From: Sanguibacter keddieii DSM 10542
GTDB lineage: Bacteria > Actinomycetota > Actinomycetes > Actinomycetales > Cellulomonadaceae
Length of the DNA stretch: 64,000 bases
Reading direction: 5' to 3'
Assembly (NCBI RefSeq): GCF_000024925.1
Contig: NC_013521.1
Location: 2,666,001 to 2,730,000 of the forward strand
The position numbers were made by a program, and so were the translations under genes. Below the pieces are notes generated by a model, which was not told the DNA's origin, did not search any database, and saw nothing but the letters and a program-made list of their open reading frames with translations. Numbering within the stretch: position 1 is the stretch's first letter; each line of letters begins with the position of its first letter. Below are positions 1 to 64,000 of this stretch, piece after piece.

Positions 1-788
1 CGATCGTCCGCGGGATGGTCGGCTCTGGCGGTTTCCCCGCCGGGGACGTCGTCGTCTTCGACCGCAACGCCAGCAAGCGCGACCTCCTGGGCTCCGACCT
101 CGGGGTGCGCGTGGTCGCCTCCGCCGAGGAGCTCGTGGAGGCGTCGGACGTGGTGGTCGTGTCCGTCAAGCCGCAGGGCATCCCCGCGCTGCTCACCGGG
201 CTGGCCGACCAGATCGCCGACCGACGCCGGGTGGTCGTCTCGATCGCCGCCGGGACGCCGCTCGAGCGCCTCGAGTCGTTCCTCACCACCGACGCCGCAC
301 CGGGTGCCCAGACCGCGGTGGTCCGGGTGATGCCCAACGTCAACGCGATGATCGGCGCCGGCATGTCGGCGGTGACCGGCAACGAGGCGGCGACGGCCGA
401 GGACGTGGCGACCGTGCTGGACGTGTTCCGGGCGGTCGGCGAGGTCGTCGAGATCCCGGAGTCGCAGTTCTCCACCTACACGGCGATCGCCGGGTCCTCC
501 CCCGCCTTCACCTACCTGTTCATCGACGCGCTCTCCCGGGCCGCCGTCGCGGGCGGCATGCCCAAGGCCCAGGCGACCCAGATCGCCGCCCAGGCCGTGC
601 TCGGCTCCGCGAAGATGGTCCGGGAGTCCGACAAGAGCCCCTGGGACCTCATCGACACCGTCTGCTCCCCCGGCGGGACGACCGTGGCGGGCCTGCTCGC
701 CCTCGAGGACCGCGGGTTCCTGTCGACCGTCGCGCACGGCGTCGGGGCGACCATCGCCCGCGACAAGGAGATGAACGCCGGAGGCTGA
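1..788 (+). CDS. proC: Pyrroline-5-carboxylate reductase, 5' end missing
   Basis: This is the last step of proline synthesis: NAD(P)H-dependent reduction of 1-pyrroline-5-carboxylate to proline in the cytoplasm. The reading frame is open from the first bases of the window (I-V-R-G before the ATG at 15). The N-terminal Rossmann glycine motif therefore lies upstream and the ATG at 15 is internal. What remains shows the central nucleotide-fold strands (VVVVSVKPQ), the conserved VMPN, and the C-terminal dimerisation domain with the family signature SPGGTT followed by GL. The gene stops at a TGA at 786-788, where a short tandem repeat begins. Identity is clear; only the true start cannot be seen. 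Confidence 0.95.
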   Translation, partial: IVRGMVGSGGFPAGDVVVFDRNASKRDLLGSDLGVRVVASAEELVEASDVVVVSVKPQGIPALLTGLADQIADRRRVVVSIAAGTPLERLESFLTTDAAPGAQTAVVRVMPNVNAMIGAGMSAVTGNEAATAEDVATVLDVFRAVGEVVEIPESQFSTYTAIAGSSPAFTYLFIDALSRAAVAGGMPKAQATQIAAQAVLGSAKMVRESDKSPWDLIDTVCSPGGTTVAGLLALEDRGFLSTVAHGVGATIARDKEMNAGG

Positions 789-891
789 GCGGGGTGGGGG
801 CTGAGCGGGGCGGGGCTGAGCGGGGCGGCGCTGCGACCTCTCGACGCAGCCCGGTGACCTCTCGACGCAGCCCGGTGACCTCTCGGCGTAG
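785..891. repeat. Two adjacent short tandem repeat arrays after proC
   Basis: About three copies of a 14-base unit (GCTGAGCGGGGCGG-like) begin inside the proC stop codon. Three copies of a 21-base unit containing GACCTCTCGACGCAGCC follow directly, the last one diverged. No gene is supported here. The arrays fill much of the gap between proC and the next transporter operon. Confidence 0.8.
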
Positions 892-1012
892 AGTGTGTGG
901 CCTGATCCCGGACCTGCTGTGGCCCGGTGACGCGCCGCGAGCGATGGGCGCTGATCGTCGGTGCGCAGGTAGCCGCGCCTCCCGTTGACCACCATCTCCT
1001 GGAGACCCTCCC

Positions 1013-2197
1013 GTGCTGCCCGACCGCACCACCGCCCTGCCTGCCGCCGACGTCGCTGCTCTCCCGCCGACCCGGCTGAGGCACGCCCGGACCTCCGCCG
1101 CTCTCGCGCCCGTCGCGCTGGCCGCTGCCGTCGTCCTGACGCTCGCCGGGTGCTCCGGCTCAGCACCGACGGGCGGTGCGTCGTCAGCGGGCGCCGTGTC
1201 CGAGACGGCTGCCGGTGCTGCCGGCACCGAGGGCGCGACCACCTACCCCGTCACCGTCGACAACTGCGGGTTCGAGGTCACCTTCGGCTCCGCGCCGCAA
1301 CGGGTCCTCACCGTGAAGTCCTCGACGACCGAGATGCTCCTCGCGCTCGGGCTGTCGGACCGGGTCGTCGCGACGGCCTTCCCAGACGGCCCGGTGCCCG
1401 CGTGGCTGGCCGACGCCGCTGCTGGTAACGACGCCGTCGCCACCCCGCTCACCATGCAGGCGCCCGGGCCCGAGGCCGTCACCGAGGTCGAGCCCGACCT
1501 CGTCTACGCAGGCTGGGAGTCGAACCTCACGGCAGAGAGCGCCGGTGACCGCGGGACCCTCGCGACGCTCGGGGTGTCCAGCTACGTGTCACCGTCGGCC
1601 TGCAAGGGCGAGGCGTACATGCCGGACCCGCTGACCTTCGACGATGTGTTCGCCGACATCACCGAGGTCGGCACCGTCTTCGACGTACCCGCGGCCGCGG
1701 AGGAGCTCGTCGCGCAGCAGCGCTCCGAGCTCGACGCCGTCGTGCCCGACGACCGCGGGCTCACCGTGCTCTGGTACTCCTCCGGGACGGACATCCCCTA
1801 CGTCGGGGCGGGCATCGGCGCGCCGCAGATGATCATGGATGCCGCCGGCCTCACGAACATCGCCGCCGACGTGCACGACACCTGGACCCCCTTCGGCTGG
1901 GAGGACGTCGTCGCCGCCGACCCCGACGTGATCGTGCTCGTCGACGCCGCGTGGAACACCGCCGACAGCAAGATCGAGATGCTCGAGGAGAACGCCGCGA
2001 CCGCGAACCTCACGGCGGTCCGCGAGCAGCGCTACGTCGTGGTCCCCTTCGCGGCGACCGAGGCGGGCGTCCGGAACGTGTCGGCCGTCGTCGACCTCGT
2101 CGAGCGGCTCGGCGAGGTGGTGCCGGAGGCGGGCGCGGCGCCTGAGGCCGGCGAGGCGCCTGAGGCCGGCTCCGCCGGCGCGACCGCAGCAGGCTGA
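1013..2197 (+). CDS. ABC transporter substrate-binding lipoprotein, probable F420-0 type
   Basis: Lipid-anchored solute receptor that passes its ligand to the FecCD-type permease encoded next. The GTG start at 1013 has a GGAG about 9 bases upstream. A basic N-terminus and hydrophobic stretch end in the lipobox LAGC (residues 43-46). A Ser/Thr/Ala linker follows, then a TroA/BtuF-like helical-backbone fold from about residue 80 (VTVDNCG, RVLTVKSSTTEMLLALG, AGWESN, GIGAPQMIMDAAG). The fold is shared with siderophore and cobalamin receptors. However, the ligand-region motifs and the three-gene cassette resemble the actinobacterial family proposed to bind coenzyme F420-0. The cofD, cofE and cofC genes in the same window fit that role. 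Substrate is an inference; a siderophore or corrinoid remains possible. Confidence 0.75.
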   Translation: MLPDRTTALPAADVAALPPTRLRHARTSAALAPVALAAAVVLTLAGCSGSAPTGGASSAGAVSETAAGAAGTEGATTYPVTVDNCGFEVTFGSAPQRVLTVKSSTTEMLLALGLSDRVVATAFPDGPVPAWLADAAAGNDAVATPLTMQAPGPEAVTEVEPDLVYAGWESNLTAESAGDRGTLATLGVSSYVSPSACKGEAYMPDPLTFDDVFADITEVGTVFDVPAAAEELVAQQRSELDAVVPDDRGLTVLWYSSGTDIPYVGAGIGAPQMIMDAAGLTNIAADVHDTWTPFGWEDVVAADPDVIVLVDAAWNTADSKIEMLEENAATANLTAVREQRYVVVPFAATEAGVRNVSAVVDLVERLGEVVPEAGAAPEAGEAPEAGSAGATAAG

Positions 2198-2198
2198 C

Positions 2199-3317
2199 GT
2201 GGGGCTGGTGGCGGGTTCGACGCCGGAGGCGGACGCGAGGCCTGCAGCGAAGGCGGGCCCGTCTGGGGAGACCAGCCCTGGGCGTCGTCGTGCGCGACCG
2301 GTCCCCTGGCTGCTCGGGGCGACCGTCGTCCTGGTGGCGACCGTCCTCGTCGCCGTGACCATCGGCTCGGCCGACCTCGGGGTCGGCGAGGTGTGGCGGT
2401 CTGTCGCGTGGCACGTGACCCGGGGTCTCGGCGTCGACGGGCTCCTCTCCGTCGAGCCGTTGAGCGTGCTGCGCGACGGCATCGTGTGGGAGCTGCGGCT
2501 GCCGCGCGTGCTCACCGCGGCCGCCGTCGGCGCCGGCCTCGCCCTGTGCGGGGCGGTGATGCAGTCGCTCACCCGCAACCCGCTCGCCGACCCCTACCTG
2601 CTAGGCCTGTCCTCCGGGGCGTCCCTCGGTGCCGTCCTCGTGCTGGTCCTGGGGGTCAGCGTGCTGCTCCCGGTCGCGGCCTTCGCGGGCGCGGTCCTCG
2701 CCCTCGCCGCAGCTCTCGGGCTCGCCGGGGCTCTCGGCGCGATCACCCCGACGCGGACCATCCTGTCCGGCCTGGCGGTCAGCCAGCTCTGCGCCGCCGC
2801 GACGTCCTTCGTGATCTTCTGGTCCGCGACGGGCGACTCCTACCGGGAGATCCTGTCCTGGCTCATGGGGTCGGTGGCCGGTGCCACCTGGGGTTCGGTC
2901 GCGATCGCGGGGATCGCCGTGCTGGTGCTCGGCTCGGTGCTCGCACTGTCGGGGTCGGTGCTCGACGCCTTCACCTTCGGCGACTCGTCCGCGGCGGCGC
3001 TCGGCGTCTCAGTGGAGCGGACCCGGTGGCTGCTCCTCGTCGGTGTCGCGCTGCTCACCGGGGCGCTGGTGTCGGTCTCCGGCGCGGTGGGGTTCGTCGG
3101 GCTGATCCTGCCGCACGCCGTCCGACTGCTCACCGGGGCGCGGCACCGGCTCCTGCTGCCGCTCGCCGCGCTGACGGGGGCGTCGTTCCTCGTGTGGGCC
3201 GACACGATCGCCCGGACGGTCTTCGCGCCGCGAGAGGTGCCCGTCGGGATCATCACCGCGGCTATCGGCGCGCCCGTGTTCGCGCTGCTGCTGTGGCGCG
3301 GACGGAGGTCGGCGTGA
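2199..3317 (+). CDS. ABC transporter permease, FecCD family (probable F420-0 type)
   Basis: Integral membrane subunit of the importer. The GTG start at 2199 lies one base after the receptor's stop codon, so the genes are probably translated together. The protein has 372 residues, with a charged N-terminal tail of about 35 residues and then some nine to ten hydrophobic segments. It carries FecCD landmarks: LRLPRVLTAAAVGAGLALCG (arginine-rich loop before the second helix), NPLADPYLLG, and the late GFVGLILPHAVR motif that contacts the ATPase. In this family two copies form the channel. The gene overlaps the ATPase start by four bases (GTGA), completing a tight three-gene operon. Confidence 0.85.
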   Translation: MGLVAGSTPEADARPAAKAGPSGETSPGRRRARPVPWLLGATVVLVATVLVAVTIGSADLGVGEVWRSVAWHVTRGLGVDGLLSVEPLSVLRDGIVWELRLPRVLTAAAVGAGLALCGAVMQSLTRNPLADPYLLGLSSGASLGAVLVLVLGVSVLLPVAAFAGAVLALAAALGLAGALGAITPTRTILSGLAVSQLCAAATSFVIFWSATGDSYREILSWLMGSVAGATWGSVAIAGIAVLVLGSVLALSGSVLDAFTFGDSSAAALGVSVERTRWLLLVGVALLTGALVSVSGAVGFVGLILPHAVRLLTGARHRLLLPLAALTGASFLVWADTIARTVFAPREVPVGIITAAIGAPVFALLLWRGRRSA

Positions 3318-3565
3318 CCGGGGCGGAGGGCGGTGCGACCGGAGTGGAGGGCGGTGCGACCGGGGTGGAGGGCGGTGCGACCAGGGCGGAGAACGGCGCG
3401 ACCGGAGTGGAGGGCGGTGCGACCGGGGCGGAGAACGGCGCGACCCGGGCGAGGACGACGGACCGCGAGGGCGGGCTGAACGGGAAGGGCGGGCTGGCTG
3501 GGAAGGGCGAGCTAGCTGGGGAGGGCGAGCTAGCTGGGGAGGGCGAGCTGGCTGGGAAGGCCGGG
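3314..3565. repeat. Two in-frame tandem arrays inside the ABC ATPase gene
   Basis: Positions 3314-3460 hold seven 21-base units encoding A-T-G-V-E-G-G variants. Positions 3476-3565 hold five 18-base units encoding L-A-G-E-G-E variants. Both unit lengths are multiples of three, so copy-number change keeps the reading frame. Confidence 0.85.
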
Positions 3566-4333
3566 CTGCGGGCGTCGAGGATGACGTGGTCCGTCGACGG
3601 GCGGACGATCGTGGACGGCGTCGACTGCACCGCGCCCGCGGGCGCCCTGACCGGACTCGTCGGTCCGAACGGGTCGGGGAAGTCGACCCTGCTGCGCCTG
3701 CTCACGGGGGTCCTGGGCGCAGACCGTGGCGAGGTCGACTTCGCCGGCTCAGACCTGCTGGGCCTGCGGCGCCGGGAGCGCGCCCGCCAGCTCGCGGTCG
3801 TCGAGCAGGACGCGTCGGCCGAGCTCCCGCTCACCGTGCGCGACGCCGTGCTGCTCGGACGGATCCCCCACAGGTCGCTGCTGGCGGGCGACAGTGCCGC
3901 CGACCACGCGATCGCCGACGAGGCGCTGGCCCGGACCGGGATGAGCCACTTCGCCGACCGGACTCTCTCGACGCTGTCCGGGGGCGAGCGGCAGCGGGTG
4001 CACATGGCCCGAGCCCTCGCGCAGCGACCCCGCCTGCTCGTGCTCGACGAGCCGACCAACCACCTCGACATCAGTGCCCAGCTCGAGACCGTCGCCCTCC
4101 TCCGAGAGCTGGCCGACGAGGGCGTCACCGTGCTGGCGGCGCTGCACGACCTCTCGCTCGCGGCCAGCGTGTGCGACCACGTGGTCGTGCTCGGCGGCGG
4201 CCGTGTGGTGGCTGCGGGCCCGGTCGGCGAGGTGCTCGTGCCCGAGGTGCTCGACGCGGTCTACGGCGTGCGGTGCACGGTGCTGACACACCCGGAGACG
4301 GGGAGACCGGTGCTGTCGTTCGCGCTGGCGTGA
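3314..4333 (+). CDS. ABC transporter ATP-binding protein with repeat-built N-terminal extension (probable F420-0 type)
   Basis: Energy-coupling ATPase of the preceding receptor/permease pair. The frame is open far upstream, but the GTG at 3314 is favoured: it overlaps the permease stop (GTGA) and has a GGAGG five to six bases before it. The ATPase core begins near residue 85 and has Walker A (GPNGSGKST, about 117), the ABC signature (LSGGERQR, about 221), Walker B (LLVLDEPTNHLD, about 245) and the switch histidine (LHDLS). The first 84 residues are odd: seven 7-residue units (ATGVEGG type), then five 6-residue units (LAGEGE type), encoded by two DNA tandem arrays. Related ATPases start close to the core, so the extension is probably disordered and dispensable. 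A later start cannot be excluded, although no better ribosome site was seen. Confidence 0.85.
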   Translation: MTGAEGGATGVEGGATGVEGGATRAENGATGVEGGATGAENGATRARTTDREGGLNGKGGLAGKGELAGEGELAGEGELAGKAGLRASRMTWSVDGRTIVDGVDCTAPAGALTGLVGPNGSGKSTLLRLLTGVLGADRGEVDFAGSDLLGLRRRERARQLAVVEQDASAELPLTVRDAVLLGRIPHRSLLAGDSAADHAIADEALARTGMSHFADRTLSTLSGGERQRVHMARALAQRPRLLVLDEPTNHLDISAQLETVALLRELADEGVTVLAALHDLSLAASVCDHVVVLGGGRVVAAGPVGEVLVPEVLDAVYGVRCTVLTHPETGRPVLSFALA

Positions 4334-4441
4334 GGGGCGGGCGGGGCGGGAGGGGCGGGGCGTGGGGGCGGGGTGCGCGGTGCGGGCTGCGCGGTGGCAC
4401 GGTCCGCCGTGGATGTCAGTGGCGATCCGTAGAATCGGGAT

Positions 4442-6229
4442 ATGTCGACGGAAACTCCGAAACCTCGCGGAACGCATGGTCTCGGCCGTGCTGTGCCATC
4501 GGGCTCAGAGTCGGTCGCGTCCCCGGGACCTGGCCTCGTGGCACGCGCGCCGCGCGACGATCGGGCGGCGGCCGATGACCGAGCGGCGCCTGCTGAGCGA
4601 ACGGCGAGAGCGACGAACGCGATGGCGTCGCCCGCCGATCGCTCGGGTGACATGACTCGTATGGATGTCATGACCCTCGCGCAGGCGAACACCCACCTGG
4701 GTGATCTCTTCGATGCGGTGGTGGCGGGGTTCGCCGAGGTGGCTGCTGCGCAGGCGCGGGCGGCTGAGCGTGTCGAGGAGCTGCGGCAGTGGTCTTCGGT
4801 GGTCGCTGAGGTGGCCGCCCGGCACCGCGGTAAGAAGTGTGCCGACGGGATAGACCTTGGTGACGCGGAGCGGTCTGTGGTTGCTGAGCTGGGGTGCGCG
4901 CTGCGCCTGCCCGAACGTTCGGCGGGCGCCCTGGTGTCGGAGTCGAAGGCACTGGTCCACGAGCACCCCGCCACGATGGCTGCGCTGCGTGAGGGGCAGG
5001 TGTCCTACCGGCACGCGCAGGCGGTCCTGGACGCGACCGTGGGCCTGGACGAACCTTCGGTCCTCGAGCTGGACGCGTTGCTGGCCCTCAAGGCGCAGAC
5101 GTTGACGGTCTCTCGCCTCAAGACCGTCGCCCGGCGTGAGCGTGAGCGCCGCGACTCACGTCCGCTGGTCGAGCGACACCAGGTCGCAGCCCAAGACCGT
5201 CACGTCGAGCTGCACCCGTGCGGGGACGGCATGGCGTGGCTGCACCATCTGCTGCCCGCGGTCCAGGCCACCGCGATCTTCCACCGCCTGACCGACATCG
5301 CGACGGCGGTCCAAGGCCCCGACGAGCCCCGCACCCTGGCCCAACTGCGCGCTGACGCGAGCGTCGACCTGATGCTCGACGACGACGCACGGACCGCCCT
5401 GACTGCCGCCCCAGTCACGAGCGCGGACGACAGCAGCGACGACCGCACCGTCGAGGCCGACACCGCTGCGCAATACACCGCGGGCAACCCCCGTCAGTCG
5501 ATCGCGGGCATCGCCGACCGTGTCTCCCTGGGTGGCATCAAGCCCCAGGTCGCCGTCACCATCCCCGTCATGACCCTGCTCGGTCACTCCGACGAGCCCG
5601 GAGACCTCGCCGGCCACGGACCCATCGACGCTCACACCGCCCGCCGGCTCGCCGCCCAGGCACCCAGCTTCCTGAGGATCCTGACCCACCCCGAGACCGG
5701 CACCGTTCTCTCCGTAGGCCGCGACCGCTACGCAGTCCCCGCAGACCTCAAGTCCTGGCTGCGCATCCGCGACGAGACCTGCCGATTCCCCGGATGCTCC
5801 CGCCGAGCACAACGCTGCGACATCGACCACGTGAAGGACTGGGCCCACGGAGGAACCACAGACCACCACAACCTCATCCACCTCTGCCGCCACCACCACC
5901 GCCTCAAGCACACCACCTGGACCGTCCGCACCGAACCAGTACACCGACCACCGACCCAGCCACCGGACCGCGGCTCAGGCGGTCGCGACCCAGACCACGA
6001 CGACCAGAACGACGACAACCACGAAACCCACGAAACCCACGACCACGAAACCCACGAGCACCTAGCCCCCACGGCCGACGTCGTGCGCTGGACCGCGCCC
6101 ACCGGGCGCGACTACCTCGACCACGCCGCACAGGAGCTCGCTCGTCGACACGCGGTCGACTCAGGGGCCCGTCACACCACACATGTCGATCGGGGTGAGT
6201 CTCAGTTCCCTGACGACCCACCGTTCTGA
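4442..6229 (+). CDS. DUF222/13E12-repeat family protein with C-terminal HNH endonuclease domain
   Basis: A member of a multicopy family common in high-GC Gram-positives whose function is unknown. The N-terminal 80 residues are low complexity. The DUF222 helical region runs from about residue 75 (LAQANTHLGDLF) to about 420. The HNH nuclease motif near residue 440-485 is complete: two cysteine pairs' worth of spacing in CRFPGCSRRAQRCDIDHV, then WAHGGTTDHHNLIHLCRHHH. The tail is Asp/His/Thr-rich with repeated HETHE units. The ATG at 4442 gives 595 residues. A start at the later methionine cluster near 4650 is also plausible. The gene stands alone, without partners, and its role (mobile, repair or defence) is not established. 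Confidence 0.85.
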   Translation: MSTETPKPRGTHGLGRAVPSGSESVASPGPGLVARAPRDDRAAADDRAAPAERTARATNAMASPADRSGDMTRMDVMTLAQANTHLGDLFDAVVAGFAEVAAAQARAAERVEELRQWSSVVAEVAARHRGKKCADGIDLGDAERSVVAELGCALRLPERSAGALVSESKALVHEHPATMAALREGQVSYRHAQAVLDATVGLDEPSVLELDALLALKAQTLTVSRLKTVARRERERRDSRPLVERHQVAAQDRHVELHPCGDGMAWLHHLLPAVQATAIFHRLTDIATAVQGPDEPRTLAQLRADASVDLMLDDDARTALTAAPVTSADDSSDDRTVEADTAAQYTAGNPRQSIAGIADRVSLGGIKPQVAVTIPVMTLLGHSDEPGDLAGHGPIDAHTARRLAAQAPSFLRILTHPETGTVLSVGRDRYAVPADLKSWLRIRDETCRFPGCSRRAQRCDIDHVKDWAHGGTTDHHNLIHLCRHHHRLKHTTWTVRTEPVHRPPTQPPDRGSGGRDPDHDDQNDDNHETHETHDHETHEHLAPTADVVRWTAPTGRDYLDHAAQELARRHAVDSGARHTTHVDRGESQFPDDPPF

Positions 6230-6318
6230 GCCACAGGGACCCGGCGGCTCCGTTGCTCCGACCATGGTGCGGTCCTCGGGGTACCAGGACCGCACATGCG
6301 TTCTTCCAGACCTCCGAC

Positions 6319-7383
6319 TCAGCCGCGCATCGCGTCTGCTGTGTGCTGAGGGTCGACCTCTTCGCCCGCACGCACGGGTCCCGGAGGGGTGCCGTCACCG
6401 AACGGCCGGCCGCCGAGCGCGGCCCGGTCGTGCGGCGCGAGCCAGCCGCTCAGGTCGGGTCCCTGGGGCACGATGCTCGTCGGGTTGATGTCGGTCTGCA
6501 CCACGTAGTAGTGGTCCTTGATGTGCTGGAAGTCGATGGTGTCGCCGAAGCCCGGGGTCTGGAACAGGTCACGGGCGTAGTCCCACAGCACCGGCATCTC
6601 GGTGAGCTTCGAGCGGTTGCACTTGAAGTGACCGTGGTAGACCGCGTCGAAACGGACCAGCGTCGTGAAGAGCCGGACGTCCGCCTCGGTGATCGTGTCC
6701 CCGACCAGGTATCGCTGCGTCGAGAGCCGCTCTGACAACCAGTCGAGCCGCGAGAAGAGGCGCGCGTATGCCGCGTCGTACGCCTCCTGCGATCCGGCAA
6801 AACCGCAGCGGTACACCCCGTTGTTCACGTCCTTGAAGACCGCGAGCGCCACCTCGTCGATCTCGGCCCGGAGGGCCTCCGGGTAGAGGTCGGGGGCGCC
6901 CTCGCGGTGGTGCGCCGACCACTCCGTCGACATGTCGAGGGTCATCTGCGCGTAGTCGTTGGTGACCACCTGCCCGGTGGTCTCGTCGACGAAGGCCGGC
7001 ACGGTGATGCCGCGCTCGTAGTCGGGGAACCGTGCGAGGAACGCGTCCTGCAGGCGCGGGATCCCCAGGACCGGGTCGAGCCCGTCAGGGTCCAGGTCGA
7101 AGGTCCAGGACCGCGCGTCGTGCGTGGGGCCGGTGACTCCCATGGAGATCGCGTCCTCGAGACCGAGGAGGCGACGGACGATGATCGCCCGGTTCGCCCA
7201 CGGGCAGGCGCGGGACACCACGAGCCGGTAGCGGCCTGCCTCGACCGGGTACCCGTCGCGGCCGTCGGCGGTGATGCGGGTGGCGATGTACCGGTCGTCG
7301 CGGGTGAACTCGGTGCCTGGGGTCACGTAGGAACCGGCCGTGCTCTGGTCGTCTGCGGTCGTGGGGTTCGCGTCGTCAGCCAT
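6319..7383 (-). CDS. Glutathionyl-hydroquinone reductase homologue (Xi-class GST fold)
   Basis: Thiol-dependent enzyme that in characterised relatives reduces S-glutathionyl-hydroquinones, releasing the hydroquinone. The N-terminal thioredoxin-like domain carries the CPWA active-site motif (SRACPWANRAI, residue about 60), with the catalytic cysteine at its start. The C-terminal all-helical GST domain follows (YLVGDTITEADVRLFTTLVRFD, HFKCN), ending with the family's NPTSIVPQGP. The ATG at 7383 gives 354 residues. Upstream codons in the same frame encode a His/Ser-repeat shadow and are not used. Actinobacteria use mycothiol rather than glutathione, so the natural substrate is probably a mycothiol adduct (inference). 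A 14-base palindrome abuts the start codon and suggests regulation by a quinone- or redox-sensing repressor. Confidence 0.88.
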   Translation of the reverse strand: MADDANPTTADDQSTAGSYVTPGTEFTRDDRYIATRITADGRDGYPVEAGRYRLVVSRACPWANRAIIVRRLLGLEDAISMGVTGPTHDARSWTFDLDPDGLDPVLGIPRLQDAFLARFPDYERGITVPAFVDETTGQVVTNDYAQMTLDMSTEWSAHHREGAPDLYPEALRAEIDEVALAVFKDVNNGVYRCGFAGSQEAYDAAYARLFSRLDWLSERLSTQRYLVGDTITEADVRLFTTLVRFDAVYHGHFKCNRSKLTEMPVLWDYARDLFQTPGFGDTIDFQHIKDHYYVVQTDINPTSIVPQGPDLSGWLAPHDRAALGGRPFGDGTPPGPVRAGEEVDPQHTADAMRG

Positions 7384-7384
7384 G

Positions 7385-7398
7385 ATGCAATCTTGCAT
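7385..7398. promoter_or_regulatory. Palindromic operator candidate at the start of the quinone reductase gene
   Basis: The sequence ATGCAATCTTGCAT is a perfect six-base inverted repeat (ATGCAA/TTGCAT) with a two-base centre. It lies one base upstream of the start codon of the minus-strand gene. It is AT-rich in a GC-rich surrounding. The form suits a MarR- or TetR-type dimer; no regulator gene is adjacent. Confidence 0.45.
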
Positions 7399-7439
7399 TA
7401 CCTGGCGACGGCTGGCAGTCCGGGGCCTGGAGGTGCTGC

Positions 7440-7497
7440 GCCGGTGGCTGTGGCTGTGGCTGTGGACGTGAATGTAGATGTGGCTGTCGCTGTCGCC
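7440..7497. repeat. Degenerate six-base (GTGGCT) tandem repeat in a divergent intergenic region
   Basis: A run of GTGGCT/GTGGAC/GTCGCT hexamers lies between the divergent starts at 7383 and 7667. No coding potential of its own is supported. The rest of this 283-base gap shows only the palindrome at 7385. Confidence 0.6.
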
Positions 7498-7666
7498 GAA
7501 CATCACCCGGACGACCTCCGCGTCCTCCACCGGCGTCCGGTCTGGTGCCCGGTACCTTCGTCGTCGACCTACCAGCGCCGCGACCTCCCGACAGCTGAGA
7601 CCCGGCACCGGCAACAGACACCGGTCACGACGCCACCGCGCACGACCCGACCATCAGAGGAGCATC

Positions 7667-8170
7667 ATGGGTGAGCTGATCGGCGAGGCCATCGGCCTCC
7701 TGGTCGAGACGGTCTTCGGCGGAGGCTCGGGTCGCGGACGTCGACGTCGCGCACGCCGACGGATGGACGAAGGCGTCCTCCGGTGCCACGTCCGGATGGT
7801 CAGCGGTCGCGTCCCCGGCCTGACGAGAGAGCTCGCGGACGTCGAGCTCGAGCTGTCCCCTGGGGCCCTGGTCTGCCGACGTCGCGACGACCGTGGCCGT
7901 GCCATCAGCATCGACGAGGTCACCCTTCACCCCGCGACGAGCCCGCCTTCCCGTGAGGGGGTGCCCTACGGGTTCTCGCCGGAGGTCAAGGTCTCGCTCG
8001 TCGTCACACCGAAGATCACGATGGAGGTGTGGGCCGAGGAGGACCTGCTGGTCGACGCCGTCGGCCTCGTGCACCCGCCGTCGGCCGTCCCGGGGTGCGC
8101 CACTGCCCCACACTCCCCCGCCCCCGTCGACTCCCCTGGCTCCGCCTCCGGTGTCATGATGGGGAGATGA
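7667..8170 (+). CDS. Small protein of unknown function, coupled to the HhH-GPD gene
   Basis: The ATG at 7667 has a strong AGAGGAGC ribosome site and gives 167 residues. The N-terminus (MGELIGEAIGLLVETVFGGG) is a short amphipathic or weakly hydrophobic helix, followed by an arginine cluster (RGRRRRARRR). A beta-rich middle follows with CHVRMVSGRVPG, LELSPGALVCRRR and a proline-rich end. The combination of N-terminal anchor, basic linker and small strand-rich domain recalls DUF2550-like actinobacterial proteins, but the match by eye is weak. The stop overlaps the next gene's ATG (ATGA), so the two are probably co-translated. No function is assigned. Confidence 0.6.
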   Translation: MGELIGEAIGLLVETVFGGGSGRGRRRRARRRMDEGVLRCHVRMVSGRVPGLTRELADVELELSPGALVCRRRDDRGRAISIDEVTLHPATSPPSREGVPYGFSPEVKVSLVVTPKITMEVWAEEDLLVDAVGLVHPPSAVPGCATAPHSPAPVDSPGSASGVMMGR

Positions 8171-8751
8171 CTCTCGACCTGTGGCTCACCGGCGACCCCG
8201 AGGCCGACCGGCTCCTGTCTGACGACCCGTTCGCGCTCCTGGTGGGGATGCTTCTCGACCAGCAGGTGACGATGGAGTCCGCCTTCGCCGGGCCGCAGAA
8301 GCTCGCCGAGCGCATGGGCGGGCTCGACGTCCGGAAGATCGCCGAGGCCGACCCGGACGAGTTCTCCGGGCTCTGCGCCACCAAGCCTGCGGTGCACCGG
8401 TACCCCGGGTCCATGGCCGGCCGGATCCAGGCCGTCGCCCAGGAGGTCCAGGCGACGTACGGCGGTGACGTCACCCGGCTGTGGACCGACGACGACCCCG
8501 ACGGCACGACCGTGCTGCGCCGCCTCAAGGACCTGCCGGGGTTCGGGGCGCAGAAGGCGTCGATCTTCCTCGCCCTCCTCGGCAAGCAGTACGGCGTCCA
8601 GCCCGCAGGGTGGCGTGAGGCAGCGGGTTCCTACGGGGACGCCGACGCGCGACGCTCCATCGCGGACGTCACCGACGAGCAGAGCCTCGAGGAGGTGCGG
8701 ACGACGAAGAAGGCCGCGAAGGCCGCGGCCAAGGCGGCGAAGGCTACGTAG
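8167..8751 (+). CDS. HhH-GPD family base-excision DNA repair protein
   Basis: Putative DNA glycosylase-like protein of 194 residues, close in form to the uncharacterised actinobacterial HhH-GPD family. Visible are the early helix DPFALLVGMLLDQQVTMESAF (residues about 18-38), typical of the six-helix barrel, and the helix-hairpin-helix LKDLPGFGAQKASIFLALLGKQYGV (about 120-145). The residues after the hairpin (WREAAGSYGD) hold the aspartate-containing segment. No four-cysteine iron-sulphur cluster is present. The C-terminal tail is a Lys/Ala repeat (KKAAKAAAKAAKAT), likely DNA-binding and disordered. The start ATG overlaps the upstream stop. The substrate lesion is unknown. Confidence 0.8.
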   Translation: MTLDLWLTGDPEADRLLSDDPFALLVGMLLDQQVTMESAFAGPQKLAERMGGLDVRKIAEADPDEFSGLCATKPAVHRYPGSMAGRIQAVAQEVQATYGGDVTRLWTDDDPDGTTVLRRLKDLPGFGAQKASIFLALLGKQYGVQPAGWREAAGSYGDADARRSIADVTDEQSLEEVRTTKKAAKAAAKAAKAT

Positions 8752-9034
8752 CGCACCGCCGAGCGTCGATGTCAACTCCGCCGTCCCGCGCCGAGGCCAG
8801 CGCTAGGGCAAGATCTGAGGCCGCGGATGCCAACGGCTGCTCCGTACCCGTGGGCGCGTAGCTTCTCGCGCCGTCGCCGGAGCACGGAGCGCGCGCAAAC
8901 TTCAGCCGACGACCTCACGGATGACGACCACGAGCGCGTCTAGGCTCTGCCCTGGTAGAAGAGCCGAGGTCCGCCGTCGGATGTCGGCTCGCACGCTTCC
9001 CGGTGCAGCTACCCAGGGGACGGAAGGACAACCG

Positions 9035-11275
9035 GTGTCGACTCACCACCCGGATCTGCTGGACGAGCAGAGGTATCTCGATCACGCGCACGACCTGCTG
9101 GCTCGTGGCCATGCTGACTCCGAGGCGACGATCGCGGGCTTTGTGCCGAACGACAAGGCGAGCGCCGCTGCACTACGCCGCGCCCTGGACATCATCCGGG
9201 ACTCGAAGGGCACCGGCACGCTGATCTTCGGCCGGGCAGACACCCCCGAGGATCGTCTGTACATCGGCCGGCAGAGGGTCTACGACGAAGGACGAGACCT
9301 CAAGGTCATCAGCTGGCACGCTCCCGCAGCCGCGCCGTTCTACACAGCGACCGTCGACGATCCACGAGGGCTCGTCCTGAAACGGACCATCATCGAGGAA
9401 GAACGGCGTGTCGTCCGTCTGATCGACGAGATCGTGGCCGCCGCGAGCTCTGATGCTCCCGACCTCACACCGTCGACTTTCGGGGACGCTCTGCTCGCCG
9501 AGCTGGAACGCTCTCGCGACGGGGCGATGCGTGACGTGATCGCGACCATCCAGGCCGAGCAGTACCGGATCATCCGCAGCGCGGCCGAGGGCACCGTGGT
9601 GGTCCAGGGCGGTCCGGGGACGGGCAAGACCGTCGTCGGCCTCCACCGCGCCGCATGGCTGGCGTACAACGTCGAGAGCCTTCGTCGCACGGGGATGCTC
9701 GTCGTCGCCCCCACCCCGAACCTCCTCACGTACATCAGCGCCGTGCTGCCTCTGCTCGGTGTCAGCGACGTCATGCAGATCCACCTCCCTGCCCTCTACG
9801 GAGGCAGCGCCGTGGTGGGCCGGGTCGAGCGGTGGGAGAGCGACCGCACCAAGGGTGACGCATCGATGGCCGAGGTGCTCCGACGAGCTCTGTCCGACCG
9901 TGTCGACCGAGACCCTGGGGACGTCACCTTCACGGTCGGCGCCGACCGGATCACGATCCCTGCCGCATCGATGCGGGACGTGGTGGCCGACGCGTTGTCC
10001 CGCGACCTCGCGCACAACGACGTCCGTGACGTGCTCCGCCAGACCCTGGCCCAGGTCGCGCACTCGAGCTACCTCGCACACCAGAGAGAGATGGGACGAC
10101 CTGCCGTCGCGACGGCATCGACGATCCGCCGGCTCAACACCATCACCAACCTGCTCGACCGCGTCTGGCCGCGGTTCACCCCCGAGGAGCTGCTCCGTGG
10201 GCTCTACGGCACCCAGTCGTGGTTGGTCTCGGCGTGCGACGGGGTACTCACCGTTGACCAGCGCGCCGCGCTGTACCGCGCTCCGGAGAACGCCCTCAGC
10301 GAGGAACGTTGGTCGGTCGCTGACATCTTCTGCCTCGACGAGCTCTCGCACCTCCTCGACGGTCCGCCAGTCTCCTACGGGCACATCGTGGTCGACGAGG
10401 CACAGGACCTCTCCCCGATGCAGGCACGATCACTCAGCCGGAGGTGCCCGACAGGCTCCTTCACCCTCCTCGGAGACCTGGCGCAAGCCACCGGTCCTTG
10501 GGTCCGCGACACGTGGGACGAGCTCCTGCTGCACGTCGCACCACCGAGCCACATCGTCGAGGAGCTGTCGATCGGCTACAGAGTGCCTGCCACGACGCTC
10601 GACCTCGCAGCCCGTCAGCTGGGCTACATCGCCCCAGGCCTCACGGCACCTCGTTCTATCAGGCCCGGCAGGAACGACCCCTCGGTGAGACACGCACCCG
10701 CCGAGGTGCTCGGCTCCCGGCTGGCCGGTCTCGTCGGCTCCCTCCTGGCTGACTCGTTGAGCACGGCGGTGGTCGTCGACGACACCGACTTCGACCGGTG
10801 GGACGCCGAGCTCACGACGCTCGATGTGCCCCACGGAGACGGTCGGGCGGGCGACTTCTCGAGCGCCTGCACCCTCGTCCCGGCATCGCTGGCCAAAGGG
10901 CTCGAGTTCGACGCAGTCGTCCTGGTCGAACCGGCGAAGATCGTCGAGTCGTCTCCGCACGGCCGTCGGGTCTTGTACGTCGCCATGACACGGTGCACGC
11001 ACGAGCTCCATGTCCTGCACACCCTGCCGCTACCCTCAGGGTTCTCGGACCTGATCGACCACCCTGCCGACGACGATGCGACGTCCGTCGTGGATGGTCC
11101 CGGCTGGGACCCCGTGCCCGACGCCGCTCCGCCTGCACCAGCCCCGGACTCCGACGACGCGCTGCGCTCCAGGGTGATGTCCGACCTGGGTCGCCTCTCC
11201 CCCCACGACCTCACGCTGGTCGCCGCGCTCGTCGAACGGCTCGCTACCCCCACCGAAAGACTGGATCACCCGTGA
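9035..11275 (+). CDS. HelD-like superfamily 1 helicase/ATPase
   Basis: UvrD/Rep-type ATPase resembling HelD, the factor that removes RNA polymerase from DNA. The GTG at 9035 is chosen for its GGAAGGA ribosome site seven bases upstream and because the HelD homology begins at once (DLLDEQRYLDHAHDLL). It gives 746 residues. The HelD N-terminal block is recognisable (LIFGRADTPEDRLYIGR, WHAPAAAPFYTA). Motor motifs: Walker A GGPGTGKT (about 192), Walker B HIVVDEAQDLSPMQ (about 450), LLGDLAQAT, the late AKGLEFDAVVLVEP and YVAMTRCTHELHVL. It ends in a four-base GTGA overlap with the giant helicase-nuclease gene. It is either a polymerase-recycling HelD paralogue or the partner of a defence module; the coupling favours the latter. 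Confidence 0.82.
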   Translation: MSTHHPDLLDEQRYLDHAHDLLARGHADSEATIAGFVPNDKASAAALRRALDIIRDSKGTGTLIFGRADTPEDRLYIGRQRVYDEGRDLKVISWHAPAAAPFYTATVDDPRGLVLKRTIIEEERRVVRLIDEIVAAASSDAPDLTPSTFGDALLAELERSRDGAMRDVIATIQAEQYRIIRSAAEGTVVVQGGPGTGKTVVGLHRAAWLAYNVESLRRTGMLVVAPTPNLLTYISAVLPLLGVSDVMQIHLPALYGGSAVVGRVERWESDRTKGDASMAEVLRRALSDRVDRDPGDVTFTVGADRITIPAASMRDVVADALSRDLAHNDVRDVLRQTLAQVAHSSYLAHQREMGRPAVATASTIRRLNTITNLLDRVWPRFTPEELLRGLYGTQSWLVSACDGVLTVDQRAALYRAPENALSEERWSVADIFCLDELSHLLDGPPVSYGHIVVDEAQDLSPMQARSLSRRCPTGSFTLLGDLAQATGPWVRDTWDELLLHVAPPSHIVEELSIGYRVPATTLDLAARQLGYIAPGLTAPRSIRPGRNDPSVRHAPAEVLGSRLAGLVGSLLADSLSTAVVVDDTDFDRWDAELTTLDVPHGDGRAGDFSSACTLVPASLAKGLEFDAVVLVEPAKIVESSPHGRRVLYVAMTRCTHELHVLHTLPLPSGFSDLIDHPADDDATSVVDGPGWDPVPDAAPPAPAPDSDDALRSRVMSDLGRLSPHDLTLVAALVERLATPTERLDHP

Positions 11276-14200
11276 CTGCGACGACCGACCTCTCCACGAC
11301 CGCCGGCGAACGGCTCGCGAAGCAGCTGGACAGGTGGCGCAGGGAACTGATCACCCTCGACCGACGCCAGAGGCTGCTCTACTTCAAGCACACGAAGAGC
11401 GCGTCGCTCGAGATCGAGATGACGGACCCGAGCCACCTCACCGATCTCGTGAGCGAAGGTCCGGTCCTCATCCGTCCGCGACCAGAGCAGAGCACGGAGC
11501 TGGTCGGGCACGCGGACGACAGCGCCGCCGGACGCAACGACGACAGCTCGTTGCACGTGGTGGGGAAGACCGAGTCCGAGCTGCGCTCGAGCCTGCGTCG
11601 TCTCGACCAGGTGTCCCAGCAGACCTTCGCCGACCGAGGGACCTGGACGCTCTACCTCACCGTCGGGATCCTCGAGTGGGAGGACCCTCAGGACCGGAAG
11701 CCCGTCCTCAGCCCTCTCCTGCTCCTGCCTGTCGTCCTCGGCCGGAACGGAGCAGACCAGCCGTACACAGTCCGGCGCACCCACGACGAGGCCCTGGTGA
11801 ACCCTGTGCTCCGCTTCAAGCTCGAGGAAGACTTCGGGGTGGCCCTCCCCGAGGTCGACCCCGACGACTTCGAGGCCGACGACCTCCTTCTCGACATCCA
11901 GAAGGTCGTCGCACAGCACGGCTGGACCGTCCACGACCGTTCGGTCCTGACGTCCTTCTCGTTCCACAAGGAGGCCATCTACAAGGACCTTCAGGAGAAC
12001 GAGCAAGCCATCGGAGAGAGCGGGCTGGTGCAGGTTCTCGCCCTGGGCCCCGACGCCCCCTCGGCAGGCACCTTCGGCTTCGCGCCCCCGGACGACGCCA
12101 CACTGGACGACTCGACTCCGCCCGAGACCCTCCACAACATCCTCGACGCAGACGGTAGCCAGCGGAAGTGCATCATCGCTGCACTCGACGGCAAGAGCTT
12201 CGTGATGGACGGACCTCCGGGGACCGGTAAGAGCCAGACCATCGCGAACATGATCGCGGAGCTCATGGCGAACGGACGGAGCGTCCTCTTCGTGAGCGAG
12301 AAGATCGCCGCGCTCGACGTCGTGCGCAACCGGCTGGCACAGGTGTCCCTGGACTCGTTCGTCCTCGAGCTGCACAGTGCCGCAACCACGCGCAAGCACT
12401 TCTCCCAGGTGCTGGGGACAGCACTCCAGAACCGCGTCAAGGCGCCGCCTGCCCTGTCCGCAGCGGACCTCAACGCGCTCGCGACCACGCGCGGCCGGCT
12501 GTCTGGGTACGCGGCGGCCATGAACGAGCTGCGGCCGACCTTCAACCGCAGCATCCACTGGGCTCTCGGACAGATCTCCCCGCTCGACCGCCTGGCTCAC
12601 CTCCGCGCGCCCGCGGACCGCCGCTGGAGCCAGCTGTCCGACAAGCGCCTCGCGGAGATCGAAGAGCACGCAGGTGCTCTCGGCCGTTCCTGGGACCCCG
12701 TGACACTCGGCGACCGATTCATGTGGCGTGACGTCCGCGTCGCCTCCGGCACGGCGGACCCGGCACGTCTGCGCCGAGAGGTCGTCGGCGCCCACGACGC
12801 GGCTGGGCAGCTCGCCTCGCTCTGCGAGGCGGTCGACCACGACCTCCAGGTCAGGCTGGGTCGCACCTCCGAGGCCGCCGGGATCAGGGGCTCGCTGCTG
12901 TCGGTGCTCGAGGCGCGCCCCGCCTCGGCCGATCAAGCCCACCTCACCGCTCGAGACCTCGACGGCGTCTCGCGACGCGCGACGGTACTCCGAGAAGCCT
13001 GCTCCGAGCACCGAGCCGTGATCCAGGAACTTCTCAGCACGATCGGAACCGGCTGGATCCAGCTCGAGCCCGACGGGCTCGAGCAGCTGGCGGGGATCAC
13101 GACCCCGCACGACCTCTGGACCGTCCCCTCTGACCTCACAGCATCCGCGCTCGCCGAGGCGGTCGACATCGCAGAGAACCTGCCTCTCGTCATCGCTGAG
13201 GTTCTCCAGGACGGGCGTCGCCTCGCTGCTGCCTTCGGAGTAGAGCCGGCGTCCCTCTCTCTGAGGCGGACCGAAGACCTGGCTGCCCTCGCCGATCTCA
13301 CCATGGAGTCGGCACTCCCGGAGAGCAACTGGCTCAACCCGGTGCTCGCGCACGCGATCGAAGAGTCTCAGCGCGTCCTCACGGGCCTCGTCAGCATCGT
13401 CGTCGCCAACCGTGACCGGATGGCGTCGACGTTCACCCCCGAAGTCCTCGAGCTCGACCTCGTCGGGCTCAAGACACGTTTCGCGGGACCGAACACCGGC
13501 TTCGGTCGCTTCTCGAGCCAGGCCCGCGCTGACCGCAAGACACTCCGCGGGGTCTCTGTCCGCGGAAAGGTGGACAAGGTCCTCCTCTCCTCCCTCGACG
13601 ACGCAGTCGCGTGGCAGCAGTCAGCGTCTCAGCTCGATCGGGGCGAAGGCGAGCACGGCGCACGTCTCGGTTCCTACTACCAGCGGACCGACACGGACTT
13701 CGAACGTCTCGGCAGGGCCCTGGGCGTCGCGCAGCGCGCGGTCCAGCTGGCCGGCGACGACCTGGACCCGACCGTCCTTGGGCGCCAGCTGAGCACCGAG
13801 CGGGTCGCCGACCCATCGATCCCGTCGACCGCTCGCCGGCTCCGGTCGAGCCAGTCGTCCTTCGCGGAAGGCGCTCGGCGAGCCTTCGGCGACGCGGCCG
13901 CGTCCCGCCTCTCGGAGCTCCCGCTGACCGCTGTGGCCGACCTGCTCGTCGACCTCACGTCCCGGCTCCGACCACGGCTCACCCTCCTCCAGGAGATCGC
14001 CGCCGTCGCAGGCGCCAACCTGACGGTCGCATCTGCCTGCACCGCGCTCGAGCGCGCCGGAGCGGCCTCCGACGCGGAGGCAGAGGTGCTCAACTCCTAT
14101 GCGGACGACCGGCTCGACCTCGGGGCCGCTTACACCGGGCTAGACACCGACTGGGACGCCCTAGAGTCGGCGCTCGAGTGGGCCGAGAAGGTCCGTGCGC

Positions 14201-16743
14201 TCGTCGGTACGAGCGTGTCTCCGGCGAGCGCAGATCGATTCTTCTCCCCGACCCTGGCATCGACCGATCTCGCGCCGACACTGACCCGGTGGGTCACGGC
14301 GCGTGACCGGTTGGTCTCGTCATTCGCGCCATCGCGCGGGACCGACCTTCTCGCCGACCTCGACTCAGACCTCGACGAAGCGTCGATGCTGCTCGACGAC
14401 ATGGTCAAGACCTCGACGACAGAGATCGACACGTGGCTCCGGTTCACCGAGTCGGTCGACTGGCTCGAGAACAACGAGCTCCGCGAGCTGGTGGACGAGA
14501 TGGCGCGAGAGAAGACCCCGTCGGACCAGGTCGCCCTCGTGGTCCGCAGGGCCGTGATCGAGGCCTGGGTCGACGCGGTCTCCGCCGAGGACCGTCGACT
14601 CAGCGACTACCGCCCCGACGACCGGGACGCCCTGGTCAGTCGTTTCAGAGAGCTGGACGAGCGTCTGGTGAGCCAGAGCAACGGTGCCGTGATCGCGGCA
14701 TGCAACCAACGCCGCCCCGTGTCGGACTCGAGCCGAGGCGCCCAGGTCATCAGGCGCCAGGCGGAGCTGAAGTCGCGGCACAAGGCGATCCGACAGGTGC
14801 TCACCGAGGCGGGGGACGTCGCGATCGCGCTCAAACCGTGCTTCATGATGAGCCCGCTCGCAGTCTCGCAGTACCTGCCGTCGGACATGCGGTTCGACGT
14901 CGTCATCTTCGACGAGGCGTCCCAGGTGCTCCCGTCCGACGCCATCAACTGCATCTACCGCGCTCGACAGCTCATCGTCGCCGGTGACCAGAAGCAGCTG
15001 CCCCCGACCAGCTTCTTCGCGTCCGCCGCGTCCGAGGAGGAGGACGACGACGAAGCCCTCGCCGACTTCAGCTCTGTGCTGGACCTGTGCAAGGGGTCGG
15101 GTGGTCTCCCGTCCCTCCCCCTGTCGTGGCACTACCGGAGCGACCACGAGGACCTCATCGCCTTCTCCAACTACCGCTTCTACCGTGGGGAGCTGTTCAC
15201 CTTCCCGAGCGCCCAGCGGACCGGCGCCGACGTCGGCGTGGAGTCGTTCGTCGTCGACGGCACCTACCGTCGCGGGACGACCCGCGACAACCCCGTGGAG
15301 GCCGCCGCGATCGCGGACCGCGTCATCCTCCACGCGACCCAGCACCCGGAGCTGTCGGTCGGGGTTGTGACCTTCTCCGGGGCACAAGAGGACGCGATCC
15401 TCGCTGAGCTCGAACGACGCTCCGTCGACCACCCCGAGGTCTCCAGGCTCCTCAGCTCTCACGACAGGCTCGACGGCTTCTTCGTCAAGAGCCTTGAGAA
15501 CGTCCAGGGAGACGAACGAGACATCATCCTGTTCTCGATCGGCTATGGCCCGGACGAGGCCGGGAAGATGACGAACAACTTCGGCCCGCTCAACAAAGAA
15601 GGTGGCTGGAAACGGCTCAACGTGGCGATCACCCGTGCGCGCAGGCGGGTCGAGGTCATCAGCTCGTTCCGGCCTGGGGCTATCCAGTCGTCGAACGACA
15701 GCGTCGTCGCGCTCGCGCGCTACCTAGACTTCGCTGACCGCGGCGTCCAGGCCCTCGCACTCGAGTCGGCAGAGAGCCTCGGCGAACCGGAGAGTCCTTT
15801 CGAGGAAGACGTGATCCGCGAGATCCAGGCCATGGGATACGACGTCGTCCCCCAGGTCGGCACCGCCGGCTACCGCATCGACATCGGAGTGGTCCACCCG
15901 ACGGAACCTGGCCGTTTCATCCTCGCCGTAGAGTGCGACGGTGCTGCGTACCACTCGTCGAAGGTCGCACGTGACCGTGATCGCCTCCGCGAAGGTGTGC
16001 TCACCCGGCTCGGCTGGACCGTCTTCCGCATCTGGGGCCTCAGCTGGGCACGAGACCGACGGACCCAGGTCGAGCGGCTCCGGCGCGCGCTCGCCGAGGC
16101 CACCGACGCGCGCGAGGCGCCTCGTCCCGTGCTGCTGGCGCGCGACGTCGTCCAGGTCGAGATCGAGACCGTGGACCTCTCGGCTCCGCCCGCCTGGGCG
16201 GTCGCCTACGAGCCGGCCGACGTGTGGCCGAGCTACGAGCACGACCAGTGGCACGAGCCGGAGGCCAGGCCCGCTCTGCGGCGAGCCACCGAGGACTTCC
16301 TGAGCGTCGAGGCTCCGGTCCACCGCGACCTGCTCGACGCGGCGCTGCGTCAGGTGATGGACATCGGCCGCATCGGCGCACGGATCCGCAGCAACATCGA
16401 CGCGGCACTCGACGCGGCGCGGGTCGACGGTGCGCGTGTCTCCACCGACGGCGCGGGCTTCATCCGGGTCTCCGGGGCCGAGCTGCCCTCTCCCCGTGTG
16501 CCGGGTGCCGTAGGTCAGGCCCGCAAGATCCGGCACGTGCCTCCCGAGGAGCTCGACCTGGCAGTGGTGGGCCTCGTGCAGGACGCGATCGCCATCGAGG
16601 GTGACGACCTGAGACGAGCTGTCTCGCAGCTCTTCGGCTGGAACCTCACGGGCGAGGCTGTGTCCGCGATCGAGAGCGCCACCTCGCGAGTGGTCCACAG
16701 GGGAGATGTCCTCCTCGCGGGCCGTTCGTACCGAAAGCCATGA
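11272..16743 (+). CDS. DUF4011-type giant protein: SF1 helicase plus Vsr/MTES_1575-like nuclease
   Basis: 1823 residues from a GTG overlapping the HelD-like stop. Architecture: a DUF4011-like N-terminus (LAKQLDRWRRELITLDRRQR, residues 13-32); a split superfamily 1 helicase with Walker A GPPGTGKS at 314-321 and, about 900 residues later, Walker B VVIFDEASQV (aspartate near 1214); then GDQKQLPP, LSWHYRSDHEDLI, ENVQGDERDIILFS and LNVAITRARRR (about 1449). Next is a PD-(D/E)XK-type nuclease with YRIDIGVV and AVECDGAAYHSS (about 1530-1560), like the MTES_1575/Vsr family. A DUF3320-like end carries EAPVHRDLLDAALRQVMDIGR. The 750-residue insert is helical and unassigned. Single proteins of this architecture have been reported as phage-defence genes (Hhe type in defence catalogues). 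An anti-phage role here is inferred. Confidence 0.82.
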   Translation: MTATTDLSTTAGERLAKQLDRWRRELITLDRRQRLLYFKHTKSASLEIEMTDPSHLTDLVSEGPVLIRPRPEQSTELVGHADDSAAGRNDDSSLHVVGKTESELRSSLRRLDQVSQQTFADRGTWTLYLTVGILEWEDPQDRKPVLSPLLLLPVVLGRNGADQPYTVRRTHDEALVNPVLRFKLEEDFGVALPEVDPDDFEADDLLLDIQKVVAQHGWTVHDRSVLTSFSFHKEAIYKDLQENEQAIGESGLVQVLALGPDAPSAGTFGFAPPDDATLDDSTPPETLHNILDADGSQRKCIIAALDGKSFVMDGPPGTGKSQTIANMIAELMANGRSVLFVSEKIAALDVVRNRLAQVSLDSFVLELHSAATTRKHFSQVLGTALQNRVKAPPALSAADLNALATTRGRLSGYAAAMNELRPTFNRSIHWALGQISPLDRLAHLRAPADRRWSQLSDKRLAEIEEHAGALGRSWDPVTLGDRFMWRDVRVASGTADPARLRREVVGAHDAAGQLASLCEAVDHDLQVRLGRTSEAAGIRGSLLSVLEARPASADQAHLTARDLDGVSRRATVLREACSEHRAVIQELLSTIGTGWIQLEPDGLEQLAGITTPHDLWTVPSDLTASALAEAVDIAENLPLVIAEVLQDGRRLAAAFGVEPASLSLRRTEDLAALADLTMESALPESNWLNPVLAHAIEESQRVLTGLVSIVVANRDRMASTFTPEVLELDLVGLKTRFAGPNTGFGRFSSQARADRKTLRGVSVRGKVDKVLLSSLDDAVAWQQSASQLDRGEGEHGARLGSYYQRTDTDFERLGRALGVAQRAVQLAGDDLDPTVLGRQLSTERVADPSIPSTARRLRSSQSSFAEGARRAFGDAAASRLSELPLTAVADLLVDLTSRLRPRLTLLQEIAAVAGANLTVASACTALERAGAASDAEAEVLNSYADDRLDLGAAYTGLDTDWDALESALEWAEKVRALVGTSVSPASADRFFSPTLASTDLAPTLTRWVTARDRLVSSFAPSRGTDLLADLDSDLDEASMLLDDMVKTSTTEIDTWLRFTESVDWLENNELRELVDEMAREKTPSDQVALVVRRAVIEAWVDAVSAEDRRLSDYRPDDRDALVSRFRELDERLVSQSNGAVIAACNQRRPVSDSSRGAQVIRRQAELKSRHKAIRQVLTEAGDVAIALKPCFMMSPLAVSQYLPSDMRFDVVIFDEASQVLPSDAINCIYRARQLIVAGDQKQLPPTSFFASAASEEEDDDEALADFSSVLDLCKGSGGLPSLPLSWHYRSDHEDLIAFSNYRFYRGELFTFPSAQRTGADVGVESFVVDGTYRRGTTRDNPVEAAAIADRVILHATQHPELSVGVVTFSGAQEDAILAELERRSVDHPEVSRLLSSHDRLDGFFVKSLENVQGDERDIILFSIGYGPDEAGKMTNNFGPLNKEGGWKRLNVAITRARRRVEVISSFRPGAIQSSNDSVVALARYLDFADRGVQALALESAESLGEPESPFEEDVIREIQAMGYDVVPQVGTAGYRIDIGVVHPTEPGRFILAVECDGAAYHSSKVARDRDRLREGVLTRLGWTVFRIWGLSWARDRRTQVERLRRALAEATDAREAPRPVLLARDVVQVEIETVDLSAPPAWAVAYEPADVWPSYEHDQWHEPEARPALRRATEDFLSVEAPVHRDLLDAALRQVMDIGRIGARIRSNIDAALDAARVDGARVSTDGAGFIRVSGAELPSPRVPGAVGQARKIRHVPPEELDLAVVGLVQDAIAIEGDDLRRAVSQLFGWNLTGEAVSAIESATSRVVHRGDVLLAGRSYRKP

Positions 16744-16799
16744 GGCTCAGCGTGCATGTCCGCACGAGTCCTCGTCCCGGCGAGCGGCCCAGCGTTGGA

Positions 16800-16805
16800 T
16801 AGTCT
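16800..16805 (+). promoter_or_regulatory. -10 element (TAGTCT) for a leaderless cofD transcript
   Basis: TAGTCT ends seven bases before the cofD ATG at 16813, which places transcription start at or next to the ATG. No Shine-Dalgarno sequence is present. Leaderless mRNAs are common in actinobacteria. The -35 region is not recognisable. Confidence 0.4.
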
Positions 16806-16812
16806 CCACCCC

Positions 16813-17871
16813 ATGAAGATCACTCTCCTCGCCGGCGGCGTCGGTGGCGCCCGCTTCACCCGTGGCCTGCTGCACCTTCTCGCCGAGCGCTACCCCGACG
16901 GTGAGGGCGGGACGACGGCCGAGGTCACGGTGGTCGCCAACACCGGCGACGACATGTGGCTGCACGGCGTGCGGGTCTGCCCAGACCTCGACACCGTGAT
17001 GTACACCCTCGGCGGTGCGATCCACGAGGGCCAGGGCTGGGGACGCCAGGACGAGTCGAGCCGCGTCTCGGCCGACCTCGCTGCGTACGACCTCGGCTGG
17101 GAGTGGTTCACGCTCGGCGACCTCGACCTCGCGACCCACCTGGCCCGGACCGAGCTGCTCCGCGCCGGCAGGACCCTGACCGAGGCGACCGCGCACCTGT
17201 GCCGCCGCTGGCAGCCCGGGGTGACGCTGCTGCCGATGAGCGACCAGCCGGTCGAGACGCACGTCGTCGTGGGCGACGGCACGGACGACGACCCCGAGCG
17301 GCTCATCCACTTCGAGGAGTGGTGGGTGCGCCACCGCGCAGGCATCCCGGCGCGACGCTTCGAGCAGGTCGGCCTCGACGCGGCGTCAGCGACCCCTGAG
17401 GTCCTCGAGGCGATCATGACCGCCGACCTCGTGCTCCTCCCCCCGTCGAACCCTGTCGTGTCGGTCGGCACGATCCTCGCCGTGCCGCGCGTCCGCGAGG
17501 CGCTGCACGCCACCCCGGCACCGGTGGTCGGGATCTCGCCGATCGTCGGCGGGGCTGCGGTCCGCGGGATGGCCGACGCGTGCCTCCAGACGATCGGGGT
17601 CGAGACGAGTGCCGCCGCGGTCGGGCTGCACTACGGGGCGAGGGAAGACCTCGAGGACGACGACCTCGCGCGTGGAGCAGGCCAGGGCTCGGGCGAGGGC
17701 GCCCCGCTGGGCATCCTCGACGGGTGGCTCGTCGACTCGGGCGACGTCGACGCCGTCGCAGCGCTCGAGTCCGCAGGGATCCGTGCACGCGCGGTGCCGT
17801 TGCTGATGACCGACGACGCCGCGACGGCGGAGATCGCCGCTGCAGCGCTCGGGCTCGTCGGGATGGGCTGA
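16813..17871 (+). CDS. cofD: 2-phospho-L-lactate (phosphoenolpyruvate-type) transferase of F420 synthesis
   Basis: FbiA/CofD joins the guanylylated three-carbon unit made by CofC to the deazaflavin Fo, giving dehydro-F420-0 or F420-0. The ATG at 16813 starts the conserved N-terminus KITLLAGGVGGARFTRGL (residues 2-19), the GDP-binding loop. Further family motifs are VANTGDDMWLHGVRVCPDLDTVMYTL (about 40-65), ARTELL, the MSDQPVETHV segment and LLPPSNPVVSVGTIL (about 205-220). At 352 residues it is of normal length, with an additional Glu/Asp-rich stretch near residue 275-295. It stands apart from cofC and cofE, which lie about 5 kb away on the other strand. No FbiC (Fo synthase) gene is in the window. 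Confidence 0.93.
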   Translation: MKITLLAGGVGGARFTRGLLHLLAERYPDGEGGTTAEVTVVANTGDDMWLHGVRVCPDLDTVMYTLGGAIHEGQGWGRQDESSRVSADLAAYDLGWEWFTLGDLDLATHLARTELLRAGRTLTEATAHLCRRWQPGVTLLPMSDQPVETHVVVGDGTDDDPERLIHFEEWWVRHRAGIPARRFEQVGLDAASATPEVLEAIMTADLVLLPPSNPVVSVGTILAVPRVREALHATPAPVVGISPIVGGAAVRGMADACLQTIGVETSAAAVGLHYGAREDLEDDDLARGAGQGSGEGAPLGILDGWLVDSGDVDAVAALESAGIRARAVPLLMTDDAATAEIAAAALGLVGMG

Positions 17872-17942
17872 GCGGACATCGAGCTCGTCGGGATGGGCTG
17901 AGCGGACCCCGAGCTCGTCGGGATGGGCTGAACGGACATCGG
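17853..17942. repeat. Three tandem 30-base repeats spanning the cofD stop codon
   Basis: Units at 17853-17882, 17883-17912 and 17913-17942 share GCTCGTCGGGATGGGCTGA with a few changes at the end. The first unit contains the last codons and stop of cofD, so each copy repeats the codons L-V-G-M-G and a stop. This looks like duplication of the gene end. Confidence 0.88.
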
Positions 17943-17975
17943 GGCTATCCGTCCCTCAAGACCATCCGTCGGGGC

Positions 17976-18004
17976 TTATATCGAGAGGATATTAGCGATA
18001 GCCT
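17976..18004 (+). promoter_or_regulatory. Promoter and operator candidate of satD
   Basis: An AT-rich patch holds a -35-like TTATAT (17976-17981), a 17-base spacer and a -10 TAGCCT (17999-18004) six bases before the satD ATG. A leaderless start is therefore likely. Between the two elements lies an inverted repeat ATATC/GATAT (17978-17982 and 17988-17992), well placed for a repressor. Confidence 0.45.
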
Positions 18005-18010
18005 GATCTC

Positions 18011-18652
18011 ATGACGACGCAGACCGGCCTGATCGCCGACATCGTGAAGTCCCGCGACCTCACCGACAGGTCCGCAGCACAGGCGGCGATCTTCGACGCC
18101 TTCGCGCAGGCCGAGACGCTGGACGCCCCGGTCAGCCCCGTGTGGTCGACGGTCGGTGACGAGTTCCAGCTGGTGCTCCCCACCGTCGGGGCCGCGGTCC
18201 GGACGACCGCGGTCGTCCGGCTCGCACTGCCCGACGGCGTCGACCTCAGGTTCGGGCTCGGCCTGGGCGAGACCTGGGACGTGGACTCCCGGGGCGCCTC
18301 CCCGATCCAGGACGGCCCCGGCTGGTGGGCCGCCCGACGCGCGATCGACGAGGCCCACCGTCGCCAGGACACCGGGAGCCCGTACCTGAGGTCGTGGTTC
18401 GTCGACGGCACCGAGCCTCCCGCGCCTACGGTCGAGCGCATGGTCGACGCGCACCTGCTCCTGCGAGACATGACCGTCTCGGCGATGAACCCCCGCCAAC
18501 GGAGGATCGCCCTGGGGACGCTGATGGGCCGGACCCAGGCAGAGCTCGCGGCGGCGGAGGGCATCACCCAGAGCGCGGTGTCCCAGAACCTCGCCCGGTC
18601 CGGGGCCGGGGCGCTCGTCGCCAGCATCGACCTCCTCCGGGACCTCTCGTGA
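18011..18652 (+). CDS. SatD family protein with C-terminal helix-turn-helix
   Basis: 213 residues. The N-terminal two thirds match the SatD family pattern (GLIADIVKSRDL at residues 6-17, VGDEFQLVLP near 52, GLGLGETWDVD, and the WWAARRAIDEA helix). The C-terminus from about 155 (NPRQRRIALGTLMGRTQAELAAAEGITQSAVSQNL) is a classical helix-turn-helix. SatD was named from a streptococcal acid-response locus; its biochemical role is unknown. The start region suggests leaderless translation and possible autoregulation through the nearby inverted repeat. The stop codon overlaps the GTG of the following membrane protein gene (GTGA), a conserved style of pairing for this family. Confidence 0.78.
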   Translation: MTTQTGLIADIVKSRDLTDRSAAQAAIFDAFAQAETLDAPVSPVWSTVGDEFQLVLPTVGAAVRTTAVVRLALPDGVDLRFGLGLGETWDVDSRGASPIQDGPGWWAARRAIDEAHRRQDTGSPYLRSWFVDGTEPPAPTVERMVDAHLLLRDMTVSAMNPRQRRIALGTLMGRTQAELAAAEGITQSAVSQNLARSGAGALVASIDLLRDLS

Positions 18653-19740
18653 TCGTCAGCGTGGCACTGCTCATGATCGGGGTCGCCGACATCGTCCGGA
18701 CCGCACTGGTCCGGACTGCACCTGTACGGAGTGCAGCCGTACGGAGTGCAGCCGCTCGACCAGCAGACGCGCCTGGCCGTCGACCTGCCGTCGCCTCGGC
18801 CGCGGCCGCGGTGTCAGCGGTCGTCCTGGCAGTCGTGGCGAGCGCCGCTCTCGGCCTCGCAGTCGCGTGGTCTCTCGCCTGCCTCGCGACGACGCTCGCA
18901 TGGGTCGCCCTCGTCCCCGTGGGACGACCCGCAGGGACAGGCCAGGACGGTACACGCGACGCACCTCCTCTGTGGCCGGCTCTCGCCCTCCTCGCGCTGC
19001 TGGTGACGACCGTGGCCTTCGACCGCACGTCGGTCGCCCTCCCTGCCGGCCTGGACGACGTCCTCGGAGAGTCGCCGCGCGCGCTCCTGCACGGCACCTC
19101 GGCGGAGACGGTGCTGGCAGTCCTGGCGGTCGTCGTGGTCATGACCCAGACCGCCAACCTCGTCGTCCGTGCCGCGCTCGGCCGCGACAGGACAGGGCTC
19201 GGACGGCCGGGGGTCAGCACGTCATCGTCGTCGACAGCCGCGGAGACCCCGGCCAGCCCTGCCCGGTGGTCTGTCCGCATAGGCGGTCGGACGATCGGGG
19301 CGGTCCAGCGAGACCCCTCCGCGACCTCTCCGACGTCCGCGACCAGGCCGGTCGACGTGCCCGCAGAGCGGACATCTGGTTCCAGGGATTCCAGGCACGC
19401 CGAACAATCTGAGTACCCCGAGCACCCCGAGCCGGCTGACAGCCCAGCCCCTGGCATACCGGCAACCGGTGCGCGCGCCGAGATCGCGCCCACGTCCGCG
19501 ATGCGCGGCGGCCGTCACATCGGGCCCATCGAGAGGATCCTCGTCCTCGCGGCCGTCCTGGCGGGTGCGTACCCCGTGGTCGCCGGGCTCCTGGCGGCGA
19601 AGGGCATCGTGCGGTTCCCGGAGATCGCCGAGGACAGCGCGACCGGCAGCAAGGCCGAGGAGTTCCTCGTCGGCAGCATGACCAGCTGGATGATCGCCGC
19701 CGCGGGAGCCGCGTACGTCGCGCTCGTCGCCGCCGGCTGA
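18649..19740 (+). CDS. Integral membrane protein coupled to SatD
   Basis: 363 residues from the GTG overlapping the satD stop. Hydrophobic segments lie near residues 3-18, 47-70, 75-92, 108-125, 150-170, 295-315 and 340-363. A long Pro/Ser/Thr-rich, probably cytoplasmic linker (about 180-290) separates them. The last third (HIGPIERILVLAAVLAGAYPVVAGLLAAKGIVRFPEI) resembles the membrane segment usually encoded beside satD. The first loop holds four five-residue units (VRTAL, VRTAP, VRSAA, VRSAA) encoded by a 15-base DNA repeat at 18694-18753. No enzymatic motif is seen. It is presumed to act with SatD; function unknown. Confidence 0.7.
   Translation: MIVSVALLMIGVADIVRTALVRTAPVRSAAVRSAAARPADAPGRRPAVASAAAAVSAVVLAVVASAALGLAVAWSLACLATTLAWVALVPVGRPAGTGQDGTRDAPPLWPALALLALLVTTVAFDRTSVALPAGLDDVLGESPRALLHGTSAETVLAVLAVVVVMTQTANLVVRAALGRDRTGLGRPGVSTSSSSTAAETPASPARWSVRIGGRTIGAVQRDPSATSPTSATRPVDVPAERTSGSRDSRHAEQSEYPEHPEPADSPAPGIPATGARAEIAPTSAMRGGRHIGPIERILVLAAVLAGAYPVVAGLLAAKGIVRFPEIAEDSATGSKAEEFLVGSMTSWMIAAAGAAYVALVAAG
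18694..18753. repeat. Four in-frame 15-base tandem repeats
   Basis: Units of the form GTACGGAGTGCAGCC or GTCCGGACTGCACCT lie inside the SatD-partner membrane protein and encode V-R-(T/S)-A-x. Confidence 0.8.
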
Positions 19741-19908
19741 CCGGTCGCCGAAGCGCACCGTCGGATGCGACCTGACCCGTCCGACATCAGCCCTGGGCTG
19801 ATCATCGCCTGATATCAGCCAGGGACTTCTCCGAGCAGCCCGTGGTCCGAGGCGACGTGGGTCGAGAGCAGATGGCCTGGGGCGTGGCCGGCTGCGCCCG
19901 ACACTCCG

Positions 19909-19983
19909 CGACCCGACGATCTGCCGTGCGACGCTCTACGACCCGACCGTCTACGACCCGACCATCTGCCGTGCGGCGCTCTG
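19909..19983. repeat. 30-base repeat, duplicated around a half copy, at the merR 3' end
   Basis: Two 30-base copies (19909-19938 and 19954-19983) sharing CGACCCGAC, ATCTGCCGTGCG and CGCTCT flank a 15-base partial copy (19939-19953). The stop codon of the minus-strand merR gene (19951) lies in the array, so its last residues are repeat-encoded. The rest of the 210-base gap after 19740 shows nothing else. Confidence 0.75.
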
Positions 19984-20373
19984 CGGTGCTGAGCACTCCA
20001 CCGGGATCTCCGCCGCGCCCGCGGTCACCGCGTCGAGGTACCGCGAGATCGCGTCGCGGTTCTTGACCAGGCACTCGATCCGGCTGTCCATCCGGGCCCG
20101 CTCCTCTTCGAGGAGGGCGACGGTCGCGGGCGCCACGTCGTCGACGATGATGCTGTCAGGCCGGTTGAGGCACGGCAGGATCAGGTGGATGAGGCGTGTC
20201 GACATCCCGGCGGCCAGCAGGCCCCTGATGTGCTCGACCCGCGCCACGAGCCGCTCGTCGTAGTCGCGGTACCCGTTCGGCTCACGCGTCGGCGAGACGA
20301 GGCCCTGCTCCTCGTAGTACCGCAGCAGGCGCGGTGTGGTCCCGGTCCTGCGGGCGAGCTCACCGATACGCAC
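19951..20373 (-). CDS. MerR family transcriptional regulator
   Basis: 140 residues. The N-terminal winged helix-turn-helix is textbook MerR: MRIGELARRTGTTPRLLRYY followed by EEQGLVSPTREPNGYRDY (residues 1-38). A dimerisation coiled coil follows, then a short C-terminal effector region containing only scattered cysteines (LPCLNRP, IECLVKN, PVECSAP). The length suggests a small-ligand or redox sensor rather than a large drug-binding domain. It is divergent from an MFS exporter gene. A MerR-type dyad lies in the exporter promoter, so the exporter is the likely target (inference). Its last codons come from a tandem repeat. Confidence 0.88.
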   Translation of the reverse strand: MRIGELARRTGTTPRLLRYYEEQGLVSPTREPNGYRDYDERLVARVEHIRGLLAAGMSTRLIHLILPCLNRPDSIIVDDVAPATVALLEEERARMDSRIECLVKNRDAISRYLDAVTAGAAEIPVECSAPQSAARQMVGS

Positions 20374-20464
20374 GGAGCACCCCGCTACCGGGCAGAGACG
20401 GCCGCTGGCCGAGCATGCTGGTCATGGCGTGCACAACGTCACAGCCAGCGGAGATAGTCCCGGC

Positions 20465-20497
20465 TTGACCCTCACACCAGTGACAGGGTCCGACGAT
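20465..20497 (+). promoter_or_regulatory. MerR-type operator/promoter in front of the MFS exporter
   Basis: A -35 TTGACC (20465-20470) is followed by a 24-base imperfect dyad GACCCT...AGGGTC (20467-20490), in which nine of twelve pairs match. A -10-like GACGAT lies at 20492-20497. The long spacer (about 19-21 bases) with the dyad inside it is the hallmark of promoters activated by MerR proteins through DNA distortion. Confidence 0.6.
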
Positions 20498-20503
20498 CTC
20501 TCC

Positions 20504-21847
20504 ATGACCACGCGCACCGCTGATCCTTCACCGCACCCAGACCGTCCGCACCGCCCAGCCCTCTCACCGCACGCAGACTGCTCCCCCACCCCAGACCGCT
20601 CCCCCGACCCCAGCGGCTCCCTCAGCCCGGACCCGGCCGACGAACCGCCGGTCCAGGACAGCGCCGCCGACGACGTCCCGGTCGACTCGCCAGCGCGCGT
20701 CCCCGTCCGTCTCCCCCTCGGCTCCCTCCTCGCCCTCGCGGTCACCAGCTTCGTCACCCTGCTCAGCGAGACCCTGCCCGCGGGGCTCCTGCTCCAGATG
20801 AGCGCCGACCTCGGGGTGAGCACGTCGACCGCCGGGCAGACCGTCACGGTCTTCGCGATCGGCTGCCTCGTCGGCGCCATCCCGCTCACCCGCCTCGCGG
20901 CCACGCTGCCCCGGCGCGCCGTGGTCGTCGGCATGCTCGTCGGGTTCGTCGTCGTCAACACCGCGACCGCCCTCGCACCGTCGCTCCCCGTCCTGCTCGC
21001 CATGCGCTTCCTCGCCGGTCTCGGCGCGGGGATGACCTGGGCTCTCGTGCCCAGCTACGCACGCCGGCTCGCACCGCCGCACCTCGCCGGGCGCGCGATC
21101 GCGATCACCGCGCTCGGCAGCACGCTCGCCCTCGCCGTCGGCGTCCCCGCCGGGACCGCCCTCGGCCAGCTGGTCGGCTGGCGGTGGACCTTCGGTGTCC
21201 TCTCGGTGGTCGCGCTCGGCCTGGTCGCCTGGGTCCGTCTCGGGGTCGTCGACCTGCCCGGGACGCCCCGCGCCGCGGGCGGCCGGCTCTCGGACGCGCT
21301 GCGCGTCCCCGGGGTGCGGTCGGTCATCGCCGCGGCTGCCGCCGTCATCGTCGCCCACAACCTCCTCTACACCTACGTCGCGCCCTACGTGGTCGACGTC
21401 GGACTCGGTGGGGCCCTGGGCACCGTGCTGCTCGCCTTCGGCCTCGGGTCGATCGGCGGGGCTGTCCTCGTCGGGGCGTACGGGGACTCCCACCTGCGCC
21501 GGCTCTCCGTGGTCAGCACCGTTGCGCTCGTCGTCACCCTCGTGGTCCTCGGGACGGTACGCGAGCCAGCCCTCGTGATCGCGGCCGCCGTCGTGTGGGG
21601 CGCCGTCTTCGGGAGCATCGCGCCGCTGCTCCAGACCGCCTCGGCACGCGCGGCAGGACCCGCCGCCGACACCGCGCAGTCCCTGCTCGTCACGGTCTGG
21701 AACCTCGCCATCGCCGCCGGGGGCGCGCTCGGCGGCATCGGCATCGCCGTCAGCGGCGCAGCGACCCTGCCCCTCGCCAGCGTGCCGCTCGCGGTCGTCG
21801 CGGCCACCGTGGTGGTCGTCGGTCGACGGCACGCGTTCCCGCGCTGA
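20504..21847 (+). CDS. MFS transporter, drug/sugar efflux type
   Basis: 447 residues from the ATG at 20504. A Pro/Asp/Ser-rich N-terminal tail of about 70 residues precedes twelve predicted membrane helices. The first helix pair (LLSETLPAGLLLQMSADLGV) and the motif FAIGCLVGAIPLTRLAATLPRR are typical of the AraJ/YdhP/NepI-like efflux subgroup of the major facilitator superfamily. The mid-protein GAGMTWALVPSYARRLAP fits the conserved loop. It probably expels a small metabolite or drug under control of the divergent MerR protein. Substrate unknown. It converges on cofC with only 22 bases between stops. Confidence 0.85.
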   Translation: MTTRTADPSPHPDRPHRPALSPHADCSPTPDRSPDPSGSLSPDPADEPPVQDSAADDVPVDSPARVPVRLPLGSLLALAVTSFVTLLSETLPAGLLLQMSADLGVSTSTAGQTVTVFAIGCLVGAIPLTRLAATLPRRAVVVGMLVGFVVVNTATALAPSLPVLLAMRFLAGLGAGMTWALVPSYARRLAPPHLAGRAIAITALGSTLALAVGVPAGTALGQLVGWRWTFGVLSVVALGLVAWVRLGVVDLPGTPRAAGGRLSDALRVPGVRSVIAAAAAVIVAHNLLYTYVAPYVVDVGLGGALGTVLLAFGLGSIGGAVLVGAYGDSHLRRLSVVSTVALVVTLVVLGTVREPALVIAAAVVWGAVFGSIAPLLQTASARAAGPAADTAQSLLVTVWNLAIAAGGALGGIGIAVSGAATLPLASVPLAVVAATVVVVGRRHAFPR

Positions 21848-21869
21848 GCCCAGAAGCCAGCACGGGGGC

Positions 21870-22724
21870 TCAGGCTGCGGAGGAGCCTTCCCCGAGCCTC
21901 GCCCACCGGTCCAGGACCTCCGTGGTGCGAGGTCCTGGACCGAGGGCCGCGACCGCGGCGAGGTCCCTCGCCAGGTCGACGTCCTGGCGCAGCCCTGAGA
22001 CCGCTGGCACGTCGGCCACGTCGAGCACCACGTGACCCCGGGCCGCGTGCTCGGCCGCCGACCCGGGCCCGAAGGCCGGGTACAGCTCGACGCCGGACCG
22101 CGCCGTGAGCAACGTGGTGCCCGACCCGTCGGCGTCGGTCACGACCGCGCGGTGGTGCGCGGAGGCTGCCTCGAGGGCAGCGCCCAGGTCTCCCGGGCGC
22201 AGGGCCGGCAGGTCGCCGAGCAGCACGGCGACCGACACAGCCGCCAGGCCGCCGCCGGAGCGCGCGCTGGCGACCCCGGCGCGGATCGCGGCGTTGAGAC
22301 CCGCCGCGGGCGACGGCTCGGGGACGACGTCGAGGTGCGCGCGCAAGCAGGGATGCTGGGCGCTGGTGGATGCACGGTTCTCGGCACTGGGATCTGCACG
22401 GCGCTCGGCGTCGGTGCCTGCAGGCTCGTCGGCGCTCAGGTCCGCCACGACGTCCGGGTCGTCGGTCACCACGACGACGCGGTCGACCGTGGGCGTCGCA
22501 CGCGCCGCGGCGACCGTGTCGACGACCATCGCGCGGACCAGCTCCACGCGCTGCGTCGGGCTGAGGTCACCGGCCAGGCGGGTCTTCGCCTGCGACGTCA
22601 CCTTGACCGGGACGACGACGGTCCAGGTCACCGCCGGCTGGTCGGCGCTCACCACCGCAGGCTGCTCGGCGCTCACCACCGCCTGCTGCTCGGCGCTCAC
22701 CACCGCCTGCTGCTCGGCGCTCAT
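21870..22724 (-). CDS. cofC: 2-phospho-L-lactate/phosphoenolpyruvate guanylyltransferase with repeat insertions
   Basis: CofC/FbiD activates the three-carbon phosphate with GTP to give the substrate used by CofD in F420 synthesis. The ATG at 22724 overlaps the cofE stop (ATGA). The enzyme core starts only after four 8-residue repeats (SAEQQAVV type, residues 1-32): [19 protein letters not shown], then [29 protein letters not shown] (about 145), [14 protein letters not shown] and the late [18 protein letters not shown] second set of similar 8-residue units ([24 protein letters not shown]) is inserted at about 100-130 between conserved strands. Both sets are built from a 24-base DNA unit. The catalytic motifs are intact, so the enzyme should work. 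Confidence 0.9.
22629..22724. repeat. Four 24-base tandem repeats, one carrying the cofC start codon
   Basis: Units at 22629-22652, 22653-22676, 22677-22700 and 22701-22724 (CACCGCCTGCTGCTCGGCGC core). The outermost unit ends in CAT, the cofC ATG on the minus strand. The other three end in CAC, so each copy offers an in-frame GTG and could serve as an alternative start. Confidence 0.88.
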
Positions 22725-23590
22725 GACGCCGGGCTCTGCGTCCCGTGCGGCGCGGCGCCCGGACGCTCGCTCCCGGGCTCCGCACCCACGGCGTCCTTCC
22801 ACCCCTGCTCGTAGGCCTCGGCGCTCCCCTGGGCGAACATGTCGGTGTCGCCGAGGCGGACGAGCGCCCGGGCGCCGGGTCCGTCCTCGTCGAGGGTGAG
22901 GTGCGCCAGACCGCGGACGACCGCGACGGGCCGCCCGCTCGTCTTGCCCTTGACGAGCTCGGCGGCGGCGGCGATCTCGTCGGCGACAGCCGCGACGGTG
23001 ACCGTCAGCGGTCGTCCCTGGGCGTCGGTCTGGCCGCGCAGGTCGTCCATCACCTGCACGCCCGCAGCACCGATCGCGATGTCGGTCTGGCCAGCGCGCC
23101 ACGGGCGCCCGGCCGTGTCGGTCACGACGATGCCCACCTGGACACCCAGCCGCTCCGCGAGTCCGCTGCGGAGCGCGCGCGCCGAGGCGTCAGGGTCGAT
23201 GGGCAGCAGCAGGACCGTGCCGTCCGGGGTGTTGCTCGCGTCGACGCCCGCCGCGGCCATGACGAGGCCGAGGCGGTTCTCCACGATGCGGGTGACACCG
23301 CCGGGGTGGACGCGCGAGGCGACCACCCGGACGGTCTCGTCGGTGATGGCCTGCTCGCGGTCGTCCGCCGAGACGACGCGCCCCTCGGCCTTCGAGACGA
23401 TCTTGCTCGTCACGACGACCACGTCGCCGTCCTCGAGCGGGCGGTCGCCCAGAGCACCGGCCACGAGGCCGACGAGGTCGTCACCCGGGACGACCTCGCC
23501 GATGCCGTCGAGGGCCCAGACGCGCAGCTCTGGCGCGGAGACGGAAGAGGGAGAAGGCACAGCCGTGCCCCCGGTCGTGCTTCCGGTCAT
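22721..23590 (-). CDS. cofE: Coenzyme F420-0:L-glutamate ligase
   Basis: CofE/FbiB N-terminal domain type: adds glutamates to F420-0 with GTP, making the functional F420. The ATG at 23590 overlaps the preceding oxidoreductase stop (ATGA) and gives 289 residues. A short Ser/Thr-rich N-terminal tail precedes the core: [35 protein letters not shown] (about 55-75), [55 protein letters not shown] and [20 protein letters not shown]. The C-terminal nitroreductase-like domain of mycobacterial FbiB is absent, so the final dehydro-F420 reduction must come from elsewhere. It ends with an ATGA overlap into cofC. Confidence 0.93.
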
Positions 23591-24585
23591 CGGACGAGCT
23601 TGGGCAGCACGTCGCGGCCGAACACGTCGATCCACTCGCGCTGGTTGCGTCCCACGTTGTGCAGGTAGATGCGGTCGAAGCCGAGGTCCACGTACTTCTG
23701 GATGTTCGCGCGGTGCACGTCAGGGTCGGAGGAGATCACCATGCGGCCCTCGAAGTCCTCCGGGCGCACCAGCTTCGCGATCTGCTCGAACTCGAAGGGC
23801 GAGCGGATGTCGGCCTTCGGGAACTTCATGCCACCGTTCGGCCACTCGGTCATGGCGTTCGCGAGGGCCTCCTCGTCGGTCTCTGCCCACGACAGGTGGA
23901 TCTGCAGGACCTTGGGCATACCCTCGGGGTCGCGGCCGACCTCCCGGGCGCCGTCGTCGAACTTGCCGAAGAGCATCGAGATCTTCTCGAGCGGAGCACC
24001 GACGGTGATGAGGCCGTCGGCGTGCTTGCCGGCCCGCTTCGCCGTGACAGGCCCGGCGGTCGCCACGAGGATCTCGGGGGCGACCTCGGGCATCGTCCAC
24101 AGACGGGTCGACTCGAGCTTGTAGAACGGCCCCGAGTGCTTGACGTCCTTGCCGGCGAGCGACGCCGCGAAGAGCTTCTTGATGACGTCGATCGCCTCGA
24201 ACATGCGGTTGATGCGCTCGGGCGCCTCGGGCCAGTACTGCCCGATGATGTGCTCGTTGAGCGCCTCGCCGGAGCCCAGGCCGAGCCAGTGGCGTCCCGG
24301 GAACATCGCGGCGAGCGTCGCGGACGCCTGCGCCACCATCGCCGGGTGCCAGCGGAACGTCGGGGCGGTCACGCCGGGGCCGATGTCCCCGCGGGTCCGC
24401 TCACCCAGGGACGACAGCACGTTCCACACGAAGGCGCTCTGCCCCTGCTGAGGCACCCACGGCTGGAAGTGGTCCGCGGCCATCACACCGGAGAAACCGT
24501 GCTGCTCCGCGTACTCGGAGTAGCTGATGATGTCCGTCGGGTGAAACTGCTCGAGCATGGCGGCATAGCCAATGGTCAGGTCCAT
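23587..24585 (-). CDS. F420-dependent LLM oxidoreductase, glucose-6-phosphate dehydrogenase (Fgd) family
   Basis: 332 residues; a luciferase-like TIM barrel of the Fgd-related group. The order of motifs follows mycobacterial Fgd: [11 protein letters not shown] (strand 1), [13 protein letters not shown] (residues about 37-49, with the catalytic-type His/Trp), [32 protein letters not shown] (Glu about 110), [20 protein letters not shown] and the C-terminal [20 protein letters not shown]. In Fgd the enzyme oxidises glucose-6-phosphate and supplies F420H2. The phosphate-binding residues cannot be confirmed by eye, so another alcohol or sugar may be the substrate. ATGA overlap with cofE links it to cofactor supply. 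Confidence 0.85.
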
Positions 24586-24594
24586 GAGTCCACC

Positions 24595-25395
24595 CTATCC
24601 CTGAGCACCGGACGGCACCCGGTGCGTCTTCGTGTAGGCCGCCTGGGCGCGCGGCCGCAGGATGAGGGTGTCGACGTTCACGTGCGGCGGCTGCGCGAGG
24701 GACCACCGCACCGCCTCCGCGACGTCGCCCGCGAGCAGCGGCCCGGGCACCCCGTCGTACACGGCGGCGGCCTTGGCCGAGTCCCCGCCGAAGCGCGTCA
24801 GCGAGAACTCCTCGGTGTGCACCATGCCCGGCGCGATCTCCACGACGCGCACCGGCTCGCCCACGAGCTCGAGGCGCAGCGTGCGTGTCGCGACCCGCTC
24901 GGCGAACTTCGCGGCGACGTACCCGCCGCCTCCCTCGTAGGGCTCGTGCGCGGCCGTCGACGTGATGACGACGATGTCGCCCTCCGCCTCCCGCAACGCC
25001 GGGAGGAACGCGTTGACCACCCGGAAGGTGCCGATGACGTTGAGCTCGTACATCCGGCGCCAGAGGTCCAGGTCGGCCGCACCGACGGGGTCGGCGCCGA
25101 GCGCGCCGCCCGCGTTGTTGACGACCGCGTCGACCGGGCCGGCGGCCGTGACCTCGGAGACCAGACGCGCGACGTCGTCGTCCGAGGTGATGTCGGCGAC
25201 GACGTAGGTCGCGCCGGTACGCTCCGCGACCTCCTCCAGGCGGTCCTCGCGGCGGGCGACGGCGACGACGTCGTGGCCCTCCGCGCGGAGCAGCTCGACG
25301 GTCGCGGCGCCGATGCCCGACGAGGCACCGGTCACGACGATGCGGCGTGGGGTCGGAGGGGTGGGCTGGGACGGGCTGACGGGCTGGTCAGGCAT
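24595..25395 (-). CDS. Short-chain dehydrogenase, YdfG-like (probable malonic semialdehyde reductase)
   Basis: 266 residues. Rossmann fold with TGASSGIG (about 22-29), NNAGGALG (about 98), the active-site Ser/Tyr/Lys triad in ITSTAAH and GGGYVAAK (about 160), and EIAPGMVHTEEFS. The C-terminal half closely follows E. coli YdfG (VRVVEIAPGMV, RFGGDSAKA, AEAVRWSLAQPPHVNVDTL), which reduces malonic semialdehyde and 3-hydroxy acids. Beta-alanine transamination by the upstream aminotransferase would yield malonic semialdehyde, so reduction to 3-hydroxypropionate is the likely task (inference). It begins 134 bases after the aminotransferase stop and ends nine bases before the Fgd-like start. Confidence 0.83.
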   Translation of the reverse strand: MPDQPVSPSQPTPPTPRRIVVTGASSGIGAATVELLRAEGHDVVAVARREDRLEEVAERTGATYVVADITSDDDVARLVSEVTAAGPVDAVVNNAGGALGADPVGAADLDLWRRMYELNVIGTFRVVNAFLPALREAEGDIVVITSTAAHEPYEGGGGYVAAKFAERVATRTLRLELVGEPVRVVEIAPGMVHTEEFSLTRFGGDSAKAAAVYDGVPGPLLAGDVAEAVRWSLAQPPHVNVDTLILRPRAQAAYTKTHRVPSGAQG

Positions 25396-25529
25396 GGGGT
25401 TGCTCCTGGATGTGGGGTGAGAGGCAGACGGTCGGTGCCGGACCGGTGCGGCAGGCCGCAGGGGTCCGGTCTCGCTGAGACGGGTGGCGGGACGGGTCTG
25501 GGTGCTGGCGGTGCAGACGAGCGTCTCGG

Positions 25530-26891
25530 TCAGAGTCCCGCCTCGACCTCGGTGAGCACCTCGTCGTACACCGCGAGCGCTCGCGCGACCTCGGCGGGTG
25601 TGACGACGCACGGCGGCACCACGTGCAGGCGGTTGTCGGCGACGAAGGGCAGCAGCCCGCGGTCGAGGCAGCCCTTCTTCACGGCACCGACGACGGCCGG
25701 GGCGACGGGCTGGCGCGTCGCCGGGTCGGCGACGAGCTCGAGCGCCCAGAAGACACCGCTCCCCCGGACCTCACCGATCATCGGGTGCGCGTCCGCGAGC
25801 GCCCGCAGGCCCGGGCCGATGTGCTCGGAGCCGACGGTGCGGGCGTTCTCGACGATGCCCTCGTCGGCCATCGCCTCGAGGGTCCCGACGATCGCGGCCA
25901 TGGCGAGGGGGTGACCGGAGTAGGTGAGGCCGCCGGGGAACACCCGGTCGTCGAAGGTCGCGGCGACGAGGGCGTCGATGATCACCCCGCCAGCGGGGAC
26001 GTACCCGGAGTTGACCCCCTTGGCGAACGTGACGAGGTCGGGGCGGACGGCGTGGTCGTCGAAGGCGAACCAGTGCCCCGTCCGGCCGAAGCCGGCCATG
26101 ACCTCGTCGAGGATCAGCAGGATGCCGTGCCTGTCGGCGATCTCGCGCACCCCGGCGAGGTAGCCGGGCGGTGGGGTGAGGACCCCTGCGGTGCCCGGCA
26201 CCGTCTCGAGGAGGATCGCGGCGATCGACGACGGCCCCTCGCACTCCACGACGCGGGCCAGGTGCTCGAGAGCGCGGGCGCACTCCTCCTCGGGGGTCGA
26301 GGCCCAGAAGTCGGAGCGGAACAGGTACGGGGTGAAGAAGTGCACGTGCCCGTGCGCGAGCTCGTTGGGGATGCGTCGCCAGTCGCCCGTGGCGACCACG
26401 GCCGAGCCGGTGTTGCCGTGGTACGAGCGGTACGCCGAGAGGACCTTGGAGCGCCCGGTGTGCAGGCGGGCCATGCGCATCGCGTTCTCGTTGGCGTCGG
26501 CACCGCCGTTGGTGAAGAACACCTTGTCCAGCCCGTCCGGGGCGCGCTCGGTGATGAGCCGTGCGGCGCGGCCGCGCGTGAGGTTGGCGTGGCCGGGGGC
26601 GACGGTCGTCAGCAGGTGCGCCTGCTCCGCGATGGCCTCGACGACCCGGGGGTGCTGGTGCCCGATGTTGACGTTGACGAGCTGCGACGAGAAGTCGAGG
26701 TACCGGCGTCCCGTGTCGTCCCACACCTCGCACCCGAGCCCGCCCTCGATGGTCATGGGCTGCAGGGACCCCTGCGCGGACCACGAGTGGAAGACGTGGG
26801 CACGGTCGAGCTCGAGGGCTGTGCTGGGAGACGAGATACCGGTCTGACGAGCCGAGCCCTGTGACGGGGCGGCCGGGGAGGGCGGGGGCAT
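25530..26891 (-). CDS. Class III aminotransferase, probable beta-alanine:2-oxo acid transaminase
   Basis: 453 residues from the ATG at 26891. PLP-dependent fold type I enzyme. Visible motifs: WDDTGRRYLDFSSQLVNVNIGHQHPRV (about 65-90), FFTNGGADANENAMRMAR, SYHGNTGSAVVATGDWRR, LILDEVMAGFGRTGHWFAF (aspartate contacts PLP nitrogen), DLVTFAKGVNSGYVPAGG (Lys forms the Schiff base) and the late TYSGHPLAMAA. The neighbouring beta-ureidopropionase makes beta-alanine, so beta-alanine with pyruvate or 2-oxoglutarate is the likely substrate pair. GABA or taurine transamination is an alternative. It lies after a strong hairpin at 26972-27010. Confidence 0.85.
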   Translation of the reverse strand: MPPPSPAAPSQGSARQTGISSPSTALELDRAHVFHSWSAQGSLQPMTIEGGLGCEVWDDTGRRYLDFSSQLVNVNIGHQHPRVVEAIAEQAHLLTTVAPGHANLTRGRAARLITERAPDGLDKVFFTNGGADANENAMRMARLHTGRSKVLSAYRSYHGNTGSAVVATGDWRRIPNELAHGHVHFFTPYLFRSDFWASTPEEECARALEHLARVVECEGPSSIAAILLETVPGTAGVLTPPPGYLAGVREIADRHGILLILDEVMAGFGRTGHWFAFDDHAVRPDLVTFAKGVNSGYVPAGGVIIDALVAATFDDRVFPGGLTYSGHPLAMAAIVGTLEAMADEGIVENARTVGSEHIGPGLRALADAHPMIGEVRGSGVFWALELVADPATRQPVAPAVVGAVKKGCLDRGLLPFVADNRLHVVPPCVVTPAEVARALAVYDEVLTEVEAGL

Positions 26892-26971
26892 GGGGCTCCT
26901 CGTGGGTGGGTGGAGGGGAGTGCGTGAGCGGCAGGTGTGCGGGAGGACGCAGCAGATGAGACGTAGCAGGA

Positions 26972-27010
26972 GGGGGCGGGGCGATCCCGGCAGGTGACCG
27001 CCCCGCCCCC
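26972..27010 (-). terminator. GC-rich hairpin between the binding-protein and aminotransferase genes
   Basis: A perfect 12-base stem (GGGGGCGGGGCG 26972-26983 with CGCCCCGCCCCC 26999-27010) and a 15-base loop. It lies just after the transporter receptor gene and about 80 bases before the aminotransferase start. No U-run follows. It may terminate part of the transcripts or protect the upstream message. Confidence 0.6.
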
Positions 27011-27046
27011 CCTCTTCCGGTGCCCGGTGGTTCTGGGGCTCCGTGC

Positions 27047-28195
27047 TCAGTTGCCGCCCTCGGCGAGGGTGACGTCGATCGGCGCGTAGTCGGCGCCGAC
27101 CACGTCGACGCCTTCCTCGGTGAGCGCGTCGATGGCCTGCTGGACGTACTCGGAGGTGTAGGCCGACTCGGGCGGTGCCTCGGTGATGATGCTCGAGCCG
27201 GTCTCGTTCTGCGTCGACATGGCGAGCTCGACGGTCTTGTCCCACGCGGCGGGGTCGACGAGGCCGATGCCACCGGTGGTGCTGGGCCAGATGAGCTTGT
27301 TGACCTCGTTGGCCATCCACAGCTGGTGGCTCGTCCCGAGGGTGGACCCGGCGGCCGTCACGATGTCGGCGGCCTCCTGGGGGTTGTCGCGGGCGTAGGC
27401 CCACCCCTTGAGGGTCGCGGTGAGGAACTTGACGGTGGTCTCCTCGTACGCCGGGTCGGACTCGAGCCGCTCGGTGTCAGCCCAGACGGCGTCCTGGAGC
27501 ATGGCGACGCCCTCGTCGTTCCAGTCGATGACGGAGAAGTCGTCGGCCGTGTAGAGCTCGCCGGTGTCCGGGTTCACGGTCTCGAGGAGCTGCGCGTACT
27601 CGTTGTAGGTCATGGCCTGCGCGGCGTCGATGTCGCCGTTGAGCAGCCCGAGCATGTCGAAGGCCTGGGTGACGAGCGTGTAGTCGGTGACGCCCGCCTC
27701 CCCCAGCCCGGCGAACAGCTCCCACTCGTTGCCGTAGCCCCAGGAGCCGACGTTCTTCCCGGCGAGGTCCTCGACGGAGTCGATGCCCGCGTCGGCGAAG
27801 GAGACCTGGAGGGTCGCCGAGCGCTCGAAGACCTGCGCGACGTTGGTGATACTCGCGCCCTGCTCGATCGAGCCGAGCACCTTGGGCACCCAGGCGACCG
27901 CGTAGTCGACCTCCCCCTGGGCGAGGGCGTCCTGCGGGACGATGTCGCCGCCCGACGGGATGATCTCCACGTCGAGCCCCTGCTCCTCGTAGTACCCCTG
28001 GTCGAGCGCGGCGTAGTAGCCGGAGAACTGCGCCTGGGTGAGCCACTGCAGCTGCAGCTTGACGGGCGTCAGGCCCTCGCCTTCCCCTGCGGTGGACGTG
28101 TCGGCGTCCGCGTCCGAGCTCGAGCAGCCGGTGAGCACGAGCCCTGCGGCGACCGTCGCGGCTGCGACGGTCCTCCACGGTGTGGTTGTCCTCAT
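27047..28195 (-). CDS. ABC transporter substrate-binding lipoprotein, NMT1/ThiY-like
   Basis: 382 residues. Signal peptide with lipobox LTGC (about 20-23), then a Ser/Asp-rich linker. The NMT1/THI5-like periplasmic fold follows: KLQLQWLTQAQFSGYYAALDQGYYEEQGLDVEIIPSG (about 45-80), VDYAVAWVPKVLGS, WGYGNEWELFAGL and MTYNEYAQLLE. Relatives bind hydroxymethylpyrimidine, riboflavin or other aromatic heterocycles. Being in a block with dihydropyrimidinase and beta-ureidopropionase, it probably binds a pyrimidine base or hydantoin (inference). It is separated from the permease by a hairpin and a repeat array, which may allow its higher expression. Confidence 0.83.
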   Translation of the reverse strand: MRTTTPWRTVAAATVAAGLVLTGCSSSDADADTSTAGEGEGLTPVKLQLQWLTQAQFSGYYAALDQGYYEEQGLDVEIIPSGGDIVPQDALAQGEVDYAVAWVPKVLGSIEQGASITNVAQVFERSATLQVSFADAGIDSVEDLAGKNVGSWGYGNEWELFAGLGEAGVTDYTLVTQAFDMLGLLNGDIDAAQAMTYNEYAQLLETVNPDTGELYTADDFSVIDWNDEGVAMLQDAVWADTERLESDPAYEETTVKFLTATLKGWAYARDNPQEAADIVTAAGSTLGTSHQLWMANEVNKLIWPSTTGGIGLVDPAAWDKTVELAMSTQNETGSSIITEAPPESAYTSEYVQQAIDALTEEGVDVVGADYAPIDVTLAEGGN

Positions 28196-28256
28196 GTCTT
28201 CTCCCTGTGTCGGTCGGCCTTGGAGGTCGACGCGTGGGTGCACTGGTCCTTCTAGA

Positions 28257-28283
28257 GCGAGGCGAGCCGGCGGCTCGTCTCGC
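28257..28283 (-). other. Hairpin between permease and binding-protein genes
   Basis: GCGAGGCGAGCCG (28257-28269) pairs with CGGCTCGTCTCGC (28271-28283), 13 positions with one G-T pair and a one-base nominal loop. It lies in the mRNA between the permease and the receptor gene, where such structures often stabilise the receptor message. Confidence 0.45.
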
Positions 28284-28315
28284 GACCGCCTGGCAGCCGT
28301 TGGCAGGTGGACAGC

Positions 28316-28378
28316 GTGGTGGGTGGGTGAGGCGTTGTGGTGGGTGGGTGAGGCGTGGTGGTGGGTGGGACGTCGTGG
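28316..28378. repeat. 21-base tandem repeat, about 2.6 copies
   Basis: Units at 28316-28336 and 28337-28357 share GTGGTGGGTGGGTGAGGCGT; a partial third copy follows. On the minus strand it is a C-rich, GT-poor spacer between two transporter genes. Confidence 0.8.
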
Positions 28379-28401
28379 TGGTTGGACGGCGCGAGTGCTC
28401 G

Positions 28402-29280
28402 CTACCGTGCCTTCCGTCGTGTCGCGAGGTGCTCGGCGAGCGCCGTCACGGTGAAGAACACGAGGCCGACGACGATCCCGCCGAGCACGTACGCCCAGGC
28501 ACGGGCGTAGTTGGAGCCCGACGCGGCCGTCGTGATGAAGGACCCGATGCCGGAGCGCGGCCCGCCGAAGTACTCGGCCACGATCGCCGAGATCACCGCC
28601 AGCGACGAGGCGATGCGCAGCCCGGTGAAGACGAAGGGCACGGCCGTCGGGACGGTGACGGTAAGTGCCACCTGGCGCGGCGACGCCGCGAGCGCCCGCA
28701 TGAGGTCGCGGTGCACCGGGGTCACCTGCCGCAGGCCGCGGAGGGTGTTGACGTAGACGGGCACGAAGACGGCGAGGCCGGCGACGATCACGCGCGCCTG
28801 CTCGGAGGCCGCCCCGTACATGGAGTACAGGACCGGGGCCAGGGCGACGACCGGGACCACCGACAGCGCGGTGACGACGGGCTCGCCCAGCCGGTCCACC
28901 ACCTGCGCGGAGGACGCGACGACCGCGAGCAGGACGCCGAGCAGCGCACCGACGACCAGGCCGACGAGCGCGTTGCGGCCGGTGACCAGTGCCGCCGAGG
29001 TGATCGGCCCGGCGAGGTCGCGGAGCTCGGAGAAGATGGCCGAGGGGCCCGGGAGCACGAAGGCCGGGACGTCGCCGAGGGTGACCGCGGCCTGCCAGGC
29101 GGCGAGCAGCGCGGCGAGCAGGACGACGGGCGGGGCGACGCTCGCCAGGACGGCGCCGGTGGACCGGGCGACGGCACGTCCGGAGGCGGTGCGCCTGGCT
29201 GGGCTCACGGGCGGGACCGTGTCACCGGACCGAGCGGTCGACACGGGCTGGGACGTGCTCTCGAGATGGTCGGTGGTCAT
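28402..29280 (-). CDS. ABC transporter permease, SsuC/TauC-like (pyrimidine-type cluster)
   Basis: 292 residues; the ATG at 29280 overlaps the ATPase stop (ATGA). A charged 45-residue tail precedes about six membrane helices. The binding-protein-dependent permease signature (EAA loop) is seen at LRQVTPVHRDLMRALAASPRQVALTVTVPTAVPFVFTGLR (about 185-225). The end AEYFGGPRSGIGSFI is characteristic of the nitrate/sulphonate/thiamin-precursor subfamily. It is the second of two different permeases in the cluster, so the channel is probably a heterodimer. Confidence 0.85.
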   Translation of the reverse strand: MTTDHLESTSQPVSTARSGDTVPPVSPARRTASGRAVARSTGAVLASVAPPVVLLAALLAAWQAAVTLGDVPAFVLPGPSAIFSELRDLAGPITSAALVTGRNALVGLVVGALLGVLLAVVASSAQVVDRLGEPVVTALSVVPVVALAPVLYSMYGAASEQARVIVAGLAVFVPVYVNTLRGLRQVTPVHRDLMRALAASPRQVALTVTVPTAVPFVFTGLRIASSLAVISAIVAEYFGGPRSGIGSFITTAASGSNYARAWAYVLGGIVVGLVFFTVTALAEHLATRRKAR

Positions 29281-30269
29281 CGCTGGTCCACCCCCGCGGG
29301 TGCCCTCGTCGCGGAGCCACCGGCTGCCGCGAGGTCGCCGTGCAGCGCGGTCCGGACCCGGGCGACCGCGTCGACGAAGGCGTCCGCGGTGCGCAGGTCG
29401 TCGCCGACGGCGTCCTCGGCCGCTGTGCTCACGGCGGTCGCGGGGGCGATGCCGGCACGGTCGAGGCCGACGTCGACGATCTCCCGGATCCGGCCGGGTC
29501 GCGGTGACATGACGACCACCGTGTCCGAGAGGAAGACCGCCTCGGGGATCGAGTGGGTGACGAACACGACGGCGGCGCGGGTCTCCGCGCAGATCCGCAA
29601 GAGCTGCGTCTGCAGGTGCTCGCGGGTCATCTCGTCGAGCGCACCGAAGGGCTCGTCCATGAGCAGCAGGCTCGGCTCCTCGGCCAGCGACCGGGCGATC
29701 GCGACGCGCTGCTGCATGCCGCCCGACAGCTGGTCGGGGAAACGGTCTGCGAAGTCGGCGAGGCCGACCAGGTCGAGCAGGTGGTCGACGCGCTCGCGAC
29801 GGGCCCCACGTCCGGTGCCGGAGAGCGTGAGCGGGAGCTCGACGTTGGCCCGGACCGTCCGCCACGGGAGCAGGCCCGCCTGCTGGAAGGCGATGCCGTA
29901 CTCCCGGGACAGCCGCGCCTGGCGGGCCGGACGACCGAAGACCTCCACGGTGCCCGACGTCGGCTGGTCGAGGTCGGCCACGAGACGCAGCAGCGTCGAC
30001 TTGCCGCAGCCCGACGGGCCGATGAGCGACACGAACTCCCCCGGCGCGACCGTGAGGCTCACGTCGTCGAGGGCGACGACCTGGCTGGTCCCCCGGCCGA
30101 AGACCCGGGAGACCGAGTCGACGCGGACGGCTGAGGCGGTGCTGGTGGTGGTGCTGCTGCTGCTGCTGCTGCTCGCAGACGGTGCGGTGCCAGCAGGCAG
30201 CGCGGAGTCGGCAGGGAGCGAGGTGTCGGCAGGCGCGACGCTCGTGGGGCGTGCCTCGGGCTGGGTCAT
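29277..30269 (-). CDS. ABC transporter ATP-binding protein, SsuB/TauB-like (pyrimidine-type cluster)
   Basis: 330 residues. The first 48 residues are low complexity with a run of seven serines and five threonines. ATPase motifs: GPSGCGKST (about 85), Q-loop AFQQAGLLPW, signature [15 protein letters not shown], Walker B LLLMDEPFGALD and the switch histidine FVTHSIPEAVFLS, which is typical of the nitrate/sulphonate/thiamin-precursor importers. The start lies 70 bases after the first permease; the stop overlaps the second permease (ATGA). It powers import of the cluster's substrate, presumed to be a pyrimidine or hydantoin. Confidence 0.88.
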   Translation of the reverse strand: MTQPEARPTSVAPADTSLPADSALPAGTAPSASSSSSSSTTTSTASAVRVDSVSRVFGRGTSQVVALDDVSLTVAPGEFVSLIGPSGCGKSTLLRLVADLDQPTSGTVEVFGRPARQARLSREYGIAFQQAGLLPWRTVRANVELPLTLSGTGRGARRERVDHLLDLVGLADFADRFPDQLSGGMQQRVAIARSLAEEPSLLLMDEPFGALDEMTREHLQTQLLRICAETRAAVVFVTHSIPEAVFLSDTVVVMSPRPGRIREIVDVGLDRAGIAPATAVSTAAEDAVGDDLRTADAFVDAVARVRTALHGDLAAAGGSATRAPAGVDQR

Positions 30270-30339
30270 CAGAGCGCTCCTCGGGTCGGTCGGGCGAGAG
30301 CACGGGTGGGTGGGCGGAGGCGGTGGACGGGTGCGGTGC

Positions 30340-31248
30340 TCACGCGACCACCTCGCCGCGGCGGAACCGGCCGAGCGACCGGCCGAGCAGGGTCACGAGC
30401 CCGGCGGCCACGAGGCCGAGGACCACGGCGCCGAAGATCGGGGCCCAGGGCTTCGCCGGGTCGCTCGACGCGAAGTTCGCGAACTCGAGGATCATCCGGC
30501 CGATGCCGCCGGGCAGACCGGTGGCCACCTCGGCGACCACGGTCCCGATGACGGCGTTCGCCGCCGCGAGCCGCAGCGCGGGGAGCAGGTGCGGGACCGC
30601 CGCGGGCAGCCGCAGCCGGACGAGGGTGGCGAACCAGCCGGCCGCGTAGGCGGTCATGAGCTCGACGTGGATCGTGTCGGGCGACTGCAGGCCGCGCAGC
30701 ATGCCGACCGCCACCGGGAAGAACGCGAGGTAGGAGGCGATGACCGCGACGGACATCCACGGCTCCCACTCGAAGCCACCGATCTGCAGCTTCGCGCCCC
30801 ACGACCGCACGAGCGGCGCGAGGGCGATGAGCGGGACGGTCTGCGAGAGCACCACGAGCGGCAGCACGGCCCGCTCGACGACCCGCAGCCGCTGCATGGC
30901 GAGGGCCAGCAGCACCCCCACGGTCACCCCCACGAGCCAGCCGACCACGGCGATCCCGAGGCTCACCGCCCCGGCGTCGAGGACCGCCCGCCACAGGACC
31001 GGGGCGTCGCGGGCCCCCGACACGGGGTCGAAGAGCCGCGCGACCATGTCCCAGGTGTGGGGCATGGCGAGGCCGGTGGTGCGCGGGAGCAGCCGGGTCT
31101 CGCCGACGGACCAGCCGTCGTCCGGGCCGAGAGCCTTGTAGAGCTCCCACACCGAGGCGAGCACGACGACGGCGAGGACCGCGACCACGGGCTTGGAGCG
31201 CAGGACCCGGGCGGAGGTGCCCGTCTCCACCACGACCGGGCTCGTCAT
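30340..31248 (-). CDS. ABC transporter permease, first of two (pyrimidine-type cluster)
   Basis: 302 residues; the ATG at 31248 overlaps the upstream LLM oxidoreductase stop (ATGA), which ties transport to the enzyme genes. About six membrane helices; the permease loop is at LRGLQSPDTIHVELMTAYAAGWFATLVRLRLPAAVPHLLPALR (about 185-225), followed by VVAEVATGLPGGIGRMI, where the sister protein has AEYFGGPRSGIGSFI. The two permeases share layout but are clearly diverged, pointing to a heterodimeric pore. Confidence 0.83.
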   Translation of the reverse strand: MTSPVVVETGTSARVLRSKPVVAVLAVVVLASVWELYKALGPDDGWSVGETRLLPRTTGLAMPHTWDMVARLFDPVSGARDAPVLWRAVLDAGAVSLGIAVVGWLVGVTVGVLLALAMQRLRVVERAVLPLVVLSQTVPLIALAPLVRSWGAKLQIGGFEWEPWMSVAVIASYLAFFPVAVGMLRGLQSPDTIHVELMTAYAAGWFATLVRLRLPAAVPHLLPALRLAAANAVIGTVVAEVATGLPGGIGRMILEFANFASSDPAKPWAPIFGAVVLGLVAAGLVTLLGRSLGRFRRGEVVA

Positions 31249-32276
31249 GCCTTGGCCGTCACGTGCTCGGCCATCGCCGGGATGACCCGCTCGCCGTACA
31301 GCCGCAGCGTCTCCTCCTTGTTGTCGTGCTGGAGGTACCCGGCGAACTGGTGCACACCGAGGTCTTGCAGCGCCTGGAGCTTCTCGACGTGCTCTCGCGG
31401 GGAACCGAGCAGGCAGAACCGCTCGACGATCTCGTCGGGCACGAAGCTCGTGTGCGAGTTCCCCACGAGGCCGTGCTCGTTGTAGTCGTAGCCCTGGCGG
31501 CCCTCGATGTAGTCGGTGAGCGCCTTGGGGACGGACGAGTCCGCGCCGTACTTCGACACGATGTCGGCCACGTGGTTGCCGACCATCCCGCCGAACCAGC
31601 GGCACTGCTCGCGCATGTGCGCCCGCTCGGCCGGCGAGTCGCCGTCACCGACGTACATGGGCGCCGCGACGCAGAACTTGATGGCCTCGGGGTCCCGACC
31701 GGCCTTCTCCGCGGCGTCCTTGACCACCTTGATCATCCACGCGGCGATGTCCGGGTCGGCGAGCTGCAGGATGAACCCGTCCCCCACCTCGCCGGTGAGC
31801 TTGAGCGCCAGCGGCCCGTAGGCCGCGACCCACATCTCGAGCTCGGAGTCCTTGCTCCACGGGAACTGCAGGGTCGAGCCGTTGAGCTCGACGCTGCGGC
31901 TGTTCGCCAGCTCGCGGATCACGTGGATGGACTCGCGCAGCGCCTTGAGGGTCGACGGGCGCCCGTTGAGCACCCGCACGGCCGAGTCCCCGCGCCCGAT
32001 CCCGCACACCGTGCGGTTGCCGAACATGTCGTTGAGCGTGGCGAACAACGACGCCAAGACCGTCCAGTCACGCGTCGACGGGTTCGTCACCATCGGCCCG
32101 ACCTTGATCTTGCGCGTCGCCGCGAGCATCTGCGGGTACACGACGAAGGGCTCCTGCCACAGCAGCGGGGAGTCGAAGGTCCACGCGTACGAGAACCCGT
32201 AGGTCTCGGCCAGGCGCGTGAGCTCGACGACACGCGACGCCGGCGGGTGGTTCTGGAGGACGACACCGAAGTCCAT
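31245..32276 (-). CDS. LLM-class (F420- or FMN-dependent) oxidoreductase next to dihydropyrimidinase
   Basis: 343 residues from the ATG at 32276 (an upstream ATG in frame lacks homology). Luciferase-like TIM barrel close to the methylene-tetrahydromethanopterin reductase branch: MDFGVVLQNHPPASRVVELT, YGFSYAWTFDSPLLWQEP, KIKVGPMVTNPSTRDWTVLAS, GRGDSAVRVL (about 95) and VAAYGPLALKLTGEVGDGFIL (about 148). It corresponds to the F420_CPS_4043-type family, whose reaction is unknown as far as I recall. It sits 90 bases after dihydropyrimidinase and overlaps the transporter permease. Context suggests a pyrimidine-directed redox step, possibly reduction of uracil/thymine. A RutA-like oxygenase, also an LLM protein, is the main alternative. 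Confidence 0.82.
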   Translation of the reverse strand: MDFGVVLQNHPPASRVVELTRLAETYGFSYAWTFDSPLLWQEPFVVYPQMLAATRKIKVGPMVTNPSTRDWTVLASLFATLNDMFGNRTVCGIGRGDSAVRVLNGRPSTLKALRESIHVIRELANSRSVELNGSTLQFPWSKDSELEMWVAAYGPLALKLTGEVGDGFILQLADPDIAAWMIKVVKDAAEKAGRDPEAIKFCVAAPMYVGDGDSPAERAHMREQCRWFGGMVGNHVADIVSKYGADSSVPKALTDYIEGRQGYDYNEHGLVGNSHTSFVPDEIVERFCLLGSPREHVEKLQALQDLGVHQFAGYLQHDNKEETLRLYGERVIPAMAEHVTAKA

Positions 32277-32366
32277 GAGCGGTGTCCTTTCTGTCAGGGC
32301 TGAGGATGCTGGGGAGGGACGGGGCGTCGGCCACGACACCCGAGAGACGCGAGGGGCTGTGACCCG

Positions 32367-33782
32367 TCAGATCAGGTACTGCGAGAGACCGCGCTTGACG
32401 TACCGACCGTGACCGGGGCGCCCGTGGTACTCGCCGTCCTCGATGAGCACCTTCCCGCGGGACAGCACGACGTCCACGTGACCGTCGACCTCGAAGCCCT
32501 CCCACGCGGAGTAGTCGAGGTTCATGTGGTGCGACTCCACCGAGATGCTCGTGTGGCCCGCCGGGTCGTACACCACGACGTCCGCGTCGGCCCCGGGCTG
32601 GATCACGCCCTTCTTCCCGTACAGGCCGAACATCCGCGCCGGCGTCGTGCAGCAGATCTCGACCCAGCGCTCGAGCGAGATCTTGCCGGTCACCACGCCC
32701 TGGTAGATGAGGTCGAGGCGGTGCTCGACCGACCCGATGCCGTTGGGGATCTTCGTGAAGTCGCCGACACCCAGCTCCTTCTGACCCTTCATGCAGAACG
32801 GGCAGTGGTCCGTGCTCACGAGCTGCAGGTCGTTGGTGCGCAGCGAGCGCCACATGTGCTCCTGGTGACCGTCGGCCCGCGAGCGCAGCGGCGTCGAGCA
32901 CACCCACTTCGAGCCCTCGAAGCCCGGCGCCCCGAGCTGCTCCTCGAGGGACAGCCACAGGTACTGCGGGCAGGTCTCCCCGAACACGTTCTGCCCGGTG
33001 TCACGAGCCTCGGCGATGCGCTGCGCGGCCTGCTTGGCCGACACGTGCACCACGTACAGCGGCGCCCCCGTGAGCTCGGCGAGCCGGATGGCCCGGTACG
33101 TGGCCTCCTCCTCCGTCTGCCACGGGCGGGTGAGCCCGTGGTGGATCGGGTCGGTGTCCCCACGCTGCAGGGCCTGCTGCTGGAGCAGGTCGATGACCGA
33201 CCCGTTCTCCGCGTGCATCATGAGCAGCCCGCCGTTGTTCGACACCCGCTGCATCGCCTGCACGATCTGGCCGTCGTCGGAGAGGAACACGCCCTTGTAG
33301 GCCATGAACAGCTTGAAGCTCGACACGCCCTCGTCGATGAGCGTGTCCATCGCCGCCAGGGAGACGTCGTCGACCCCGCCGATGATCTGGTGGAAGGCGT
33401 AGTCCACCGCGCACTTCCCCGCCGCCTTCTCGTGCCACGCGGCGAACTGCGTGAGCACGTCCTGCCCCGCGTACTGGACCGAGAAGTCGATGATCGTCGT
33501 CGTCCCGCCCCACGCCGCCGCACGCGTCCCCGTCTCGAAGCTGTCCGAGGCGAAGGTCCCGCCGAAGGGCATCTCCATGTGGGTGTGCGCGTCGATGCCG
33601 CCCGGGAGCACGTACTTGCCGGTCGCGTCGATCCTGCGGTCCACCCCCGCGAGGAAGGTCTCGCCGAGGACCGCGGAGCCCGGCTCGAGGACCGCGACGA
33701 TCTTCTCGTCCTCGACGAGGACGTCGGCCAGGCCCGTGCCGGTCGCGTTGACGACGGTGCCGCCGGTGATGAGGGTGTACAT
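32367..33782 (-). CDS. hydA: Dihydropyrimidinase / D-hydantoinase
   Basis: 471 residues, cytoplasmic cyclic amidohydrolase that opens dihydrouracil, dihydrothymine or 5-substituted hydantoins to N-carbamoyl amino acids. The metal-centre ligands are all visible: HTH (His66, His68) in GGIDAHTHMEMPFGG, the lysine that is carboxylated in SSFKLFMAYKGVFL, MMHAENG, YVVHVSAKQA and STDHCPF. Length and the C-terminal segment fit the bacterial dihydropyrimidinase group. It lies 92 bases downstream of the beta-ureidopropionase gene, which acts on its product, and upstream of the LLM oxidoreductase. Confidence 0.93.
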   Translation of the reverse strand: MYTLITGGTVVNATGTGLADVLVEDEKIVAVLEPGSAVLGETFLAGVDRRIDATGKYVLPGGIDAHTHMEMPFGGTFASDSFETGTRAAAWGGTTTIIDFSVQYAGQDVLTQFAAWHEKAAGKCAVDYAFHQIIGGVDDVSLAAMDTLIDEGVSSFKLFMAYKGVFLSDDGQIVQAMQRVSNNGGLLMMHAENGSVIDLLQQQALQRGDTDPIHHGLTRPWQTEEEATYRAIRLAELTGAPLYVVHVSAKQAAQRIAEARDTGQNVFGETCPQYLWLSLEEQLGAPGFEGSKWVCSTPLRSRADGHQEHMWRSLRTNDLQLVSTDHCPFCMKGQKELGVGDFTKIPNGIGSVEHRLDLIYQGVVTGKISLERWVEICCTTPARMFGLYGKKGVIQPGADADVVVYDPAGHTSISVESHHMNLDYSAWEGFEVDGHVDVVLSRGKVLIEDGEYHGRPGHGRYVKRGLSQYLI

Positions 33783-33874
33783 GGGTCTCGTCTCCTGTGA
33801 GCTCTGAGGTCGGAGGGCTGAGCAGCTCGTGCCCTGGAAGGCCTGCGGAGGTGCTGGGCTGAGGTGCTGACCGG

Positions 33875-34723
33875 TCAGGGAGCGACGAGCGGGCCGTACG
33901 CGTCCGGGCGGCGGTCGCGGAAGAACTGCCAGCGCTCGCGGACCTCGCGGACCTTCCCGAGGTCGATGTCGCGGATGAGCAGCTCGGGCTCGGTCGACGA
34001 ACCCACCTCGCCGACGAACGCGCCGTCGGGTCCGACGACGTAGGAGGACCCGTAGAAGTTCACGGCCTCGTCCCCGTACTCGTTGTCCTCGAGGCCCACC
34101 CGGTTGGTCGCCACGACGAACATCCCGTTGGCGACGGCTGCGGCCGGCTGCTCGATCTCCCACAGGCGGTTCGAGATGCCGGGGGCCGTCGCGTTCGGGT
34201 TGAACACGATCTGTGCGCCGTTGAGCGCGAGGGCCCGCCACCCCTCGGGGAAGTGCCGGTCGTAGCAGATGTTGACGCCGATCTTCCCGACGGCGGTGTC
34301 GAACACGGGGTACCCGAGGTTCCCGGGACGGAAGTAGAACTTCTCCCAGAACTTCGGCAGGTGCGGGATGTGGTGCTTGCGGTACTTGCCGAGGTAGCTG
34401 CCGTCGGAGTCGATCACGGCGGCGGTGTTGTAGAGGACCCCGGGCTGGTCCTCCTCGTACACGGGGAGCACGATGACGATGTCGAGCTCCTTGGCCAGGG
34501 CCTGGAAGCGCTCGGTGATCGGCCCCGGGACCGACTCGGCGTACTCGTAGTACTTGGTGTCCTGGACGATCCCGAAGTACGGGCCGTAGAAGAGCTCCTG
34601 GTAGCAGATGATCTTCGCGCCCTGGGCGGCGGCGTCGCGGGTGAACTGCTCGTGCTTGGCGAGCATGGACTCCTTGTCGCCGGTCCACGTGGCCTGGGTC
34701 AGTGCGGTCCTCACGATGGTCAC
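33875..34723 (-). CDS. Beta-ureidopropionase, nitrilase superfamily
   Basis: Hydrolyses N-carbamoyl-beta-alanine to beta-alanine, CO2 and ammonia. The GTG at 34723 is preceded by GAGGAG at seven to eight bases, and gives 282 residues. The start region matches nitrilase folds (VTIVRTALTQATW). The catalytic triad is visible: Glu in ICYQELFYGPYF (about 43), Lys in YLGKYRKHHIPHL (about 115) and Cys in NICYDRHFPEG (about 150). Those motifs are the ones seen in actinobacterial N-carbamoyl-beta-alanine and N-carbamoyl-D-amino acid hydrolases. First gene of the long minus-strand block, facing the MocR-type regulator. Confidence 0.88.
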   Translation of the reverse strand: MTIVRTALTQATWTGDKESMLAKHEQFTRDAAAQGAKIICYQELFYGPYFGIVQDTKYYEYAESVPGPITERFQALAKELDIVIVLPVYEEDQPGVLYNTAAVIDSDGSYLGKYRKHHIPHLPKFWEKFYFRPGNLGYPVFDTAVGKIGVNICYDRHFPEGWRALALNGAQIVFNPNATAPGISNRLWEIEQPAAAVANGMFVVATNRVGLEDNEYGDEAVNFYGSSYVVGPDGAFVGEVGSSTEPELLIRDIDLGKVREVRERWQFFRDRRPDAYGPLVAP

Positions 34724-34901
34724 GCGGGCTCCTCGGGGTCGTCGTCGCCGGATGTTCCTGGCGGGCTGATGGGTGTGACTCTCGACCTTGAACATTTCTG
34801 CCGCATGTCCCCACGTAACGTCCCCGAGAACGCTCGTGACGATCGTGTTAACTCCTCGGCCAGGCGCTCGACACCTCCCGTCCACCCGCCAGGATCAGGG
34901 C
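34724..34901. promoter_or_regulatory. Divergent promoter region of the pyrimidine block and its MocR regulator
   Basis: 178 bases between opposite start codons. It contains three copies of an ATGTTC-like half site: ATGTTC at 34752-34757, its inverse GAACAT at 34790-34795, and ATGTCC at 34805-34810. The last two form an inverted repeat with a nine-base spacer. These are candidate binding sites for the MocR protein. No convincing -35/-10 pair was identified. Confidence 0.35.
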
Positions 34902-36248
34902 ATGGACCTCGCCGAGCTCGTCACCGACCGCTCTCCCGCCGGCATCGCCGCGACGCTCGCCCGGCTCATCAGGTCCGGTGAGATCGCTGCCGACGAGAGG
35001 ATGCCGACGGTCCGGGACGTCGCCGCGCAGCTGCGGGTGAGCCCGGGGACGGTCTCGGGCGCGTGGCACGCCCTCGCCGAGGCCGGGCTGGTACGCACCC
35101 GCGGACGGGCGGGCACCTTCGTCCTCAGCCAGCGGTCGACGTGGCTCCCGCCGCGGTACCGGGACCTCGCCGCGGGCGACCAGGTGCCCTACCGCGTCGA
35201 CCTGTCTTCGGGGACCCCCGACCCGCAGCTCTTGCCGCCTCTCGGCGGTGCCTTCGCACGGCTCGCCCGGCGGACGCAGGGGGCGACCACGTCGAGCTAC
35301 CTGGGTCCGGCGCTCATCGCGCCGCTCGAGCGCCGGCTCCGCGCAGACTGGCCCTTCGTGCCCGAGGCGCTCACCGTCGTCGACGGTGCGATGGACGGGC
35401 TCAGCCGCGTGCTCGAGCTCAGGGTGCGACTGGGGTCACGGGTGGCCGTCGAGAACCCGTCCTTCCCGCCGTTCTACGACCTGCTCGACCACCTGGGCGC
35501 ACAGACCCTCGGGGTCGACGTCGACGAGCACGGCATGACGCCCGACGGGCTGTCGCGGGCGCTCGACGCCGGGCCCGGGGTGGTGCTGCTCCAGCCGCGT
35601 GCCCACAACCCGACGGGCGCCTCCCTCACGGCGGCACGGGCTGCCGAGCTCGCCGACGTACTGCGCCGGCACCCGCGCGGAGCCGACGTCCTCGTCGTCG
35701 AGGACGACCACTCGGGCAGCATCTGCCAGGCGCCCGACGTCAGTCTGGGGACCCACCTGCCGGGCCAGGTGGTGCACGTGCGGTCCTTCTCGAAGTCGCA
35801 CGGACCTGACCTGCGGATCGCCGCGATGTCGGCGCCGGCCGACCTCATGCGCGACGTCGTGGCACGGCGGATGCTCGGCCCCGGGTGGACCAGCCGGATG
35901 CTGCAAGAGGTGCTGCTCGAGCTCCTCACGGACTCGACGGTCCGGGAGAGCGTCGCCCAGGCCCGCACCGCCTACGCCCTGCGCCAGCGCGAGGTCTCAC
36001 GTGCCGTGCGGGCCACGGGAGCGACGCTGCGCGCCGGCGACGGGCTCAACATGTGGCTCCCGGTCGTCGACGAGCGGGCCGCCTCGGTGCACCTGGCGGC
36101 ACTCGGCATCCGGTGCGCGCCCGGCGCCCCCTTCACGACGGGCGGTCCCGGGACGCCCTCGGGGCACCTACGGATCTCGCTCGGGCAGGTGCGCCACGGC
36201 TACGAGGAGATCGGAACGGCGCTGGGGGCAGCGGCGCAGCAGCGGTGA
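34902..36248 (+). CDS. MocR/GntR-type transcriptional regulator with aminotransferase-like domain
   Basis: 448 residues from the ATG at 34902 (AGGATCAGGG upstream). An N-terminal GntR winged helix (residues 1-70: LARLIRSGEIAADERMPTVR, then LRVSPGTVSGAWHALAEAG) joins a fold type I PLP domain: SYLGPALIAPLERRL, VVDGAMDGLSRVLEL, NPSFPPFYDLLDHLG, QPRAHNPTGAS, VEDDHSG and VRSFSKSHGPDLRI, the lysine that binds PLP. MocR regulators (GabR, PdxR) sense amino acids or PLP-linked metabolites. Divergent position makes it the probable controller of the pyrimidine block, perhaps responding to beta-alanine (inference). Confidence 0.88.
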   Translation: MDLAELVTDRSPAGIAATLARLIRSGEIAADERMPTVRDVAAQLRVSPGTVSGAWHALAEAGLVRTRGRAGTFVLSQRSTWLPPRYRDLAAGDQVPYRVDLSSGTPDPQLLPPLGGAFARLARRTQGATTSSYLGPALIAPLERRLRADWPFVPEALTVVDGAMDGLSRVLELRVRLGSRVAVENPSFPPFYDLLDHLGAQTLGVDVDEHGMTPDGLSRALDAGPGVVLLQPRAHNPTGASLTAARAAELADVLRRHPRGADVLVVEDDHSGSICQAPDVSLGTHLPGQVVHVRSFSKSHGPDLRIAAMSAPADLMRDVVARRMLGPGWTSRMLQEVLLELLTDSTVRESVAQARTAYALRQREVSRAVRATGATLRAGDGLNMWLPVVDERAASVHLAALGIRCAPGAPFTTGGPGTPSGHLRISLGQVRHGYEEIGTALGAAAQQR

Positions 36249-36290
36249 GTGGTGAGTGGTGAGAGGCGAGAGGTGAGAGGCGAGCAGTGA
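36244..36290. repeat. Heptamer-like tandem repeat after the MocR gene
   Basis: GTGAGTG/GTGAGAGG/CGAGAGG units begin at the mocR stop codon and continue for about 45 bases. The remaining 70 bases to the next stop codon contain nothing recognisable. Confidence 0.65.
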
Positions 36291-36357
36291 CTCATGAGTG
36301 GTGCGACCGCCCAGCCGCGATGCAGACCAGCGGTGCACGAAGGGGCTTGACCCCGGC

Positions 36358-38147
<1,790 letters not shown>

Positions 38148-38151
<4 letters not shown>

Positions 38152-39869
38152 TGGCTCAGCGATGCCTTGAGGTAGTTCGGGTAGGCCGGGAAGGCCGGGA
38201 TGTAGAAGTTCTGCACGTTGGAGCCGTGCAGGAACGAGTTCCGCGTGAAGATCAGCGGGACGACGGGCGACTGCTCCATGATGGCGCGGTCGGCCTGCGC
38301 CCACAGGGCACCGGCCTTCTCGACGTCGATCTCGGCGGTGGCCTGCGCGATGAGCTCGTCGACGGCCGGGTCGGAGAAGCGGGCCATGTTGTAGCCGCCG
38401 TTCCCGATCTGGCTGGAGTCGAAGAGCGGCTGGATGTTGCCGTTCGCGCTCGGGAAGTCCGGCTGCCAGGAGCTGATCGTCAGGTCGTACTCCCCGGTGC
38501 CCTGGGTGAGGGTCTGGACCGCGGCGAGCTGCGCCTCGGGCTTGATGGTCACCTGGAAGCCGGCACGCTCGAGACCCTGCTCGATCGCCTGCGCCTGCGA
38601 GAGCGACACGGAGTCGTCCTCGGAGAGGAGCACGAGCTCACGGCTCGTCGGGTCCCAGCCGGACTCCGTGAGGAGCTCGGTGGCCTTGTCGACGTCACCC
38701 GCGGGCTCGGCCTCGTAGAGATCGTAGTCCTCGCGGCCCTCGATGCCGGGGGTGATGAGCGTGGTGGCGATGGCACCACCGGTCTCGCCGCCGGACGCGA
38801 CCTGGAAGGCCTGCTTGTCCACCGCGTACTGGATGGCCTGACGGACCTGCAGGTTGTCGAGGCCCTCACGCTCGGTGTTGATCGCCAGGTAGGCGAGCGC
38901 ACCGGCGTCGGAGGTCACGAGGCGCTCCTTGGCGGAGGCGTTGTTCGCGACCTGCGCGAGCTGGGCCGGGGGCACGAAGCTCGCGCCGAAGGCGTTCTTG
39001 TCGTCGCCCGCGTCGGCGATGAGGCGCTGCGCGGTGACGGTCGCGTCCTGGCCGAGGGAGAAGACGATCGAGTCGGGGCCCGCGGTGCGGACGTCGTCGC
39101 TCTCCTCGGTCCACTGGTCGTTGCGCTCGAGCGTCACGGACACGCCCTGCTGGGTGTCGACCACCTTGTAGGGGCCGGACGCAACGGGCTGCTGGGTGTA
39201 GGTCGCGACGTCGTCCTGGGCCTCGGGGACCGGCGCGAAGGCCGGCTGCGAGACGATCCACGGCCAGTCGCCGTAGGCCGTCTTGAGCTTGAAGACGATG
39301 GTCTTCTCGTCCGGGGTCTCGATCGAGTCGAGCTCTCCCCCGGTGTACGGGCCGGCGTACTCGTCGCCACCCTCGAGGAGGCTCTTGTGGTAGCCGAGGC
39401 CGCCCGAGAGCTCGGGGGCGAAGGACCGCTCGACGCCGTACTTGATGTCCGCCGAGGTGATCGGTGTGCCGTCCTCGAAGAAGATGTCGTCCTTGAGGGT
39501 GTAGGTCCACGTGGTGCCGTCGTCGGAGACGGTCCCGGTGTCGGTCGCGAGGTCGGGGACCACGACGCCGGGCTTGCCGGGCTCGACACCCCAGGTGGTG
39601 AGGCGGCGCTCGACGAGGCCGAGGGTCGTGATGGCCAGGTTCTGGCTCTTGGCCGGGTCCCAGTTGATCTCGGTGGCCGACGTGAGGATGGTCATGGTGC
39701 CACCCTTCTCGGTCGCGCCGGTCGAGCCCTGGGTGCTCGGCGCCGTCGCGTCGTCGTCGCTGCCGCTGTTCGCGTTGCACGCGGTCAGGGTCAGGGCGAG
39801 GACGGCGGTCGTGGCCGCTGCCTTGAGCAGGGCGGGTCGCCTGGAGCGGGTGGTGCGTGGGGCGTTCAT
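38148..39869 (-). CDS. Peptide/nickel-type ABC transporter substrate-binding lipoprotein
   Basis: 573 residues, family 5 extracellular solute-binding protein. A basic N-terminus (RTTRSRRPALLKAAA) and hydrophobic core end in the lipobox LTAC (about 29-32). The family signature is spread over LGLVERRLTTWG, DLATDTGTVSDDGTTWTYTLKDDIFFEDGTPITSADIKYGVERS and the late DPAVDELIAQATAEID. Ligands of the family include oligopeptides, nickel chelates and glycosides; nothing visible decides between them. It is separated from the second permease by 180 bases that hold a 15-base palindrome GCGCTGA/TCAGCGC around 39944-39958. Confidence 0.88.
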
Positions 39870-40049
39870 CTGAAGGTCGTGCCTCTCGAAGAGCTGTGCT
39901 GCGGAGGGCTCGCGCGGTGTCGCGCGGCGCCAGGTCACGGGGCGCGCTGAGTCAGCGCTGTGTACATCGCTGCATGACCGGCGCAGGGTGCGCAGGCTCG
40001 ATGCCGTGACCGGGCACGACGCCACCGCGCAGGACCACCCGGGTGCCGC

Positions 40050-41132
40050 TCACGAGCGGGACCGCGGGTCGAGGACGCCGTAGACGAGGTCGACGACGAA
40101 GTTCGCCACGATGATGATCGCGGCCGAGAAGAGCGTGACGCCCACGAGGATCGGCAGGTCGAAGTTGCCGACGGCGTCGAGCAGGAGCGAGCCGAGGCCC
40201 GGCATGGAGAAGACGCGCTCGGTGATGACCGCACCGCCGAGCAGCGAGCCGAGGTCTAGGCCGAACAGCGTGATGACCGGGATCATCACGTTGCGCAGGG
40301 CGTGCCGGGTGATGACCCGCCCCTCGGTGAGGCCCTTGGCGCGGGCGGTCCGGATGTAGTCCTGGCCCATGACGTCGAGCATCTGCGCGCGGGTGAGGCG
40401 TGCGTAGACGGCCGCCGACAGGAGCGCGAGCACCGTCCACGGGAGCACGAGGTGCCAGGCCCAGTCGACCGGGCTCTCGGTGAACGGCACGTAGCCCGAG
40501 ACCGGGACCATGTCGAGCGTGAAGCCGAAGAGCAGGATCGCCAGCAGGCCGACGAGGTAGCTCGGCGCGGAGACGCCCGCGATGGCTCCGAGGATGATGA
40601 GGCGGTCGACGGCCGTCCCCCGCTTGATCGCGGCGACCACGCCCGACAGCACACCGACGACCAGCCACAGCACCGCGGCGCCCACGGCGATCGACACCGT
40701 GACGGGCAGGCGGTTGAGGATGAGGTCGGTCACCGACTCGTTGAGGCGGAAGGAGTACCCGAGGCACGGGGTCGCGCACTCGATGGCGGTCGCGCCGGCC
40801 CCGAAGGTCCGTCCGGCGAAGATCCCGCCGAGGAACAGCAGGTACTGCTTCCAGGCGGGCTGGTCGAGACCCATGTAGCCGCGCGCGGCCTCCAGACGCT
40901 CGGGCGTGCAGGGGCGGCCGCAGGCCAGCTGCGCGGGGTCGGCGGGGAGCAGCACGAACACGGCGTAGGTGAGTGCGGAGACGACGAGGAGCACGACGAC
41001 CATGCCGGTCGCCTTGCCGAGCACGAACCAGGCGGTGCGGGCCGCGCTCGTCCCGATCCCCGCGGACCGGGCCGCGGCGGGGCTGCCGGGGCCCTGGACG
41101 ACGGGCGCGCCGGGCTGCTGATGGTCGCTCAC
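40050..41132 (-). CDS. Peptide/nickel-type ABC transporter permease, DppB-like
   Basis: 360 residues; the GTG at 41132 overlaps the preceding permease stop (GTGA). A 30-residue tail precedes a first helix and a large external loop (residues about 60-130) with four cysteines (LACGRPCTPE, IECATPCLGY), perhaps disulphide-bonded. Remaining helices carry the permease signature at YARLTRAQMLDVMGQDYIRTARAKGLTEGRVITRHALRN (about 245-285), the standard DppB motif, and ITERVFSMPGLGSLL. Co-acts with the DppC-like permease. Confidence 0.9.
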   Translation of the reverse strand: MSDHQQPGAPVVQGPGSPAAARSAGIGTSAARTAWFVLGKATGMVVVLLVVSALTYAVFVLLPADPAQLACGRPCTPERLEAARGYMGLDQPAWKQYLLFLGGIFAGRTFGAGATAIECATPCLGYSFRLNESVTDLILNRLPVTVSIAVGAAVLWLVVGVLSGVVAAIKRGTAVDRLIILGAIAGVSAPSYLVGLLAILLFGFTLDMVPVSGYVPFTESPVDWAWHLVLPWTVLALLSAAVYARLTRAQMLDVMGQDYIRTARAKGLTEGRVITRHALRNVMIPVITLFGLDLGSLLGGAVITERVFSMPGLGSLLLDAVGNFDLPILVGVTLFSAAIIIVANFVVDLVYGVLDPRSRS

Positions 41133-42070
41133 GAGCGGACCCCCCTCGAGCGTGGGTCGAGGGCGTCGCGGAGGCCGTCGCCGAAGACGTTGAAGGCCAG
41201 GGTGATGAAGAACAAGGCCGCTCCGGGGAAGACGAGGTACATCGGCGTGACCGAGAACCAGGTGACGGCGTCACCGATCGACCGGCCCCACGACGGGGTC
41301 GGCGGGGCCACCCCGACGCCGAGGAACGACAGCGCCGCCTCGGAACCGATGGTCGCCGGGATGGTGATGGTCGCGAAGACCACGATGGTCGCGCTGAGGT
41401 TGGGCAGGATCTGCCGGAACAGGATGTGGGCGTGACCGGCGCCGAGGGCGGTCGACGCCCGGACGTAGCCCTGCTTGCGCAGCGAGAGCACCTGCCCGCG
41501 GACCACGCGGGCGATCGAGGCCCACCCGAAGAACCCGATGATGAGCACGAGCAGCATGACCCGCGGGAAGGACACGGGGACGATCGCCCCGAGGGCGATC
41601 ATGAAGATGAGGCTCGGGAACCCGAACATCACGTCGATGACGCGGCTCGCGACGGTGTCGACCCACCCGCCGAAGTACCCCGCCACCAGACCGACGACCG
41701 TGCCGATCACCATCGCGACGACCGTCGCGCCCAGACCGACCACGAGCGAGGTGCGCGAGCCGTGGACGACGATCGAGAAGAGGTCGCGCCCGGTGAGGGG
41801 CTCGACGCCGAACCAGTGCTCGGCGCTGATGCCGCCGCCGAAGCCCGCCGGTGCACCCGAGGAGTCGAGCGCGTCGAGGTGGTACGTGTACGGGTCGTTG
41901 CCCGAGAGCGACGAGAGCAGCGGCGCGAAGATCGCCACGAGGACGAAGAAGCCGATGGTGACGAGGCCTGCCACGGCGAGCCGGTCACGGCGCAGCCGAG
42001 CCCACAGCGAGACGCTGCGGGTGGTCTTGGCGGTCGTCACGGGCCCGATGATGTCGCGGTCGATCGACAT
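41129..42070 (-). CDS. Peptide/nickel-type ABC transporter permease, DppC-like
   Basis: 313 residues, first gene of the four-gene transporter operon. The N-terminal cytoplasmic segment and RLRRDRLAVAGLVTIGFFVLVAIFAPLL follow the oligopeptide permease C pattern. HWFGVEPLTGRDLFSIVVHGSRTSLVVG (about 90-118) and the permease loop VLSLRKQGYVRASTALGAGHAHILFRQILPN (about 205-235) are diagnostic, followed by GSEAALSFLGVGVAPPTPSWG. Upstream, 270 bases separate it from the divergent valS gene; no clear promoter was recognised there. Confidence 0.9.
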   Translation of the reverse strand: MSIDRDIIGPVTTAKTTRSVSLWARLRRDRLAVAGLVTIGFFVLVAIFAPLLSSLSGNDPYTYHLDALDSSGAPAGFGGGISAEHWFGVEPLTGRDLFSIVVHGSRTSLVVGLGATVVAMVIGTVVGLVAGYFGGWVDTVASRVIDVMFGFPSLIFMIALGAIVPVSFPRVMLLVLIIGFFGWASIARVVRGQVLSLRKQGYVRASTALGAGHAHILFRQILPNLSATIVVFATITIPATIGSEAALSFLGVGVAPPTPSWGRSIGDAVTWFSVTPMYLVFPGAALFFITLAFNVFGDGLRDALDPRSRGVRS

Positions 42071-42340
42071 GGGGCAGGGTCCTTACAGGGTCGGCGGAAC
42101 GGAGAGGCGGCGGCTGAACCGACAACACATCTCGTTCACGACTGATTCCCTGCTCTTCAAGGACGGGCTGGCCGACGATGAGCCTCGCACGAGGCACGGC
42201 ACCCTGGGCTGAGCACAGCCCGTGGCGTCAGAGTACGCCACGTCACGCACCTGCGGGAGAGCCGTCCCTGTGATCTCGGTCGCCGAGACTCCCTGGGGTC
42301 CGTGACACGTGACGTGGCGCGGATCTGGAAAGATGGGCCC

Positions 42341-45061
42341 ATGAGCTCACCCGACTTCGCCGCACCTGCCCCCACCCCGCACGACACCCGACCCGTGGTC
42401 GCGACGGTCAAGCAGGTCCCGGAGAAGGTCAGCCTCGACGGCCTCGAGGGCCGCTGGGACTCCGCGTGGGCTACCGACGGCACCTACTCCTTCGACCGCA
42501 GCGCCGAGCGCGCGGACGTCTACTCGATCGACACCCCTCCCCCGACGGTGTCGGGCTCGCTGCACGTCGGCCACGTGTTCAGCTACACCCACACCGACGT
42601 CGTCGCGCGCTTCCAGCGCATGCGCGGCAAGTCCGTGTTCTACCCGATGGGCTGGGACGACAACGGCCTGCCGACCGAGCGTCGTGTGCAGAACTACTAC
42701 GGCGTGCGCTGCGACACCTCGCTGCCGTACGTCGAGGGCTACGAGCCTCCGCTCCAGGGAGCCGAGGGCAAGAGCGTCAAGGCAGCCGACCAGCAGCCCA
42801 TCAGCCGCAAGAACTTCATCGAGCTGTGCGAGCGCCTCACCGCCGAGGACGAGCAGCAGTTCGAGGCGCTGTGGCGCTACCTCGGCCTGAGCGTCGACTG
42901 GGCGCACCACTACCAGACCATCGGGCAGCCGGCCCAGGCAGTTGCTCAAACCGCTTTCCTGCGCAACCTCTCGCGCGGCGAGGCCTACCAGGCCGAGGCC
43001 CCCGGGCTGTGGGACGTGACCTTCCAGACCGCTGTGGCCCAGGCCGAGCTCGAGGCCCGCGACTACCCCGGCCACTTCCACAAGGTCGCCTTCCACGCGG
43101 CCGACGGCTCCGAGGTGGTCATCGAGACCACCCGCCCCGAGCTGCTCCCCGCCTGCGTCGCGCTCATCGCGCACCCGGACGACGAGCGCTACCAGCACCT
43201 CTTCGGCACCACGGTCACCTCCCCGCTCTTCGGCGTCGAGGTCCCCGTCCTCGCGCACACCCTCGCCGAGCGCGACAAGGGTGCCGGCATCGCGATGTGC
43301 TGCACCTTCGGCGACCTCACCGACGTCCAGTGGTGGCGCGAGCTCCAGCTGCCCACCCGCTCGGTGCTGGTCCGCGACGGCCGGATCACCCGCGAGCTCC
43401 CGGAGTGGATCACCACCGAGCAGGGCACGGCGCTGTTCACCGAGATGCTCGGCAAGACGACCTTCTCGGCCCGCACCGTCGTCGTCGACGCGCTCCGCGA
43501 GTCGGGGGACCTCAAGGGCGAGCCCGTCGCCACGCAGCGCAAGGCGAACTTCTTCGAGAAGGGCGACAAGCCCCTCGAGATCGTCACCAGCCGCCAGTGG
43601 TACATCCGCAACGGTGGCCGCGAGGCCCCGGGCCGCGACCTGCGCGCCGAGCTGCTCGCCCGCGGAGCCGAGCTGAACTTCCACCCCGAGTTCATGCAGG
43701 TCCGGTACGAGAACTGGGTCGGCGGCCTCAACGGCGACTGGCTCGTCTCGCGCCAGCGCTTCTTCGGCGTGCCCATCCCCGTCTGGTACCCGGTCGACGA
43801 GCACGGCGAGCCGCAGTGGGACGCGCCGATCGTCCCCGACGAGGCGATCCTGCCCATCGACCCGTCTTCCGACGTGCCGGCCGGCTACACCGCCGAGCAG
43901 CGTGGGCAGGCCGGCGGCTTCGTCGGCGACCCCGACATCATGGACACCTGGGCGACGTCGTCCCTCACCCCGCAGATCGCCGGCGGCTGGCTGAGCGACC
44001 CCGACCTCTTCTCCCGCGTGTTCCCGATGGACCTGCGCCCCCAGGGCCAGGACATCATCCGCACCTGGCTCTTCTCGACCGTCGTCCGCTCGCACCTCGA
44101 GCACGGCTCGCTGCCCTGGTCCGACGCCGGCATCTCCGGCTGGATCCTCGACCCGGACCGCAAGAAGATGAGCAAGTCCAAGGGCAACGTCGTCACGCCG
44201 ATGGGGCTGCTCGAGGAGCACGGCTCGGACGCCGTCCGCTACTGGGCGGCCTCAGCGCGCCTGGGCACCGACGCGGCCTTCGAGGTCGGCCAGATGAAGA
44301 TCGGCCGCCGCCTGGCCATCAAGGTCCTCAACGCGAGCAAGTTCGCCCTGTCCTTCGCCGGGGACGACGACCTCGTGCTCGACCCGGCCCTGGTCACCGA
44401 GCCGATCGACCGCGCGATGCTCGCCGGCCTGGCCGACGTCGTCGACCGCGCGACCTCCGCGCTCGAGGGCTACGACCACACCAAGGCGCTCGAGGTCTCC
44501 GAGACCTTCTTCTGGACCTTCTGCGACGACTACCTCGAGCTCGTCAAGGACCGCGCCTACGGTGCCGGCGCCGAGGCTACCGACGTGACCGCCGAGACGC
44601 TCTCCGCCCGGACCGGTCTCGCGATCGCCCTCGACACGCTCCTGCGGCTCTTCGCCCCCGTGCTCCCCTTCGCGACCGAAGAGGTGTGGTCGTGGTGGCG
44701 CGAGGGCTCGGTCCACCAGGCCGCGTGGCCGACCTCGGACAGCCTGCGCGCCGCTGCTGACGGCACGGACCTCGCGGTGCTCACCGCGTCGGGCCACGCC
44801 CTCGCCACGCTGCGCAAGATCAAGTCCGAGGCCAAGGTCTCCATGCGCACGCCGATCCTGCTGGCCGAGCTCGCGGTGCCGCGCGCCTCGCTGCACGCCA
44901 TCGAGTCCGCGATGGTCGACCTGCGCGGAGCAGGCCGGGTCACCGGCGAGCTCCGGCTCGACATCGCCGCAGACGGCCAGGGCGACCCGGCCGTCCAGGG
45001 CGGCATCGTCGTCGTGCGCTCCGAGCTCGGCGAGGCCGAGGCCAAGAAGCCGCGCGGCTGA
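42341..45061 (+). CDS. valS: Valyl-tRNA synthetase
   Basis: 906 residues. Class I synthetase charging tRNA-Val, with an editing domain that hydrolyses mis-charged threonine. The ATP-binding HIGH motif reads HVGH at 75-78 (SGSLHVGHVFSYTHTD) and the KMSKS motif is KKMSKSKGN at about 608-616. The editing domain is at about 240-420 with VIETTRPELLPACVALIAHPDDERY and MCCTFGDLTDVQWWREL. The latter wording (CTFGD, TDV) and the short length resemble the archaeal-like branch of ValRS found in some actinobacteria rather than the E. coli type (inference by eye). A perfect 12-base hairpin follows the stop. No T-box leader was seen. Confidence 0.93.
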   Translation: MSSPDFAAPAPTPHDTRPVVATVKQVPEKVSLDGLEGRWDSAWATDGTYSFDRSAERADVYSIDTPPPTVSGSLHVGHVFSYTHTDVVARFQRMRGKSVFYPMGWDDNGLPTERRVQNYYGVRCDTSLPYVEGYEPPLQGAEGKSVKAADQQPISRKNFIELCERLTAEDEQQFEALWRYLGLSVDWAHHYQTIGQPAQAVAQTAFLRNLSRGEAYQAEAPGLWDVTFQTAVAQAELEARDYPGHFHKVAFHAADGSEVVIETTRPELLPACVALIAHPDDERYQHLFGTTVTSPLFGVEVPVLAHTLAERDKGAGIAMCCTFGDLTDVQWWRELQLPTRSVLVRDGRITRELPEWITTEQGTALFTEMLGKTTFSARTVVVDALRESGDLKGEPVATQRKANFFEKGDKPLEIVTSRQWYIRNGGREAPGRDLRAELLARGAELNFHPEFMQVRYENWVGGLNGDWLVSRQRFFGVPIPVWYPVDEHGEPQWDAPIVPDEAILPIDPSSDVPAGYTAEQRGQAGGFVGDPDIMDTWATSSLTPQIAGGWLSDPDLFSRVFPMDLRPQGQDIIRTWLFSTVVRSHLEHGSLPWSDAGISGWILDPDRKKMSKSKGNVVTPMGLLEEHGSDAVRYWAASARLGTDAAFEVGQMKIGRRLAIKVLNASKFALSFAGDDDLVLDPALVTEPIDRAMLAGLADVVDRATSALEGYDHTKALEVSETFFWTFCDDYLELVKDRAYGAGAEATDVTAETLSARTGLAIALDTLLRLFAPVLPFATEEVWSWWREGSVHQAAWPTSDSLRAAADGTDLAVLTASGHALATLRKIKSEAKVSMRTPILLAELAVPRASLHAIESAMVDLRGAGRVTGELRLDIAADGQGDPAVQGGIVVVRSELGEAEAKKPRG

Positions 45062-45076
45062 GCGCACCAGACCGAC

Positions 45077-45108
45077 GACCGTCGGGGGCCCGCACGCCCC
45101 CGACGGTC
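45077..45108 (+). terminator. Terminator hairpin after valS
   Basis: GACCGTCGGGGG (45077-45088) pairs perfectly with CCCCCGACGGTC (45097-45108) across an eight-base loop, 15 bases after the valS stop. There is no U-run, as usual in high-GC actinobacteria. Confidence 0.75.
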
Positions 45109-45148
45109 GAGCACCACCTCCCGCCCGATCGCCAGCAAGGATGCCCGC

Positions 45149-46948
45149 ATGATCGAGTTCGCCTCCCCCAGCCTGACCGACGCACCGCCGAGCACGTCGA
45201 TCAACACCCTCCTCGCCGACCGGGTGCGCAGAGACGGGACCGGCGTGCTCATCGAGCGCAAGACCCACCTCGGGGACGCCTGGCAGCCGGTCACCGCCCA
45301 GCAGTTCGCCGACCAGGTCCTGGCGACCGCCAAGGGGCTCGTGGCGCGCGGCATCGAGGTGGGCGACCGCGTGGCGATCATGTCGCGGACCCGCTACGAG
45401 TGGACGCTGCTCGACTTCGCGGTCTGGGCGGTGGGTGCCGTGCCCGTGCCCGTCTACGAGACGAGCTCCGCCGACCAGATCCGCTGGATCTGCGGAGACG
45501 CCGGCGTACGCCTCGCGCTCGTCGAGACCGCGACGCACGCCTCGCTCGTCGACGAGGCACGTGCGTCGCTCCCGGACCTCACCGACGTGCTCGTCATCGA
45601 CGACGACGCCGTCGACCAGCTGCGCCTCGCCGGGTCCCAGGTCGAGACCTCCGTGGTGACGGCGCGCAGCGAGGCCGTCGTCGGCGACGACCTCGCGACG
45701 ATCATCTACACCTCGGGCACCACCGGTCGTCCCAAGGGTGCCGAGCTCACGCACCGGAACTTCGTGTTCCTCACCCGCAACGGGGTCGAGGGGCTCGGCA
45801 ACATCTGCGCCGTGCCCGGCGCGCGGTCGCTGCTGTTCATGCCGCTCGCGCACGTCTTCGCCCGCTACGTCGAGGTCCTGTGCATCACGTCCGGGGCCGT
45901 CATGGGCCACACGCCGGACACGCGCAACCTCCTCCCCGACCTCGCGACCTTCCAGCCGACCTTCCTGCTGGCCGTGCCGCGGGTGTTCGAGAAGGTCTAC
46001 AACTCCTCCGAGCAGAAGGCCGGGAGCGGGGCGCGGCTCAAGCTGTTCCGCTGGGCGGCGAAGGTCTCGATCGCGATGTCCGAGGCCACCTCGGGCGGCC
46101 CCGGCCCCTCGCCGGCCCTCAAGGCGCAGCACGCCCTCGCGAGCGCGCTCGTGTTCTCCAAGCTGCGCTCCGCGCTCGGCGGCAAGGCGCAGTACGCGAT
46201 CTCCGGCGGCGCTCCGCTCGGCGAGCGCCTGGGCCACTTCTACCGCGGCATCGGGCTCACCATCCTCGAGGGCTACGGGCTCACCGAGACGACGGCCCCC
46301 ACCGCGGTGAACCGTCCGGGTCTCATCAAGATCGGGACGGTCGGCCCGTCGTTCCCGGGGACGACGCTGCGGATCGACGAGGACGGCGAGATCCTCGTCA
46401 GCGGCGAGCACGTGTTCCGGGGCTACCACGACAACCCCGAGGCGACCGCCGAGGCGCTCGTCGACGGCTGGTTCCGCACCGGTGACCTCGGGTCCCTCGA
46501 CGACGACGGCTACCTGCGGATCACCGGTCGCAAGAAGGAGATCATCGTCACCGCCGGCGGCAAGAACGTCGCCCCGGCGATGCTCGAGGACCGGTTCCGC
46601 GGTCACCCCCTCGTCAGCCAGTGCGTGGTCGTCGGCGACCAGAAGCCGTTCATCGCGGCGCTCGTGACCCTCGACGCCGAGATGCTCCCCGGGTGGCTGC
46701 GCAGCAAGGGCCTGCCAGCCATGGACGTCGTCGCGGCGGGCAAGGACCCCGTGGTGCTCGAGGCGCTGCAGCGCGCCGTCGACCGCACCAACGAGGCCGT
46801 CTCGCGCGCCGAGTCCATCCGCAAGATCCACGTCCTCAGCACGGACTTCACCGAGCACAACGGGTACCTCACCCCCTCCCTCAAGGTGAAGCGGGCCAAG
46901 GTGCTCACGGACTTCGCCGGCGAGATCGAGCAGATCTACGCGGGCTGA
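45149..46948 (+). CDS. Long-chain fatty acid-CoA ligase, FadD15-like
   Basis: 599 residues. AMP-forming acyl-CoA synthetase: activates fatty acids in two steps through an acyl-adenylate. The AMP-binding motif TIIYTSGTTGRPKGAELTHRN is at about 185-205. Others are LLFMPLAHVFARYVEV, AISGGAPLGERLGHFYRGIGLTILEGYGLTETTAPTAVN (about 350-390), GWFRTGDLGSLDDDGYLRITGRKKEIIVTAGGKNVAP (about 445-480, hinge and Gly/Lys motif) and the catalytic Lys near the end (PSLKVKRAKVL). Length equals the mycobacterial FadD15 group. It is followed 36 bases later by an unknown gene. Confidence 0.9.
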   Translation: MIEFASPSLTDAPPSTSINTLLADRVRRDGTGVLIERKTHLGDAWQPVTAQQFADQVLATAKGLVARGIEVGDRVAIMSRTRYEWTLLDFAVWAVGAVPVPVYETSSADQIRWICGDAGVRLALVETATHASLVDEARASLPDLTDVLVIDDDAVDQLRLAGSQVETSVVTARSEAVVGDDLATIIYTSGTTGRPKGAELTHRNFVFLTRNGVEGLGNICAVPGARSLLFMPLAHVFARYVEVLCITSGAVMGHTPDTRNLLPDLATFQPTFLLAVPRVFEKVYNSSEQKAGSGARLKLFRWAAKVSIAMSEATSGGPGPSPALKAQHALASALVFSKLRSALGGKAQYAISGGAPLGERLGHFYRGIGLTILEGYGLTETTAPTAVNRPGLIKIGTVGPSFPGTTLRIDEDGEILVSGEHVFRGYHDNPEATAEALVDGWFRTGDLGSLDDDGYLRITGRKKEIIVTAGGKNVAPAMLEDRFRGHPLVSQCVVVGDQKPFIAALVTLDAEMLPGWLRSKGLPAMDVVAAGKDPVVLEALQRAVDRTNEAVSRAESIRKIHVLSTDFTEHNGYLTPSLKVKRAKVLTDFAGEIEQIYAG

Positions 46949-46984
46949 CGAGGGCTGGCACCGACCAGCAGGAGGAGGCGACCG

Positions 46985-47431
46985 GTGACTGACGCCGCGC
47001 GGGGCGAGGAGCGGTACCCGGTCTCGGTCGACTCGGTCGAGACCGGGTCCGACGAGCTCGCCGTCCAGCTGCCCGTCCGGGCGCAGGTGCTGCGCCGGCT
47101 GCCCGGGCCCGACCGGCCCGACTACAGCCTCGCGGGCCTGCGGAGCCCGCTGCGGCTGCGGAGCACGACCCACCTGCTCACCGAGGCCGGGGTCGACCTG
47201 GCAGGGCTCGACCCGGCGACCACGACCGTGCACGACGACGGCTCGGTGGTGGCGATCGTCTACGGGCTGGTGCTCGCGCCCCGCACCACCGGGGTCCGGC
47301 TCGCGACCGCGCAGGGCCGGGTGGCGGTCGCGACGGCGCTGGTGCTCGACACCCGCCAGATGACCGACCCGACGGTCAGGTTCGAGAGGGTCTTCTACGC
47401 GGCGGTGACCTGGGTGACCCGCGTCCGTTGA
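46985..47431 (+). CDS. Conserved-looking hypothetical protein
   Basis: 148 residues from a GTG at 46985 with an excellent AGGAGG site. No signal peptide or membrane segment. The sequence is strand-rich and lacks cysteine (LRLRSTTHLLTEAGVDLAGLDPATTTVHDDGSVVAIVYGLVL, TGVRLATAQGRVAVATALVLDTRQM). No family was recognised. It lies close behind the acyl-CoA ligase and may be co-transcribed with it. Confidence 0.65.
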   Translation: MTDAARGEERYPVSVDSVETGSDELAVQLPVRAQVLRRLPGPDRPDYSLAGLRSPLRLRSTTHLLTEAGVDLAGLDPATTTVHDDGSVVAIVYGLVLAPRTTGVRLATAQGRVAVATALVLDTRQMTDPTVRFERVFYAAVTWVTRVR

Positions 47432-47517
47432 GGCGACGGGGCTGCACACAGAGGGAGACGGGCCTGAGCGCAGAGACCTGCCTCACGACGTCCGTCTGGT
47501 GAGACCCACCGGGCGAG

Positions 47518-47542
47518 TGAATATGTATCATGGGCGATGAAT
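47518..47542 (+). promoter_or_regulatory. Promoter/operator candidate of the amino acid transporter
   Basis: An AT-rich island holds two direct TGAAT(A) repeats (47518-47523 and 47538-47543) 20 bases apart, each with partial likeness to an arginine-repressor box. A -10-like TATCAT lies between. It sits 30-55 bases upstream of the receptor start. Assignment to ArgR is tentative. Confidence 0.3.
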
Positions 47543-47571
47543 ACTCAACCACTCGGCCCTGAGGTGTCCCC

Positions 47572-48366
47572 ATGAACAACGCTCGCAGCGCAGTCGCCCT
47601 CGTCGCCCTCGGCGGCGTCCTCCTCGCAGGATGCTCCTCCTCCGACGACACCAGCCCCGACGGCACCGCCGCGGACGGATCGGTCGCCACCATCTCGGAG
47701 GGCATGCTCACCGTCTGCACCAACCCGCCCTTCGAGCCCTTCGAGCTCGAGCAGGACGGCGAGATCGTCGGCCTCGACATGTCCCTCGTCGGCGAGGTCG
47801 CCGCAGACCTCGACCTCGAGCTCGCACCGCTCGCCACCGGCTTCGACGGCATCGAGTCCGGAGCCGCGCTCAACGCGAACCAGTGCGACGTCGTCGCCTC
47901 CGGCATCACGATCACCGACGAGCGCGCGGCCAACATGGACTTCTCCGAGGCCTACTTCGACGCCGACCAGGGCCTCCTCGTCACCGAGGGCTCCGACCTC
48001 AGCGACGTCGCCTCGCTCGAGGGCAAGAAGATCGCCGTCCAGATCGCCACGACCGGTGCCACGTGGGCCGAGGAGAACGGCCTCGAGGGCGTCGTCTTCG
48101 ACGACCTCGGCGCCCAGGTCCAGGCCCTCCAGACCGGGCAGGTCGACGCCGTCGTCAACGACATCGCCGTCCTCTCCCCCTTCATCACCGACGGCCTCGA
48201 GGTCGCGGCGAACTTCTCCACCGGCGAGCAGTACGGCTTCGGCGTGAAGAAGGGCAACACCGCGCTCCTCACCGCGATCGACGACACCCTCGAGCGCCTG
48301 CACAGCGACGGCACCTACGACGAGCTGTACACCGAGTGGATCGGGACCGCGCCCGCCGAGGGCTGA
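47572..48366 (+). CDS. Amino acid ABC transporter substrate-binding lipoprotein (family 3)
   Basis: 264 residues. The signal peptide MNNARSAVALVALGGVLLAGC ends in the lipobox LAGC (18-21). Core family 3 motifs: LTVCTNPPFEPFELEQDGEIVGLDMSLVGEVAADL (about 44-80), GFDGIESGAALNANQCDVVASGITITDERAANMDFSEAYF (about 92-130), SLEGKKIAVQIATTGATWAE and the C-terminal LERLHSDGTYDELYTEWIG. Binds a polar amino acid; which one cannot be read from the sequence. First gene of a three-gene importer operon. Confidence 0.9.
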   Translation: MNNARSAVALVALGGVLLAGCSSSDDTSPDGTAADGSVATISEGMLTVCTNPPFEPFELEQDGEIVGLDMSLVGEVAADLDLELAPLATGFDGIESGAALNANQCDVVASGITITDERAANMDFSEAYFDADQGLLVTEGSDLSDVASLEGKKIAVQIATTGATWAEENGLEGVVFDDLGAQVQALQTGQVDAVVNDIAVLSPFITDGLEVAANFSTGEQYGFGVKKGNTALLTAIDDTLERLHSDGTYDELYTEWIGTAPAEG

Positions 48367-48371
48367 GCCGC

Positions 48372-49229
48372 ATGACGACCCCTGACGCTGCTCCCTCCAC
48401 CGTCGCGCCCGTCACGGCGGTGGAGGCCCGAACCCGGATGAGCCCGCGCAAGCGCGCGAAGATCTCCCGGGGGATCCAGTACGGCCTCCTCGTGGTCGCC
48501 GTCGTCATCCTCGCCGTCGCGATCGACTGGGGTCGCGTCGGCGACCAGATCTTCAACGTCGAGGCCGCCCAGGACCTCCTCCCCAAGATCCCGCAGGCCT
48601 TCCTCAACACGCTCACCTACACCGCGGCGGCCTTCGCGGTCGGCCTGAGCCTCGGCATCGTCCTCGCGCTCATGAAGCTCTCGTCGGTCGGTGTCTACCG
48701 CTGGCTCGCGACCGCGTACATCGAGTTCTTCCGTGGCATCCCGGCGCTCCTGGTCGTCATCGCCTTCGCGTACGCGGTGCCGATCGCCCTCGGCGTCTCG
48801 ATCCCGTCGCTCACGCTCAAGGCCGCCCTGGCCCTCGGCATGGTCTCGGCCGCCTACATCGCCGAGACGCTGCGCGCAGGCATCGAGGCGGTGCCCCCGG
48901 GCCAGATCGAGGCGGCGCGCTCCCTCGGCATGTCCCACAGCAGGACGCTCGTGACCGTGGTCATCCCGCAGGCCTTCCGCATCGTCCTGCCACCCATGAC
49001 CAACGAGATCATCCTGCTCACCAAGGACACCTCGCTCATCTACCTCATGGGTCTGCTGCCCACGCAGTTCGACCTCACCAAGATCGGCCGCGACGCGCTG
49101 AGCAGCGGCTCCGGCGGAGGCCTCACCGGCCTGTTCGTGGCCGGGCTCGGCTACCTCTGCATCACGATCCCGCTCGGGCTCCTCGCCCGCTGGCTCGAGA
49201 AGCGCACCGGGAAGGGATCACGCTCATGA
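48372..49229 (+). CDS. Amino acid ABC transporter permease (HisM/GlnP type)
   Basis: 285 residues; starts five bases after the receptor stop and overlaps the ATPase start (ATGA). An N-terminal tail of 35 residues precedes a helix, a loop and then the HisM-type core: [54 protein letters not shown] (the family's FFRGTP-like motif), [43 protein letters not shown] (permease signature) and [12 protein letters not shown]. Typical for glutamine/glutamate/cystine-type importers. Confidence 0.92.
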
Positions 49230-50047
49230 CCACCGCACCCACCACCGCGGCCGCAGCCCCTGTCGTCACGGTCCGCGACCTGCACAAGAGCTTCGGCTCG
49301 AACGCCGTCCTGCGCGGCATCGACCTCGAGGTCACGCCGGGCGAGGTCGTCTGCGTGATCGGCCCCTCCGGCTCGGGCAAGTCCACGCTCCTGCGCTGCG
49401 TGAACCAGCTGGAGAGCGCGACGTCCGGGACCGTCACGGTGCTGGGCGCCGAGATCACCGACCCGGACATCAACATCGACGTCGTGCGCCAGCACGTCGG
49501 CATGGTGTTCCAGCAGTTCAACCTCTTCACCCACCAGACCGTCCTGGAGAACTGCACCGTCGCCCAGCGCAAGGTGCTCAAGCGGTCCAAGAAGAAGGCG
49601 ACGGAGGTCGCGCTCGAGAACCTCGCCCGCGTCGGCCTCGCCGACCGAGGCGACTCGCACCCCACCCAGCTCTCGGGTGGGCAGCAGCAGCGCGTCGCGA
49701 TCGCCCGTGCACTGAGCATGAACCCCTCGCTCATGCTCTTCGACGAGCCCACCTCCGCCCTCGACCCCGAGCTCGTCGGCGACGTGCTCACCGTCATGCG
49801 GGACCTCGCCGAGCAGGGCATGACCATGATCGTGGTCACCCACGAGATGGCCTTCGCCCGCGAGGTCGCCGACCGTGTCGTCTTCATGGACGGCGGCGTG
49901 GTGGTCGAGTCCGGTCCGCCCGAGCAGGTCATCGGTGCACCGCGCGAGGCACGCACTCGCGCCTTCCTCGACCGGGTGCTCAACCCCACGCACAGCGGCA
50001 CAGGAACAGCTCCTGACGCGAGCCCGGAGACCACGGGCACGGTCTGA
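49226..50047 (+). CDS. Amino acid ABC transporter ATP-binding protein (GlnQ type)
   Basis: 273 residues. Walker [10 protein letters not shown] (about 48), Q-loop [17 protein letters not shown], signature [17 protein letters not shown], Walker [21 protein letters not shown] and switch [22 protein letters not shown], the standard polar amino acid ATPase set. The reading frame ends in a short Thr/Pro-rich tail. A very stable hairpin 25 bases after the stop closes the operon. Confidence 0.94.
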
Positions 50048-50072
50048 ACCGTCTCCGTGGTGGGCGGCAGAC

Positions 50073-50109
50073 GCAGAGGGGCGGTGGTCGACGACCACCG
50101 CCCCTCTGC
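50073..50109. terminator. Strong terminator hairpin after the amino acid transporter operon
   Basis: GCAGAGGGGCGGTGGTCG (50073-50090) is the exact reverse complement of 50092-50109, separated by one base; a realistic fold is about 15 pairs with a seven-base loop. It lies between convergent genes and may act in both directions. Confidence 0.85.
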
Positions 50110-50168
50110 TGTCCCCGGCGACGCGTCCTCAGGCGCGAGCCGCCCGTGGCGACGAGCCCTCTAGGTCA

Positions 50169-51365
50169 CTAGCCCAGGTTCTCGATGCGTCCGCCGTCGG
50201 ACGACATGCTGGGGGCCAGCTCGTCGCCCGGGGTGCCGCTGTCGTGCCAGCGCAGCAGCGCACCGACGCCGTCGGCGAGCGAGAGCTCGTCGTCCGGGAC
50301 GAAGGTGAGCCCGGCGTCCTGCCCGAGGGCCGCACGGACCAGCGCGATCGTGGCGGGCAGCTCGTGCTCGTCGGTGATCGAGCCGAGGGACGTGAGCTCA
50401 GCCTCGGACCCTGCCAGCTGGAGCGGCTCGGCGCCGACCCAGACGGACCGGCCGTCGAGCTCGGTGTCGGGACCGTACCGGTCCGACAGCAGCAGCTCCT
50501 TGACCTGACCACGTGCCAGCACCGCGATGACGTCCGCGAGCCCGGTCACGCCGCCCGTGCTGCGGCCGTGCTCCAGCCGGAACTCGTCGAGGACCTTCGT
50601 GCGGCGCTGGACACGGAAGGCCTCGAGCGCCTCGTGGATGTTGGCCTCGAAGGACTCCTCGTTCACCCCGGGGCCACGTGAGCCGCCGGCCACGTCGACC
50701 ACGAGCTCGGCGGTCTTCTTGGGCAGGGCTCCCTTGACCAAGGAGACGGCACGGACGTCGCCGCTGAGGAGGAGCACCTCTGGGCGGTGCTCGGTGACCT
50801 GGCGGTCGACCTCCGCGGCGACGGCCTCGGCGTTGCGCTCCCAGGAGTCCTCGGCACGCGCCTCGATGCGCTTGTGCGAGAGCCCGCCCGAGCTCACCTT
50901 GTTGACGACGTCGTGACCGCCCTCGACGGACTCGTGCTCGGCGTAGGGCATGTGACCGCCCGCCTCGGACCACGTGAGGTCCGCACCGAGACGGTCGACG
51001 ACGATCCGCAGGTAGTCCACGGACTCGTCGGCGGCACCCGCCGCCTGCAGGAGGGCCGGGAACGGGCCGTAGGTGCCCTTCTGGACGGCCGGGGGCGTCT
51101 TGGTCACCCGGTCGACCAGGATGCCGGTCTCGTCGGCGATGACGACGCGGCCGTGAGAACCGCCGACCCGGGTCGGGCGCACGATCTCCTCGGAGATCAC
51201 GTCGAGGACGGCACCGTCCGCGCCGTCCTTCTCGAGGGATCTGCGGACGCTCTTCCACCTGTTCTCGACCTCGCGGTCGCCCTCGCTCGTCCGTGTCGCG
51301 TCGATGTAGACGGTGACGAACGGTCCCGGTGCGGTCAGAAGGGGCTTGAGCCAGTCGATCTTCAT
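50169..51365 (-). CDS. Vms1/Ankzf1-type (baeRF2-like) putative peptidyl-tRNA hydrolase
   Basis: 398 residues. The layout matches the bacterial eRF1-related family typified by mycobacterial Rv2629: N-terminal FVTVYIDATRTSEGDREVENRWKSVRRSLEKDG (about 16-48), a beta-rich mid section ending in WSEAGGHMPYAEHESVEGGHDVVNKVSSGGLSHKRIEARAEDSWERNAEAVAAEVDRQV (about 130-190), then VLLLSGDVRAVSLV and a C-terminal lobe. Relatives of eukaryotic Vms1 free nascent chains from stalled ribosomes; the bacterial function is not settled. It is a single gene, 218 bases upstream of nothing co-directional but chorismate mutase. Confidence 0.75.
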   Translation of the reverse strand: MKIDWLKPLLTAPGPFVTVYIDATRTSEGDREVENRWKSVRRSLEKDGADGAVLDVISEEIVRPTRVGGSHGRVVIADETGILVDRVTKTPPAVQKGTYGPFPALLQAAGAADESVDYLRIVVDRLGADLTWSEAGGHMPYAEHESVEGGHDVVNKVSSGGLSHKRIEARAEDSWERNAEAVAAEVDRQVTEHRPEVLLLSGDVRAVSLVKGALPKKTAELVVDVAGGSRGPGVNEESFEANIHEALEAFRVQRRTKVLDEFRLEHGRSTGGVTGLADVIAVLARGQVKELLLSDRYGPDTELDGRSVWVGAEPLQLAGSEAELTSLGSITDEHELPATIALVRAALGQDAGLTFVPDDELSLADGVGALLRWHDSGTPGDELAPSMSSDGGRIENLG

Positions 51366-51583
51366 CCAGAGCCCTCGCAGCTGTCTCGTGGTGGGAGGAC
51401 AGCCGCGGGTCGGGCTGCCCCGAAGGTTCCACTCTGGCCCACATCGACGACGAGCGCGACCGCGCAGGAGGGTCGCTGCACCTGAGGACCGGCGAGAGGC
51501 TCGCGATCACGGAGGACGCAGGAAGGGTGACGGCCTCGAGGGGTGGCTCGGACGGCTCTGGGACGGCCCGGCCAGACCTGCTG

Positions 51584-52009
51584 CTACGAGTACGTGTCGA
51601 GGACGGGCTCTCCGCCGCGCTCGGCCGCGATCGCCGCGTGGCGACGGACCACCTCACCGACGATGAACGAGCGGAACTCCTCGGCGAAGCCCTGGTCGAG
51701 CCCGGCCTCGCGGGCGATCCCGCCGAGGCGCTCGATCTGCTGGCTCTCGCGGAGCGGGTCGGCGGGCGCGACACCGCCCTGCGCCTTGAGCTCGCCCACG
51801 CGCTCCGTGCACTTGAAGCGCTCGGCGAGCAGGTAGACGAGCGACGCGTCGATGTTGTCGATGCTGCCGCGCAGACGGAGGATCTCCGCACGGATGCTCG
51901 GGTCCTGCGTCGGGTCGCTCGGCTGGGGGGCGGTGGGGCTCGGAGCAGACGACGCGTCGCCCCGCTGCGGCGTGCCGCCGTCCTGCCCGGCTGACGGCTC
52001 GGCGGTCAC
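51584..52009 (-). CDS. Chorismate mutase, AroQ class
   Basis: 141 residues; the GTG at 52009 overlaps the clpX stop (GTGA). Converts chorismate to prephenate for Phe/Tyr synthesis. The first 38 residues are a Ser/Pro/Gln-rich tail. The AroQ three-helix domain follows: [39 protein letters not shown] (helix 1, Arg and Lys of the active site) and [37 protein letters not shown] (helices 2 and 3). No secretion signal, so it is the cytoplasmic form, comparable to the small mycobacterial enzyme that is boosted by DAHP synthase. Coupling to clpX is unusual but seen in actinobacteria. Confidence 0.88.
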
Positions 52010-53289
52010 GCGCTCTTCTCGCGAGGAGCGCTCTTGCCACCCCGTGCGGCACGCGGGACCAGGGTTGGGTAGACGTTCTCGAGGACGGCCTCACCCGTGA
52101 CGACCACACGCTCGACGTCGTCGCGGCTCGGCACCTCGAACATCACCTGCTGGAGGACCTCCTCCATGATGGCGCGCAGACCACGAGCGCCTGTGCCGCG
52201 CAGCAGCGCCTGGTCGGCGATCGCGGCGACGGCGTCGTCGGTGAACTCGAGCTCGACCCCGTCGATCTCGAACATCCGCTGGTACTGCTTGACGAGCGCG
52301 TTGCGCGGCTCCGTGAGGATGCGCACGAGGGAGGTCTGGTCGAGCGGGGTCACCGTCGTGATGACGGGCACGCGACCGATGAACTCGGGGATCAGACCGA
52401 ACTTCAGGAGGTCCTCGGGCATCACGTCGCCGAAGGCGTCCGCCGCGTCCGCGGTGTGCAGCGGGGCACCGAAGCCGATGCCGTGCTTGCCGGCGCGCGA
52501 GGAGATGATCTCGTCGAGCCCCGCGAAGGCACCGGCGACGATGAACAGCACGTTCGTCGTGTCGATCTGGATGAACTCCTGGTGCGGGTGCTTGCGACCG
52601 CCCTGCGGGGGCACCGACGCGGTGGTCCCCTCGAGGATCTTCAGCAGCGCTTGCTGGACGCCCTCGCCCGAGACGTCACGGGTGATCGACGGGTTCTCCG
52701 ACTTGCGGGCGATCTTGTCGACCTCGTCGATGTAGATGATGCCCGTCTCGGCCTTCTTGACGTCGTAGTCCGCGGCCTGGATGAGCTTGAGCAGGATGTT
52801 CTCGACGTCCTCGCCCACGTACCCGGCCTCGGTGAGCGCCGTGGCGTCCGCGATCGCGAAGGGCACGTTGAGCATCTTCGCGAGCGTCTGGGCCAGGTAC
52901 GTCTTGCCGCAGCCGGTCGGCCCGATGAGCAGGATGTTGGACTTGGCGATGTCGACCTGGGACGCGTCCTCGCCGACCGAGCGGGCGCCCTCGCCCGCCT
53001 GGATCCGCTTGTAGTGGTTGTAGACCGCCACGGCGAGCGAGCGCTTCGCGCCCTCCTGGCCGATGATGTACTGCTCGAGGAAGTCGAAGATCGCCCGCGG
53101 CTTGGGGAGCTCGACCATGCCGACCTCGGCCGCCTCGGTGAGCTCTTCCTCGATGATCTCGTTGCAGAGGTCGATGCACTCGTCGCAGATGTACACCCCT
53201 GGGCCTGCGATGAGCTTCTTGACCTGCTTCTGGGACTTCCCGCAGAAGGAGCACTTGAGCAGGTCTGCGCCGTCACCGATGCGTGTCAC
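52006..53289 (-). CDS. clpX: ATP-dependent Clp protease ATP-binding subunit ClpX
   Basis: 427 residues. AAA+ unfoldase that feeds substrates to ClpP1P2. The GTG at 53289 has a GGAGGAG site and begins right at the zinc-binding domain: [30 protein letters not shown] (four cysteines, about 13-43). Walker A GPTGCGKT (about 125), Walker [12 protein letters not shown], pore loop GYVGEDVE, the [28 protein letters not shown] region and the IGF-type ClpP-contact loop (KHGIGFGAP) are intact. Followed by chorismate mutase with a GTGA overlap. Confidence 0.96.
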
Positions 53290-53396
53290 AGCCGTCTCCT
53301 CCCGGTCCGCCCCCGACGGGAGCGGCTCATGACGTCCCAGCCGGCCCCGTTCACGTCCTCGGGACCGCTGGTCGAACTTGCGTCCATTGCACACCA

Positions 53397-53427
53397 TCGG
53401 AGCGCCAAAGTCAGCATGGCGCTCCGA
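53397..53427 (-). terminator. Hairpin between clpP2 and clpX
   Basis: TCGGAGCGCC (53397-53406) pairs perfectly with GGCGCTCCGA (53418-53427) over an 11-base loop. A second small stem CCCGGGA/TCCCGGG lies at 53449-53466, next to the clpP2 stop. Either could terminate clpP1P2 transcripts so that clpX has its own promoter in the remaining 100 bases. Confidence 0.55.
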
Positions 53428-53483
53428 CGGGTGCAGCGGTTCTCACCCCCCGGGACCGCTCCCGGGTCATGAGGTCGGGCTGG

Positions 53484-54182
53484 TCAGCCCTTGTTCTGGA
53501 CGGCCGACTTGCGGCTCTCCAGGATGCTGTCCACCAGGCCGTAGTCGACGGCCTGCTGCGCGGAGAGGATCTTGTCGCGCTCGATGTCCTTGCGGACCTG
53601 CTCCACGTCGCGGCCGGAGTGCAGCGCGAGCGTGCTCTCGAGCCACTCGCGCATGCGGATGAGCTCGTTCGCGTGGATCTCGATGTCCGAGGCCTGCGCG
53701 TAGTTGCCGCCCTCCATCGCGGGCTGGTGGATCAGCACGCGAGCGTTGGGGAGGGCGAGACGCTTGCCGGGGGTACCGGCCGCGAGCAGCACGGCCGCAG
53801 CCGAGGCCGCCTGCCCGAGGCAGACGGTCTGGACCTGCGAGGTGATGTACTGCATCGTGTCGTAGATCGCCGTCATCGCGGTGAACGAGCCACCGGGTGA
53901 GTTGATGTACAGGATGATGTCGCGGTTCGGCTCCTGGCTCTCCAGGACGAGCAGCTGCGCCATGACGTCGTCGGCGGACGCGTCGTCGACCTGGACACCC
54001 AGGAAGATGATGCGGTCCTCGAACAGCTTGCTGTACGGGTCCTGGCGCTTGATGCCGTAGGCCGTGCGCTCCTCGAACTGCGGGAAGATGTAGCGCGACG
54101 ACGGCGAGCCGTACGGCATCGCCAGGCCGCCGGCGCCGGCGAGGCGCTGCGCGGTGCTGATGAACTGAGACTCGGTGCTCAT
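53484..54182 (-). CDS. clpP2: ATP-dependent Clp protease proteolytic subunit 2
   Basis: 232 residues. Serine protease with the catalytic triad in [20 protein letters not shown] (Ser, about 125), [10 protein letters not shown] (His, about 150) and the Asp in the [20 protein letters not shown] region/downstream helix. The [29 protein letters not shown] start of the core follows a 30-residue N-terminal propeptide-like segment ([16 protein letters not shown]). Sequence details (GQAASAAA, longer N-terminus) mark it as the ClpP2-type partner of ClpP1. It lies 46 bases after clpP1 in the same operon. Confidence 0.94.
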
Positions 54183-54228
54183 TGGTCTGCTCCTAAGAGG
54201 TCTGTACGGGATCGAGGTCGGCGTCGGC

Positions 54229-54852
54229 TCAGGAGCCGGTCGTGCCGCCGCCACCGGCGACCGCACCGGCGTGGGTCACGACCTTGTCGATGAACCCGTA
54301 CTCGAGCGCCTCGGGGGCGGTGAACCAGCGGTCGCGGTCCGAGTCGGTGTGGATCTGCTCCGTGCTCTTGCCCGTCTGCTCGGCGATCAGCTCGGCGAGC
54401 ACGCGCTTCATGTGGAGGATGAGCTCCGCGTTGATGCGCACGTCGGTCGCCGTGCCACCGATGCCGCCCGAGGGCTGGTGCATCATCACGCGGGCGTGGG
54501 GCGTCGCGTAGCGCTTGCCCTTGGTGCCCGACGAGAGCAGGAACTGCCCCATCGAGGCCGCCATGCCCATCGCGACGGTCGCGACGTCCGGCTGGATGAA
54601 CTGCATGGTGTCGTAGATCGCCATGCCCGCGGTGATCGAGCCACCGGGAGAGTTGATGTACAGGAAGATGTCCTTCTCAGGGTCCTCCGCTGCCAGGAGC
54701 ATCATCTGGGCGCAGATGGCGTTCGCGTTGTCGTCGCGGACCTCCGAGCCGAGCCAGATGATGCGCTCCTTGAGAAGACGGTTGTAGATGCTGTCGTTCA
54801 GGCCCAGGCCTGCCACGTCTCCGCGGGCTGCCACTGGCATCTGCTCGTTCAC
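54229..54852 (-). CDS. clpP1: ATP-dependent Clp protease proteolytic subunit 1
   Basis: 207 residues. The GTG at 54852 follows an AAGGAG site. Core motifs: [53 protein letters not shown], catalytic Ser in [20 protein letters not shown] (about 95-100), His in [11 protein letters not shown], and a normal C-terminus. ClpP1 and ClpP2 form a mixed tetradecamer in actinobacteria. A promoter (-10 TAGGGT) and a ClgR-type box lie upstream. Confidence 0.95.
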
Positions 54853-54892
54853 GCGAACTCCTTCTTCGTGCTGCTGACCCTTGCTTGTTGTG

Positions 54893-54920
54893 ACCCTAAC
54901 GCGCGCGCACCCCGTGTCTC
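54893..54920 (-). promoter_or_regulatory. clpP1P2 promoter
   Basis: On the minus strand GAGACA (54915-54920, -35 like) is followed after 16 bases by TAGGGT (54893-54898, -10). The predicted start leaves about 34 bases of leader with the AAGGAG site before the clpP1 GTG. Confidence 0.55.
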
Positions 54921-54940
54921 GTCCCGGACCAGGGCTGTTT

Positions 54941-54951
54941 CGCTTTGGGCG
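54941..54951 (-). promoter_or_regulatory. ClgR-type activator box upstream of clpP1P2
   Basis: The minus-strand core CGCCCAAAGCG fits the published actinobacterial ClgR core (CGC, pyrimidine, N, A, N, purine, GCG) exactly; the flanks fit less well. It is centred about 60 bases upstream of the predicted transcription start, a usual distance for activation. ClgR activates clpP1P2 in Corynebacterium, Streptomyces and Mycobacterium. Confidence 0.55.
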
Positions 54952-55026
54952 CACATGCCCTCACCCCCTGTCGCGCGTCCCTGCACGGCGTGCTGGAGCC
55001 CGTCCGGCCGTGCCGGTCCGCAGATG

Positions 55027-55064
55027 CAGCAGGGCCCCGCCTCGGTCGAGACGGGGCCCTGCTG
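55027..55064 (-). terminator. Terminator hairpin after tig
   Basis: CAGCAGGGCCCCG (55027-55039) pairs perfectly with CGGGGCCCTGCTG (55052-55064), 12-base loop, 33 bases beyond the tig stop on the minus strand. No U-run. Confidence 0.78.
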
Positions 55065-55096
55065 GTGGCCTCGCGGGCCGGTGGTGCGGTGGAGCG

Positions 55097-56491
55097 TCAG
55101 GCCTTGTCAGCCGTGTCGGCCGACTCGGCGTCCTGCTCGGCTGCCTCGGTCTCGACGACCTCGGCGTCCGCGCCCTCGACCGCGGCGGCGCCAGCAGCCT
55201 CGACCGCGGCGTCGTCCTCGTCCGAGCCGATGAACTCGGAGAGGTCCACGGCCTTGCCGGCACCGTCGACGACCTCGACCTGGCGCAGCGCGACGGCGAG
55301 AGCCTTCGAGCGTGCGACCTCGCCGACCATGGCCGGGATCTGGCCGTTCTCGTCGATGGTCTTGATGAAGGTGTTCGGGTCCATGCCGTACTGACGGCTC
55401 GCGTTGACGAGGTAGTCGAGGAGCTCGTTCTGAGCCACCTTGATCTCGAGCTTCTCGGCGAGGATGTCGAGCACGATCTGGTTCTTGAGCGCGACCTGGG
55501 TCTGCTCGGTCACCTCGGCACGGTGCTCGTCGTCCTCGAGACGCCCCTCACCCTCGAGGTGACGGACGACCTCGGCCTCGATGACGCCGGCGGGCAGCGG
55601 CACCTCGGAGGTGGTGAGCTGCTCGAGCAGCAGGTCGCGGGCCTGGACGGCCTGGTTCGACTGCTTGACGCCAGCAGCCTGCTCGCGCAGGTCGGCCTTG
55701 AGCTCGTCGATCGTGTCGAACTCGCTCGCGAGCTGCGCGAACTCGTCGTCCACCTCGGGGAGGTCGCGCTGCTTCACGGCCGTCGCGACGACGGAGATGC
55801 TCGCGTCCTGGCCCTCGTGCTCGCCACCGGCGAGCGGCGCGACGAAGGTGGTGGTCTCGTCTGCGGACAGGCCGGTGAGCGCCTCGTCGAGGCCCTCGAG
55901 CATGTTGCCCGAGCCAATCTGGTACGACACGCCGGAGACGTTGTCGACCTCCTCGTCGCCGACCGTCGCCTTGAGGTCGATGACGACGAAGTCGCCCTCG
56001 GCCGCGGGACGGTCGACACCCACGAGGGTGCCGAAGCGCTCACGGAGCGACTCGAGGCGACCGTCGACGTCGTCGTCGGAGACCTCGACGTCGTCGACCG
56101 TGACCTTGATGGACGACAGCTCGGGGAGCTCGACCTCGGGGCGGACCTCGACCTCGGCGGTGAAGTGGAGCTCGCCACCCTCGCTCTCGAGCTCGGGGAC
56201 CTTGACGACCTGCACGTCGGGCTGGCCGAGCGGACGGATGTCCGTCTCCGACACGGCCTGGCGGTAGAAGCCGGACAGCGACTCGTTGATCGCGTGCTCA
56301 AGCACGGCCCCACGGCCGACGCGCTGGTCGATGATGCGGGCAGGCACCTTGCCCTTGCGGAATCCGGGGACGGAGACCTGCTCGGCGATGTGCTTGTACG
56401 CGTGATCGATGCTCGGCTTGAGCTCGTCGTACTCCACCTCGACGGTCAGCTTGACCTTGGTCGGGTCCAGGGTCTCGACGGCGCTCTTCAC
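55097..56491 (-). CDS. tig: Trigger factor, ribosome-associated chaperone
   Basis: 464 residues from the GTG at 56491, which has GGAG nine bases upstream and starts the canonical VKSAVETLDPTKVKLTVEVEYDELKP. The ribosome-binding loop GFRKGKVP (about 45-52) is exact. The FKBP-type prolyl isomerase domain covers about 155-240 (AEGDFVVIDLKATVGDEE, GSGNMLEGLDEALTGLSADET). The C-terminal chaperone arms follow, and the last 45 residues are an acidic Ala/Glu/Asp-rich tail typical of actinobacterial trigger factors. Order tig-clpP1-clpP2-clpX is the usual one. Confidence 0.95.
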   Translation of the reverse strand: MKSAVETLDPTKVKLTVEVEYDELKPSIDHAYKHIAEQVSVPGFRKGKVPARIIDQRVGRGAVLEHAINESLSGFYRQAVSETDIRPLGQPDVQVVKVPELESEGGELHFTAEVEVRPEVELPELSSIKVTVDDVEVSDDDVDGRLESLRERFGTLVGVDRPAAEGDFVVIDLKATVGDEEVDNVSGVSYQIGSGNMLEGLDEALTGLSADETTTFVAPLAGGEHEGQDASISVVATAVKQRDLPEVDDEFAQLASEFDTIDELKADLREQAAGVKQSNQAVQARDLLLEQLTTSEVPLPAGVIEAEVVRHLEGEGRLEDDEHRAEVTEQTQVALKNQIVLDILAEKLEIKVAQNELLDYLVNASRQYGMDPNTFIKTIDENGQIPAMVGEVARSKALAVALRQVEVVDGAGKAVDLSEFIGSDEDDAAVEAAGAAAVEGADAEVVETEAAEQDAESADTADKA

Positions 56492-56804
56492 TTCGATGAT
56501 CTCCAACTGCTCGATGGCATGCCGATAACCCGGCACGAACGTTACTGAGGTTCTCGTGCGTTCACGCGGGGGCCGCACGACGACGGACCTGAGTCTGCAA
56601 GACCTGGGTCGCCGTCACCGGGGCACCGCGCCTCGCGAGCCATACTCGCCCACGAGCAACCAGAAGATCGTACGTCACCGAGGGGTGCAGGACATAGCAG
56701 AGCGCTGGTGCGCGGGGCAGCGGGGGATGATCACCCGGGAGTCGGTCGCGACGGAGGACCGCGGCACGAGTCGAGTTCTCCAGCGCCGGGCCCTCCGCTG
56801 CGAG
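56492..56804. other. Intergenic region upstream of tig
   Basis: 313 bases without a supported gene, between the tig start and the tRNA-Pro 3' end. It must hold the tig promoter (minus strand). Several TA-containing hexamers (for example TAACGT and TACGAT on the minus strand) could be -10 elements, but no convincing -35/-10 pair was found. Confidence 0.5.
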
Positions 56805-56878
56805 TCGGGGTGACAGGATTCGAACCTGCGACCTTCCGGTCCCAAACCGGACGCGCTACCAACCTGCGCCACACCCCG
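56805..56878 (-). tRNA. tRNA-Pro (anticodon TGG)
   Basis: 74 bases. The acceptor stem CGGGGTG pairs with CACCCCG, discriminator A. D-arm, anticodon stem TCCGG/CCGGA with loop TTTGGGA (anticodon TGG), and T-arm GCAGG-TTCGAAT-CCTGT are all present. No CCA is encoded. Reads CCA and by wobble other proline codons. Confidence 0.95.
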
Positions 56879-57020
56879 TGGCGCCGCAGGGCGGCGCGCA
56901 CTCGGCCAAGCATAGACGCCCTCGGCGCGTGCTCCCGGCGAGGTGACCGTCGAGGACGAGCGGGCGACCGGCGGAGCGCACCGGGCGGCGCTCCGGCATG
57001 ACCGAGCACCCGAGATCCTT

Positions 57021-57029
57021 TGCTAGGGT
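57021..57029 (+). promoter_or_regulatory. Extended -10 promoter for tRNA-Gly
   Basis: TGCTAGGGT combines an upstream TG with a TAGGGT -10 element, common in actinobacterial stable-RNA promoters. It lies about 110 bases before the mature tRNA-Gly 5' end, leaving a processed leader. Confidence 0.4.
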
Positions 57030-57138
57030 GTCTGTCGCAGGTTCGTTCCGGACCGCTCAGTTCTTCCGTGCAGACGCTGGACCTCGTCAGAGGATCAGCC
57101 GGCCGAGCGGTCGAGCAAGGAGCCCGGATCTGGACCGT

Positions 57139-57212
57139 GCGGGCGTAGCTTAGTGGTAAAGCCTCAGTCTTCCAAACTGATGATGCGAGTTCGATTCTCG
57201 TCGCCCGCTCCA
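57139..57212 (+). tRNA. tRNA-Gly (anticodon TCC)
   Basis: Acceptor stem GCGGGCG/CGCCCGC with discriminator T at 57209 and an encoded CCA (57210-57212). Anticodon loop CTTCCAA gives TCC; T-arm GCGAG-TTCGATT-CTCGT is complete. A 14-pair terminator follows directly. Confidence 0.95.
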
Positions 57213-57219
57213 GCGCCAG

Positions 57220-57252
57220 AAGCCCCCGGACCCCATGCGGGTCCGGGGGCTT
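57220..57252 (+). terminator. Terminator after tRNA-Gly
   Basis: AAGCCCCCGGACCC (57220-57233) pairs perfectly with GGGTCCGGGGGCTT (57239-57252) around a five-base loop, eight bases after the tRNA CCA. The tail after the stem is only weakly T-rich. Confidence 0.82.
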
Positions 57253-57282
57253 CGTCGTGTGACGTCGGTATCAGCCCGGCGG

Positions 57283-57675
57283 TCAGCCGGGGTAGTCGAG
57301 GCAGAGCTCGCCCTCGAGCTTCTCCCCCACCTCGTAGGCCGAGATCGTGTCCGGCACGAGCAAGAGCGTGTGCGCCTCTGCGTTGCCGAGCGTGCGCCAG
57401 GAATCGCAGATCTCGGCCTGCCCCTCGACGCCCAGGTCGAACCACTGGGCGTCGAGCGTCGACCGCCACAGGTCGGCAGAGGTGGGCTGCGACGCTCGTG
57501 GCGGGCGCGGCCGCGGGTCCTTCGCGGCGTCGATCCGCTCCTGCGCGGTCGGGGGCACCGTGACCTCGGTGGCCACCCACAGGTCGGGTGCCTCCGTGTC
57601 TGCGGCGGACGAGCAGGCGCCCGACAGGGCGACGAGCGAGGCGAGGGCGAGAGCGGCGAGCGTGCGGTGGTTCAT
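57283..57675 (-). CDS. Small secreted lipoprotein of unknown function
   Basis: 130 residues from the ATG at 57675. The N-terminal signal [19 protein letters not shown] leads to a lipobox-like LSGAC (about 18-22), so it is probably lipid-anchored outside the cell. The mature part has two cysteines ([14 protein letters not shown]) that could form a disulphide, and a central Pro/Arg-rich stretch. No family recognised. It is antisense to nothing and faces the tRNA-Gly terminator. Confidence 0.6.
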
Positions 57676-57781
57676 GGGTCCCCTGGGTCGTGGTGTCCCG
57701 CGACAATACCGGCCCTGGTGCGCTGGTCCTCGACCCCCACCGCTTTCACCCTCCTCGGCGCAGGTCCGTCGGGGCGCACCG

Positions 57782-57810
57782 TTGCACCCCACCAGCACTG
57801 TCGATACAGT
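57782..57810 (+). promoter_or_regulatory. Sigma-A type promoter of the cysK leader transcript, with overlapping inverted repeat
   Basis: TTGCAC (57782-57787), a 17-base spacer and TACAGT (57805-57810) form a good vegetative promoter. An inverted repeat ACTGT/ACAGT (57797-57801 and 57806-57810) overlaps the -10 element and may be an operator. Transcription from here would give a leader of about 360 bases before cysK. Confidence 0.6.
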
Positions 57811-57891
57811 CGCTCGGGCAGGGCAGACCCCGCCGTACCTCGTGCGCCGCCGCACCTCGGGTCTGCTCTGGACGACGACGAGGGGAGCACG

Positions 57892-58032
57892 GTGGGACAG
57901 CCCAGCACCATGCGTGACGTCCCCCGCCGCTTCGCCGCGACCCCAACCCGGTCCGCACAGCCCCGCCTCCGCGGGCACGGCACCCCCTGTGGCCGCGCCG
58001 TCTCCTCGCCCTGCTGTCTGCAGTGTCTCTAG
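57892..58032 (+). CDS. Small Cys-rich upstream open frame in the cysK leader (possible leader peptide)
   Basis: 46 residues from the GTG at 57892 (AGGGGAG ribosome site at six bases), or 40 from the in-frame ATG at 57910. It ends in TAG at 58030-58032. The peptide is basic and proline-rich and holds four cysteines, three of them in the last six residues: S-S-P-C-C-L-Q-C-L. It lies between a promoter and cysK, and a hairpin begins seven bases after the stop. Cysteine-codon-rich small frames that act as cysteine-responsive attenuators upstream of sulphur genes are known in mycobacteria. Translation here is unproven, and the frame is also open further upstream, so chance cannot be excluded. Confidence 0.4.
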
Positions 58033-58038
58033 AGCGCT

Positions 58039-58064
58039 GATCCCTGCCCACCGTCGGGCGGATC
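58039..58064 (+). promoter_or_regulatory. Hairpin after the Cys-rich small frame (attenuator candidate)
   Basis: GATCC (58039-58043) and GCCC (58046-58049) pair with GGGC (58056-58059) and GGATC (58060-58064), nine pairs with a two-base bulge and a six-base loop. It starts seven bases after the small frame's stop codon, where a stalled ribosome could affect folding. Confidence 0.4.
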
Positions 58065-58174
58065 ACCGCTCGTCCCCACCCAGCGCACGGCCCTCGCAGC
58101 GCCGGCCCTGCTCGGCGCTCGCACGACTCCCCGCCCTCCTCCGCTCGCGGACAGCACCCGACAAAGGACATCCC

Positions 58175-59110
<936 letters not shown>

Positions 59111-59118
59111 GAACCTGA

Positions 59119-59150
59119 GGTGCGTCAGGTGCTCGACCGCCTGACGCACC
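59119..59150 (+). terminator. Hairpin directly after cysK
   Basis: GGTGCGTCAGG (59119-59129) pairs perfectly with CCTGACGCACC (59140-59150) over a ten-base loop, eight bases after the cysK stop. Terminator-like, without a U-run. Confidence 0.65.
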
Positions 59151-59179
59151 CTCAGCACCTGCATCACCTGCAGCACCCG

Positions 59180-59212
59180 GTCCCGTGCGCGCGCACCGCG
59201 CGCACGGGACCT
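59180..59212 (+). terminator. Second, stronger hairpin between cysK and cysE
   Basis: GGTCCCGTGCGCGCG (59180-59194) pairs perfectly with CGCGCGCACGGGACC (59198-59212) around a three-base loop: 15 consecutive pairs. Together with the preceding stem it should limit read-through into cysE. Confidence 0.7.
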
Positions 59213-59267
59213 CTCATCGTCTCCAGCCCGTCGCCCCCAGCCCGACGTCTCTAGCCCGAGGACCTCC

Positions 59268-59852
59268 ATGTCACGCCTCACCGCAGCCCTGCGGCTGCTC
59301 CGCGAAGACCTCCAGGTCGCCCGGGACCGCGACCCTGCAGCCCGCAGCACGCTCGAGGTCGCGCTCGCCTACCCCGGCGTGCACGCTGTGTGGGTGCACC
59401 GGCTGACCCACCGCATGTGGCGCTCCCCCGGGCTGCGGCTCCCGGCCCGGCTCATCTCGCAGGCCGCCCGCTCCGCGACCGGCATCGAGATCCACCCGGG
59501 TGCGACCCTCGGCCGTCGGCTCTTCATCGACCACGGGATGGGGGTCGTCGTCGGCGAGACCTCCGTGGTCGGCGACGACGTGACCCTCTTCCACGGCACG
59601 ACGCTGGGCGGCAGGTCCATGACCCACGGCAAGCGGCACCCCACGATCGGCGACCGGGTGGTGGTCGGTGCCGGCGCCAAGGTGCTCGGTGACGTGCTGG
59701 TCGGCGACGACGCGCAGGTCGGCGCCAACGCCGTCGTCGTCCGCGACGTCCCGGCCGGCAGCGTCGCCGTCGGGGTCCCGGCGAAGGTCAAGGACCGTCC
59801 GGCGTCGTCCCCCGACGTGGACCACTGCGAGGACCCGGCGATCTTCATCTGA
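59268..59852 (+). CDS. cysE: Serine O-acetyltransferase
   Basis: 194 residues, the short form typical of actinobacteria. Acetylates serine with acetyl-CoA to give O-acetylserine for CysK. The N-terminal helices ([37 protein letters not shown]) are followed by a left-handed parallel beta helix: [44 protein letters not shown] (catalytic His/Asp in FIDHG), [36 protein letters not shown]. It ends in an acidic CEDPAIFI tail; a C-terminal Ile is what docks into the CysK active site in known complexes. Separated from cysK by two hairpins, so partly independent expression is likely. Confidence 0.93.
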
Positions 59853-59936
59853 GGAGCGGCTGGTCGAGCCAGCAGGCGGGCCAGCCAGCCAGCACGACAG
59901 CAGAGCCCTGCGGTCGCGCCTGCCACCACCCCCGTC

Positions 59937-59966
59937 TTGTGCTAGTTGCCATAGAACAACTATCGT
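59937..59966 (+). promoter_or_regulatory. Leaderless promoter with overlapping operator for the YtrA-like regulator
   Basis: TTGTGC (59937-59942), an 18-base spacer and TATCGT (59961-59966) precede the ATG at 59973 by six bases, so the mRNA is probably leaderless. The inverted repeat TAGTTG/CAACTA (59943-59948 and 59957-59962) fills the spacer, a fit place for autorepression. Confidence 0.55.
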
Positions 59967-59972
59967 CGGTGC

Positions 59973-60326
59973 ATGCTCTTCCGCATCGACCCCTCCACCG
60001 GCGAGCCGCTGTTCGCGCAGCTCGCACGCCAGGTACGCCTCGGCGTCGCCCGCGGCGACCTCGCCGTCGGCGAGCGCCTGCCGAGCGCCCGCGAGCTCGC
60101 TGCCTCGCTCGACCTCAACGTCCACACCGTGCTCCGGGCCTACCAGGACCTGCGCGACGAGGGACTCGTCGACCTCCGGCGCGGCCGAGGTGCGGTGATC
60201 ACCGAGCGCGCCGGCGCGGACTTCGCCGCGCTCAGGACCGCCGTGGCCGCCGTCGCAGCCGAGTCGCGCGCGCTCCACCTGTCCCCCGAGACCACGCTCG
60301 CACTGCTCAAGGAGGCACTCGCATGA
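59973..60326 (+). CDS. GntR family transcriptional regulator, YtrA subfamily
   Basis: 117 residues. The winged helix-turn-helix (FRIDPSTGEPLFAQLARQVRLGVARGDLAVGERLPSARELAASLDLNVHTVLRAYQDLRDEGLVDLRRGRGAVIT, residues 3-77) is followed by only a short helical tail (about 40 residues), the mark of the YtrA subfamily, which usually controls adjacent membrane or ABC transporter genes. The stop overlaps the next gene (ATGA). An inverted repeat in its own promoter suggests autoregulation. Confidence 0.9.
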   Translation: MLFRIDPSTGEPLFAQLARQVRLGVARGDLAVGERLPSARELAASLDLNVHTVLRAYQDLRDEGLVDLRRGRGAVITERAGADFAALRTAVAAVAAESRALHLSPETTLALLKEALA

Positions 60327-61342
60327 CCGCCGACCGCTCCCACCAGGTACCGCCGACGCCCCCGCCCGCGACCGTCCAGCACCGCACGGCGTCGACGCTC
60401 CTCGGGCTCGTCGTACCGCTCGGGGTCCTCGCGACCGCCACCGCGGTCGCGTCGTCGTGGCGGGACGACCTGCCCGCTCCGGTGGCGATCCACTGGGGCT
60501 CCGCCGGCGCCGACGGGTTCAGCAGCCTCACGACCCTGCTGGTCTCGACTGCGGCGATCACGGCCGCGTTCGTCGTCGCGCTGTGGGCGCTCGCCTTCTG
60601 GCGTGGGCACGCCCGGCCGGTCCGGCAGCTCTCGGCCGGTCTCTCGGTCGGCACGGCGACGCTCGTCGCCGGGATGACCGTCGGGACGCTCGCACCTCAG
60701 CGCGGCCTGACCGACGCAGCCGACGCCGGCGGGATCGGCTGGGCCATCGCGCTCGCCATGGTCGTGAGCGCCCTCCTCGGGCTCGCCGCAGCCGCGCTGA
60801 CTCCCCGCAGCGAGCCCGCGCCGGGCGCCGACGACCCACGTCCTGACGCACCGCGCATCGCCCTCGCCGAGGGCGAGCGGGCCGCCTGGGTCCGACGGAC
60901 CTCGAGCAGCACGGGCGTCCTGGTGCTCGGCACCGCGACGGCCCTCGTCACTGTCGCCGTCGTCGTCGGGAGCAGCTGGTGGATGCTCGTCGTCCCGGCG
61001 TCGCTCGTCCTGCTCATGGCAGCGATGTTCTCGTGGGTGGTCACCGTCGACAGCACCGGGTTGACGGTCCGCTCCAGCCTCGGCATCCCGCGGCGGCACC
61101 TGCCCGTCGGCGAGATCGTCGACGCGACGGTCGACACCGTGAGCCCGCTCCGCGACTTCGGCGGCTATGGCTGGCGCACCTCGACCGACGGCCGCACCGG
61201 CGTGGTGATCCGCGCGGGAGAGACCCTCGAGGTCCGCTCGACCGGCGAGCGCCGGTTCGTCGTGACCGTCGACGACGCCGGGACAGCCGCCGCCCTGCTC
61301 AACTCCTTCGCCGACCGGGCCCGGAAGACCCCCGCGGGATAG
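60323..61342 (+). CDS. DUF1648-domain integral membrane protein
   Basis: 339 residues, coupled to the GntR gene by an ATGA overlap with GGAGG upstream. About six to seven hydrophobic segments (33-50, 75-100, 112-130, 140-160, 200-220, 225-245). The segment DDLPAPVAIHWGSAGADGFSS (about 50-70) is the DUF1648 signature (a conserved P-x-H-W/F-G-x-x-G-x-x-D motif). A soluble C-terminal part (VTVDSTGLTVRSSLGIPRRHLPVGEIVDATVDTVSP) resembles the PH-like fold seen in related membrane proteins. The same regulator-membrane protein pairing is common for DUF1648 genes; function unknown. Confidence 0.78.
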   Translation: MTADRSHQVPPTPPPATVQHRTASTLLGLVVPLGVLATATAVASSWRDDLPAPVAIHWGSAGADGFSSLTTLLVSTAAITAAFVVALWALAFWRGHARPVRQLSAGLSVGTATLVAGMTVGTLAPQRGLTDAADAGGIGWAIALAMVVSALLGLAAAALTPRSEPAPGADDPRPDAPRIALAEGERAAWVRRTSSSTGVLVLGTATALVTVAVVVGSSWWMLVVPASLVLLMAAMFSWVVTVDSTGLTVRSSLGIPRRHLPVGEIVDATVDTVSPLRDFGGYGWRTSTDGRTGVVIRAGETLEVRSTGERRFVVTVDDAGTAAALLNSFADRARKTPAG

Positions 61343-61389
61343 GCTCGCCGGGATCACCGAGCCCCACCCCCTCACCGTCGAGGAGACGC

Positions 61390-62448
61390 ATGCGCATCGG
61401 ACTGCACACCGGATACTGGTCGGCCGGCCCTCCCGAGGGCGTGGCAGAGGCTGTCCTCGAGGCAGACGCCCTGGGCGTCGACTCGGTCTGGACCGCCGAG
61501 GCCTACGGCTCGGACGCCCTCACACCGCTCGCCTGGTGGGGCGCGCGGACCGAGCGCATCAGGCTCGGCACCGCCGTCGCCCAGATCTCGGCCCGCACCC
61601 CCACGGCGACCGCCATGGCCGCCCTGACGCTCGACCACCTCAGCGGTGGCCGGTTCGTCCTCGGGCTCGGGGTCTCCGGCCCGCAGGTCGTCGAGGGCTG
61701 GTACGGGCAGCCCTACCCCCGCCCCCTCGCGCGGACCCGCGAGTACGTGGAGATCGTCCGGCAGGTGCTGCGCCGCGAGGCACCGGTCACGGGCGCCGGC
61801 CCCACCTACCCGCTGCCGCTCACCGCGGAGACCGCCCACGGCCGCCCCGTCACCGGGCTCGGCAAGGCGCTGCGGTCGACCGTGCGCCCGCTGCGTGCCG
61901 ACCTGCCGATCCACCTCGCCGCCGAGGGGCCGAAGAACATCGCCCTCTCCGCCGAGATCGCCGACGGCTGGCTGCCGCTCTTCTACGCCCCGCGCCTGGA
62001 CGACCAGTTCCGCGGGTACCTCGACGAGGGGTTCGCGCGGCGCGGGGCGCACCAGAGCCCCGCCGAGGACTTCGAGGTCTCCGCGACGGTCCCCGTCGTC
62101 GTCCACGACGACGCCGAGCGGGCCGCGGACCAGGTCCGGCCCTTCATCGCCCTCTACGTCGGCGGGATGGGCGCCAAGGGCGCCAACTTCCACCGGAACG
62201 CCGTCGACCTCCTCGGGTACTCCGAGGCGGCCGACGAGATCCAGGCGCACTACCTCGCCGGCGACCGGGAGCGCGCGGCTGCGGCGGTGCCGCGCGAGCT
62301 CGTCGACGACATCGCGCTCGTCGGGTCTCCCGAGCGCATCAGGGAGCGGCTCAGCGCCTGGGAGCAGACCGCCGTGACGACGGTCGTGGTCCAGGGCGAC
62401 GCCGCCGCGCTGCGCGCGGTGCTGCCGGCGCAGGGCAGCGCCGGCTAG
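61390..62448 (+). CDS. LLM-class F420-dependent oxidoreductase, Rv3520c-like
   Basis: 352 residues from the ATG at 61390 with AGGAGA upstream. Luciferase-like barrel: MRIGLHTGYWSAGPPEGVAEAVLEADALGVDSVWTAEAYGSDALTPLAWWGARTERIRLGTAVAQISARTPTATAM (1-75), LDHLSGGRFVLGLGVSGPQVVEGWYGQPYPRPLARTREYVEI (about 80-120), and LPIHLAAEGPKNIALSAEIADGWLPLFYAP (about 175-205). The motif set is that of the Rv3520c-type F420 family of unknown substrate. It is the third LLM protein of the window, consistent with an F420-using organism. Its stop overlaps the convergent alkyltransferase-like gene by four bases. Confidence 0.82.
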   Translation: MRIGLHTGYWSAGPPEGVAEAVLEADALGVDSVWTAEAYGSDALTPLAWWGARTERIRLGTAVAQISARTPTATAMAALTLDHLSGGRFVLGLGVSGPQVVEGWYGQPYPRPLARTREYVEIVRQVLRREAPVTGAGPTYPLPLTAETAHGRPVTGLGKALRSTVRPLRADLPIHLAAEGPKNIALSAEIADGWLPLFYAPRLDDQFRGYLDEGFARRGAHQSPAEDFEVSATVPVVVHDDAERAADQVRPFIALYVGGMGAKGANFHRNAVDLLGYSEAADEIQAHYLAGDRERAAAAVPRELVDDIALVGSPERIRERLSAWEQTAVTTVVVQGDAAALRAVLPAQGSAG

Positions 62449-62765
62449 ACCCCAGGAGCGTCGACCGGCACGCGTGCGGACCGCAGGAGGACCCGCGAGC
62501 CGTCTGGGGTGAGGGGGCAGCCCTCGTCGCGGAGCAGACCGAGGGCCCGCGTCAGGTGGTGCGCCGGCGGGCTCCCCTGGGCGTTGACGACCCGCCACCA
62601 CGGGACCGCACCGCCGGTCTCCCGCAGCACCGCGCCGACCTGACGGGGCCCGCCTCGTCGCAGCACCCGCCACACCGCCTCGGCGACGTCGCCGTAGGTC
62701 ATCACCGAGCCCGGCGGGATGGTCTCGACCACGTCGAGCACGCTCTCCACATACTCCTCGTCCAC
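62445..62765 (-). CDS. Alkyltransferase-like protein (MGMT family without the active cysteine)
   Basis: 106 residues. The C-terminal MGMT DNA-binding fold is recognisable (VVETIPPGSVMTYGDVAEAVW, GGPRQVGAVLRETGG). The alkyl-acceptor motif PCHRV of true methyltransferases is replaced by PWWRVVNAQG (about 55-64): Trp takes the place of Cys. Such ATL proteins bind O6-alkylguanine, flip it and recruit nucleotide excision repair instead of dealkylating. A single gene, convergent with the LLM gene. Confidence 0.87.
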   Translation of the reverse strand: MDEEYVESVLDVVETIPPGSVMTYGDVAEAVWRVLRRGGPRQVGAVLRETGGAVPWWRVVNAQGSPPAHHLTRALGLLRDEGCPLTPDGSRVLLRSARVPVDAPGV

Positions 62766-62843
62766 CCCGCCAGCGTACGCAGCCCTGGCGCGACCCAGGA
62801 CAAATCCCTGGCAGGTGTCCCCGCCTCCTGGCAGAGTCGAGGC

Positions 62844-64000
62844 ATGCCTCTCCCCGACACGTACGCCCTGGTCGACCTGCCCGAGTCACGACGCGACGAG
62901 CTCCTCGAGATCGACCGGTGGGCCTTCCCCTCGTCGACCTCGGACGAGGTCGCGAGGTCGCTCCCGCTCCCGCTCAGCTGGGACCGCACGAGCGGCGTGG
63001 TCGTGCGGGTCCCAGACCCGACCGCTGTGCCGATCGACGGGGCCGTCCCCGTCCGCGAGACGCTCGTCGCCATCCACTCGTCGTACCCCTTCAGCCACTT
63101 CCCGGTGCCCGGCGCGGAGATCCCCGTGTCGGGCCTGACCTGGGTGGGGGTGCACCCGCAGCACCGTCGCCGCGGGATCCTCTCGGCCATGATCGACCAG
63201 CACTTCGCCGACTGCCTCGAGCGCGGCGAGTCCGTCTCGGCGCTCACCGCGGCCGAGGCCGGGATCTACGGGCGCTTCGGCTACGGACCCGCCGCGCACG
63301 ACCTGCGGCTCACCGTCCCGCGCGGCGCGGCACTGCGCCCCGTCCCGGGCTCGGAGGACCTCACGGTCCGGATCGAGACCCTCGACCCGGCCGTGCACGG
63401 CGACGTGGTCCACGACCTGCACCTGCAGGCCGGCCGCCAGCCGACCGCAGCCGCAGGCATCAACCGCCCCGGGTGGGCCACCCGGGAGACCGACGAGCTC
63501 AAGACCGTGTTCCTCGACGACCCCGAAGCGCTCCGCAACGGCCGCGAGGCCCGGCGCATCGTCATCGTCGAGTCCGACGGCGAGCCGCGCGGGTACACGA
63601 CCTTCCGGCGCAAGGTCGACTGGTCGCACACCGGCCCCCGTGGCACCGTCTCGACCGGCGAGGTCGTCGCGCTGGACCCCGCAGCCACCCACCGGCTGTG
63701 GTCGACCATCCTCGACCTCGACCTCACCCACGAGGTGGAGCCCCTCATGATCCCGGTCGACGACGCGATCACCTCGCTGCTCGTCGACCCCCGTGCCGCA
63801 GCGCCACGGATCGCCGACAACGTCTGGGTCCGGCTCGTCGACGTCCCCGGCGCTCTCGCCGCGCGCCGCTACACGTCCGACCTCGACGTCGTGCTGCACG
63901 TCACCGACGCCCGCCTGCCCGCCAACCAGGGCTCCTGGCGGCTCACAGCGACAGCCTTCGGCAAGGCGACCGTCACACGGACGGACGACGCCCCTGACCT
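62844..64000 (+). CDS. Eis-type GNAT N-acetyltransferase, 3' end beyond the window
   Basis: The frame opens with an ATG at 62844 and stays open to the end of the window (385 codons). The first GNAT domain shows the acetyl-CoA loop VGVHPQHRRRGILSAMIDQHF (about 100-120) and EAGIYGRFGYGPAAHDLRLTVPRG (about 136-158). A second GNAT-like lobe (VVHDLHLQAGRQPTAAAGI, GYTTFRRK, LWSTILDLDLTHEVEPLMIPVDD) and the beginning of a sterol carrier-like C-terminal domain (RYTSDLDVVLHVTDARLPANQGSW) follow. This three-part order is that of mycobacterial Eis, which acetylates lysines and aminoglycosides. Substrate here unknown. Confidence 0.85.
   Translation, partial: MPLPDTYALVDLPESRRDELLEIDRWAFPSSTSDEVARSLPLPLSWDRTSGVVVRVPDPTAVPIDGAVPVRETLVAIHSSYPFSHFPVPGAEIPVSGLTWVGVHPQHRRRGILSAMIDQHFADCLERGESVSALTAAEAGIYGRFGYGPAAHDLRLTVPRGAALRPVPGSEDLTVRIETLDPAVHGDVVHDLHLQAGRQPTAAAGINRPGWATRETDELKTVFLDDPEALRNGREARRIVIVESDGEPRGYTTFRRKVDWSHTGPRGTVSTGEVVALDPAATHRLWSTILDLDLTHEVEPLMIPVDDAITSLLVDPRAAAPRIADNVWVRLVDVPGALAARRYTSDLDVVLHVTDARLPANQGSWRLTATAFGKATVTRTDDAPD

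Follow-up and report, generated by a model that had tools for sequence, protein, structure and literature searches.

Hhe, a tested phage-defence gene, encodes a protein in which a DUF4011 domain, an SF1 helicase and a Vsr-type nuclease are joined; PDC-S37, by its name, is a single-protein candidate. Gabija (GajAB) comprises two genes, one for a nuclease—of OLD type, with TOPRIM—and the other for a UvrD-fold ATPase. HelD acts on RNA polymerase (RNAP): its arm goes into the RNAP secondary channel, and the M. smegmatis protein reaches the active site with its PCh-loop, residues 448-503 (PMC7749160). The DWR motif is described as 'absolutely conserved' in HelD of all classes (PMC8655204). HelR is further marked by a rifampicin-associated element upstream of its gene.

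The window analyzed here, 64,000 nt of Sanguibacter keddieii DSM 10542 (NC_013521.1, positions 2,666,001 to 2,730,000), contains two adjoining genes in which features of these proteins come together. Gene A (9035..11275, + strand) codes for a HelD-derived ATPase of 746 aa, and gene B (11272..16743, + strand) for a DUF4011-SF1 helicase-nuclease giant of 1823 aa; both start with GTG. The preliminary description had placed the genes correctly, and had noted correctly that A stops inside the start codon of B: the reading frames overlap by four bases, GTGA (11272..11275, + strand). We suggest that the two genes make up a mobile anti-phage system, with B as the effector and A as a HelD-derived recruiter, a reading to which we assign a probability of roughly 45%.

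The start of A was chosen by comparison: the protein from S. suaedae starts at the same residue as the GTG at 9035, and a longer, ATG-started reading frame is also present, from 8921. That A is of HelD type, as first proposed, holds up by profile and by structure. Among NCBIfam models it scores best with HelR_2 (347.7 bits) and HelD_MYCSM (311.9 bits), both scores being far under the cut-offs of 1100 and 1051 bits, and its closest relative of solved structure, by sequence alignment, is M. smegmatis HelD (E 7.9e-80), to which it can be aligned structurally from A residue 2 onward. Alignment, an AF2 model (mean pLDDT 81.5) and superposition on 8q3i_H reveal a split 1A domain with a clamp-opening insert, and an N-terminal arm, residues 1-60 (9035..9214, + strand), predicted to be antiparallel and helical (AF2 helices 8-34 and 41-56), whose role in A we assign by homology to HelD. 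The Walker A motif, GGPGTGKT, occupies residues 192-199 (9608..9631, + strand; alignment). The top match to the model is 8q3i_H, M. smegmatis HelD (Z 35.5, rmsd 6.6 Å, 569 residues aligned, range 2-674); over all the M. smegmatis HelD chains, Z is 26.6-35.5. Chains of UvrD type, with Z up to 29.1, are interleaved in rank with the other six full-length HelD chains (Z 24.0-28.8), but they align over 376-390 residues whereas those HelD chains align over 568-605, and A therefore keeps the whole HelD layout, with its domains differently placed.

A is no ordinary HelD, nonetheless. It keeps the arm, the clamp-opening domain and the ATPase motifs, but the PCh-loop and the DWR motif are absent, and there is something extra at the C-terminus. 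With M. smegmatis HelD as reference, the alignment of A jumps from HelD residue 446 to 521; the place where the class II loop would be is A residues 441-447 (10355..10375, + strand). This site spans 14 residues in the 13 A-pair proteins versus 74-78 in seven housekeeping HelDs. The loop is missing, too, from all 26 paralogue rows, so loop-less HelDs exist beyond A. In place of DWR, A has SWH (residues 93-95; 9311..9319, + strand; alignment), and all 13 A-pair proteins have [SG]WH, the D and the R both being lost. The site reads NWQ in all five HelDs of the Arthrobacter type discussed below, and three plasmid fusions and three paralogues also depart from DWR; it is intact in 7/7 housekeeping HelDs, in 23 of the 26 paralogues and in one plasmid protein. 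The C-terminal addition is a predicted helical hairpin, residues 707-737 (11153..11245, + strand; AF2 helices 707-719 and 723-737), preceded by a low-confidence linker, 676-703. Counted from A residue 663, and comparing complete proteins other than the plasmid fusions, A-pair proteins have a C-terminus of 63-89 residues and other DWR-less HelDs one of 98-135, as against 2-19 for housekeeping HelDs and 9-36 for the remaining DWR-bearing proteins.

With PCh-loop and DWR gone, the proposal that A is a working, polymerase-clearing HelD is not supported. Nor is A the housekeeping HelD of its host, a candidate we reject: a separate HelD, for which a check had been suggested, does exist, the genome having two HelD genes besides A, and in the tree A groups apart from the housekeeping HelDs (support 100/100). 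Judging from the lost DWR residues and from the tip of the arm, which is poorly conserved (38% mean pairwise identity versus 55% for residues 1-60 as a whole), even polymerase binding may be gone. The loss of DWR and PCh-loop would suit a different reading, in which A works off RNAP altogether, as a GajB-like NTPase of UvrD type; it would sense either DNA ends or nucleotide pools, and the nuclease would act on its licence. The highest UvrD Z-score, 29.1, exceeds those of all but one of the seven full-length HelD chains listed, and this and weak matches to GajB profiles, the best of 32.7 bits, lean the same way. The arm, the globular domain and the clamp-opening domain have no known polymerase-free use, yet they are kept, with mean pairwise identities of 55, 64 and 57% among the 13 A relatives, and we regard this reading as distinctly unlikely.

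B is organized much as the preliminary description held, with a DUF4011 N-terminus and a helicase split by an insert, both of them real by profile and by prediction. The DUF4011 domain matches a Pfam-type profile over residues 26-184 (11347..11823, + strand). The AAA-type helicase parts (profile match, ~297-356 and 1203-1464) carry the Walker A motif, GPPGTGKS, at residues 314-321 (12211..12234, + strand; profile and alignment) and the Walker B Asp-Glu at 1214-1215 (14911..14916, + strand; alignment), and are separated by the insert, residues 396-1150, ~750 in all (12457..14721, + strand; alignment and structure prediction). A nuclease ending had also been proposed. The nuclease is there, an MTES_1575 domain of Vsr type at residues 1510-1607 with D1537, E1554 and D1556 (15799..16092, + strand; profile and alignment), but it is not the end of the protein; ~215 more residues follow, among them DUF3320 at 1658-1707 (16243..16392, + strand; profile match). 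The residues singled out earlier, Walker A ~320, Asp ~1536 and Glu ~1554, are K320, D1537 and E1554, and these, together with D1214-E1215 and D1556, are invariant in 27/27 aligned proteins, the window's included.

The insert is predicted to be all-helical (mean pLDDT 91.1, pTM 0.53), and given that pTM we claim it as a helical insert and go no further. It has no clear fold match: the best, Z 7.3 with an rmsd of 14.2, is to JetABC of Wadjet, and Foldseek returns weak SMC/SbcC-like matches. Among known families, B matches PADLOC PDC-S37, a profile without a stated curated cut-off, with 1197.6 bits in three stretches, the best of which aligns residues 922-1810 with 644-1535 of the profile's 1550. 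It matches NCBIfam antiphage ProA (NF058533) with 1179 bits, under the equivalog cut-off of 1500, and NCBIfam Hhe (NF042953) with 788.5, under that of 2000. By profile score B lies close to three families already known as candidates, PDC-S37, ProA and Hhe, without reaching the curated cut-off of either ProA or Hhe.

The pair is not peculiar to this genome. The search for adjacency across genomes that had been called for finds close A and B adjoining, in the same order, on 12 named contigs, with A proteins 50-55% identical to that of the window: from Cellulomonas, Sanguibacter, Geodermatophilus, three Blastococcus, two Klenkia, Kribbella, Streptomyces sp. SID13031 and two Nocardioides. With 12 named loci of the same order besides the window, chance neighborhood of A and B can be dismissed. 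Coupling is tight in all 13 close pairs, counting the window: the genes overlap by 4-17 nt in 11, and are separated by 10 and 17 nt in the other two, lengths that depend on the start codons chosen for the analysis. In the HelD tree the A proteins of these pairs group as a single clade (support 100/100). So do the B proteins of the close pairs (SH-aLRT 99) in a B tree built by a quick method without bootstrap from the window and those 66 of 80 loci with complete frames of more than 1300 aa; L086, in which B is cut, is in the HelD tree and absent from the B tree. Distances among A proteins correlate with those among B proteins (Mantel r 0.93, unmatched in 9,999 permutations), and so the two move as a unit. 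In both trees the nearest neighbor of the window is Cellulomonas sp. APG4 and not its congener S. suaedae (A, 96/89; B, 92, a support value below the star), which suggests that A and B were transferred together.

The distribution of the pair is sparse. Close A is present in 3/150 genomes of the family, 2/394 of the class and 2/396 of the order, the window's own genome being counted each time; this amounts to five genomes altogether, and in four of them B adjoins (the exception, G563, is taken up below). Two viral-contig scans, which detect close relatives only, gave no match that would point to a phage-borne origin. Among 318 plasmid records none covers 80% of B at one place, and there are eight plasmid matches to A, 36-40% identical.

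The site itself is an insertion, as had been supposed. From the stop of the HhH-GPD gene to the start of CofD (8752..16812, by comparison with congener G019) is 8,061 bp in the window, A and B included; in G019, which has neither, it is 217 bp, and the site is empty. The congener is otherwise collinear, with part of an ABC transporter, DUF222, GST and HhH-GPD on the left and CofD on the right. The G+C content of A and B is 68-69%, versus 72-75% for HhH-GPD, CofD and an MFS gene; DUF222 has 70%. The same site shows other signs of change. The window's DUF222-HNH gene (4442-6229), 2.8 kb upstream of the pair, is 56% identical to its G019 counterpart, versus 91-94% for the adjacent GST and HhH-GPD genes, a contrast hinting that it was possibly replaced. 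Beyond CofD, a stretch of ~2.1 kb (17873-20010) with a SatD-family gene and one unassigned ORF has no match in L172, the collinear G019 contig; being a second stretch absent from G019, it raises the possibility that the site is a small hotspot. In G070, a further member of the genus, B survives as a broken remnant (L048:9413-9884; residues 1154-1312, 66-77% identity) in a stretch with no match to A, and the system may once have been present in that genome and then lost.

Scanned with Pfam, the ten ORFs that flank the pair in the window include no defence family. They look ordinary, as was first remarked, the immediate neighbors being a glycosylase-type HhH-GPD gene and CofD. These neighbors, and the clearing of stalled polymerase by HelD (PMC7749160), would favor a unit for DNA repair or for transcription-replication conflicts over a defence system. 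The sparse distribution, the empty site, the varied flanks and the company kept elsewhere all count against such a unit, which we consider very improbable. Of the 12 pair loci besides the window, eight (all but L056, L057, L068 and L084) had their large flanking genes, picked by size, scanned, and, some genes without a match notwithstanding, all eight have at least one defence-type match. Five of the eight are of DISARM type: L055 (a type IIG enzyme and a DrmD-like helicase), L058 (DrmA and DrmB), L059 and L060 (DrmMI) and L075 (DrmD). The others have DruE-like and UvrD helicases (L054), a GajB-like helicase (L061) and PDC-S02 (L074), all by profile scan; the least specific of these matches are those of UvrD type, in L061 and one of the two in L054, and PDC-S02 in L074. 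DrmD profile matches also turn up in 6 of 14 control genomes, and for this reason only strong matches count.

Two further observations concern these surroundings. The window's own genome has a near full-length DrmD match of 1294 bits (G000:C1:353112-356255), 2.3 Mb along the contig from the pair, suggesting a DISARM system elsewhere in the same cell. And a different two-gene set, an UvrD-like helicase of ~740 aa with a large protein of 1680-2153 residues (some copies cut by the locus end), recurs near B: L054:1-7637, L062:16437-25140, L066:1-7262 and L080:17023-25410. Profile matches (UvrD; DruE-like, MZB) come from the L054 copy, and the others were grouped with it by BLAST clustering.

The preliminary description had proposed a two-component system, and in one sense it was right: A and B are a conserved, coupled, horizontally moving unit. 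Of the outcomes named beforehand as refuting it, the two that genomes can show, lack of conservation of the pair and lack of another HelD, both turned out in its favor. It does not follow that B in general is tied to HelD. A scan of named genomes with B, in which the best 80 of 364 loci were kept, some cut by contig ends, found a HelD gene adjoining B in 17; the remaining 63 of these best 80, contig-end-cut loci among them, have no other HelD match beside B, and B can therefore probably work alone. Among the 40 rows in the actinobacterial part of the B tree, 13 have close A, four have the Arthrobacter type of HelD and 23 are without an adjoining HelD. The chief rival to our reading starts from these 23. 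B would be the whole defence, a single-gene system like PDC-S37, ProA or Hhe, and A an accessory that protects the host's polymerase or chromosome against B, or that tunes it. No A-type partner was seen in trans, either: in ten genomes with B and no adjoining HelD, the HelD loci checked (17/17, namely those HelD matches that have a locus) all keep DWR. In nine of the ten genomes the best match does not surpass E 3e-49, as is the case for housekeeping HelDs, and the tenth, Actinokineospora, has stronger matches. This search covered 15 of 16 loci, all but L058. What speaks for a partnership, instead, is that A is present and tightly coupled in 13/13 members of the A-pair B clade, and that DWR-less HelDs stand beside two separate B clades, an oddity if the factor could be dispensed with. 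We think the accessory role rather unlikely, and continue to prefer a two-gene system with A as recruiter.

DWR-less HelDs extend beyond the close pairs. They make up 24 of the 55 rows in the HelD tree and lie on one side of a single branch (98/94), although long-branch warnings apply to the tree, chiefly on account of the plasmid fusions, L143, L144 and L050, and its sub-groups are surer than the way they join. Those of the Arthrobacter type were found through B, beside which they lie in five loci of Arthrobacter or Pseudarthrobacter, and they form a branch with L029 and L032 (98/93). Here the HelD shows 33-35% identity; in four loci it is upstream of B, with gaps of 155-167 nt, and in one it is downstream. 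That DWR-less HelDs accompany two B clades may reflect two recruitments, or one followed by losses.

A is not strictly tied to B, for its part, since G563 has A and no close B (best match in that genome, 67.9 bits). The G563 protein nests within the A clade in a quick FastTree analysis and has GWY in the place of DWR. Downstream of its gene come an exonuclease-TerD gene, an RmuC gene and, 5.4 kb from A, a different helicase-MTES_1575 gene that is perhaps cut by the locus end; there are other defence-type genes around. Another DWR-less HelD, that of G085, was found through A and has a different helicase-MTES_1575 gene next door, in convergent orientation.

Three DWR-less paralogues (L154, L155 and L156) each occur near defence-type genes. 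That of G079 (L154:9377-18746) has in its vicinity a NERD-kinase gene (PD-T4-6/MkoA/PglW-like) and another gene that matches SspG weakly; that of L155 has a convergent helicase-MTES_1575 gene, cut by the contig end. In G264 (L156:9496-17330) the HelD lies directly 5' of a gene with HNH-repeat and HTH matches, which is followed by a Z1-domain helicase and a PD-Lambda-5_A-like gene; this is a different HelD operon. Among three DWR-bearing controls (L157-L159), L157 has a DpdF-like gene (941 bits) and the other two are without a match, but one neighboring gene was scanned per control versus seven for the three DWR-less paralogues, and with such unequal effort the figures give no rate. Streptomyces plasmids, finally, encode proteins of 1143-1185 residues in which a DWR-less HelD is followed by 400-442 residues (L145:8356-11913, L146:8371-11802 and L147:8362-11913). 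An ATPase gene, by SMC_N match in L145 and by annotation in L147, and one or two small genes precede the fusion, which is possibly another HelD-derived unit.

What might the pair do? It travels between actinobacteria and is often found among defence genes, and so it looks like a two-part defence against viruses; on these genomic grounds, phage defence is quite probable. B, an SF1 helicase with a PD-(D/E)xK nuclease of Vsr type, would move along invading DNA and cut it. A retains the arm that in HelD enters the secondary channel, and the clamp-wedging domain, but lacks the loop by which actinobacterial HelD ejects nucleic acid; it would most likely bind B through its linker and helical hairpin. 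Direct contact between A and B seems likely to us, if less surely so than defence itself; that the C-terminal hairpin is the docking site is a guess from its shape and conservation. During infection, A would sit on host polymerase that is stalled, modified or cleared on phage DNA, although whether polymerase is its target is, in our estimation, slightly worse than an even bet. A would then open the polymerase and pass the exposed DNA to B, a hand-over we hold to be doubtful.

A broader conjecture is that the whole DWR-less branch has left RNAP housekeeping and now supplies defence parts for different nuclease effectors, helicase-MTES_1575 giants in at least two clades, acting as immune transcription sensors that mark polymerase-bound phage DNA for cutting. 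This is speculative, and as a general statement would be on the unlikely side. If A has an immune role of the kind proposed, a core transcription-recycling motor would have become an immune component. We would then have a direct way into what activates DUF4011/MTES_1575 helicase-nucleases, as well as an example, open to testing, of an immune system that reads the host's transcription. Loss of DWR, loss of the PCh-loop and the C-terminal hairpin furnish simple sequence rules for finding more members.

How does the pair compare with what has been described? The top-ranked literature matches, 10 to 20 of up to 1,065, contain no report of a HelD paired with such a nuclease, weak evidence of absence given that share and given that 'HelD' is read as 'held', and neither the literature matches listed nor PMC13092281, searched by term, reports ProA as a defence gene. 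B resembles the MTES_1575 protein of Microbacterium testaceum in its SF-I helicase, its Vsr REase and its wHTH, which DUF3320 overlaps; unlike B, that protein also has HEPN and transglutaminase domains (PMC3710099). With Hhe, B shares the architecture of DUF4011, SF1 helicase and Vsr-type nuclease. A has no model match in PADLOC PDC-S37. Parts of class 1 DISARM lie near the pair in the five loci named above, but neither A nor B matches a Drm profile at E 1 or better (DrmA, DrmB, DrmD and the methylase being the DISARM parts). The pair is like Gabija in comprising two genes, for a nuclease and a UvrD-fold ATPase, and unlike it in that B has no OLD or TOPRIM match in Pfam and A scores far higher with HelD than with GajB. 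A is closest, instead, to class II HelD of M. smegmatis and to HelR, with which it shares the fold, the split 1A domain, the clamp-opening region and the Walker motifs, and from which it differs in having neither PCh-loop nor DWR, in its extra C-terminal linker and hairpin, and in forming an operon with B.
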